Shown: piece by piece, positions 1 to 42,871 of the stretch
Layout: each line of letters begins with the position of its first letter
How positions within the stretch are numbered: position 1 is the first letter of the stretch
Source: Lachnospiraceae bacterium
Lineage (GTDB): Bacteria; Bacillota; Clostridia; Lachnospirales; Lachnospiraceae
DNA length: 42,871 bases
Direction of reading: 5' to 3'
Assembly (NCBI GenBank): GCA_017482485.1
Contig: JAFUMV010000116.1
Span: 1-42,871 of the forward strand
Translations under genes and position numbers: made by a program
Notes under the pieces: model-generated
Databases searched by the model: none
Told to the model about the DNA's origin: nothing
Seen by the model: only the letters and a program-made list of their open reading frames with translations

Positions 1-682
1 CATCAGTCACATAGATCATTGCGCTGAAGTAAGAGTTCCAGTAGCCAACTGCTATATACAATACCATAACCGCGATGATAGCCTTGGACAACGGCAACAC
101 GATTTGCGTAAAAAATCTGCCGTTTCCACAGCCATCGATTCGAGATGCATCCAATAGTTCATCCGGAATATTACTCAGCATGAAAGAGCGAACCACAATC
201 ATATTATAGACGGACACACAGCCCATAACGATGACAGCCGCCCGGGTGTTCACCAGCCCCAGCTTGCTGACCACCAGATAGGTAGGGATCAGTCCGCCGC
301 CAAAATACATGGTAAATACATAAAGCTTCATAATGATGCCGCTTCCCGGCAGGTCCTTCCGGGAAAGAGCATAGCCTGACAGAATTACGATCATGGTACC
401 CAACACTGTACCGCAGACCGTATAATAAATCGTATTGGCATAGCCGCTCCAAATTCTTTTATCCCGGAAAACCTCTATATAGCCGTTAAAATTTAATCCT
501 TTTGGGTACAACAGCGGAGATCCGCTGTTTACATAGACCGGATCAGAAAAGGACGCGATTACGACGAAATACAGGGGATAAAACACTACAATCACAAACA
601 GGACCAAAAACAGATCACAAATGACTTTAAAAATAATATCATCCCAGGACTGCTTCATTTTGTAAGTCTTTACTTCACTCAT
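1..682 (-). CDS. Carbohydrate ABC transporter permease, YtcP/LplC type (3' end cut by window edge)
   Basis: Inner-membrane permease subunit of a binding-protein-dependent sugar importer. The visible 227 residues start MSEVKTYKMKQSWDDIIFK and contain several hydrophobic segments. They also carry the cytoplasmic EAA-type loop (DASRIDGCGNGRFFTQIVLPLSKA in family position; here Asp-Ala-Ser replaces Glu-Ala-Ala), which docks on the ATPase. The gene is open at base 1, so the last third is missing. The ATG at 682 is preceded by a strong GGAGGGG on the minus strand. It lies 16 bp downstream of the other permease gene, so the two are co-transcribed and should form the heterodimeric channel. The solute-binding protein gene would be expected just outside the window. 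Substrate unknown; oligosaccharides or uronide-containing sugars are common for this subfamily. Confidence 0.88.
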   Translation of the reverse strand, partial: MSEVKTYKMKQSWDDIIFKVICDLFLVLFVIVVFYPLYFVVIASFSDPVYVNSGSPLLYPKGLNFNGYIEVFRDKRIWSGYANTIYYTVCGTVLGTMIVILSGYALSRKDLPGSGIIMKLYVFTMYFGGGLIPTYLVVSKLGLVNTRAAVIVMGCVSVYNMIVVRSFMLSNIPDELLDASRIDGCGNGRFFTQIVLPLSKAIIAVMVLYIAVGYWNSYFSAMIYVTD

Positions 683-698
683 TTTTATTCCCCTCCTT

Positions 699-1616
699 TT
701 ACCACAGACTCGATCCGCTGATTCTGTCAGCCAGCTTATTCACCAGCACCAGTATGATAAAATTGATCACATTATTAAAGAGTCCGATGGCTGAGGAATA
801 GCCGAATTCCTGCTGAATTAACCCCAACTTATAGGTATAAGTCGCAATGACCTCAGAGGTTGACAGATTTAAGCTGTTCTGCATCAGATAAACCTTTTCA
901 TAACCTACGCTCATGACAGAGCCGCATCTTAGGATCAGCATAATTACCATAGTGGGGGTGATGGCGGGCAGGTCAATATACCATACTCTTTTCAGCCTGT
1001 TGGCCCCGTCGATCATTGCGGCCTCATGAAGCTCCTGATCCACGCCGGACAGCGCCGCCATATAAATGATAGAGCCCCAGCCCATCCCCTGCCAGACATC
1101 TGACCAGACATACAGATGAGGAAAATATGATGCATTTCCCATAAAATATACATTGCCTGACCCTCCCACGTAAGACAGCAGGCTGTTTACAATTCCTGAA
1201 TTGGGGGAAAAGAATATGGACATCATTCCCACAAGCACAACCGTGGAAATAAAGTGCGGCATATATGTAATTGTCTGGGCGAATTTCTTAAGTTTCAAAT
1301 TCTTTACATTGTTCAGGATCAGTGCCAGAATGATCGGCAGCGGAAATCCGACAATGAGAGAATACAGGCTGATGGATAATGTATTTTTCAAAATCTGCCA
1401 GAAACGCGGCGCGTTGAAAAATGTTTTAAACCATTTCAGACCCACCCATGCGCTTCCCCAGATTCCCTTCGTATAGCGATAGTCTCTGAAAGCAATCTGA
1501 ATACCGTACATGGGAACATAGTTAAAAATAATGATGTACACCAGCCCCGGCAGTAAAAAAAGATATAACAGCCAGTTTCGTTTCATCAATTTCAGAATCT
1601 GTTTCTTGTTTTTCAC
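699..1616 (-). CDS. Carbohydrate ABC transporter permease, LplB/YteP type
   Basis: First permease of a sugar ABC importer, about 305 residues with six predicted membrane helices. The N-terminal signature WLLYLFLLPGLVYIIIFNYVPMYGIQIAF is split here as helix 1 followed by the MYGIQIAFRDY motif typical of the LplB group. The EAA loop reads HEAAMIDGANRLKRVWYIDLP near residue 205. I chose a GTG start at 1616 because AAAAGGAAAGGCGGAAA sits 7 bases upstream, the same leader seen before the phosphoesterase gene. An ATG at 1649 in the same frame would add 11 residues but has a poorer ribosome binding site. It is the middle gene of the operon phosphoesterase, this permease, second permease. Confidence 0.9.
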   Translation of the reverse strand: MKNKKQILKLMKRNWLLYLFLLPGLVYIIIFNYVPMYGIQIAFRDYRYTKGIWGSAWVGLKWFKTFFNAPRFWQILKNTLSISLYSLIVGFPLPIILALILNNVKNLKLKKFAQTITYMPHFISTVVLVGMMSIFFSPNSGIVNSLLSYVGGSGNVYFMGNASYFPHLYVWSDVWQGMGWGSIIYMAALSGVDQELHEAAMIDGANRLKRVWYIDLPAITPTMVIMLILRCGSVMSVGYEKVYLMQNSLNLSTSEVIATYTYKLGLIQQEFGYSSAIGLFNNVINFIILVLVNKLADRISGSSLW

Positions 1617-1676
1617 GTTCTTTCCGCCTTTCCTTTTGCATGACTCCATGGCAAAATTTCTTTTGTCTCCGACATT

Positions 1677-2753
1677 TTAATATTTGTAAATCTCATATAG
1701 CCGTTCTTCGAACAGGTCGTTGACACAGGCTCCAACTCTCACAACAGCGATTGTCTTTTTTATTCTGTCAATGATATAGAAATTGACTGCATCCTCCGTA
1801 ACCGTACCGGGAATTCTCGGAAGATCGGATACCTCTTCTCCAATATTGTGGTATTCCGGCGGAAAACAGCCCGAGCACGTCATTGTCATCGAAAGCTGAT
1901 CTGGATAAGACTGCAAATAGCCGATCCAATCGCTGTGTCTGTGACCGCACAGGTAGCAGATAAACTCTCCTCTTTTCTGAAAAGAGCAGTCTATGTGTAT
2001 CCGTTCTGTGCAGCTGTACCACCATTCATAACTCTTTTTCAGCGTTTTCCCGTTGCGGAATGCATCCACGATATCCGGAATCACGAGAGGTTTCGGCAAA
2101 GGCTTTTTCCAGGGATGAACATTATATCGCTGGCAGAATTTACCGCGTTTTTCCAGCGTATCCACCTCTTCCTGGCTTTCGTGCGCTGCTATGATGACAC
2201 CATATTGCTTCTCCGCCGCTTCCTTAAGTACGCCAATCAACCAGTCGCACTGTTCCTGAAGGATCGCACACACGCCATCCTGCTCATTGTCGTAGTCATT
2301 CAGGACGATCAATCTCACCTTTTTTTCATCAAAATCCACATAATAATAGCATTTGCCGCTGCTGCCCTGTATCCCCTTAAGCGGTTTTATAAACCTTTCA
2401 TACAGATATTTTCGCTTATGCTGCCCACTGTCAGAAAAAGTATCATGATTCCCAATACAGTTGTAAATTGGAATGGGGAAATCCTTTATGCCGTCAAAAA
2501 AGTAATCTGAATCATCCTCCGTATTCCATTTCACCAGGTCTCCGGTATGAATCGCAAAATCCGGCTGAAAATGTCTGAAGAATGTCAGGGCATTTTGAAA
2601 TCTCTCTGCATCTCCATGCAAATCTGTAAAATGCCCGATCAGCATTCTGGAACCTGATTCAGATAAACAATCCGGAGCGCCTCTCATGATGAAGTTTTTT
2701 CTCGCTGCGCAGATATACTGCTCTGCCCGACTGTTCCTTGCGATTATATCCAT
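1677..2753 (-). CDS. Calcineurin-like metallophosphoesterase
   Basis: Predicted two-metal phosphoesterase of about 358 residues. All family blocks are visible in order: DLH in GHFTDLHGD, GD in IHTGDLV, GNHD in CIGNHDTF, the lone His in IIAAHES, and GHRH in YLCGHRHSD. These residues bind the dinuclear metal centre and the phosphate. No signal peptide is evident, so it is probably cytoplasmic. The ATG at 2753 is preferred over upstream ATGs (2792, 2828) because the leader AAAAGGAAAGGCGGAAA lies 8 bases before it. It is the first gene of an operon with two sugar permeases, so it may process a phosphorylated sugar or a nucleotide signal linked to that uptake system; the substrate cannot be read from sequence. 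Confidence 0.85.
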   Translation of the reverse strand: MDIIARNSRAEQYICAARKNFIMRGAPDCLSESGSRMLIGHFTDLHGDAERFQNALTFFRHFQPDFAIHTGDLVKWNTEDDSDYFFDGIKDFPIPIYNCIGNHDTFSDSGQHKRKYLYERFIKPLKGIQGSSGKCYYYVDFDEKKVRLIVLNDYDNEQDGVCAILQEQCDWLIGVLKEAAEKQYGVIIAAHESQEEVDTLEKRGKFCQRYNVHPWKKPLPKPLVIPDIVDAFRNGKTLKKSYEWWYSCTERIHIDCSFQKRGEFICYLCGHRHSDWIGYLQSYPDQLSMTMTCSGCFPPEYHNIGEEVSDLPRIPGTVTEDAVNFYIIDRIKKTIAVVRVGACVNDLFEERLYEIYKY

Positions 2754-2833
2754 AGCGTTTTCCGCCTTTCCTTTTTCTTTTGCCCGATGCATGACATCAC
2801 ATTCCTGACCGAACAGCATCCGTTGCATAATTC

Positions 2834-2863
2834 ATCTTAACCATGCTTTTGATTTTGTGTAAA
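2834..2863 (-). promoter_or_regulatory. Probable promoter of the phosphoesterase/permease operon
   Basis: On the minus strand TTTACA (2858-2863) and TAAGAT (2834-2839) are separated by 18 bases, 80 bp upstream of the chosen ATG. A SigA-like promoter is the simplest reading. Confidence 0.5.
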
Positions 2864-2967
2864 CAACCAATTTTTGAATGGTTCAGACCCCGCTTTTTTC
2901 AACATTTTTCTGGATTTTCAAGGAATTTGGCTCTAAAAAGCTTTCAAAATATCAAAATTTTCATGAA

Positions 2968-2985
2968 ATCAATTCAAGAATTGAT
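2968..2985. repeat. 18-bp inverted repeat, possible operator
   Basis: ATCAATTC and GAATTGAT flank a 2-base centre. The repeat lies between the ppdK terminator and the phosphoesterase promoter, about 105 bp upstream of that promoter's -35 element. It is too AT-rich and lacks a T-run, so it is not a terminator. A binding site for a dimeric regulator is possible but unproven. Confidence 0.35.
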
Positions 2986-2998
2986 CACTTTTATCAAC

Positions 2999-3027
2999 AA
3001 AAAAACGCCCTGCCATCCGGCAGGGCG
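2999..3027 (-). terminator. Intrinsic terminator of ppdK
   Basis: On the minus strand a perfect 9-bp GC-rich stem (CGCCCTGCC/GGCAGGGCG, loop of 4 at 3015-3018) is followed by seven U residues (2999-3005), about 24 bp after the ppdK stop codon. Confidence 0.92.
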
Positions 3028-3050
3028 CGTCATATTAAACAATATGAAAA

Positions 3051-5669
3051 TCAGTCTTTTAATGCAGCCTGTGCTGCAGCAAGTCTTGCGATCGGCACAC
3101 GGAAAGGTGAGCAGGATACGTAGGTCAGGCCCACTCTGTGGCAGAATTCTACGGAAGAAGGATCTCCACCGTGCTCGCCGCAGATGCCCAGCTTGATGTC
3201 AGGTCTTGTCGCACGTCCCTTTGTAGCTGCCATTTCAACCAGCTGTCCTACGCCGTTCTGGTCCAGTCTTGCGAAAGGATCAGATTCGTAGATTTTGCTC
3301 TTGTAATAGTCAACCAGGAACTTGCCTGCGTCATCACGGGAGAAGCCGAAGGTCATCTGTGTCAGGTCGTTGGTACCAAAGGAGAAGAACTCCGCATCTT
3401 CTGCGATTTCGTTCGCCAAAAGAGCCGCACGGGGAATTTCGATCATGGTACCGATGTGGTACTGGATATCGGAATTCTTTTCCGCTTTTACCTTTTCAGC
3501 GGTCTCTGCGATAACAGCCTTCACGAACTGTAATTCTTTCTTGTCGCCTACAAGAGGAACCATGATTTCAGGAACGATATCAAATCCCTTCTCTTCCTTC
3601 ACTTCGATTGCAGCTTCCATAACGGCTCTTGTCTGCATTCTGGCGATTTCAGGATAGGTTACGGACAGACGGCATCCACGATGACCCATCATCGGGTTGA
3701 ACTCGTGCAGTTCATCACAGGTAGCCTTTACTTCTGCAACGGAGATTCCCATATCTTTAGCCAGGTCTTCGATATCCTTCTGCTCTGTAGGAACAAACTC
3801 ATGTAACGGAGGATCCAGGAAACGGATGGTAACCGGCTTGCCTTCCATTACTTCATAAATAGCTTTGAAGTCACCTTTCTGGAAAGGAATCAGCTCTTCC
3901 AGAGCTTTTTCTCTTTCTTCTACGGTCTTACTTAAGATCATCTTACGGATCTTGGGGATTCTGTCCGCTTCAAAGAACATATGCTCCGTACGGCACAGTC
4001 CGATGCCTTCGGCGCCCAGCTTCACAGCGTTAGCTGCATCTGCGGGAGTATCTGCATTGGTGCGGACTTTCAGCTTGCGGAAGGAGTCTGCCCATGCCAT
4101 GATACGGCCAAAGTTGCCGCTGATGGACGCTTCCTGTGTCTGAATGTCACCGTCATAAATCTTGCCGGTAGAACCATCCAGAGAGATATAATCGCCTTCA
4201 TGATATGTATTGCCGCCGAGTTTGAAGAATTTAGCTTCTTCATCAATGATGATTTCACCGCATCCGGAGATACATGCGGTACCCATACCGCGGGCAACTA
4301 CTGCTGCGTGAGAGGTCATACCGCCGCGAACGGTCAGGATACCTTCTGCAGCGTGCATACCTTCGATATCTTCAGGGGAGGTCTCCAGACGAACAAGAAT
4401 AACTCTCTCGCCCTTTTCATGCGCTTCTTTTGCTTCTTCGGCAGTGAAATATACCTTACCTGCTGCAGCACCGGGAGATGCGGGCAGAGCCTGTCCGATC
4501 ACAGTGCCTCTCTTTAACGCATCGGGATCAAATGTGGGATGCAGCAGCTGATCCAGAGATTTTGCTTCAATACGAAGAACTGCTTCTTCGGGAGTGATCA
4601 TGCCTTCATCCACCAGATCACATGCGATCTGAAGTGCAGCGGGAGCGGTTCTCTTACCATTTCTGGTCTGCAGGAAGAACAGCTTGCCGTCCTCGATGGT
4701 GAATTCCATATCCTGCATATCTCTGTAGTGCTGCTCCAGCCTGTTTGCGATCTCAATGAACTGTCTGTAGCATTCAGGAAGATCTTCTTCCAGTCTGGTG
4801 ATGGGCTGAGGTGTACGGATACCTGCAACAACGTCTTCGCCCTGTGCATTGATCAGATACTCACCATAAATACCCTTTGCGCCGGTGGAAGGGTTACGGG
4901 TAAATGCAACACCGGTACCGGAAGTATTGCCCATGTTGCCGAATACCATTGCCTGTACGTTAACAGCGGGACCCCAGTCGCCGGGGATATCGTTCATACG
5001 TCTGTAAACAATCGCTCTTTCATTGTCCCAGGAACGGAATACTGCCTTTACAGCTTCCATCAGCTGAACACGGGGCTCCTGCGGGAAATCTTCTCCCATT
5101 TTGTCTTTGTAAATCTGTTTAAATCTTGTGATAACTTCTTTCAGATCATCAGCGGACAGATCGGTATCGAAATGAGCGCCTTTGCTCTCTTTAATTTCAT
5201 CCAGTACTCTTTCGAACAGAGACTTTGGAACTTCCATTACTACGTCAGAGAACATCTGAATAAATCTTCTGTAGGAATCGTATGCGAATCTGGGATTGCC
5301 GGTTTTCTTCGCAAAACCTTCTACAGAAATATCTGTCAGACCCAGATTCAGGATGGTGTCCATCATACCGGGCATGGAAGCTCTCGCACCGCTTCTTACA
5401 GATACCAGTAACGGATTTTCGGTATCGCCGAACTTCTTCCCCTGCTGTTCCTCCAGAATTGCCAGCGCATCAAAAATCTGTGCCTGTATTTCTTCGGAGA
5501 TTGCTCTACCGTTTCTGTAATAATCGGTACAAGCCTCCGTTGTTACGGTAAAGCCCTGCGGAATGGGCAGCCCCAAATTGGTCATTTCTGCCAGATTTGC
5601 TCCTTTACCGCCAAGAAGGTTGCGCATATCCGCATTGCCTTCCTTAAATAAATATACCCATTTTGCCAT
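3051..5669 (-). CDS. ppdK: Pyruvate, phosphate dikinase
   Basis: Interconverts pyruvate, ATP and Pi with PEP, AMP and PPi; in fermenting Clostridia it serves glycolysis and gluconeogenesis in the cytoplasm. The 872-residue length matches the clostridial enzyme. The N-terminal ATP-grasp domain begins with GGKGANLAEM. The swivelling phosphohistidine domain carries GGMTSHAAVVARGMG (catalytic His near 454). The C-terminal PEP/pyruvate barrel carries GICGEHGGDP with the catalytic Cys near 830. The ATG at 5669 follows a GGGGGAAC ribosome binding site. It is a single-gene unit with its own promoter and terminator. No regulatory PPDK kinase/phosphatase gene is next to it. Confidence 0.98.
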   Translation of the reverse strand: MAKWVYLFKEGNADMRNLLGGKGANLAEMTNLGLPIPQGFTVTTEACTDYYRNGRAISEEIQAQIFDALAILEEQQGKKFGDTENPLLVSVRSGARASMPGMMDTILNLGLTDISVEGFAKKTGNPRFAYDSYRRFIQMFSDVVMEVPKSLFERVLDEIKESKGAHFDTDLSADDLKEVITRFKQIYKDKMGEDFPQEPRVQLMEAVKAVFRSWDNERAIVYRRMNDIPGDWGPAVNVQAMVFGNMGNTSGTGVAFTRNPSTGAKGIYGEYLINAQGEDVVAGIRTPQPITRLEEDLPECYRQFIEIANRLEQHYRDMQDMEFTIEDGKLFFLQTRNGKRTAPAALQIACDLVDEGMITPEEAVLRIEAKSLDQLLHPTFDPDALKRGTVIGQALPASPGAAAGKVYFTAEEAKEAHEKGERVILVRLETSPEDIEGMHAAEGILTVRGGMTSHAAVVARGMGTACISGCGEIIIDEEAKFFKLGGNTYHEGDYISLDGSTGKIYDGDIQTQEASISGNFGRIMAWADSFRKLKVRTNADTPADAANAVKLGAEGIGLCRTEHMFFEADRIPKIRKMILSKTVEEREKALEELIPFQKGDFKAIYEVMEGKPVTIRFLDPPLHEFVPTEQKDIEDLAKDMGISVAEVKATCDELHEFNPMMGHRGCRLSVTYPEIARMQTRAVMEAAIEVKEEKGFDIVPEIMVPLVGDKKELQFVKAVIAETAEKVKAEKNSDIQYHIGTMIEIPRAALLANEIAEDAEFFSFGTNDLTQMTFGFSRDDAGKFLVDYYKSKIYESDPFARLDQNGVGQLVEMAATKGRATRPDIKLGICGEHGGDPSSVEFCHRVGLTYVSCSPFRVPIARLAAAQAALKD

Positions 5670-5736
5670 TGGTCAGTTCCCCCTTTGAACTTTGATGGTT
5701 TTTTGCGTCCGGGCAGACGCGGTATTTCATGGAAAT

Positions 5737-5765
5737 ATTATAGCATAACCAGTTGCACAATGCTA
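5737..5765 (-). promoter_or_regulatory. Extended -10 promoter of ppdK
   Basis: Minus strand: perfect TATAAT (5737-5742) preceded by TGC, an extended -10, with a weak TAGCAT at -35 spaced 17 bases. It lies about 70 bp before the ppdK ATG. A short hairpin (5706-5721) falls in the resulting leader. Confidence 0.65.
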
Positions 5766-5794
5766 CAAAAATTTACTTGGCTAATTTATATAAT

Positions 5795-5827
5795 AAAAAT
5801 GGACAGAAAAAAACATCTTTTCTGTCC
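5795..5827 (-). terminator. Intrinsic terminator of the J-TPR/hscC operon
   Basis: Minus strand: 10-bp perfect stem GGACAGAAAA/TTTTCTGTCC (5801-5810 with 5818-5827), then a U-rich tail at 5795-5799. It lies 12 bp after the Hsp70 stop codon. Confidence 0.88.
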
Positions 5828-5839
5828 ACATTTGCTTTT

Positions 5840-7534
5840 TTACCAATTTTCGTCCAGCTTATCCTGCAAAGCCTCACGTTCCTGACGAATCCGGTCACGA
5901 TCACCGCTCTTTAGAGCTTCTTCAAATTTCTGAATCTGATACTCCAGAAGTCTTCTGTCATCTCCAAGCAGTTCTTCATAGGTTCGCTCCGCCTGCAAAA
6001 GCACCAGCTTGTTCTCTTCCCGGTCTCGGGGCTGAATCTTCAGATAAGCCAGTTCTTCCATACGGGCAGCAATCTGTGCATCCGTCATCTGGTTCTCTGC
6101 ACCCTTAATAATAACCTTTTTGGTCTCTCCGGTAGAAATTACTGTAGCCTCAACCTCCAGAATTGAGTTGATGTCATAGGTATAGGTCACATCCACCGCT
6201 TCTTTGCCTGCCGGTCCCTGAGGCACTTCCAGTTCCAGTTCTCCCAGATAAAGATTGTTCTGTGAAAAACGGCTCTCTCCCTGCAAAACCCGAATACAGA
6301 TCTTATTCTGTCTGTCATGAGCCGTATAGAAGCGTTCTGTTTTGCTGGCCGGAATCACGGTATTTCTTTCGATGATCGGACAGAAATGCCCCGGTTCCTT
6401 AATGCCGTTTCCGATATCCACCACCACATCAGTTCCCAGCGTAAAAGAGCATACATCCGTCAAAATAACTTCTTTTACACTCTCACGTCGTTCTTTCATG
6501 GCAGCCTGGATAGCAGCACCCAACGCTACAGCCTCATCCGGATTGATATTGGTATCCGGAAATTTTCTGAAAAGCTTTATCAAAAAGTCTCGCACAATCT
6601 GCAGTCTGGTTGCGCCGCCGATCAACACCACCACATCGATATCCGAAAGCTTCAGTCTCGCATCGGAAAGACTTCTCTTCACCGGCTGTTTGATTTTATC
6701 CAGCAAGGGCTCGCATCCCTCCGAAAATTCCCTGTAAGTGATAACAGCGCTCTTTTCCTCACGGTTTTCATCATTTCCGAATACGCAGCGAAGCTCTACG
6801 CTGGAAGCACTGTTGAATTTTCTTTTTGCCCGCTCTGCTTCATTGTACAGCCGCACACTGTCCCTGCGGCTTAATTCTTCCTGCTTAATACCCGTTTTTT
6901 TCAAAAACAGCCTGCGAAGTACATCCGTAAAATCTTCACCGCCCAGATAGTTGTCGCCCGCAACGGCACGAACTTCCAGAATATTCTCATATAATTCCAG
7001 AATCGAAACATCAAAGGTTCCGCCGCCTAAATCAAATACCAGGAAACGGGTATTTTTCTTTCTTTCATAAAGTCCGTAAGCGATCGCCGCCGCAGTAGGC
7101 TCACTGATGATTCGCTCCACCTTCAGGCCTGCCAGCTCTCCGGCACGTTTTGTTGCTTTTCTTCTTTTATCGTCAAAATAGGCAGGTACGGAAATGACCG
7201 CTTCAGTCACCGGTTCTCCAAGAAAATTTTCCGCATCCTCTTTCAGGGCCCTAAGCACAAAGGAAGACAATTCTTCCGCTCTGAATTTATGTTTTCCGAG
7301 TATAAATTCCCGGTCGCTTCCCATGCTTCTCTTAAAAGCGGCTGCGACGGTATCCGGATAGAGAGCTCTTCGCTCCTTTGCAGTCTCTCCCACGTAAACA
7401 GTTCCCTCTTCGTCCACACTCACTACAGAAGGCGTCAAAGGCTGTCCAAGCCTGTTTGGAATAATTTTCGGCCCATCATCCGTATAATATGCAGCCAGGC
7501 TGTTTGTTGTGCCAAGATCAATTCCAATTATCAT
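5840..7534 (-). CDS. hscC: Hsp70 chaperone, HscC type
   Basis: ATP-dependent Hsp70 of 564 residues, shorter than DnaK (about 610-640) and close to E. coli HscC (556). The nucleotide domain has [14 protein letters not shown], the phosphate-2 motif [11 protein letters not shown] and the adenosine motif [11 protein letters not shown]. HscC-like blocks are recognisable: [31 protein letters not shown] and [12 protein letters not shown]. The substrate-binding domain and a short helical lid follow; the long DnaK C-terminal tail is absent. The ATG follows AAGGAG. The gene starts 18 bp after the J-domain TPR gene, so the pair is one transcription unit and the TPR protein is its likely co-chaperone. 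In E. coli HscC likewise works with dedicated J-proteins (DjlB/DjlC). Client unknown. Confidence 0.9.
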
Positions 7535-7552
7535 GTTCTGTTTTATTTCTCC

Positions 7553-10500
7553 TTATAAACCCATTCTTTTCCGAAGCAATGCAATTTTCATACGCACGTC
7601 ACGATCGATTCCGTTTTCTTTGGCAACCATTTCGTAAATCTTCATGGCACCTGCATAATCTCTGCGCACCACAAGGATGTCCGCCTGCAGCTCAAAGGCA
7701 TCCGTACAGCAGCAGAAGGTACAATGCAGGCAGCGGGGCAGCGTTTTCATCTCAGCCACCATGCTTTCTGCAGCACTTAAGTTTCCGGCACAAAGCTGCA
7801 GAATTCCGATTTCATACATATTGCTCAGTCTGCCATCCAGCGCATTTAACCATTTGTCGAAACCCACATATTTTTTATAATAATCAAGCCCTCTCTGCGC
7901 CCAGATTCTTGCCTGATTTTCTTTTTGTAAAAACAGATAGCAGCGTGCTGCCAGTTTGCACAGTTCCGGATAATCTCTGTCATCCTTTGCGATCAGCCGC
8001 AACGCCTTTTCCGCATGTTCTGCAGCCTTCTTTAAACTGCCTTCATACCAGGATATTTCCGCAAGCGCTTTTTCAATTTCCGCCTGAGTAAAGCCCTCAG
8101 CTCTGTAGGTATGCTTGATGAATTTTACAGCCTGCACAAAAAGTTCGGCGTAACTGTAAACCTCTACGGTTTTTTTGGAAAATTCCTTTCCTTTTCCCTG
8201 ATAAAACTCCTGCAGAAGCTCTATGGCATCCTGCCATTTTCCCATATTGTTATACATGGTAACAAGGCTGTTTATACAGTACTCTCTCTGATCCGGAAAA
8301 CGATTCCAGCATTCCAGATATACCTGCAGCGCTTCCTCATATCGATGCAGCTGACGATAAACGTTGCCCAACATGCTGTAGTGATAGGTGGAAGGATCAT
8401 GATCGGAATTTTCCACAGCCAGTTTTCCATGCTTTACCGCTTCACCCATACGGTTCATCAAACGGTACACACGTGTCAGATTGCTGTGCGCATAAGGATC
8501 CTTATCATCAACTTCAACCGCTTTTTCAAAATCCTGCGCCGCTCTTTCATAATCCGACATTTTCACATATAAAAGACCGCGTTCAATATAATCAAAGGAA
8601 CGCCCGCGATGCTCAATCATCAAATCCGCATAGTGTATAGCCTCATCCATTTTCTCCAGGCTGTCGCTTCTGTCAATCTGATTTTTTAAAATGCGCACAA
8701 TCCAGAAACAGCAGACGGGATTTTCCGGCTTCATCTCCACAGCCTTTTTCAGATTTGGAAGCGCATCTTCATACCTTCCCAGCTGATACTGACATTCTCC
8801 CACATTGGCATAAAAATGAGCGGTTTCATCATAATCTTCCTTACACTGCATATACAGCTTAAGTGCATCCTCATATTCCTCCTGATCCTTGCGGATACCG
8901 GCCTTGATATAACGATACATCAGATTACTTTCATCTAAAGCCATGGCCTTGTCAATGAGCTGCAAAGCAGTTTCATATCCCTCCAGACGCCAGTAGTTTC
9001 TCGCCCGTTCGGAAATCAGCTCCGCCTTTTCACTGTCGCTCCAGCCCTCATTTTCGCAGTCCTGAATGATCTTTCCGGCGTATTCCAACGCATCCATCAG
9101 CGCATTCTTTTTCTCTGCATCATTCACCATCTGATAAAAACGATATTTTCTAAGCCGACAGGTAAGTACGCCGTTTTCTTCCGCTTCCTTTAACAGCTTA
9201 TCCAGATCCTCCCAGCGTTTGAGCTGATAATATACCTCAGCCGCCAGCTCCCATGACTCGGTATATTCGGGAGCCTGCTGGCGCAGTGCAAAATAATCGC
9301 CGATTACACCGCCGGCATCATAAATTTTTGCGCTGGCTTTCTGATGCAGCATAATTGCGCCTGTAAAATCAGGATACTGCTCTCTCAAAGCATCACATAA
9401 TCTGATACACTCATCATATTTTTCCCAGTCCATAAAAGCGAGCGCCAAAGAATAGTCCTGTCCCGGATTATATTTCGCTTTTTTGGCGTTTTCCAGATAT
9501 TCTATCACTTTTGCAAAAAGCTGTTCTCTGCGTTCTCCTTCCGCTGCCTTTGCATCATTTAAAATAATCTGGGAGAGCATGGAATTGGCAGTCGCCAGTC
9601 TTTCATGATCATCCTCTCTTTCCTGCCCGCTTTCAGGCATCTGCTCTGCAAGGAGCACAGCCCAGCGTTCCAGGAGCGGCCTTGCCTTATCATACTGATT
9701 GGCGTAATAATTGACTTTTCCCATCAGGTTACAGTAATCCTTTTCCTGTTCAGGATCAGGCGTTACATCTTTCATCAGTTCCAGCGCTTTCTCAGGCTTT
9801 TCATCCTGCAGATAGCACCATCCCAAATCCATGCGGGCTTTCAGATCCTTCGGGTTTTGCCGTATTTTTCTTTCCAGCTCCTGCTCCAGACCGTCATTGA
9901 TATCGTCCACAAGCTTTTTGGCATCATCATCCAGCGGATAGGACAAAAGCACATTCACGCACTTTTTGGCCCGCTCATATTCCTGTTTTTCCAGATACCA
10001 CTCCGCCAGTCTCCTGTTTGCCATATAATGCTTTTTATTTTCTTTCTGAATGCGCAGGTACAGCTCTGCCGCTCTCTGCTTTCTTCCGCTCTCCCACAGA
10101 TATTCGGAAGTCTGATAGAGAACATTAAGACTGTCCTGAAATTCTCCATTCAAAAGTGCATCAACAATGACATCTCCGGACTCTGTATCCTGCTTATGCA
10201 GACAAAGGCGCGCTTTCATCAGTGACAACCCGGGGTGAGTGATTTTCTTTTCTTCCGCCTCCTGAACCGTCACTTCCATGGCATCATAATTTTTTTCGTT
10301 TTCTTCTCTGCCGGCCTTTGCAAAGAGGAAAATCCAGCCATCCAGATCTGCATCATCGCTGCCGCGCAGCTGTTCAAACTCAAAATCTTCTCCCCGGGTA
10401 ATTTTACGGACCATATAGTCAATGAAATCTCTGGGGAATTTTTCGTACAGTTTTTCTTTTTCTGAGGTGATATGTAATGCGTTTTCAATTACATTCCAAA

Positions 10501-10885
10501 TCTGTGTAGGAAGATAGCAGTGCTGCATCAGATACGCAATCAGCTTCTCTTTACAGTTTTCTTCTTCCTCCAGATCCATAAAAGCCTCATCTGAAAACAG
10601 CTCTTTCCAGGCGGCCTCGTCCTGTCTGCCCGACAGGGAACGGTATAAAGCATCCGCCTTCTGCACAAAGATGCCGGAGGGCGTGTTGTCCTTTTCTTCT
10701 TCTGTTGTTTCTTCCTGAGCTGCCAGTTTCAATGCGGTTTCATAGGCTTCCCGCAGCTGTTTGAAGCCTTCGGGATTATCTTCCGGATTTGTCAACGGCA
10801 ATTTTTTGCGATAGGCATCCCGAATTGCGTTCTCATCCTTTGTTACTTCCAATCCTAAAACGTGAAATGCTGTTTTTCCATCCAT
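7553..10885 (-). CDS. J-domain-like TPR protein, putative Hsp70 co-chaperone
   Basis: A 1110-residue cytoplasmic protein. Residues 1-55 resemble a J domain: FHVLGLEVTKDENAIRDAYRK, then LTNPEDNPEGFKQLREAYETAL. The hallmark His-Pro-Asp is replaced by Asn-Pro-Glu. The rest is a long array of tetratricopeptide-like helical repeats; clear units include YANVGECQYQLGRYEDALP and YSMLGNVYRQLHRYEEALQVY. A cysteine cluster, CLHCTFCCC, lies about 55 residues from the C-terminus. There is no signal peptide or membrane helix. It is the first gene of an operon with the HscC-type Hsp70. TPR arrays usually bind peptides or partner proteins, so it could select clients for that chaperone; this is inference from domain content and linkage. 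Confidence 0.85.
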   Translation of the reverse strand: MDGKTAFHVLGLEVTKDENAIRDAYRKKLPLTNPEDNPEGFKQLREAYETALKLAAQEETTEEEKDNTPSGIFVQKADALYRSLSGRQDEAAWKELFSDEAFMDLEEEENCKEKLIAYLMQHCYLPTQIWNVIENALHITSEKEKLYEKFPRDFIDYMVRKITRGEDFEFEQLRGSDDADLDGWIFLFAKAGREENEKNYDAMEVTVQEAEEKKITHPGLSLMKARLCLHKQDTESGDVIVDALLNGEFQDSLNVLYQTSEYLWESGRKQRAAELYLRIQKENKKHYMANRRLAEWYLEKQEYERAKKCVNVLLSYPLDDDAKKLVDDINDGLEQELERKIRQNPKDLKARMDLGWCYLQDEKPEKALELMKDVTPDPEQEKDYCNLMGKVNYYANQYDKARPLLERWAVLLAEQMPESGQEREDDHERLATANSMLSQIILNDAKAAEGERREQLFAKVIEYLENAKKAKYNPGQDYSLALAFMDWEKYDECIRLCDALREQYPDFTGAIMLHQKASAKIYDAGGVIGDYFALRQQAPEYTESWELAAEVYYQLKRWEDLDKLLKEAEENGVLTCRLRKYRFYQMVNDAEKKNALMDALEYAGKIIQDCENEGWSDSEKAELISERARNYWRLEGYETALQLIDKAMALDESNLMYRYIKAGIRKDQEEYEDALKLYMQCKEDYDETAHFYANVGECQYQLGRYEDALPNLKKAVEMKPENPVCCFWIVRILKNQIDRSDSLEKMDEAIHYADLMIEHRGRSFDYIERGLLYVKMSDYERAAQDFEKAVEVDDKDPYAHSNLTRVYRLMNRMGEAVKHGKLAVENSDHDPSTYHYSMLGNVYRQLHRYEEALQVYLECWNRFPDQREYCINSLVTMYNNMGKWQDAIELLQEFYQGKGKEFSKKTVEVYSYAELFVQAVKFIKHTYRAEGFTQAEIEKALAEISWYEGSLKKAAEHAEKALRLIAKDDRDYPELCKLAARCYLFLQKENQARIWAQRGLDYYKKYVGFDKWLNALDGRLSNMYEIGILQLCAGNLSAAESMVAEMKTLPRCLHCTFCCCTDAFELQADILVVRRDYAGAMKIYEMVAKENGIDRDVRMKIALLRKRMGL

Positions 10886-11005
10886 AGCCCATTCCCCTTT
10901 ATTTTCGTATGGTTAAAATAGCCCGTTACTATCCGGCCTGCCAGACATACAGCAAAAAATATTGCCTGAGTGCGCATTTTCCGCCCGGCAGCCTTCTTTT
11001 ATCTT

Positions 11006-11033
11006 AAAAAAGGGCAGAATTCTAATTCTGCCC
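11006..11033 (-). terminator. Intrinsic terminator of glyS
   Basis: Minus strand: perfect 10-bp stem GGGCAGAATT/AATTCTGCCC with a 2-base loop (11022-11023), followed by six U residues (11006-11011). It is about 54 bp after the glyS stop codon and separates glyS from the J-TPR operon. Confidence 0.9.
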
Positions 11034-11086
11034 TCCATCTGCACCATAACTTCAGGACATCCTTTCAGTTCCTGCTGCAATACTCA

Positions 11087-12475
11087 TTAAAAAGTGAACT
11101 TATCAGCAAAATATGCATCCAGATCAGCAATTGCCACACGCTCCTGCTCCATGGAATCACGGAAACGGACTGTTACACAGCCATCATTTTCGGATTCAAA
11201 GTCATAGGTTACGCAGAAAGGTGTGCCGATTTCATCCTGGCGGCGATATCTCTTACCGATATTGCCTCTGTCATCGAATTCACAATTGTACTTCTTGGAC
11301 AGCTGTGCAAAAATCTTCTCAGCCCCTTCGTTGAGCTTCTTGGAAAGAGGAAGCACACCGATCTTCACAGGCGCAAGTGCAGGATGGAAATGCAGAACAG
11401 TACGCACATCACCGCCCTCCAGCTCTTCCTCATCGTAAGCTGCGCAGAGGAATGCAAGTACAACACGGTCAGCAACCAGAGAAGGTTCTACAACATAAGG
11501 AATATATTTTACATTCTTGCTGTCATCAAAATAGGTAAGATCCTGACCGGAAACATTTGCATGCTGTGTCAGGTCATAGTCTGTTCTGTCTGCAATTCCC
11601 CAAAGTTCACCCCAGCCGAAGGGGAATAAGAACTCGATATCGGACGTTGCCTTGGAATAGAAAGAAAGTTCTTCCTTCTCATGGTCTCTGACACGCATTT
11701 CGTCCTCTTTCATGCCCAGAGCCTTCAGCCAGTTAATACAGAACTCTTTCCAGTATGCAAACCATTCCAGATCTGTATCAGGCTCGCAGAAAAATTCCAG
11801 CTCCATCTGCTCAAACTCTCTGGTGCGGAAAGTGAAGTTACCGGGAGTAATTTCGTTACGGAAAGATTTACCGATCTGACCGATACCGAAAGGAATCTTC
11901 TTACGGGAAGTACGCTGTACATTCTTGAAGTTTACGAAAATGCCCTGTGCAGTTTCAGGTCTTAAGTATACGGTATTTTTTGCATCTTCCGTTACGCCCT
12001 GGAAGGTTTTGAACATCAGGTTGAACTGTCTGATTTCAGTAAAATTGTGTTTGCCGCAGGTCGGACAGGGAATCTGATGCTCTTCGATGAAGTTCATCAT
12101 CTTTTCCTGGCTCCATGCATCAACAGAACCGCCAAGTTCGATATTATTCTCAGCAGCAAAATCTTCAATAATTTTATCAGCGCGGAAACGCTCATGACAT
12201 TCCTTACAATCCATCAGAGGATCGGAGAAGCCGCCAAGATGTCCGGAAGCCACCCATGTCTGAGGGTTCATCAAAATTGCGCAGTCAACACCCACGTTGT
12301 AGGGATTTTCCTGTACAAACTTCTGCCACCAGGCGCGCTTTACGTTATTTTTCAGTTCTACGCCCAGATTGCCGTAATCCCATGTATTGGCAAGTCCGCC
12401 GTAAATTTCGGATCCGGGATACACAAATCCTCTCGCTTTCGCCAGTGCAACAATCTTTTCCATTGATTTTTCCAT
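11087..12475 (-). CDS. glyS: Glycyl-tRNA synthetase, single-chain (alpha2) class II
   Basis: Charges tRNA-Gly with glycine. About 462 residues, beginning [20 protein letters not shown]. Class II motifs include the GlyRS block [20 protein letters not shown], motif 2 around [25 protein letters not shown], and a C-terminal anticodon-binding domain ([11 protein letters not shown] onward). Two Cys pairs (CKEC and CPTCGKH) could bind zinc. This is the eukaryote/archaea-like homodimer, not the alpha2beta2 bacterial form. I chose the ATG at 12475 because AAAGGAG lies 9 bases upstream; a longer frame to 12577 has no such site. It is transcribed with the lipoprotein gene 88 bp upstream. No glycine T-box fits in that gap, only a small hairpin at 12500-12518. 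Confidence 0.97.
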
Positions 12476-12563
12476 AATATTTTTCTCCTTTGATTTAATC
12501 CCGGACGCGTCTTCCGGGCACTGAATTCCATATCTGTAACGGTATGATCTTCTGTCGTTACTC

Positions 12564-13160
12564 CTATTCAAATACAATGTATGTCAGAGAATTACTGTCC
12601 GTCACCATGACAGTCCGGTCATCCTCTCTTGCAATTACATCATCAGAATAATACAGCACTTTATCCCATGCCTTAACATCCACCGCTTCACGAACAATGA
12701 TCATATGCTTATCGCCCATTTCCAGCAGTTCTTCTTTCCCTACAGCACCAACTTCCGAATCTGCACAAAGTAACGTCACATTCAGGTCATAGCCCGCATT
12801 ATAGGCATCCTGCACCGTGCCTGCAAAAAGTGCCTGTTTGTTAAATCCGGCATAGGCTGAAGCGCTCTTGTAATTCATGATCACTTTAAGCTTTCCGTCC
12901 TGTAATTCTGTGCTGCCAAGTTCCACCGCCCCGTCGCCGGCGAGTTCATTGTATTCATCACAGGCTGACTTTATGGATGACTTAAGCTCATCCAGGTCAT
13001 AGTACTCTTCTGCAAAAGCTTCCACTATCGTGTGCACCACGCTGCCGTTCTTCTTCAATTCAATTGTAGTTTCTGTTGCGGCAAGATTATCGCTGCCGCA
13101 TCCTGCAAGCTGCAGTACCATGCTGATCGCCGCCAGCAAAAGTATGAAATGCTTCCGCAT
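12564..13160 (-). CDS. Lipoprotein of unknown function
   Basis: 198 residues. An N-terminal signal peptide ends in the lipobox LQLAGC, so Cys21 should be lipidated and the protein anchored outside the membrane. The mature part is a soluble mixed alpha/beta chain with no family I recognise. It contains a helix-rich segment ([21 protein letters not shown]) and ends in short strands ([18 protein letters not shown]). It has its own consensus promoter just downstream of recO and is followed by glyS, so the two probably share a transcript. Similar small lipoproteins occur in related Lachnospiraceae, to my knowledge without an assigned role. Confidence 0.8.
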
Positions 13161-13195
13161 GTTCTTCTCCTCTATGTAAACTGTATTGCCTTAAC

Positions 13196-13224
13196 ATTAT
13201 AGCGGAGTTTCCTCCACTTTTCAA
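13196..13224 (-). promoter_or_regulatory. SigA-type promoter for lipoprotein-glyS
   Basis: Minus strand: TTGAAA (13219-13224), 17-base spacer, perfect TATAAT (13196-13201). It lies 8 bp beyond the recO stop codon. The spacer holds a small hairpin (GTGGAG, GAAA loop, CTCCGC). Confidence 0.75.
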
Positions 13225-13231
13225 CCTTAAG

Positions 13232-13876
13232 TTATAAACTTTGCAGAATCTCCAGCGTTTTGAATCGGCCGGGCATACAGTCCTTCCTGATCTTTACGGC
13301 TATTTTTTCCAGTTCCTGCAAAACGGATTCCCTGACAGTGAACGTATACAGCTTTTCCGCAGGGGTCTGTACGATAAAAGACATCGCATAATGGGTGGCA
13401 TCTTCGAATACTCCTGTCGGCATTCCCGGAAATTCTCCGTTTAATACAACGATTTTTATTTCAAAAACGGCTTTCACCAGTCTCTTTGATATACTGTTGT
13501 GTGTCAGTGCCCGAAGCGACTGATAAAGCAGTTTTAAGATTTCTTTTTCATCATTATTTTCTCTGGTACAATAGTCGCACAGCTCCATGAAGTACATGCC
13601 GTAATAGGCCCCTTCATAATCCTGTCTGAGCGCTTCAAAGTAATTGACTGCGGACACCTCGCATATATTATAAGAAGTTTTTCCTTCATACAGCCAAAAG
13701 GTGGCAAAGGTAAAGGGGCTCGTCGGTGCCATGAATTTGCTGTTCATCCTCCTCGCCCCCTTTGCAAAGGCCGCTATTTTTCCGCGTTCCTTTGTCAGGA
13801 TCACTACTCTTTTATCGTATTCACCAATCGGCTCTGCTTTCAGCACGATCCCTGTCACTTCCACGCAATCCTGCAT
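13232..13876 (-). CDS. recO: DNA repair protein RecO
   Basis: RecFOR-pathway mediator that anneals strands and helps load RecA on SSB-coated DNA. The N-terminal OB-fold is clear: EVTGIVLKAEPIGEYDKRVV, then TKERGKIAAFAKGARR. A helical C-terminal part follows (CDYCTRENNDEKEILKLLYQSLRAL, then NGEFPGMPTG). With the ATG at 13876 it has 214 residues, slightly short for the family. That ATG has GGAAGG 9 bases upstream; the frame is open further upstream but those residues do not look like RecO. The gene start overlaps the 3' end of the YqzL-like gene by 56 bp, in a different frame. It sits in the conserved order era-yqzL-recO. Confidence 0.93.
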   Translation of the reverse strand: MQDCVEVTGIVLKAEPIGEYDKRVVILTKERGKIAAFAKGARRMNSKFMAPTSPFTFATFWLYEGKTSYNICEVSAVNYFEALRQDYEGAYYGMYFMELCDYCTRENNDEKEILKLLYQSLRALTHNSISKRLVKAVFEIKIVVLNGEFPGMPTGVFEDATHYAMSFIVQTPAEKLYTFTVRESVLQELEKIAVKIRKDCMPGRFKTLEILQSL

Positions 13877-14063
13877 AACCTGCATCCTTCCAACCTTCAA
13901 AGGAAGCGTTGCCATTTGCAGCAGCGCTTCCCTTTTCATCGTCCCTTTTGTCACTATCCGTCGAAACATCCAATGTCTGCATGTCTGATTTCGCCCGATA
14001 GCTTAAGTAATCCTCAATTTTTCCAGTGGTCCAGAACTGGTTCCAGTAGTTTATATCCTTCAT
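13821..14063 (-). CDS. yqzL: YqzL-like small protein
   Basis: Small protein of 80 residues between era and recO. Its N-terminus has WNQFWTTGKIEDYLSYR, which matches the W..F..TG.I..YL pattern I know from YqzL proteins found at the same place in Bacilli and Clostridia. Function unknown. The start at 14063 has GGGAGG 6 bases upstream; a second ATG lies directly before it (14066). The C-terminal half is polar and poorly conserved in appearance and overlaps recO by 56 bp out of frame. The longer frame up to 14159 crosses the end of era and is not supported by a ribosome binding site. Confidence 0.72.
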   Translation of the reverse strand: MKDINYWNQFWTTGKIEDYLSYRAKSDMQTLDVSTDSDKRDDEKGSAAANGNASFEGWKDAGYAGLRGSDRDRAESRADW

Positions 14064-14130
14064 CATAAGCCTCCCTGTCAAATCCTTTTCCTGATTTTTA
14101 GGGTTGACTTTTTTGCCTGTTTCTATTCCT

Positions 14131-15036
14131 CTATTCCGTATCAGATGGCTGATATCCAAAATTTTTCAGAAGGAAATCACTGTCTCTCCAGTCCTTTTTT
14201 ACCTTCACCCAAAGCTGCAAATTGACCTGACATTCCAGCATATTTTCGATATCTCTGCGGGCCTGAGAACCGATTTTTTTCAGCATTGCGCCCTGCTTGC
14301 CGATGATGATGCCCTTATGAGAATCCCGCTCGCAGATAATCGTTGCATCGATATCCACAATGGTTTCCTTAAACTTCATCCGTTCGATCGCAACTGCAAC
14401 CCCATGCGGAATTTCTTCTTCCAGACAGCGCAGAGCTTTTTCCCGAATCATTTCCGCAACGATCTGACGCTGAGGCTGATCTGTGATGGTATCCTCATCA
14501 TAAAAAGGCTCTCCGTAAGGCAGGTATTTAAAGATGCAGTCCAGCAGTGTATCCGTATTGTTGCTGCGCAGTGCAGAAACGGGCACAATTTCTGCAAAGT
14601 TCATCTCTTTTCGATAGGTATCCATCGCTTCCATCACATCCTGCTTTTTCACAGTGTCAATCTTGTTGATTACCAGAATGACAGGAAGTTTGCATCGCTT
14701 TAACTGTTCGATAATATGCTTTTCTCCTGCGCCGATAAAAGTTGTGGGTTCCACCAGCCACAGAACCACATCCACATCCTTTAACGTGCTTTCCGCCACC
14801 TTTACCATATAATCGCCCAGTTTGTTTTTTGCCTTATGAATCCCCGGAGTATCGAGAAATACGATCTGTCCCTTATCCCCAGTATAAACTGTCTGAATTC
14901 TGTTCCTGGTTGTCTGGGGCTTATTTGAGGTAATCGCAATTTTCTGCCCGATCAGATGGTTCATCAGTGTGGATTTTCCCACATTCGGTCTGCCTACCAG
15001 CGCAGCAAAACCGGCCTTATACTGTCTGTTTTCCAT
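14131..15036 (-). CDS. era: GTPase Era
   Basis: Essential GTPase that binds 16S rRNA and helps mature the 30S subunit. 301 residues. Motifs: G1 GRPNVGKST, G2 region TTRNRI, G3 DTPGIH, G4 NKID. The C-terminal KH domain has the GxxG loop in IIIGKQGAMLKKIG followed by VNLQLWVKVKKDWR. It is followed 64 bp later by the YqzL-like gene and then recO. The upstream lipoprotein gene ends only 2 bp before the Era start codon, so they are translationally close. Confidence 0.98.
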   Translation of the reverse strand: MENRQYKAGFAALVGRPNVGKSTLMNHLIGQKIAITSNKPQTTRNRIQTVYTGDKGQIVFLDTPGIHKAKNKLGDYMVKVAESTLKDVDVVLWLVEPTTFIGAGEKHIIEQLKRCKLPVILVINKIDTVKKQDVMEAMDTYRKEMNFAEIVPVSALRSNNTDTLLDCIFKYLPYGEPFYDEDTITDQPQRQIVAEMIREKALRCLEEEIPHGVAVAIERMKFKETIVDIDATIICERDSHKGIIIGKQGAMLKKIGSQARRDIENMLECQVNLQLWVKVKKDWRDSDFLLKNFGYQPSDTE

Positions 15037-15038
15037 GC

Positions 15039-16157
15039 TTAACTGTTCTCGCTTCCTTTTTCTTTTTCCGCTCCGTTTTCTGAAGCGTCTGAAGTCTCAC
15101 TGTATGCTGTATTTTCAGGCGTTCTGTATCGCAAAGCAGGGGACTGCTGTCTTCCCGCCTTTTGCGCATCATACTGCTGCGCGCGTATCTGCCGCCGTTT
15201 CGCCGCATGTTTTTCGCTCCTTTTCACAAGGAACACCAAAATTGCAATGCCGATTCCTATAATCACACAGGCCACCAGAATAATCGGCAGTGCAATGACC
15301 AGCTCAATGAAAAATTCTTTCATACCGTCTGTCACTTTATGCACATTCCGCATGAAGCCTTCTCTGATCCGTTCTCCGGTGCTCTTTGCCACATAGGGCT
15401 CATACTGCTCAATTTCCTGCACATCCAGATAAACGGTGCTGTAATTGATTTTATTATCATATGTACGCAGCTGGGATTCCATACTTTCGATCTGATAACG
15501 AACGTCCGTCAGCTGTGCATTGATGGTGATGATGTCCTCAATACTTTCTGCCTTTTCGAGCATGGCAAGCAGACTTTCCTGCTCTGCCTGCAGCGCTTTT
15601 TTGTGAGTTTCCAGATCCACATAGGTAAGAGTCACATCCTCTACGTACTCATTCTTGCGCGTCACATTGGACCACTCTGCCACATCTGTGATGAACTGAT
15701 CCAGCATTTCAGACGGTATTCGTGCAGTAATGCTGGCACTTCTGGAACGGTAGTTGGAAGTATAACTTCCATTATAAATATTGCTGCTCTCAATGTAGCC
15801 GGAAAGCATCTCCACCTTCGCTTCCACGTTGGAGATCAGCTTGTCAAACTCTTCCGTTTCCACGCTCATGTCCACATTCTTGATCAGCTTACGCTGCTGT
15901 GTTGCTGCAGCATTTTCATTCACTTTTTCTGCCGTTCCTTCTTCTTTGGCCTCTTCCTCTACAGCCACCTGGGCCACACTGTCATAAATGCCGCCGTCCA
16001 TGGCTGCCGCTTCAGATCTGGCACCGGACGCCATTTCCACTGCCGCCGTATCACTTGCTGTCACGGAAGAACCGCAGCCTGCGGCAGACAAAGCAAGCAT
16101 TGCCATGATCGCACTCAGAACAAATGCAAGAAAATTTTTTCTATAACTTTTCTTCAT
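15039..16157 (-). CDS. DUF4349-type membrane-anchored lipoprotein
   Basis: 372 residues. An N-terminal signal peptide ends in a lipobox (LSAAGC). After a low-complexity stretch rich in Ala and Glu comes a domain that matches my memory of DUF4349: LIKNVDMSVETEEFDKLI, then a strand-helix region with TARIPSEMLDQFI, and a long coiled coil (LETHKKALQAEQESLLAMLEKA through YQIESMESQL). A C-terminal helix (VIALPIILVACVIIGIGIAILVFLV in position) is followed by a basic tail. So it is probably anchored by both a lipid and a membrane helix, with its coiled coil outside. ATG preceded by GGAGGGG. Function unknown. Sits between an M16 peptidase gene and era. Confidence 0.82.
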   Translation of the reverse strand: MKKSYRKNFLAFVLSAIMAMLALSAAGCGSSVTASDTAAVEMASGARSEAAAMDGGIYDSVAQVAVEEEAKEEGTAEKVNENAAATQQRKLIKNVDMSVETEEFDKLISNVEAKVEMLSGYIESSNIYNGSYTSNYRSRSASITARIPSEMLDQFITDVAEWSNVTRKNEYVEDVTLTYVDLETHKKALQAEQESLLAMLEKAESIEDIITINAQLTDVRYQIESMESQLRTYDNKINYSTVYLDVQEIEQYEPYVAKSTGERIREGFMRNVHKVTDGMKEFFIELVIALPIILVACVIIGIGIAILVFLVKRSEKHAAKRRQIRAQQYDAQKAGRQQSPALRYRTPENTAYSETSDASENGAEKEKGSENS

Positions 16158-16168
16158 AATTCCCCTCC

Positions 16169-16205
16169 AAAACGCTGCCGATTCCAGCTATTTGGTAACC
16201 GGCAG
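16169..16205 (-). terminator. Weak terminator or attenuator between the M16 peptidase and DUF4349 genes
   Basis: Minus strand: CTGCCG/CGGCAG arms around an 19-base partly paired loop, followed by only four U residues. It probably attenuates rather than ends transcription in this co-directional block. Confidence 0.3.
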
Positions 16206-16218
16206 TCTGAAACATCTG

Positions 16219-19146
16219 TTAGTTCAGATATAACTGTTCCAAAGTGATGAATTTGTCCTTCTCTTCCCTGATTTTCTTTTCATTTCCAACAACGCACAGA
16301 AACTCGTCTTCCATAAAGCTGCGCACATGTGCTGCCAGCGCTCTGATATCCTCCGCAGTGGCATCCAGTACCTGATTCCGCTCATTTTGCAGTTCATCCA
16401 GATTCTGATGAGTCATATAAATCCCCAGTGCACGAAGCGCCTTTGCCGCCGGGTTCATAGGAACATCCATCTCACTGATAGTTCCGATCACAGCCTGCGT
16501 CATGGCTCTTTCATCGCCGGTAAAATTCTCCACAAAATTCGCTGCCTTTTCGAAGACATCGATGGTTTTTGCCAGATTGGGATCCCGGTAGGATACAAAA
16601 TAACAGTCGCCGCTCTTTCCGAAATTGCACATACAGCCATAGGCACCGCCCTTGACGCGCACATTATTCCAGAGATAATCATTGTTCATGATTCCTTTTA
16701 AAATCCGAAGTGCACCGGTATAGTTCAGTCCGTTTTTCAAAAAGTTGCCGGCACGGCATACATACTGCACCTGAGAGGCAGAGAGATAACCTTCGTTCTT
16801 TTTCCTGAGCGTGACCTTAAAGGCTTCCCCATTCACAGATTCGATCAACAGTGCATCTTTCAGCTTCTGCGCTGCATTTAAAAATACCCGATACTGTGCT
16901 TCATTTTCTGCTGCAAAATCCAGAAGCAGATTTTCCGGTCTGAAGATTGATTTGGATAAAGTTTCCAGCTTAACAGGCAGCGTATTTTTCTCTTCTTCCC
17001 AGTTTCCGAGAATCTGTTCGACCAGACGATAAAAGTCCATGCCGTTTAACACTTCCTGCAGCGCTGCCGTTTTGGAGCCATAGGACAGCGCTCTTGTTGC
17101 GGCGATGGTATGTCCTGCCGAAATCATGGAAGACTGCATTCTGGATTTCAGCTCGGAAAGTATCTCAAAGAGCCGCTTCAGATCCGAAAACTTTGAGGTT
17201 AACAGCATTTCTCCTGCAAGACGCATTCCGTCTTCCAGATGATCATAGAAGGCTTTTCCCTTGATTTCAAAGGTCAGAGTCTGCTTCGAAACATCCCTCG
17301 CATCCGTGTAAATGTTTGTCACCGGAACAATGCCTCCCGTCAGAAGATCCGTTTCGGTAAACAGCTCCTTATAACTGTAATTTTCGGTATCAACCAGTCC
17401 CATAACCGTCTTTAACACGCCCAGATAAGGGAACAGCTCCGCCGGTACCTTCCGACAGTCAAACAGAAGTCTGAAATAACCGATTCCATTGGTGGGAAGT
17501 TCATGGTAAAGCACCGTTGTTTCGTCCAACGCTCTTTCCTCCATGGTCACCGGTTCGATTCCCCTGCGGATGTCTTCTCTGGAAAGCAGCGGGATCTTCG
17601 CCAGATCCTCCGGTCTGTCTTCTTCTTCCGCAAATGCGGTAAGCGCTTTTGTCTGATCCATAATCTCTTTGATCTGTTCAGCGTTTAACGACCCTTTGTA
17701 TTCTGCCAGTTTTTCAGCCAGCGCTTCCTCTTTTTCTTCATTCAGACCTCTGACCGGAGCCAGAACCAGCACGCTCTTATGGGAATTGTGCCACAGCTTT
17801 TCTTCTAACAGTTTTTCAAAATAACCGCTGTCAAGCTTCTTTCTCAGCGCCTGATAAGTTGCTCCCGCTTCGATATGAATAAAGGGTGCTTTTTCGTCAT
17901 ACAGCCAGCTGTCCATCACCTGCAGTCCGTACATCAATCCGGCCGGATAGGAGCCAAAATCCGCTTCCCTATACTTAAATTCATAGTAATTCAAGCCGGC
18001 CAGCAGCGCCTTTTGATCCAGTCCTTCTCTGCACAGTTTCTCCATGGTGCTGTCGATGATCTTCAGAAATTCTTCCTTCTGTGCTTCATCCGCATTTTTG
18101 GCCACGATGGAAAAATAGGGCTGTCTAACACCATTATCATAAAAACTGTAAACGTCCTGTCCGATCCCTGCATCCAGAAGAGCCTGTTTTAAAGGCGCTC
18201 CCTGTGCGGAACAGAGCGCATAGTCCAGAATCTGAAAAGCCAGATACTGCTCCCTGTCCAACACATCTCCAGCCACAATGTTACAGGTCAGATAGGTATT
18301 CTGATTCAACGGTTCGCTTTCAGTAATGCCGTATTCCTTCCGGCATTCCACAGGCTCCCCAAAAGCCTTTTGTACGCCGATTTCGGAATCCACCTCAATC
18401 TGTTCAAAATTGGAAAGGTACTTTTCATCCAGCCACTGTAAACGCTCTTCCATATCCATATTGCCATACAGATAAATATAGCTGTTGGACGGATGATAAT
18501 ATTTTCTGTGAAAATCCAGGAATTCCTCATAGGTCAGTTCCGGAATGAAATCGGGATCCCCGCCGGATTCGTTGGCATATGCAGTATTCGGAAACAGGGA
18601 ATTGACAATTTCCCGCTCCAGCACATCGTCCGGGGAGGAGAAGGCTCCTTTCATCTCATTATATACGACGCCGTTTATGGTCAGTTCGTCGCTTTCATTC
18701 TGCAATTCATAGTGCCATCCCTCCTGATAAAAAATCCGGGGTTCTTTATATATATTCGGATAAAATACCGCATCCAGATAAACATGCATCAGATTTGCAA
18801 AATCCTTGTCGTTGCAGCTGGCAACAGGATAAAGCGTCTTATCCGGATAGGTCATCGCATTCAAAAAAGTATTTAAAGAACCCTTCACCAGTTCGATAAA
18901 AGGATCCTTCACCGGGAAATCCCTGGATCCCTCCAGCACGGAATGTTCCAGAATATGGGCAACACCGGTGCTGTTTGCAGGCGGAGTCCGAAAACCGATG
19001 GAAAACACTTTATTTTCATCTTCATTTTCCAAAAGCGCAAGTCTTGCGCCGCTCTTTTTATGGCGTAACAGCCAACCTGTGGAACGCAGATCGGCAATCT
19101 CCTGTTTCGTTATCACTTCATATGCTGTTAACTGTTCTGTATTCAT
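16219..19146 (-). CDS. M16C family zinc metallopeptidase (presequence-protease/insulinase type)
   Basis: Large single-chain M16 peptidase of about 975 residues, the length of PreP-type enzymes that degrade peptides inside a closed two-bowl chamber. The inverted zinc motif HxxEH is seen as HILEH at residues 64-68, within GVAHILEHSVLEGS. The distal Glu is probably in VVYNEMKGAFSSP. The C-terminal half keeps the R/Y-type substrate-binding block VRVKGGAYGC. No signal peptide, so cytoplasmic. The ATG at 19146 has AGAGGG 7 bases upstream; an in-frame extension to 19170 lacks support. Gaps to neighbours are 28 bp upstream and 61 bp downstream, so it is part of the co-directional block. Confidence 0.94.
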   Translation of the reverse strand: MNTEQLTAYEVITKQEIADLRSTGWLLRHKKSGARLALLENEDENKVFSIGFRTPPANSTGVAHILEHSVLEGSRDFPVKDPFIELVKGSLNTFLNAMTYPDKTLYPVASCNDKDFANLMHVYLDAVFYPNIYKEPRIFYQEGWHYELQNESDELTINGVVYNEMKGAFSSPDDVLEREIVNSLFPNTAYANESGGDPDFIPELTYEEFLDFHRKYYHPSNSYIYLYGNMDMEERLQWLDEKYLSNFEQIEVDSEIGVQKAFGEPVECRKEYGITESEPLNQNTYLTCNIVAGDVLDREQYLAFQILDYALCSAQGAPLKQALLDAGIGQDVYSFYDNGVRQPYFSIVAKNADEAQKEEFLKIIDSTMEKLCREGLDQKALLAGLNYYEFKYREADFGSYPAGLMYGLQVMDSWLYDEKAPFIHIEAGATYQALRKKLDSGYFEKLLEEKLWHNSHKSVLVLAPVRGLNEEKEEALAEKLAEYKGSLNAEQIKEIMDQTKALTAFAEEEDRPEDLAKIPLLSREDIRRGIEPVTMEERALDETTVLYHELPTNGIGYFRLLFDCRKVPAELFPYLGVLKTVMGLVDTENYSYKELFTETDLLTGGIVPVTNIYTDARDVSKQTLTFEIKGKAFYDHLEDGMRLAGEMLLTSKFSDLKRLFEILSELKSRMQSSMISAGHTIAATRALSYGSKTAALQEVLNGMDFYRLVEQILGNWEEEKNTLPVKLETLSKSIFRPENLLLDFAAENEAQYRVFLNAAQKLKDALLIESVNGEAFKVTLRKKNEGYLSASQVQYVCRAGNFLKNGLNYTGALRILKGIMNNDYLWNNVRVKGGAYGCMCNFGKSGDCYFVSYRDPNLAKTIDVFEKAANFVENFTGDERAMTQAVIGTISEMDVPMNPAAKALRALGIYMTHQNLDELQNERNQVLDATAEDIRALAAHVRSFMEDEFLCVVGNEKKIREEKDKFITLEQLYLN

Positions 19147-19174
19147 ATTTTCCCTCTTTGCTGCAGGCACACTT

Positions 19175-19588
19175 TTAGACCGCGAATGACATCAGCTGAA
19201 GTTTTGACAGCTGAAGTTCTTCTACAATAATTGTATCCATCCTGTCATGCAGCTCTTTGCTTTTTACAATTTCTTCAATGCTATAGGTCCGGCTTTCATA
19301 GTGTCCGGTTCTATTCCTCTTCCCATCGGCCGGAACCCAGACATTCATTTTAAACTTCGCTTTCAGCTCTCTGTAGGTCTGATAGGCAAAATCCTCTTCT
19401 GTCAGGAAAAAAATATGATTTTCCATGGTAGTATCGGGATCCACCGCTTTCATGATATAGTGTGCGATGATCGCTTTCCATTTAAAAGGCATGTATTCAT
19501 TTACCATCATTTCCCCGTATGTCCATCGGGCACCAATATAAAATCGGTTAAAATCCTGAACCACATATTTAAAATCATTACTGGCCAT
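19175..19588 (-). CDS. Small conserved protein of unknown function (DUF6145-like)
   Basis: About 137 residues starting MASNDFKYVVQDFNRFYIG. It has many aromatic residues (W, Y, F) and a central block KWKAIIAHYIMKAVDP. No signal peptide, membrane helix or catalytic motif is recognisable. The name DUF6145 is from memory and unverified. The ATG at 19588 has GGAG 6 bases upstream, just after a 12-bp palindrome GGGCGATCGCCC. Position between a sigma-70-like gene and the M16 peptidase gene suggests it belongs to this lineage-specific cluster. Confidence 0.65.
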   Translation of the reverse strand: MASNDFKYVVQDFNRFYIGARWTYGEMMVNEYMPFKWKAIIAHYIMKAVDPDTTMENHIFFLTEEDFAYQTYRELKAKFKMNVWVPADGKRNRTGHYESRTYSIEEIVKSKELHDRMDTIIVEELQLSKLQLMSFAV

Positions 19589-19648
19589 TATACGCTCCAT
19601 TCCAGGGCGATCGCCCGCCCAATCAGCTTCTCTGTATGTAAGAGCAGC

Positions 19649-20395
19649 TTATTGCTTTGTATCCAGATATTCAATATTGTCACCGGTATATCGAACTGCC
19701 TCCCGAATCTGCTCCGTGCTCATGCCGGTTTCTTCTGAAAGCTCTGCCACCGTTACCTTGCGCCCCAGTTCTTTTGCCATTTCCTCCGCCTTTTCAAGCA
19801 CATCGTTTGCTTTGACAGCCATGGCATCTCCGGCCTTTTTCTGATCCGCATTTTCCGTGATGTAAGTTTCCATCGCTTCCATAATCATGCTGGCGATGCT
19901 TCCTTCTGCCTGTTTTGCATTTTCAGCGCAGTCCAGCATTTCCACTGCCATCATCAACGACACGTTGCCCTCACCGATCAGATCCTCCAGATAAGCGCCC
20001 TGTCCCGCATACAGCTTTGCGATTTCCACCACCTGAGGCAGGAAAATTTCAATCAGGCGCTGTTTTGCATTCAGATCGCCGGCCATGGCGGAAAGCGTAA
20101 TTGCTTCCTTTTCGCCTGCTGACACTTCGGGCAGATTTTTAAGCTCCTCCAGATAGGAATCCAGATAATCCACCTCTTCTTCCGACAGATAATCAAAAGG
20201 ATCCACCGGTTCGCCGATGCCGATCTTTTTTGTTTTCAGGTAGTCATAAACAAGATTCAGCTGTTCTTCTCCCAGCTGCATGCCGGCAGTTTCCAATGCC
20301 TCCTGAACCTGGGCAGCGCTCACCACATTGCCCTGTTCTTTTGCCAATGCACAGATCTTCTCCAGCGTCTGTGCAAATATCATTTCTTCCCTCAT
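19649..20395 (-). CDS. Sigma-70-like protein lacking region 4
   Basis: About 248 acidic residues. The N-terminus (FAQTLEKICALAKEQGNVVSAAQVQEAL) resembles sigma region 1.1. The middle (AGEKEAITLSAMAGDLNAKQRLIEIFLPQVVEIAKLYAGQGAYLEDLIGEGNVSLMMAVE in position) resembles regions 1.2 to 2.1-2.2, which contact RNA polymerase. The tail (AKELGRKVTVAELSEETGMSTEQIREAVRYTGD) resembles region 3. The aromatic, basic -10-reading part of region 2 is not evident and there is no region 4 helix-turn-helix. So it may bind polymerase without recognising a normal promoter. Start chosen at ATG 20395; an ATG at 20383 with GAGGG 5 bases upstream is equally possible. Confidence 0.75.
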   Translation of the reverse strand: MREEMIFAQTLEKICALAKEQGNVVSAAQVQEALETAGMQLGEEQLNLVYDYLKTKKIGIGEPVDPFDYLSEEEVDYLDSYLEELKNLPEVSAGEKEAITLSAMAGDLNAKQRLIEIFLPQVVEIAKLYAGQGAYLEDLIGEGNVSLMMAVEMLDCAENAKQAEGSIASMIMEAMETYITENADQKKAGDAMAVKANDVLEKAEEMAKELGRKVTVAELSEETGMSTEQIREAVRYTGDNIEYLDTKQ

Positions 20396-20454
20396 AAACG
20401 ATTCATCCTCTTTCCCCAAAAAGACTTTTTTCAGGATATTCCTGTCTGATCATC

Positions 20455-21339
20455 CTATTTTACATGCTCATGGGTAAACAGATGATACTGACAATATTCA
20501 TAATTTCCGTTGCATTTGGAGCAGAAACGGAATTCCAGATCATCTCCATCCAGTTCTGTCCTTCCGCAGATCGCGCACTTGTGTTTTGTTACACCTCTGG
20601 TCTGATTTTCAGCCCTGCGCATCTTCTGCTTAAAGTCACGGCGCATCTTCACCTGACCGGAATTCAAATGCATATTTCCCTTGGACTGAATAAAGAAAAT
20701 CAGGAAGTTCAGCAACGAGAACACCACTACAATCACAGTGGAAAAGCCACCCTGTATACATTCCAGCAAAAGCATTACGCCATATACGATTCCCAGCCAT
20801 TTTACCTTAATCGGGAACACAAACATCAAAAGCACCTGTACATCCGGTATGCTCGCCGCGCAGGCAAGGAAAATAGCCATGTTAATATAATAGGTAGAAA
20901 ACTGCCCGAAATCGATCAGGGACTGATTGGCCACGATATAATATCCCGGAATCTGTGTGTATTGTACGCCGCGGACTGCACAGTATGCGCACAGCACAAA
21001 AGCGCCCAGAATCATAAACAGAATTCCCGAAAAAATATAAACGTTATATTTCCAGGTTCCCCAGATTCTCTCCAGCAGATTTCCCAGCGAATAATACAGA
21101 TAAGACATGATCAGCATGAAGAAAATATTGGAACTCTCCGGCGGGATCAAAATCCAGGTCACCAGCCTCCAGACCTGCCCTTTCAGTACGAGAAACGGAT
21201 CCATAACAAGATAATAATAAATAGTGTCAGAAAAGATCTGCAAAACATATCCGATGGCATAACAGATAATCAGATACATCGTCAGATTCGGAATCGCATA
21301 TTTTTGCAGCTTCCATTTCAGATTGTTGCGTTTATTCAT
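20455..21339 (-). CDS. Rhomboid-like membrane protein with C-terminal zinc-ribbon-like tail
   Basis: About 294 residues. Six hydrophobic segments lie between residues about 18 and 220, with the rhomboid-like block VLKGQVWRLVTWILIPP and a following ERIWGTWKY. The catalytic GxSG Ser and the late His of active rhomboids are not visible, so it is probably a non-proteolytic (pseudo)rhomboid. The cytoplasmic tail has CAICG, then CSKC, then EYCQYHLFTHEH, a pattern able to bind zinc. The ATG at 21339 is chosen over an upstream extension because of fit to the hydrophobic core; its ribosome binding site is weak. It is first in the block that continues with the sigma-like protein, and has a consensus promoter 74 bp upstream. 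Confidence 0.78.
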   Translation of the reverse strand: MNKRNNLKWKLQKYAIPNLTMYLIICYAIGYVLQIFSDTIYYYLVMDPFLVLKGQVWRLVTWILIPPESSNIFFMLIMSYLYYSLGNLLERIWGTWKYNVYIFSGILFMILGAFVLCAYCAVRGVQYTQIPGYYIVANQSLIDFGQFSTYYINMAIFLACAASIPDVQVLLMFVFPIKVKWLGIVYGVMLLLECIQGGFSTVIVVVFSLLNFLIFFIQSKGNMHLNSGQVKMRRDFKQKMRRAENQTRGVTKHKCAICGRTELDGDDLEFRFCSKCNGNYEYCQYHLFTHEHVK

Positions 21340-21412
21340 CTCTAATCGCTTTCCTTCCAGAATAAATATTATTACGGCGGCCTTCTCAACGCTCTCAGCT
21401 GCCAATTAACTC

Positions 21413-21441
21413 ATTTTACCATCCACTCCCAAAAAAGGCAA
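21413..21441 (-). promoter_or_regulatory. SigA-type promoter of the rhomboid-like gene block
   Basis: Minus strand: TTGCCT (21436-21441), 17-base spacer, TAAAAT (21413-21418). The remaining divergent intergenic DNA (21442-21605) shows only AT-rich sequence and a small hairpin near 21521-21535; nothing else is supported there. Confidence 0.7.
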
Positions 21442-21605
21442 CGCTGACCCATTTTATTTTATTTATGTTTAAGATTTATTTGTTACCCGCACGTTTTGGT
21501 GCCGCTATCCCTCTGTTTTTATGCGCCGAAGGCGTAAAAACACCTTCCGTACACATCACCAGCGAGCCGTTACAATTTTTTAACATTTTTTTAGCGGTGC
21601 TTTCG

Positions 21606-21634
21606 TTGCATGTGGAAATTTGCTGTCGTATAAT
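21606..21634 (+). promoter_or_regulatory. SigA-type promoter of the activase-type gene
   Basis: TTGCAT (21606-21611), 17-base spacer, perfect TATAAT (21629-21634), about 80 bp before the ATG. Confidence 0.78.
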
Positions 21635-21715
21635 GTTAAAATTGTAAATATGCCTTTTTATGTACGATAAGAAAGTGTGATTATTTTGAATTTTTCAACA
21701 ACAAAGGAGAACTTT

Positions 21716-24700
21716 ATGAAACAGGAGCACAATTATGCGCTTGGAATCGATATCGGTTCCACCACTGTGAAAATTGCGATCATCAACGAATCTCATGATA
21801 TTCTCTTTTCCGATTACAGAAGACATTTTGCCAATATCCGTGAGACTCTTTCCGGCCTTTTGACCGATGCATATGAAAAGCTGGGCAACATCACCCTGCA
21901 TCCCATGATCACCGGTTCCGGCGGTCTGACACTGGCCAATCATCTGAAGGTTCCTTTTGTGCAGGAAGTTATCGCGGTTTCCACCGCCCTGCAGGAACTT
22001 GCGCCCAAAACCGATGTTGCAATTGAGCTTGGCGGTGAGGATGCGAAAATCATCTATTTTGAGAACGGCAATGTAGAACAGCGTATGAACGGTATCTGTG
22101 CCGGCGGCACCGGTTCTTTCATCGACCAGATGGCATCTCTGCTGCAGACGGATGCGGCCGGTTTAAATGAGTATGCCAAAGATTATCATTCTTTATACAC
22201 CATCGCTGCCCGCTGCGGCGTTTTTGCAAAATCCGATATTCAGCCCCTGATCAATGACGGTGCGACCAAGGAAGACCTTTCTGCTTCCATCTTTCAGGCG
22301 GTTGTCAACCAGACCATCAGCGGTCTTGCCTGCGGCAAACCTATCCGCGGTCACGTGGCCTTTCTGGGCGGTCCGCTGCACTTTCTCTCCGAGTTAAAGA
22401 CAGCATTTATCCGTACCTTAAAGTTGGATGAGGAACATATCATCGATACCGATAATTCTCATCTGTTTGCGGCAATCGGATCTGCGCTAAACGCAAAGGA
22501 AGAAGTTTCTTATACCATGAAGGAAATGGTGAAAAAGCTTTCCTCCAACATCAAAATGGAATTTGAAGTGGAACGTATGGATCCGCTCTTTTCCTCTGAA
22601 AAAGAATACGAAAAATTTAAGAAGCGTCATGACAGCCATTGTGTCAGAACCGCTTCCCTGAAAAAATATTCCGGCAACTGTTATCTTGGTATCGATGCCG
22701 GTTCAACCACCACTAAGGTGGCCCTCGTTGGAGAAGACGGTTCCCTTTTGTATTCTTTTTACTCCAACAATAACGGAAGTCCGTTAAAAACCGCCATAAG
22801 CGCGATTCAGGATATTTACAAAAAGCTGCCCGACAGTGCAAGGATTGTGCGTTCCTGTTCCACCGGCTACGGTGAAGCTTTGATGAAAGCCGCATTTCTT
22901 CTGGATGACGGTGAGGTGGAAACGGTGGCGCACTATTATGCCGCTGCATTTTTCAACCCCAATGTGGACTGCATTTTAGACATCGGCGGCCAGGATATGA
23001 AATGCATCAAAATTAAAAATCAGACGGTTGACAGCGTACAGTTGAATGAAGCCTGCTCCTCCGGCTGCGGTTCCTTCATCGAAACCTTTGCCAAATCCTT
23101 AAATTACAGTGTACAGGACTTTGCGCAGGCTGCTCTTTTTGCCGAACATCCCATCGATCTGGGTACCCGCTGCACCGTTGTCATGAATTCCAAGGTAAAG
23201 CAGGACCAGAAGGAAGGCGCCACCGTAGCGGATATTTCCGCCGGTCTTTCCTATTCCGTTATCAAAAATGCTCTGTTTAAGTTAATCAAAGTTTCTGATG
23301 CATCCGAACTCGGAAAAGAAATTGTTGTTCAGGGCGGAACTTTTTATAACGATGCAGTTTTAAGAAGTTTCGAAAAAATAGCGAACTGCAACGCCATCCG
23401 TCCCGATATTGCCGGTATCATGGGTGCTTTCGGCGCCGCACTGATTGCCAGAGAGCGTTATACGCCGGATTATCAGACCGCGATGCTTTCCATCGAAAAA
23501 ATCAATGCGCTGGAATTTGAAACCTCCATGGCAAAATGTAAAGGCTGTACCAACAGCTGCCGCCTGACCATCAACCGTTTTTCCGGCGGCCGTCAGTACA
23601 TATCCGGAAACCGCTGTGAAAGAGGACTTGGCAAAGCCAAAAATCCCAGTCAGGTTCCCAACCTTTTCAACTACAAATTAAAGCGGCTCTTCTCCTATGA
23701 ACCGCTCACTCCCGATAAAGCGACCAGGGGCCGTGTGGGCATTCCCAGAGTCCTGAACATGTACGAAAACTATCCGTTCTGGTTTACGTTCTTTACAGAA
23801 CTTGGCTATGAAGTGGTGCTCTCTCCTGCTTCCAACCGTAAAATTTACGAGCTGGGCATCGAGTCCATCCCCAGTGAATCTGAATGTTATCCGGCAAAAC
23901 TGGCTCATGGTCATGTTTCCTGGCTGATCAGACAGGGCGTAGATTTTGTGTTCTATCCTGCCCTCTTTTATGAAAGAAACGAAACACCGGATGCGAACAA
24001 TCATTATAACTGTCCCATTGTCACTTCCTATTCCGAAAATATCAAGAATAATATGGAGGAAATCGGACGGGGCGAAGTTGTATTCCGCAATCCTTTCATG
24101 TCCTTTGCCTCTTTAGAAGTTGCAACACAGGCTCTGAAAAAGGAATTCAGTGAAATACCTGCCAATGAAATTGAAAATGCAGCACTGGCAGGCTGGGCTG
24201 AAATGCAGGCTGCCCGGGATGATATGAAGAAAAAGGGCGAAGAAGTCCTTTCCTGGATGGAAACGAATCATAAGCGCGGTATTGTTTTAGCCGGCCGCCC
24301 CTACCATGTGGATCAGGAAATTAACCACGGTATTCCGGAGCTTATTACTTCCTACGGAATCGCCGTTCTGACAGAAGACAGCGTTTCTCATCTTGGAAAA
24401 CCGGATCGTCCGCTGATTGTTTCCGATCAGTGGATGTACCACTCCAGACTTTATGCCGCCGCTTCTTTTGTCCGCACCAGAGAGGATCTGGATCTGATTC
24501 AGTTAAACTCTTTTGGCTGCGGTCTGGATGCCGTTACCACCGACCAGGTAAACGATATTCTTTCTGGCTCCGGCAAAATTTATACCTGTTTGAAAATTGA
24601 TGAGGTGAATAATCTGGGCGCTGCCAGAATCCGTATCCGTTCTCTGCTTTCCGCTATTCGAGTTCGAGAAAAAAAGCAAAAGCAGCGCACCATCGTACCG

Positions 24701-25966
24701 ACATCCATACATAAAGTGCAGTTTACAGAAGAGATGCGTAAAGATTACACCATTCTCTGTCCTCAGATGTCTCCGATTCATTTCGAGCTTCTGGAACCTG
24801 CCTTCAATGCCTGCGGCTATCACTTTGAAGTGCTGCCCAACGATAACCGTCAGGCGATCGACACGGGACTGAAATATGTGAATAATGATGCCTGCTATCC
24901 TTCTTTGCTGGTGGTAGGACAGATCATGGACGCACTGCTTTCCGGCAAATACGATCTGCATAAGACCGCAGTCATCATGACCCAGACCGGCGGCGGCTGC
25001 CGTGCCACCAACTACATCGGTTTCATCCGTCGTGCGCTGGAAAAGGCCGGCATGGAATACATTCCGGTCATTTCCCTGAATATGTCAGGACTGGAAAGCA
25101 ACCCCGGATTTAAGCTCTCTGCCGACATGCTGGTGCGTGCCGCTTTCGGCGCAATCTTCGGTGATATTTTCATGCGCTGCGTATACCGCATGCGCCCTTA
25201 TGAAAAAGTGCCCGGATCTGTCAATGAGCTGCACCGCAAGTGGGCTGAAAAATGCAAGGCCTTTGTATCCACGAAAAAACTGCCCAATTACTTCACCTTC
25301 CGGAAAATGTGCCGGCAGATTGTTGAAGACTTTGACCGCATCGAAATCACGGATGAGAAGAAACCCCGTGTAGGCATCGTAGGTGAAATTCTTGTGAAAT
25401 TTGCACCTGCTGCAAACAATCATCTGGTGGACCTGCTGGAATCCGAAGGCGCCGAAGCTGTAGTTCCGGATCTTGTGGACTTCATGCTTTACTGCTTCTA
25501 CAATCAGATTTACAAGGCAGATCAGCTTGGCACGAGCAAAAAGACCGCATTTATTTCAAACCTGGGCATCCAGGCCCTTGAAATGGTTCGCTCCTCCGCC
25601 CGCCAAGCCTTTGAAAAGAGCAAACACTTCGATCCGCCTGCTCATATCAAAGATCTTGTGGCTTATGCAGAGCCCATTGTATCCATCGGCAATCAGACCG
25701 GTGAAGGCTGGTTTTTGACCGGTGAAATGGTGGAGCTGATTCACTCCGGTGCAACCAACATTGTCTGCACACAGCCCTTTGGCTGTCTGCCAAACCATGT
25801 GGTCGGTAAAGGCGTTATCAAAGAGCTTCGTCATCGCTATCCCGAATCCAATATTGTCGCCATTGACTACGATCCCGGTGCCAGCGAAGTAAACCAGTTA
25901 AACCGCATTAAGCTGATGCTTTCCACTGCGCATAAGAACCTTAACAAAACCACAAAATTGTCGTAA
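21716..25966 (+). CDS. Giant 2-hydroxyacyl-CoA dehydratase activase-type protein
   Basis: 1416 residues. It fuses two BadF/HgdC-type ASKHA ATPase domains: [10 protein letters not shown] near residue 10 with [12 protein letters not shown], and [10 protein letters not shown] near 325 with [13 protein letters not shown]. Each pair of Cys-containing motifs fits the subunit-bridging [4Fe-4S] site of the activator. A Cys cluster follows (KCKGCTNSC, then NRCERG, near 607-640). Two further domains related to the dehydratase-like DUF2229/COG3581 families fill residues about 660-1416, including [12 protein letters not shown] near 1092. Known activators use ATP to drive low-potential electron transfer into a dehydratase; here both parts seem to be in one chain. 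The ATG at 21716 follows AAAGGAG. It is a single-gene unit with its own promoter and terminator, and no separate dehydratase or CoA-transferase gene is nearby. Substrate unknown. Confidence 0.9.
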
Positions 25967-25982
25967 TATTCATGCAAAAAAA

Positions 25983-26026
25983 GCAGGAAGATAAGTCATA
26001 GAAATGACATATTTTCCTGTTTTTTC
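25983..26026 (+). terminator. Intrinsic terminator of the activase-type gene
   Basis: Arms 25983-25999 and 26004-26020 pair over about 15 of 17 positions around an AGAA loop, followed by a run of T (26021-26025), 17 bp after the stop codon. Confidence 0.85.
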
Positions 26027-26078
26027 ATTATTTCTAACATTATGTTGGCTTTTTGAATATATATGTGGTAAAGTTAGC

Positions 26079-26131
26079 GTAGCTGTGATAGCTACAAACA
26101 GACACAGACTTATGAGAGAAACGCTTCTCTC
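26079..26131 (+). promoter_or_regulatory. Two hairpins in the leader of the VanW gene
   Basis: GTAGCT/AGCTAC (26079-26095, 5-base loop) and GAGAGAA/TTCTCTC (26114-26131, 4-base loop) lie between the upstream terminator and the VanW ribosome binding site. Neither has a T-run. They could be operators or RNA structures; no known riboswitch class was recognised. A clear promoter was not found, only AT-rich sequence near 26052-26065. Confidence 0.35.
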
Positions 26132-26165
26132 AAAATATACCCAAATTTTAAAGGGGGATTATCTT

Positions 26166-27329
26166 ATGAGAAATTTAAAAAACATCCTGCTTTCCGTTGT
26201 ATTGATGCTGATGATCTGCATGCAGCCCCTTCAGGTTCAGGCAACAGACAGTTGGAAACCGACTCCGTTACCGGCAGTCTCCGTGGATACCACATTTGGT
26301 GACGCCCGATATATCAATCCTGCATGGCTGACACATAAGGTTACTGTATCCTACAAAGACAAAATCTGGGTGACCGGCATGAACGCCTTTCAAAACATTC
26401 CGGTTCGCCTGACCAATGCAAATGGAAAAATTGCCTGCACATTTCTGGATACTTCCGTGTTTTCGGCTTTCTTTTCCGCCATCAATGCAGATCTTTCTGT
26501 GATGACCATGCAGTCCAATGCCCCCTACTTTGACAACGGAGCCGGCAGCTACATTATCCAGGAAGGTCAGACGCATTATGAAGCAGCTCCCGCTCTTATC
26601 GACTGGCTTTCTCTGCAGCTTTCCAATCTGGTTTTTATCGGCACATGTCAGGATATCTCTTTGACACTGACTCCCGAGCTTCTGGTTTTGGTTTCCGATT
26701 CCGGTGATGTGATCACCAGTTCCGATTTCGTGGTAGCAGGAACCTGCAGCACAAGCTATCAGACAAGCGGGGCAAACCGCAGCAACAATATCGCTGTGGC
26801 CGCTTCCCGCCTGAACAATCTGGTGATAATGCCCGGCCAGGTAGTCTCTGTCAGCGATACCATGCTTCCCAGAACCAGCGCAAACGGCTATAAACCTGCC
26901 GGCGTATATTTGAATGGGGTACATACCACCGGAATGGGCGGCGGTGTCTGTCAGGTTTCTTCCACCGTTTATAATGCGGTCATGAATGCCGGACTTACCG
27001 TTATCGAACGCCACCCGCACAGCATGCCGGTTTCCTATCTTCCCAAGGGTCAGGATGCTGCCATTGCTGCAGGCTACAAGGACTTGAAATTCCGAAACGA
27101 TTACACCGTCCCCGTTGTCCTCCAGACAAAGACTTCAGGCAAAAAGCTTACAGTCAGCGTTCTGGTGTGGGATCAGTCTCTTGCCGGCCGTTCCTATCAA
27201 TTGTGGTCCAAACAGACCGGCTCCCTTTCCGCCAATGCTTATCTGACAACATACCTCAACGGAAAGGAAGTCAGCACAGTATTTGTGGGTTCTTCCAAGT
27301 ATAAGCCCCTTCGGGAATCCGGGGAATAA
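26166..27329 (+). CDS. Secreted VanW-domain protein
   Basis: About 387 residues. A signal peptide covers residues 1-29 (hydrophobic core ILLSVVLMLMICM, then Ala-X-Ala-like VQA). The C-terminal half carries the VanW domain: VVSVSDTMLPRTSANGYKPAGVYLNG, then GGGVCQVSSTVYNAV and ERHPHSMPVSYLPKGQDA, all in family order. The N-terminal part looks like a Copper-amine-oxidase-like or other small extracellular domain but I cannot name it. VanW is an accessory gene of some glycopeptide-resistance clusters; its reaction is not known and chromosomal members are common in Clostridia, so this is not evidence of resistance. ATG at 26166 follows GGGGG at 8 bases. It ends 2 bp from the convergent transporter gene. 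Confidence 0.88.
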   Translation: MRNLKNILLSVVLMLMICMQPLQVQATDSWKPTPLPAVSVDTTFGDARYINPAWLTHKVTVSYKDKIWVTGMNAFQNIPVRLTNANGKIACTFLDTSVFSAFFSAINADLSVMTMQSNAPYFDNGAGSYIIQEGQTHYEAAPALIDWLSLQLSNLVFIGTCQDISLTLTPELLVLVSDSGDVITSSDFVVAGTCSTSYQTSGANRSNNIAVAASRLNNLVIMPGQVVSVSDTMLPRTSANGYKPAGVYLNGVHTTGMGGGVCQVSSTVYNAVMNAGLTVIERHPHSMPVSYLPKGQDAAIAAGYKDLKFRNDYTVPVVLQTKTSGKKLTVSVLVWDQSLAGRSYQLWSKQTGSLSANAYLTTYLNGKEVSTVFVGSSKYKPLRESGE

Positions 27330-27331
27330 AA

Positions 27332-28710
27332 TCAGGAAAGTCCCTTCTCTTTCCACTTTCCTCTGCGATAGAAAAATGTGGTGACAAGAGCGCCAATCAG
27401 CCAGGAAAGCAGCAGGGAAATAAAAATACAATCGCTGTTTCCATTGGGAAGTTCCGGTGTTCTTGTCATCCAGGAAATTCCGTATGCCAAAGGCACCCGG
27501 ACTCCTACGGTTGTCAGCAGAGAAATCCACATGGGAGTCATGGTGTCACCGGCCCCTCTCATGACACCGGACAAACACTGCGTAACAGCCATTGCAATAT
27601 AACCCACAGCAAGAATACGCATCATACGCATACTCAGCTGTACCAGCTCGGGCGTATTGGTGAAAATACCCATCAGATATTTTCCGAAAATCAGAATCAG
27701 GCCGGTGATTATGGCTGATACAGCTACCGCCATAATTGTTCCCTGCTTGGCACCATGATCCACGCGATCATATTTCTTCGCGCCGACGTTCTGCCCCGCA
27801 TAGGTCGTCATCGCTGTACCAAAGGAAAAATTCGGCATCATGGCAAAACCGTCCACGCGCATAACAATAACGTTTGCTGCAATGAACATTTCGCCGAAGC
27901 TGTTTGTCAAAGACTGAACCACAATCATCGCCATGGAAAAAATAGCCTGGGTTACGCCGGAGGGTAAACCAAGGCGCACAATTTCTTTGGAGTGCTTTGC
28001 TGTCGGAATCAGATCTTTTTATGCAAAACAAATATTTCCTGCATATGTACCAGGCGGTTGAGACACATCAGAGAGGATACTGCCTGCGCAATCGCAGTTG
28101 CCAGCGCCACGCCTGCAACACCCATGCCGAAAACAGCCACAAAAACCAGATCCAGCACAATGTTCAAAAAGGTGGCCACCAGCAGGTAAACCAGTGCCGA
28201 TACCGAATCCCCAAGACCGCGAAGAATACCGCTTAAGATGTTGTAATATGCCATTCCGGCAATACCGATAAACAGGATGTTCAGATAGGAAGCACACCAT
28301 GAAAAAATGCTTTCCGGCGTATTTAACAGCCGAAGCAGCGGCCCTGTCAGAAGGGGGCCTGCGATCATGATCACCACACAGGATACTGCAGTCAGAGTGA
28401 TACAGCTTCCGATCGTGCTCGACAGCTCTTCCTTCTGTCTTGCGCCGAAATACTGTGCAACCATGATGCTCGCACCGGCAGAAATTCCGATAAACAAAAC
28501 CAGAAGCAGATTCAAAACCGGTCCGGCACTTCCTACAGCGGCCAGCGCATTGTCCCCCACATACTTTCCTACCACGATAGAGTCTACCGTATTGTAAAGC
28601 TGCTGTGCAATATTTCCAATCAGCATCGGAATGGCGAATAATGCAATCTTCTTCCAGGGCACCCCTTCTGTCATGTCTGTGGGCGCAAACAGTTTCTTTA
28701 GTAAATTCAT
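27332..28710 (-). pseudogene. MATE family multidrug/cation efflux transporter, frameshifted
   Basis: The 5' part (28710-28009, 233 residues) starts MNLLKKLFAPTDMTEG and has MATE helices 1-6 with the family block ALFAIPMLIGNIAQQLYNTVDS. It ends at a TGA right after VLHKKI. The 3' part (to 27332) continues the family sequence in the -1 frame as DLIPTAKHSKEIVRLGLPSGVTQA, giving helices 7-12. Joined, they make a standard 456-residue transporter. The break lies at a run of five A on the coding strand (28016-28020); one extra A would restore the frame. It may be a real mutation, a length-variable run or a sequence error. Strong promoter upstream, and the reading frames are otherwise intact, so any loss is recent. 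Confidence 0.85.
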
Positions 28711-28794
28711 CTCTTATCCCCTTTGTTCTTCATAATAAAAATAGCTGCACAAATCCTTTTCCCTGCATTTAAAGATCTGCCAGTCACATGTTCG

Positions 28795-28823
28795 ATTATA
28801 CAGGGAATAAAATCTGTTTGCAA
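28795..28823 (-). promoter_or_regulatory. SigA-type promoter of the MATE gene
   Basis: Minus strand: TTGCAA (28818-28823), 17-base spacer, perfect TATAAT (28795-28800), about 85 bp before the ATG. It starts 45 bp after the spoIVA stop codon. No clear terminator for spoIVA is visible. Confidence 0.78.
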
Positions 28824-28867
28824 CACCAATATTGGAATGCTTCTGTATCCCCCCCTTTAATCAGCAA

Positions 28868-30349
28868 TCAGATAATAATGCAGACCATGCCGCCGGTAGA
28901 GTCATTGACGATCTTCTGCATGGTATCCTGAAGCTTTGCCTGGCTGTCATCACCGATCATGGAAATTTTTGTCCTGATTCCGTCGTTTACCAGCTGCTCC
29001 ACGGTTTTGCCGAATATATTGGTCTCCCAGATGCCATCATTTTTTCCATTTTCATCAATATATCCGATCAGATCTTTCGCCTGCTGTTCCGTTCCCACAA
29101 TCGGCGCGATTTCCGTTACCACATTGGCCCTGATGAAATGTAAAGACGGGCTTTCTGCCTTAATTTTCACCCCATACTTATTGCCATGACGGATCACCTC
29201 AGGCCGTTCCAGACGAATTTCATCCCGCTGCGGCATCACGACTCCATAGCCTTTTTGTCTGACAGCCTGCATGGCAGTCAAAACTTTGGAATATTCTTTT
29301 TTCATCTGCGCCATGTCTTTTAACAGATCCATCAGTTCAAATTCGCTGCCGATCTTTTCTCCCGCCACACCGCTTAACAGCTCATAATAGTACTTTTCAT
29401 CCATATCCAGAAGCACCTGAATGCAGCCGTCTGCCATATTGACCTGCTGGGTCAGGCATCTGCGGATATAATCCCCCTGCAGGCTGATGGGCTTTTCAAT
29501 CACATCACGGATTGTGTTCACCCGATTCATCATATCCTTGATTGCGCTGATCAGCTCCGCTTTCATTCCATGGCTCATAGGCAGCATTTCTACCCATTTT
29601 GGCATATAAAATTCCACCATGGTCACAGGAAATTCATACAAAATTTTTTCCAAAATCCGGCGGATATCCTCTTCCGTCAGCTGCTCGCAGTTGACAGCCA
29701 TCGCGGAAACCTGATACTTTTCCTGCAGCTTTTCAGCTGTTTTCTGCGCTTCTTCCCCGTAAGGCCTTGTGGAATTTACCAGCACTAAAAATGGCTTGCG
29801 CAGCTTTTTTAATTCCTGGATGGTCCGCTCCTGCGCCTCCGCATAATTTTCTTTTGGAAGCTCTCCGATACTGCCGTCCGTTGTGACCACAATACCGATC
29901 GTAGAATGATCGGAAATCACCTTTCCGGTTCCGATTTCCGCCGCCTGGGTGAAGGGAATCTCCGTTTCGGACCAGGGCGTTTTTACCATTCGCTCCATCC
30001 CCTCTTCCATGTGTCCGGCTGCTCCGTTTACCATAAAGCCCACACAGTCCACCAGCCGAACCTTCACATTCACGTCACCGGCCAGCTTTAAGGCTGCCGC
30101 TTTCTGAGGAATGAATTTCGGCTCTGTGGTGGTGATGGTTTTTCCCTTTGCGCTCTGGGGAAGTTCGTCCTGTGCACGCACCTTTCCGGCTTCATCCGTC
30201 ATATACGGAAGCACTGCCACATCCATAAAACGTTTGATGAAAGTGGACTTTCCGGTGCGGACCGGTCCCACCACACCTATGTAAATTTCTCCTTTGCATC
30301 TTTCCTGAATATCTTTGTATAAATCATATTCTTTTAAATTAGTTTCCAT
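28868..30349 (-). CDS. spoIVA: Stage IV sporulation protein A (spore coat basement-layer ATPase)
   Basis: SpoIVA polymerises with ATP hydrolysis around the forespore and anchors the coat and cortex. 493 residues, the normal length (492 in B. subtilis). The Walker A motif GPVRTGKST lies at residues 28-36, preceded by the family start LYKDIQERCKGEIYIGVVG. DCVGF-type Walker B follows in VRLVDCVGFMV. The C-terminus (GGMVCIII) is the hydrophobic end that in B. subtilis touches SpoVM. ATG follows GGAAGGGG, and the leader has a SigE promoter. Its presence indicates an endospore former. Confidence 0.98.
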   Translation of the reverse strand: METNLKEYDLYKDIQERCKGEIYIGVVGPVRTGKSTFIKRFMDVAVLPYMTDEAGKVRAQDELPQSAKGKTITTTEPKFIPQKAAALKLAGDVNVKVRLVDCVGFMVNGAAGHMEEGMERMVKTPWSETEIPFTQAAEIGTGKVISDHSTIGIVVTTDGSIGELPKENYAEAQERTIQELKKLRKPFLVLVNSTRPYGEEAQKTAEKLQEKYQVSAMAVNCEQLTEEDIRRILEKILYEFPVTMVEFYMPKWVEMLPMSHGMKAELISAIKDMMNRVNTIRDVIEKPISLQGDYIRRCLTQQVNMADGCIQVLLDMDEKYYYELLSGVAGEKIGSEFELMDLLKDMAQMKKEYSKVLTAMQAVRQKGYGVVMPQRDEIRLERPEVIRHGNKYGVKIKAESPSLHFIRANVVTEIAPIVGTEQQAKDLIGYIDENGKNDGIWETNIFGKTVEQLVNDGIRTKISMIGDDSQAKLQDTMQKIVNDSTGGMVCIII

Positions 30350-30392
30350 AAAAATACCCCTTCCATACTTACTTAAATGTATGTGAAGGGGT
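30350..30392 (-). terminator. DegV-gene terminator that also buries the spoIVA ribosome binding site
   Basis: Minus strand: 5' arm 30379-30392 (ACCCCTTC, one bulged A, CATAC), loop 30369-30378, 3' arm 30356-30368 (GTATGGAAGGGGT), then UUUUU (30350-30354) ending at the spoIVA ATG. About 13 base pairs. The 3' arm contains the spoIVA Shine-Dalgarno (30357-30362). Confidence 0.8.
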
Positions 30393-30404
30393 GTTTGTTT
30401 ATGC
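30376..30404 (-). promoter_or_regulatory. SigE-type mother-cell promoter of spoIVA
   Basis: Minus strand: GCATAAA (30398-30404), 14-base spacer, CATACATT (30376-30383). This matches the known B. subtilis SigE pattern (ATA in the -35, CATACA in the -10, 14-base spacing). Start of transcription would be near 30369, about 20 bp before the ATG. Confidence 0.8.
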
Positions 30405-30411
30405 TTTAAAT

Positions 30412-31299
30412 TTATTCATGCAGACTGCCGTCCACATAGCCTGCTTCCTCCAGCTGCTTCATGATCACTACAGCCAGCGCACCGGGACCGATATGACAGG
30501 AAACACTCAGGGAAAGTCGATCCAGGTAAACCTTATGATGCGGGAAACGTTCCTGAATCTCCTGCTTCCACACCTCTGCCTCCTCATCGGAACAGGTATA
30601 GGCGCCGCAGATATAAGTCTTATCCTTGGCAAAACGACCGTTTAAATCATCTTCAATCGCTTCCAGCATCTTCTTTCTGGCCTGCTTCATCCCTCTTACC
30701 TTTGCAAAGGTATCCAGCTTTCCGCCCTGAATCTGCAACACAGGTTTGATATTCATTACCATGCCGACAGATGCTGCCGCAGGTGTGATCCTGCCGCCTT
30801 TTTTCAGATACTTTAAGGTATCAACTGCAATATAAATGCTGGCTTTTAGTCCATCCCGCTCCAGAATATCCCTGATTTCCTTTGCAGAATATCCCTTTTT
30901 TGCCAGTTCTATCGCTTCCAGAACCGATTGCTTCATGGTGACAGAAATACGTTTATTGTCCACAACCTGAACGCGTCCGTCATAATCATCCGCCATTGCG
31001 ATGGCGGTCTGGCAGGAACCGCTTAAACCGCTGGACATGGGAATATGCACAATTTCATCATATTCCTTAAGCGTTTGATCCCACAGTTCCAGAATATCCC
31101 CCACAGCGGGCTGGGACGTCTTAATATCTGCATCCTGTCCCAGATATTGATAAAACTCTTTCTGGCTTAAGGTGATATCCTCCAAAAACAACTGTTCATT
31201 GATAAAAAACGGCATCGGAATCACGGAAATTCCCAGCTGCTTTGCCTGCATCTGCGTAATACCGCTGTTGCTGTCCGTGATGATGGCTACCTTTCCCAT
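30412..31299 (-). CDS. DegV family fatty-acid-binding protein
   Basis: DegV/FakB-type proteins bind a fatty acid and present it to the FakA kinase for phosphorylation. About 295 residues with the N-terminal motif KVAIITDSNSGITQMQA and the segment IHIPMSSGLSGSCQTA (Ser/Gly loop near the ligand carboxylate). The C-terminal domain has SCHIGPGALAVVIMK. No FakA gene is in the window. The ATG at 31299 follows GGAGGG at 6 bases; an extension to 31326 is not supported. It sits between tyrS and spoIVA and ends with a terminator that overlaps the spoIVA leader. Confidence 0.93.
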   Translation of the reverse strand: MGKVAIITDSNSGITQMQAKQLGISVIPMPFFINEQLFLEDITLSQKEFYQYLGQDADIKTSQPAVGDILELWDQTLKEYDEIVHIPMSSGLSGSCQTAIAMADDYDGRVQVVDNKRISVTMKQSVLEAIELAKKGYSAKEIRDILERDGLKASIYIAVDTLKYLKKGGRITPAAASVGMVMNIKPVLQIQGGKLDTFAKVRGMKQARKKMLEAIEDDLNGRFAKDKTYICGAYTCSDEEAEVWKQEIQERFPHHKVYLDRLSLSVSCHIGPGALAVVIMKQLEEAGYVDGSLHE

Positions 31300-31329
31300 T
31301 CTTTCCCTCCATGAATCATTCTGCATTCC

Positions 31330-31373
31330 CGCTCCGGCAGGTACCCTGATCGCATCTGACCGGAGCGTTTTTT
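31330..31373 (+). terminator. Hairpin with a T-run on the strand opposite to tyrS and degV
   Basis: CGCTCCGG (31330-31337) and CCGGAGCG (31360-31367) are perfect 8-bp arms, followed on the plus strand by six T. On the coding strand of its neighbours the downstream side is GC-rich, with only an A-tract before the stem. It should stop plus-strand (antisense) transcription entering tyrS; it could fold in minus-strand RNA after tyrS too. Confidence 0.55.
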
Positions 31374-31374
31374 A

Positions 31375-32598
31375 TTATTTCAAAATTACTTTCTTAAAGC
31401 TCTTCTTACCACGCTTTAAGGTGATTCCTTCGCCGCCAAGTTCTTCGCCGGCAAACAGCTTTTTGATGTCGGTCACTTTCTCACCGTTTACGGAAACACC
31501 GCCCTGTTCTACCGCACGGCGTGCTTCTGATCTGGATGCGCAGAGGCCTGCTTTTACCAGCAATCCCATGATATCAATATTACCATCCATCAAATCCGCT
31601 TCTGTCAGTTCGACAGTCGGAATATCCGCATCGGCACCGCCGCCAAAAAGTGCCTTCGCACCGGCCTGTGCCTTCTCAGCCTCTTCTCTGCCGTGAACCA
31701 GCTCAGTCAGTTCAAAGGCCAGAATTTCCTTTGCAGTATTTAACTGACTGCCTTCCCAGTGCTCCATCTCCTGAATCTGTTCAATCGGCAGGAATGTGAG
31801 CATCTTCAGACATTTCATCACATCCGCATCTGCCACATTTCTCCAGTACTGGTAAAACTCAAAAGGAGTAGTCTTGTTGGGATCCAGCCATACAGCGCCC
31901 TTCTGGGTCTTGCCCATTTTCTTGCCCTCGGAATTAAGAAGCAAAGTGATGGTCATCGCATAAGCATCCTTGCCGAGTTTTCTGCGGATCAGTTCTGTGC
32001 CGCCTAACATATTGGACCACTGATCATCGCCGCCAAACTGCATATTACAGCCGTATTTCTGAAACAGCATGTAGAAATCGTAGCTCTGCATGATCATGTA
32101 GTTAAATTCCAGGAAGCTCAGTCCCTTCGCCATACGCTGCTTGTAGCACTCTGCGGTCAGCATACGGTTAACGGAAAAGCAGGAGCCAACTTCACGCAGC
32201 ACCTCCACGTAATTTAAGTCAAGCAGCCAGTCTGCATTATTTACCATCATAGCCTTGCCATCAGAAAAATCAATGAAACGGCTCATCTGCTTTTTGAAGC
32301 ATTCACAGTTATGCGCAATTGTTTCTTTTGTCATCATCTGACGCATATCGCTTCTGCCGGAAGGGTCACCGATCATTGCAGTACCGCCGCCGATCAGGGC
32401 GATGGGCTTGTTGCCCGCCATCTGCAGACGTTTCATCAGACACAGCGCCATGAAATGTCCTACATGAAGGCTGTCTGCGGTAGGATCAAAGCCGATATAA
32501 AAAGTAGCCTTTCCGTTATTGATCAATTCTTTGATTTCTTCTTCGTCTGTCAGCTGCGCGAGAAGTCCTCTCGCTTTAAGTTCTTCATAAACTGTCAT
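31375..32598 (-). CDS. tyrS: Tyrosyl-tRNA synthetase
   Basis: Charges tRNA-Tyr. 407 residues. The class I HIGH motif is HVGH in [14 protein letters not shown] (near residue 45). The KMSKS loop reads KMGKT near 229, a common TyrRS variant. Tyrosine-pocket blocks are visible in [22 protein letters not shown]. The C-terminal S4 RNA-binding domain covers about 340-407 ([22 protein letters not shown]). ATG follows GGAGAGA. Expression is controlled by a T-box leader with a UAC specifier directly upstream. Confidence 0.98.
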
Positions 32599-32660
32599 CT
32601 TTCTCTCTCCTTTTGGTGGTTTTCATAACTGCTTCATCTCGTTTTCAGTTACGTTTTTAC

Positions 32661-33069
32661 GTTATAAAGGCCCTCATCCAGAAAGGACGAGGGCCTAAGC
32701 TTCGCGTTACCACCTTTGTTCGCAGCCAGCTCGCACTGGATGCCTCATGAAGTACGATCCAAAAATCCATCGGCAGTTCTTCCGGCAAAAATTTCCGGTT
32801 AAAGTCCGCCTGATTCAGATGATACTCCTGCACGTTAACGGTTGCGTTCCGTTGCAGCCTACTCTGCTTCTTCTGTTATATCCTGGGATTCTGAAAAGAA
32901 TCTGCCGTTTCAACAAACATTTCGGTGCACAACTCCGGGATGTATTCAGAATGACTTCCCCTGCGCCTCTCATCAACCGGCTGCTTTCTGTTGGTTCCAT
33001 ACAGACTTACTCTTTCCCTTCAAAGTCTTTGATTTATAAAATTCGGAGCAGTATTTTTACTCCGGAATC
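32661..33069 (-). ncRNA. Tyrosine T-box riboswitch leader of tyrS
   Basis: About 410-base leader between the tyrS promoter and gene. The T-box core AAGGTGGTAACGCG is at 32703-32716 (minus strand); its UGGU pairs with a tRNA acceptor end whose discriminator is A, as in tRNA-Tyr. The specifier is UAC (32942-32944) in GAATACATC of Stem I, whose AAGAGTA-type base lies near 33010. The terminator is a 12-bp stem AGGCCCTCGTCC/GGATGAGGGCCT (32668-32696) followed by a short U-poor tail. Uncharged tRNA-Tyr should favour the antiterminator and switch tyrS on. Confidence 0.93.
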
Positions 33070-33075
33070 ATAAAT

Positions 33076-33104
33076 AAATTAGCATAAAAGATGATTGCTG
33101 TCAA
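33076..33104 (-). promoter_or_regulatory. Promoter of the tyrS T-box transcript
   Basis: Minus strand: perfect TTGACA (33099-33104), 17-base spacer ending in TGC, then TAATTT (33076-33081). The -35 lies inside the loop and stem of the lacZ terminator. Confidence 0.72.
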
Positions 33105-33114
33105 TCATCTTTTT
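33086..33114 (-). terminator. Intrinsic terminator of the lacZ-like gene
   Basis: Minus strand: perfect 11-bp stem AAAGATGATTG/CAATCATCTTT with a 4-base loop (33098-33101), followed by four U, 25 bp after the stop codon. Confidence 0.7.
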
Positions 33115-33139
33115 GGGATACCCTTGTCGGCTCTCCCCT

Positions 33140-36364
<3,225 letters not shown>

Positions 36365-36402
36365 TCATGCTTTATTTACACATTTTACTTATTTTTTTAC
36401 TT

Positions 36403-37227
36403 CTATTTTTCGTATAAAAACTTCTCCGGCAGCGTCACCCCAAAATCCCTTGCCAGATCTTTAAAATTCTGCACGGTGATGGTCTGCAGCTTGTCAGGAC
36501 GCATGGAAAGCATCTTCACAAGAATTTCCGCGGATTTCTCCACGGTGTGTGCCAATCCGAAAGTCAGGTCAAAATCTTCCCCTGCGCAGAACATGCCATG
36601 GTGCGCCCAGATCGCAACATCATATTTCTTCATCAGCTCACTGGTGGCAACCGCAATCTCTCTGCCGCCGGGAACCATCCACTCCACAACGCCTACGCCG
36701 TCAGGAAACACCACAGGACATTCAGTTGCCATCTCCCAAAGCTCTCTGGTAAACACTTCATCTTTCAGGGGCAGTACAAAGGTCAGCGCAATGATATTGG
36801 TGGCATGGCAATGATATACCACACGATACTTTTCATTCTGCAGCTTTTTCACTTCCAGATTCATTAAGTGACTGGGCAGCTCACTTGTGGGTCTTCCGCC
36901 GTTTACAAGGCCCCAGCAGATACGGTATTTTTCACCAGCTTGATCCACTTCGATGATGCAGATAGAATCCTCGGGATCTCTCATCACATTGCGGAAGTAT
37001 TTGCCGCTGCCGGTCACCAGGAAATATTCTCCTGCCATAGCAGGAACCGTGATGCCGATTTCTTTCCATTCCCCGTCTTTTTTCAATTCTTCTCTCACGC
37101 TTTCGATCTCTTCTGTCCTGATTCGATAGCTTAAATTACCGCCGTTTCTTTCATGCCAGCCCTGCTGCCAACCGTCATCTGCCATTCTCATAAAGCCCTG
37201 TACAAAGGGCGCATTCAATACCTTCAT
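36403..37227 (-). CDS. rhaD: L-rhamnulose-1-phosphate aldolase
   Basis: Class II (zinc) aldolase that splits rhamnulose-1-phosphate into DHAP and L-lactaldehyde. 274 residues, the E. coli length. The zinc ligands are in HCHATN (two His near 140-143) and AHHGMF (His near 212). The catalytic Glu is in PTSELPSHL. Family blocks WHERNGGNLSYR and VTGSGKYFRNV are clear. It follows rhaA by 53 bp in the operon rhaB-rhaA-rhaD. No lactaldehyde reductase or rhamnose mutarotase gene is adjacent. Confidence 0.97.
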   Translation of the reverse strand: MKVLNAPFVQGFMRMADDGWQQGWHERNGGNLSYRIRTEEIESVREELKKDGEWKEIGITVPAMAGEYFLVTGSGKYFRNVMRDPEDSICIIEVDQAGEKYRICWGLVNGGRPTSELPSHLMNLEVKKLQNEKYRVVYHCHATNIIALTFVLPLKDEVFTRELWEMATECPVVFPDGVGVVEWMVPGGREIAVATSELMKKYDVAIWAHHGMFCAGEDFDLTFGLAHTVEKSAEILVKMLSMRPDKLQTITVQNFKDLARDFGVTLPEKFLYEK

Positions 37228-37280
37228 GATTTTCCTCCGTATTAAAGCGATAAATGCGCTTTTCTTTTATTATAACCCTG

Positions 37281-38534
37281 TTAAATTCTTCTGGAAAGTA
37301 CTTCCTGTTCATACCGCTTCACTTCCGCATACCAGTCTTCTTTGCCGGGTACACCGTTGATTTCACAGAAATAATTCCATACGTCTCCTACAGGATAAAG
37401 TTTCATTTCTTCCTGCAGCATCTGCAGTTCTGTGAAGCTTCCGGCATTTTGCATTTCCTGTAATCTGGTATATGGCTGCAGAAGTGCAAACAGCATTGCT
37501 TTCTGCATGTTGCGCATGCCAACCACCCAGGCACTGATCCGGTTGATGCTGGCGTCAAAATAGTCCATTGCAAGAAATACCCGGTCCATTGCGTTGTTGC
37601 GAACGATTTCCTTCGCGATTTCCTTTGTTTCATCATCGAACAAAACAACGTGATCGGAGTCCCAGCGAACGGGTCTTGACACATGCAGGGCCAGCTTTTC
37701 GTTAAAAAGCAGCATGGAGGAAATTTTATCGGAAACCACCTCGGTGGGATGATAATGGCCGGTGTCCATCAGACTTAAAATTCCCTTTTTCGCTGCATAG
37801 TTCACACAGAATTCGCTGGACCCGACGGTGTAGGATTCCAGCCCGATGCCGAATACCTTGGATTCCAGACAAACATATACTTTTTCCTTATCATAGGGAA
37901 CGGATAAAATCTGATCCAGAGAATCTTTGAATCTGGCTCTGGGACCCAGACGGTCAGCCGGAATGTCCTTAAGCCCATCCGGAATCCAGATGTTCATCAC
38001 ACAGGGCTGTCCCAGTTCTTCTGCAAAATACTGGGAAATACGGACGCATGCCTGTCCATGCCGAATCCAGAACTGACGAATTTCTTCATCATTGCTGGAC
38101 AGTGTTAAGCCTTCTGCCTTTTTATGAGAGAAAAATGTAGGGTTGAAATCCAGACCAATCCCTCTTTCTTTGGCAAACTCCACCCACCTTTTAAAATGCT
38201 TCGGCTCTATGGCATCACGATCCACATGCTCACCTTTTTCAAAAATTGCATAACAGGCATGGAGATTGAGTTTGTGTTTGCCGGGCAAAAGCTTTAACAC
38301 CTGATCAATATCCGCCATTAATTCCTCCGGCGTACGTGCTCTGCCGGGATAGTTGCCGGTGGTCTGAATGCCGCCGGACAGCGGACCATCCTGATCAAAG
38401 CCTTTCACATCATCGCCCTGCCAACAGTGCATGGAAATGGAAAATCTGCTCAGCATTTCCAGCGCTTTCTGGGTGTCAACCCCCACTGCTGCATACATTT
38501 CCTTTGCGGATAAATATCTTTCCTGTGTTGTCAT
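37281..38534 (-). CDS. rhaA: L-rhamnose isomerase
   Basis: Isomerises L-rhamnose to L-rhamnulose with divalent metals. 417 residues. Family blocks: SMHCWQGDDVKGFD, GGIQTTGNYPGRARTPEEL, GLDFNPTFFSHKKAEGLTLSS, MDTGHYHPTEVVSDKISS (metal ligands) and HVSRPVRWDSDHVV. No insertions or losses are seen. Second gene of the rha operon, 67 bp after rhaB. Confidence 0.98.
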   Translation of the reverse strand: MTTQERYLSAKEMYAAVGVDTQKALEMLSRFSISMHCWQGDDVKGFDQDGPLSGGIQTTGNYPGRARTPEELMADIDQVLKLLPGKHKLNLHACYAIFEKGEHVDRDAIEPKHFKRWVEFAKERGIGLDFNPTFFSHKKAEGLTLSSNDEEIRQFWIRHGQACVRISQYFAEELGQPCVMNIWIPDGLKDIPADRLGPRARFKDSLDQILSVPYDKEKVYVCLESKVFGIGLESYTVGSSEFCVNYAAKKGILSLMDTGHYHPTEVVSDKISSMLLFNEKLALHVSRPVRWDSDHVVLFDDETKEIAKEIVRNNAMDRVFLAMDYFDASINRISAWVVGMRNMQKAMLFALLQPYTRLQEMQNAGSFTELQMLQEEMKLYPVGDVWNYFCEINGVPGKEDWYAEVKRYEQEVLSRRI

Positions 38535-38601
38535 CTTTTTTTCCTCCTGAAATTTATATCAATCTCTTTTTCTTTCTGCTCCGAACAGTTCCTGCTTTTT
38601 G

Positions 38602-40005
38602 TTATCCCGGCTGAAATATTTTTATTTCACTGGAAGCAAAGATGCAGCTTCTTGCCGCTTTCAGATCTGCAAGTTCACCTTCCCGTATCATCTGTGCCGC
38701 CAGATTGCCGATCGCAGTTGCCTCAGAAGGCCCTGCATAAACTGTTTTTTGGGTCGCTTTGGCGGTAAGCTGATTTAAATAATCTGCATTGGATCCGCCG
38801 CCAACAATATGTAAGCTGTCATACTGCACCCCAATATGCGCTTCCAGTTTCTGTACCGTTTCCCGATAACACTCTGCCAGGCTGTTATAAATTACACAGG
38901 CCAGTTCTCCGGCGGTTTTTGGCACCTGCTGGCCGCTTTTTTTGCAAAAATCCTGTATTGCCGCGACCATAGAATCCGGTGCCAGAAAAGATGCATCATT
39001 ACAGTCTACAATGGAAGGAATCTTTTCCTGTTCTGCCATTTCACACAGCTGCGCAAAGGAATACTGCCTGTTATATTCATTTCTGACAGACTGAATCATC
39101 CACAGCCCCATGATGTTTTTCAGATAGCGGAAGCGGTAGTCATACCCTCCTTCATTTGTAAAATTCATCATTTTGCTTTCCAAAGAGCAGTCAGCTTCCA
39201 TCCGCTCCACGCCAAGCAAAGACCAGGTTCCTGAACTGATGTAAAGCACGTTTTCCGAATTGGAAGGAACCGCAGCAACCGCTGATCCTGTATCATGGGT
39301 TGCCGGAAGTACCACCTGGCAGTTAAAACCAACCTCTTTTGCCACTTCTTCTTTCAGTTGTCCCAACACCGTTCCCGGCTTTAAGATTTCACCGAATATT
39401 TTCTGCGGATAGCCCAGCATACCAATCAGCTCTCTGTCCCAGTCCTTTTTTTCGGGATCGATCAGCTGTCCTGTGGTGGCGTTGGTGTACTCCACCGCCT
39501 TTTTGCCGGTCAGCAGATAGTGAAAATAGTCCGGGATCATTAACAGACTTTCTGCAGCATTTAAAATTTCCGGATGCCTGTCCTTTACTGCCATCAGCTG
39601 ATAGATCGTGTTAAAAATTGCCTTCTGTATACCGGTTCTTTCATAGAGTTCTTCTTCTGAAATGATGGCATATACTTTTTCATCCATCCCTATGGTCCGC
39701 TTATCACGATAACCGACCGTGTTTCCCAAAATTCTGTCCGCACTGTCCAGCAGCACGAAATCCACGCCCCAGGTATCAATGCCCATGCTTATGGGTATTT
39801 TTTCGAGCTCTGCGCATTTTTTCATGCCGGCTTTGATCTCTCCAAACAGTTGTTCCAAATCCCAGCAAAGCTCACCATCTTTAGAAGACATACCGTTTTC
39901 AAATCGATACACCTCCTGCGTCACCATGCGGCCATTTTCCAGATGTCCAAGAATATGTCTGCCGCTGGACGCCCCGATATCTACCGCAAGATAATACTTT
40001 ATCAT
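38602..40005 (-). CDS. rhaB: Rhamnulokinase
   Basis: FGGY-family kinase that phosphorylates L-rhamnulose at O1 with ATP. 467 residues. The N-terminal phosphate-binding DIGASSGRHILG, the sugar-site block GIDTWGVDFVLLD, and the C-terminal ATP-site block LHIVGGGSNADYLNQLTA and EATAIGNLAAQ are all present. It is the first gene of the operon, transcribed away from the AraC-type regulator, with the ribosome binding site GGAGGG just before the ATG. Confidence 0.97.
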   Translation of the reverse strand: MIKYYLAVDIGASSGRHILGHLENGRMVTQEVYRFENGMSSKDGELCWDLEQLFGEIKAGMKKCAELEKIPISMGIDTWGVDFVLLDSADRILGNTVGYRDKRTIGMDEKVYAIISEEELYERTGIQKAIFNTIYQLMAVKDRHPEILNAAESLLMIPDYFHYLLTGKKAVEYTNATTGQLIDPEKKDWDRELIGMLGYPQKIFGEILKPGTVLGQLKEEVAKEVGFNCQVVLPATHDTGSAVAAVPSNSENVLYISSGTWSLLGVERMEADCSLESKMMNFTNEGGYDYRFRYLKNIMGLWMIQSVRNEYNRQYSFAQLCEMAEQEKIPSIVDCNDASFLAPDSMVAAIQDFCKKSGQQVPKTAGELACVIYNSLAECYRETVQKLEAHIGVQYDSLHIVGGGSNADYLNQLTAKATQKTVYAGPSEATAIGNLAAQMIREGELADLKAARSCIFASSEIKIFQPG

Positions 40006-40050
40006 GTTATCCCTCCTTTTTTGATCCCCTTATCCTCTTATTATGGTTCC

Positions 40051-40079
40051 ATTTTAACAAACCTCTCTTGCAGGAAAAA
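40051..40079 (-). promoter_or_regulatory. Probable activator-dependent promoter of rhaBAD
   Basis: Minus strand: TAAAAT (40051-40056) with a poor -35 (TTTTTC at 17-base spacing), 46 bp before the rhaB ATG. A weak -35 just downstream of direct repeats fits AraC-type activation. Confidence 0.45.
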
Positions 40080-40086
40080 GCACGCC

Positions 40087-40114
40087 ATTTGCACAAAAAT
40101 ATGACCTGATTTGC
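40087..40114. promoter_or_regulatory. Direct repeats, probable AraC-type operator of the rha genes
   Basis: ATTTGC occurs at 40087-40092 and 40109-40114, exactly 22 bp apart (two helical turns); a related ATTTGA is at 40138. The pair abuts the rhaB promoter and lies between divergent rhaB and the AraC-type gene. Confidence 0.5.
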
Positions 40115-40122
40115 GTTTTCTG

Positions 40123-40151
40123 TTGTATCCGCAGCAGATTTGAGATACACT
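40123..40151 (+). promoter_or_regulatory. Probable promoter of the AraC-type regulator gene
   Basis: TTGTAT (40123-40128), 17-base spacer, TACACT (40146-40151), 41 bp before the ATG. Confidence 0.45.
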
Positions 40152-40192
40152 ATAAGCAAACGGATCCTTCACAGACCAGAAAGAGTATTCCT

Positions 40193-41167
40193 ATGAGAAA
40201 AGAAATTATTGACGAACTGATCAAAATCACGCCGGAAGAACAGGAAATTCTGAATGGAAGAACCGATGTGGACACCGCACTCTATAACCTGAGCGCCTCC
40301 ATGATTGTGGATGCAAAAGCCTTTCTGGAACAGGGCAGACTCATTGAACTGCGTCCCCATACCCGTTTTATCCATTTTCCAAAGCATACCCATAATTATG
40401 TGGAAGCGGTCTACATGTGTTCGGGACAGACCACCCATATCATCAATGGGAATACTGTTCTTTTAAAAGAAGGGGAGCTGCTTTTCTTAAGTCAAAATGC
40501 GACGCAGGAAATCCTTCCGGCTTCCTATTCGGATATTGCGGTCAATTTTTTTATCCTGCCTGAATTTCTTGACCGCACCCTGGATATGATCAGGGCGGAA
40601 AATAACCTGATTCGCACTTTTTTGACAGACTGTCTTAAAAGCGGCAACGGACAGGTCAGCTATCTCCATTTCAAAGTCGCAGATGTGCTCCCGATTCAAA
40701 ATCTTGTGGAGAATCTGATCTGGATGCTTTTACATAGGCAGCCAAACAAAAGAAGCTTAAACCAGACCACGGTAGGACTGCTTTTTTTACACCTGCTAAA
40801 CTTCACGGATAAAATGGAAATCGGCAAAGATCACCTGGACCAGGAACTGACCTTCACCGTCCTTGGATATATTGAAGAACACTATCGCGACGGAGAGCTT
40901 TCTGTCATCGCACAAAAATATCATTATGATTTATACCAGCTAAGCCGTATGATCAAAAACACCACCGGCAGGACCTGGACAGAGCTTCTGCAGGAAAAGC
41001 GGCTCAATCAGGCCGCCTACCTGCTTCGCACCACTGCTCTTTCCATCACGGATATCGGCCTGGACGTGGGCTACAGCAATTTCAGTTATTTTTACAAAAT
41101 TTTCCGACAAAAGTACGGCTGCTCTCCCCGGGAATATCGAAAAAAAGTACTCTCTGCATCGAACTGA
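40193..41167 (+). CDS. AraC family transcriptional regulator, probable rhamnose activator
   Basis: 324 residues. An N-terminal cupin-like sensing domain (KHTHNYVEAVYMCSG, then VLLKEGELLFLS) is followed by a C-terminal pair of helix-turn-helix motifs. The first is in LSVIAQKYHYDLYQLSRMIK, the second in ALSITDIGLDVGYSNFSYFYKIFRQKYGCSPREYRKK, the standard AraC/XylS signature. It is divergent from rhaBAD with 187 bp between the genes and probably activates them in the presence of L-rhamnose; the effector is inferred from position only. The ATG at 40193 has a weak AAAGAG ribosome binding site. Confidence 0.93.
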   Translation: MRKEIIDELIKITPEEQEILNGRTDVDTALYNLSASMIVDAKAFLEQGRLIELRPHTRFIHFPKHTHNYVEAVYMCSGQTTHIINGNTVLLKEGELLFLSQNATQEILPASYSDIAVNFFILPEFLDRTLDMIRAENNLIRTFLTDCLKSGNGQVSYLHFKVADVLPIQNLVENLIWMLLHRQPNKRSLNQTTVGLLFLHLLNFTDKMEIGKDHLDQELTFTVLGYIEEHYRDGELSVIAQKYHYDLYQLSRMIKNTTGRTWTELLQEKRLNQAAYLLRTTALSITDIGLDVGYSNFSYFYKIFRQKYGCSPREYRKKVLSASN

Positions 41168-41226
41168 TCCCCTTTTTCTTTCGTCGCAATGCCGAAATAA
41201 CCGTTTTTTTCAGCCCATATTTCTAT

Positions 41227-41255
41227 TTGTGGTTTCAAAAGTGCTGTGCTAGAAT
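41227..41255 (+). promoter_or_regulatory. SigA-type promoter of the PurF-like gene
   Basis: TTGTGG (41227-41232), 17-base spacer ending TGC, TAGAAT (41250-41255), 66 bp before the ATG. Confidence 0.65.
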
Positions 41256-41320
41256 AAACTTGTCTTTTTTTATATCATGTAACAGTTTTCTAAAATTGTA
41301 TACGGAGGATGAGTTAAAAC

Positions 41321-42733
41321 ATGAGTGGTTTTTTTGGCGTAGCATCAAAGGAGGATTGCGTATTTGACCTGTTTTTCGGAACAGACTACCATTCCCACCT
41401 TGGCACAAGGCGTGCCGGTATGGCTGTATATAACAGCAAAGATGGCTTTAACAGAGCAATTCACAACATTGAAAACGCTCCTTTTCGTACCAAATTTGAT
41501 AAAGAAGTGGAACGCATGCACGGATATATGGGTATCGGATGCATTTCCGACTATGAACCCCAGCCCCTGATCATTCGTTCCCACCATGGAACTTATTCCA
41601 TCATGACCATCGGCAAAATCAACAACACCGATGATATCGTAAACAAAATTCTTTCCACCTCTCCCACCCATTTTCTCGAAATGAGCGGCGGTGACATTAA
41701 CGCTACAGAGCTTGTCGCAACCCTGATCAACCAAAAGGAGAATCTGATTGAAGGAATTTCATATGCCCAGGAAATCATCGATGGCTCCATGTCCATCGTA
41801 CTGATGACTCCCAAAGGTATTCTGGCAGCCAGAGATAAAATGGGCAGAACTCCTATTTCTCTCGGGAAAAAGGAGGATGCTTTCTGTCTTGCATTTGAAG
41901 GTTTCTCTTATCTGAACCTTGGTTATGAACCGCTGCGGGAGCTGGGCCCCGGCGAAATTGTCATCATGACACCCGAAGGCGTCCGCACTCTGGTAGAGCC
42001 CGGTAAGGATATGAAAATATGTACCTTCCTCTGGATTTATTACGGATATCCGTCTTCTTCCTATGAAGGCATCAGCGTTGAAAAGATGCGCTATAACTGC
42101 GGTGCTGCCCTGGCAAGAAGAGATGCCGGTTCCGTTCAGCCTGATATCGTAGCCGGTGTTCCGGATTCCGGCGTTGCACACGCTATCGGCTATGCGAATG
42201 AATCCGGAATCCCCTATTCCAGACCATTCATCAAATATACCCCTACATGGCCTCGTTCTTTCATGCCTACCATGCAAAGCAAGCGTAACCTTATTGCAAA
42301 GATGAAGCTGATTCCGGTTCACGATCTGATTCAGGACAGAAGCCTGCTTTTGATTGACGACTCCATCGTCCGCGGTACACAGCTTCGGGAAACCACAGAA
42401 TTTTTATATAAAAGCGGTGCGAAACAGGTGCATATCCGCCCTGCCTGCCCTCCCCTTTTATACGGCTGTAAATACTTAAACTTCTCCCGTTCCACTTCCG
42501 ATATGGATCTGATTACCAGAAGAGTGATCCTGGAAATGGAAGGTGACAACAAATATCCGAACCTGGATATTTACGCCGATCCTGACAGCCCACAGTATCA
42601 TGAAATGATCAATCGGATCTGCCAGCAGCTGAATTTCACTTCTCTTCGTTACCATCGTCTGGATGACATGATTGAATCTGTCGGCATCGACAGAAATAAA
42701 CTCTGTACTTACTGCTGGGACGGCCGAGAATAA
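41321..42733 (+). CDS. Amidophosphoribosyltransferase-like protein with degenerate glutaminase domain
   Basis: 470 residues with the PurF domain order. The N-terminal Ntn-hydrolase domain starts MSGFFGVASKEDC, where PurF has the nucleophile Cys1 (CGIFG-type); here it is Ser. The oxyanion block expected as HNGN reads TIGK and the Arg of the GHVRY-type block is missing. The phosphoribosyltransferase domain is well kept: VPDSG near 290 and the PRPP loop LLLIDDSIVRGTQ near 345. Cys residues in RPACPPLLYGC and LCTYCWDG match the [4Fe-4S] ligands of Bacillus-type PurF. No other purine gene is adjacent. It may use free ammonia or have another role; the true purF should be elsewhere. The ribosome binding site GGAGG is 12 bases before the ATG, a long spacing. 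Confidence 0.85.
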   Translation: MSGFFGVASKEDCVFDLFFGTDYHSHLGTRRAGMAVYNSKDGFNRAIHNIENAPFRTKFDKEVERMHGYMGIGCISDYEPQPLIIRSHHGTYSIMTIGKINNTDDIVNKILSTSPTHFLEMSGGDINATELVATLINQKENLIEGISYAQEIIDGSMSIVLMTPKGILAARDKMGRTPISLGKKEDAFCLAFEGFSYLNLGYEPLRELGPGEIVIMTPEGVRTLVEPGKDMKICTFLWIYYGYPSSSYEGISVEKMRYNCGAALARRDAGSVQPDIVAGVPDSGVAHAIGYANESGIPYSRPFIKYTPTWPRSFMPTMQSKRNLIAKMKLIPVHDLIQDRSLLLIDDSIVRGTQLRETTEFLYKSGAKQVHIRPACPPLLYGCKYLNFSRSTSDMDLITRRVILEMEGDNKYPNLDIYADPDSPQYHEMINRICQQLNFTSLRYHRLDDMIESVGIDRNKLCTYCWDGRE

Positions 42734-42740
42734 AGCCAAC

Positions 42741-42766
42741 AAAAGATCGCAGTCTGCGATCTTTTT
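42741..42766 (+). terminator. Intrinsic terminator of the PurF-like gene
   Basis: Perfect 11-bp stem AAAAGATCGCA/TGCGATCTTTT with a 3-base loop (42752-42754) and a T-run to 42766, 7 bp after the stop codon. Confidence 0.88.
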
Positions 42767-42770
42767 GTGG

Positions 42771-42831
42771 GCGCTACTTCACAATTCACGTAAGTGAATT
42801 GTGAAGGTTCTTTTTAGGTGCGCTGCTTCAC
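42771..42831 (+). repeat. Imperfect direct repeat flanking the second hairpin
   Basis: GCGCTACTTCAC (42771-42782) and GCGCTGCTTCAC (42820-42831) match at 11 of 12 bases and bracket the hairpin. Confidence 0.4.
42777..42815 (+). terminator. Second, perfect hairpin with T-run
   Basis: CTTCACAATTCAC (42777-42789) and GTGAATTGTGAAG (42794-42806) are perfect 13-bp arms around GTAA, followed by GTTC and five T. It may be a back-up terminator or part of a repeat element; the window ends soon after. Confidence 0.55.
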
Positions 42832-42871
42832 GCTTCAGTTTTTATTTGTCATCAGCTTAATCATACCCTTA

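Follow-up and report, generated by a model that had tools for sequence, protein, structure and literature searches.

A Lachnospiraceae PurF paralogue that has lost its glutaminase features, putatively an ammonia-dependent PRPP aminase

In a 42,871-nucleotide stretch of Lachnospiraceae DNA (the window, meaning the whole of the stretch analysed), the gene at 41321..42733 on the forward strand encodes a 470-amino-acid PurF-like protein that is probably a glutaminase-dead PurF, making 5-phosphoribosylamine (PRA) from PRPP and free ammonia. An ammonia-dependent role in PRA synthesis is favoured because the glutaminase residues have been lost clade-wide while those of the phosphoribosyltransferase (PRTase) half and the Fe-S positions are kept, and because the paralogue replaces PurF in genomes that encode PurD, PurM and PurN, often within pur operons. 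From the replacement and the operon position we strongly infer that the protein would supply PRA, and from the loss of the glutaminase features we infer that its nitrogen donor would be free ammonia. PRPP would be aminated in the conserved PRTase site with ammonia taken from solution, and PurD would use the resulting PRA. Ammonium is high in the gut. In genomes that encode both forms, canonical PurF may operate under nitrogen limitation and the paralogue when ammonium is plentiful. PurF, a textbook glutamine amidotransferase, catalyses the committed step of purine synthesis. If the proposal is true, annotations of such proteins as glutamine-dependent, or of their pathways as lacking PurF, would need correction; insensitivity to glutamine antagonists would be predicted at the PurF step, and nitrogen status may set which purine entry gut Clostridia use.

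The reading frame is intact (470 codons from an ATG start, with no internal stops), and its translation bears out the N-terminus MSGFFGV described in the first-pass annotation, in which Ser occupies the position of the Cys nucleophile. An in-frame TAA stop (41315..41317; all window coordinates are on the forward strand) lies two codons 5′ of the ATG, with one AAC codon between. It therefore leaves no room for an N-terminal extension, a propeptide or an earlier start exposing a Cys, the last of which the annotation had named as a possible refutation. A GGAGG at 41304..41308, 12 nt before the ATG, is from its sequence the likely ribosome-binding site. Against the NCBIfam purF equivalog model TIGR01134 the protein scores 182 bits over residues 3-388, below the cut-off of 350. 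Its best solved relatives in a phmmer search are 1ao0 and 1gph (E ~5e-45, far beyond chance), which we take to be the glutamine PRPP amidotransferase PurF of B. subtilis. A canonical purF, for which the annotation had advised looking, is present elsewhere in the same genome, so the window gene is a paralogue, as had been proposed. The gene stands alone here, close to the contig end. Upstream, at 36403-41167, lie L-rhamnose genes (aldolase, isomerase and rhamnulokinase) with a divergent AraC-type regulator. No riboswitch was detected within the window at the gathering threshold, and around the gene promoters and terminators were matched about as often as in shuffled sequences.

The losses in the glutaminase half are shared across the clade. 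They were assessed in an alignment of 144 paralogue rows, representing 143 distinct sequences since the window gene enters twice, with 40 canonical PurFs; the functions attached below to canonical residues are those we take from the PurF literature. At residue 2 (Ser in the window gene; 41324..41326), the position of the PurF catalytic Cys1, paralogues have Gly (121/143) or Ser (22/143) and never Cys, which occupies it in 40/40 canonical sequences. Ser2 can be ruled out as a substitute Ntn nucleophile because Gly takes its place in those 121 members. The canonical LQHRGQES block is replaced by HSHLGTRR (41390..41413). The Arg-bearing glutamine loop, whose absence had already been suspected, is deleted at the I75-S76 junction (41543..41548) in all 143 distinct paralogues and is present in 97% of canonical PurFs. 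In place of the oxyanion-hole HNGN stands TIGK (residues 96-99; 41606..41617), again in agreement with the earlier description; across the clade the canonical AHNGN becomes mostly xT(V/I)G(K/R), with the Asn of HNGN replaced by Val, Ile or Thr. The protein thus falls outside PurF (EC 2.4.2.14) by its score, the missing Cys1, the missing glutamine loop with its Arg and the missing Asn-Gly oxyanion motif. Sequencing error, against which the annotation had argued, is ruled out by the occurrence of the same losses in 142 other distinct homologues.

The PRTase half has kept its PRPP site, as the first pass also noted. The PRPP-binding loop LIDDSIVRGT spans residues 344-353 (42350..42379), and IDDSIVRGT is invariant in a 52-row alignment and conserved at 97% or more in both the paralogue and the canonical group. 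K305, R312, K329 and R351 are found in every aligned paralogue, Q319 and R322 are also kept, and Q354, immediately after the loop, occurs in all members. By these residues, the PRPP-binding loop and the type I PRTase core of PurF are present. Cysteines likewise persist at four positions that we take to be the Fe-S ligand positions of B. subtilis-type PurF, as had been recognized: Cys234 (42020..42022) and Cys383 (42467..42469) in 143/143 paralogues, and Cys462 and Cys465 of the CTYC motif (residues 462-465; 42704..42715) in 142/143 each.

One segment of this half has changed. Residues 305-315 (KYTPTWPRSFM; 42233..42265) correspond to canonical KNxYVGRTFI, presumably, on the basis of the E. coli PurF literature, a flexible loop lining the ammonia channel. 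K305, R312 and F314 are as in canonical PurF, and most other positions have shifted to a new near-fixed consensus. A new consensus on the acceptor side, together with the universal Q354, would suit a phosphoribosyltransferase whose acceptor is a different amine or base, the PRPP site then serving to make another product. This alternative, also raised in the first-pass annotation, is nonetheless very unlikely, since the paralogue lies in pur operons, occupies the purF slot in some of them and replaces PurF in PurD-bearing genomes, as set out below.

The N-terminal domain shows no sign of decay. Mean pairwise identity among paralogues, over 3000 random pairs, is 68% for residues 1-230 and 73% for residues 231-470. 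Where one locus holds both genes (24 loci), conservation of the paralogue matches that of canonical PurF (mean pairwise identity 84.2% vs 83.3%), which rules out a decaying copy. In this domain 31 positions, Met1 included, are invariant at 97% or more among paralogues and rare in canonical PurF; they include C13, H24, S25, H48, R56, K58, S76, D77 and N127. The domain is thus, to judge from its sequence, not vestigial and looks like a rebuilt site, a feature that counts against the ammonia-dependent reading insofar as it goes beyond plain loss of function, which does not explain it. A glutaminase half rebuilt to cut another amide, with Cys13 (41357..41359) as the new nucleophile, would make use of a residue found in 141/143 paralogues and 0/40 canonical sequences and of the new invariant polar residues H24, S25, H48, R56, K58, S76, D77 and N127. 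Such an amidase is highly improbable: for Cys13 to become N-terminal the first strand would presumably have to be removed, the two members without Cys13 have Val or Ala there, and an oxyanion motif of known kind is absent.

The paralogue is widespread and, in a subset of genomes, is the only PurF-like protein encoded. In a contig scan, from which the best 80 of 359 encoding loci were kept, the named loci are mostly from Lachnospiraceae. Within a phylum-level sample, it occurs at E <1e-180 in 28 of 398 genomes, the window's own included, under 13 family codes as counted by eye; one genome (G194) has two copies. Among 396 sampled genomes of the window's family, sorted into classes by hand, 120 have canonical PurF only, 33 the paralogue only, 239 both and four neither. 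Here "both" was assigned from match counts, as the paralogue with one or more further matches, and includes one genome (G435) in which the canonical purF is divided between two frames. That split gene (L283, 886-2338) follows, by eye, a GS-III-like ORF and consists of two overlapping frames; an intact paralogue is present in the genome, and the split may reflect either misassembly or gene decay. Two genomes that seem intermediate (G580 and G706) have a full-length match at 62-76% identity in two pieces.

Genomes with the paralogue alone were compared with the rest of the pathway in view. The set comprised 35 genomes, the 33 from the family sample plus G393 and G339 from the phylum sample, with three genomes classed as both serving as controls. 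A PurF above the NCBIfam cut-off was found in 0/35 paralogue-only genomes and 3/3 controls, and PurD, PurM and PurN each exceeded their cut-offs in 34/35 paralogue-only genomes. As a genomic pattern, then, the paralogue replaces PurF. The genomes are mostly drafts, in which single absences can be assembly gaps; one paralogue-only genome (G662), rated 100% complete and assembled as one contig of 2.15 Mb, keeps PurD, PurM and PurN. A frameshifted canonical PurF was also sought in the paralogue-only genomes, and among the matches listed down to 1e-10 a further one covering the PRTase half occurred in G707 alone. There, the C-terminal (PRTase) half of the model for purF matches a 462-aa ORF (L142, 6663-8051) at 102 bits; the ORF sits, by eye, among polysaccharide-type genes. 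In a quick tree of 75 paralogues, built without bootstrap and with 35 members labelled as paralogue-only and 40 as both (from match counts or an in-locus purF), the absence of canonical purF cannot be explained by fewer than 15 changes, and starred branches make 10 of these obligatory. According to work in Salmonella, routes that bypass PurF have never satisfied the requirement for purines (PMC3485032). A source of PRA is therefore to be expected in the paralogue-only genomes, and these predict an enzyme that acts alone on ammonia.

The same genomes bear on readings in which the protein serves canonical PurF. An obligate subunit of canonical PurF is ruled out by them as a general rule. A regulatory pseudoenzyme making no PRA, which would form mixed oligomers with canonical PurF or act as a PRPP or nucleotide sensor tuning PurF or pur expression, would agree with the operon shared with canonical purF at some loci and with an N-domain conserved at its 31 paralogue-specific positions. 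It is distinctly unlikely, given 35 genomes with no canonical PurF over the cut-off, of which 34 have PurD, PurM and PurN, and given K305, R312, K329 and R351 of the PRTase site in every aligned member. Genomes with neither form of PurF provide a contrast that favours the ammonia-dependent reading: in 16 such genomes from the phylum or family sample (PurF over the cut-off in 0/16), PurD exceeds its cut-off in 3/16 and PurN in 2/16. The three that still have PurD count against it, as does one paralogue-carrying genome (G339, locus L140, 92% complete) with no PurF, PurD, PurM or PurN over the cut-offs.

Gene neighbourhoods were tallied at 70 paralogue loci with a minimum length of 10 kb, counting as neighbours the same-strand genes no more than four called ORFs away; at two loci (L270 and L107) the paralogue was not placed. 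Near the paralogue were found purB at 32 loci, purF at 20 and purC at 19, and where these are linked the order is purC-purF-purB-paralogue. None of the tallied pur or nitrogen-assimilation genes was near it at 38 of the 70, which, like the absence of PurD, PurM and PurN from G339 and the rhamnose neighbours in the window, speaks against a role in PRA synthesis. Some operons place the paralogue where purF would be. In G784, the order is purC-purB-paralogue-purA, without canonical purF. In G550 it is purE-...-paralogue-purM-purN-x-purH-purD, in G377 purE-purC-paralogue-purM-purN-x-purH-purD, in G554 purE-paralogue-purM and in G571 purC-paralogue-purM (purE and purC of the last two identified by eye). 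In these last four genomes the paralogue fills the usual purF slot, before purM. Paralogue-only genomes that keep PurD, PurM and PurN, and the pur operons, make ammonia use the best supported of the options first put forward for this gene, as far as genomic patterns can indicate; the other product suggested alongside it is disfavoured by the same replacement and operon data.

At the head of the G377 operon, some 50 nt 5′ of purE and in the same orientation, lies a ZTP (ZMP/ZTP) riboswitch (L275, 10338-10418). Across 34 related loci no riboswitch recurred, the single elements being this one and a c-di-GMP riboswitch at L095. Between purN and purH, at L144 (11069-11833), lies a 254-aa ORF that is also found in other pur operons and has no NCBIfam match at 1e-20. 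It is possibly a separate IMP cyclohydrolase, a suspicion raised because the adjoining PurH matches a formyltransferase-only model.

The paralogue may be compared with several known systems. It resembles PurF (EC 2.4.2.14) of B. subtilis and E. coli in its homology over both domains, its PRPP loop, the Lys and Arg residues of the catalytic loop, four cysteines at B. subtilis-type Fe-S positions and, at many loci, a purine operon context. It differs in lacking Cys1, the glutamine loop and HNGN, in its altered channel loop, in an identity of only ~30% and in a score below the cut-off. By sequence it would thus act like an ammonia-dependent PurF, yet it stands outside PurF by the defining glutaminase features. 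In E. coli, PurF Cys1 mutants are described as keeping the ammonia reaction and losing the glutamine reaction (PMC3261824). The same report, in its account of crenarchaeal PurF′, describes PurF-like proteins without an N-terminal Cys that form a separate conserved cluster and lie near purF and other pur genes, and its authors suggested a role as an ammonia-dependent PRPP aminotransferase (Brown et al., 2011; PMC3261824). By that published description, the paralogue is like PurF′ in the absence of an N-terminal Cys and in the linkage to pur genes and purF at its loci, though not in this window. Each Crenarchaeon described in that report also has a real PurF, whereas here 35 genomes have the dead-glutaminase form only. 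The idea of an ammonia-dependent PurF is therefore already published for crenarchaeal PurF′; among the papers listed in a literature search confined to open-licence PMC articles, none described a bacterial PurF that lacks the glutaminase. A bacterial clade without a working glutaminase half that replaces PurF makes the 2011 archaeal suggestion experimentally approachable.

Loss or omission of a glutaminase has parallels in other enzymes. The glutaminase of carbamoyl phosphate synthetase 1 (CPS1) is of the unrelated triad type, a glutaminase domain is missing from the putative ammonia NadE, and AsnA and AsnB are not related. The paralogue is unlike the ammonia-using NadE (NadE-NH3) in that it keeps a conserved former glutaminase domain. 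In vertebrates, CPS1 is described as having kept its glutaminase-like domain, with the catalytic Cys changed to Ser in the human enzyme, and as using free ammonia with an altered tunnel (PMC4655335). Going by that description, the paralogue is like CPS1 in retaining a glutaminase-like domain without the catalytic Cys, although the chemistry of CPS1 differs. AsnA and AsnB are presented as an isozyme pair with one product, split by nitrogen donor (PMC3854871), and NadE-NH3 and NadE-Gln as donor-split isozymes, with NadE-Gln genes often beside a PII gene (PMC7196632).

A second enzyme associated with the paralogue looks, from its sequence and gene context, as if it too has been freed from its glutaminase. 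CarA is the glutaminase subunit of carbamoyl phosphate synthetase, and in E. coli CarB alone can use ammonia. A carB directly adjoins the paralogue in eight genomes (L014, L093, L098, L127, L151, L157, L269 and L272), one of which is Anaerostipes sp. 992a, and further copies of the same CarB clade occur in G226 and in the window's genome, where a contig end truncates the gene (L294, L299). A comparison of ten searched genomes plus L014 placed these CarBs in a separate group, with 70-91% identity within it and 41-50% to other CarBs. carA was in the locus for 0/8 clade copies examined and 8/9 other CarBs, the ninth of which (G551) has none. A PRA-making paralogue fed not from solution but with ammonia channelled to it by a separate glutaminase or another amidase would agree with the genomic evidence for PRA synthesis, and the channel loop, altered yet strongly conserved, might provide a new site for docking or entry. 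This version is unlikely: inspection by eye of the 25 neighbour families most frequent across 108 paralogue loci showed no glutaminase, and the adjoining CarB, a synthetase subunit, comes without the CarA that normally serves as its glutaminase.

The neighbours of canonical purF also speak for the ammonia-dependent reading. Gene contexts were compared in 39 genomes with both forms and 39 with canonical PurF only, the 80 handles having been hand-picked and two of them (G435 and L237) dropped. Within five called ORFs of canonical purF, genes for GS-III, amt, gltB, gltD or asnB (asnB by eye) were found in 18/39 genomes with both forms vs 0/39 canonical-only genomes, and pur genes in 20/39 vs 36/39; five of the 39 + 39 loci had neither kind of neighbour. 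At L237, looked at separately, purB lies beside purF with no nitrogen genes. The association gives a Fisher's exact p of 6e-7 among genomes that are related, and the trait changes five times on the PurF tree. In a tree-aware test it was not significant because too few independent pairs were available (two in the same direction, none opposite and four equal; median p 0.5). A search for glutamine riboswitches at ten of these nitrogen-cluster loci found none. The association is a good lead toward a nitrogen-status switch, not proof of one. A broader scheme is tentatively conceivable, and somewhat doubtful, in which Clostridia hold two interchangeable nitrogen sets for nucleotide synthesis: a glutamine-fed set of canonical PurF and CarAB, kept with the genes for GS-III, ammonium transporter and GOGAT, and an ammonia-fed set of the present PurF and the carA-less CarB, this PurF having had its glutaminase domain rebuilt as a new conserved ligand site and having repeatedly become the sole PurF. 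In the window's genome, canonical purF lies in a nitrogen cluster (L178, G000:C80, 138-15998), flanked by an Amt-PII fusion, followed by glmS, and by glutamine synthetase III; the same cluster contains pyrG, gltB and gltD, diverging, and similar clusters are found in its relatives.
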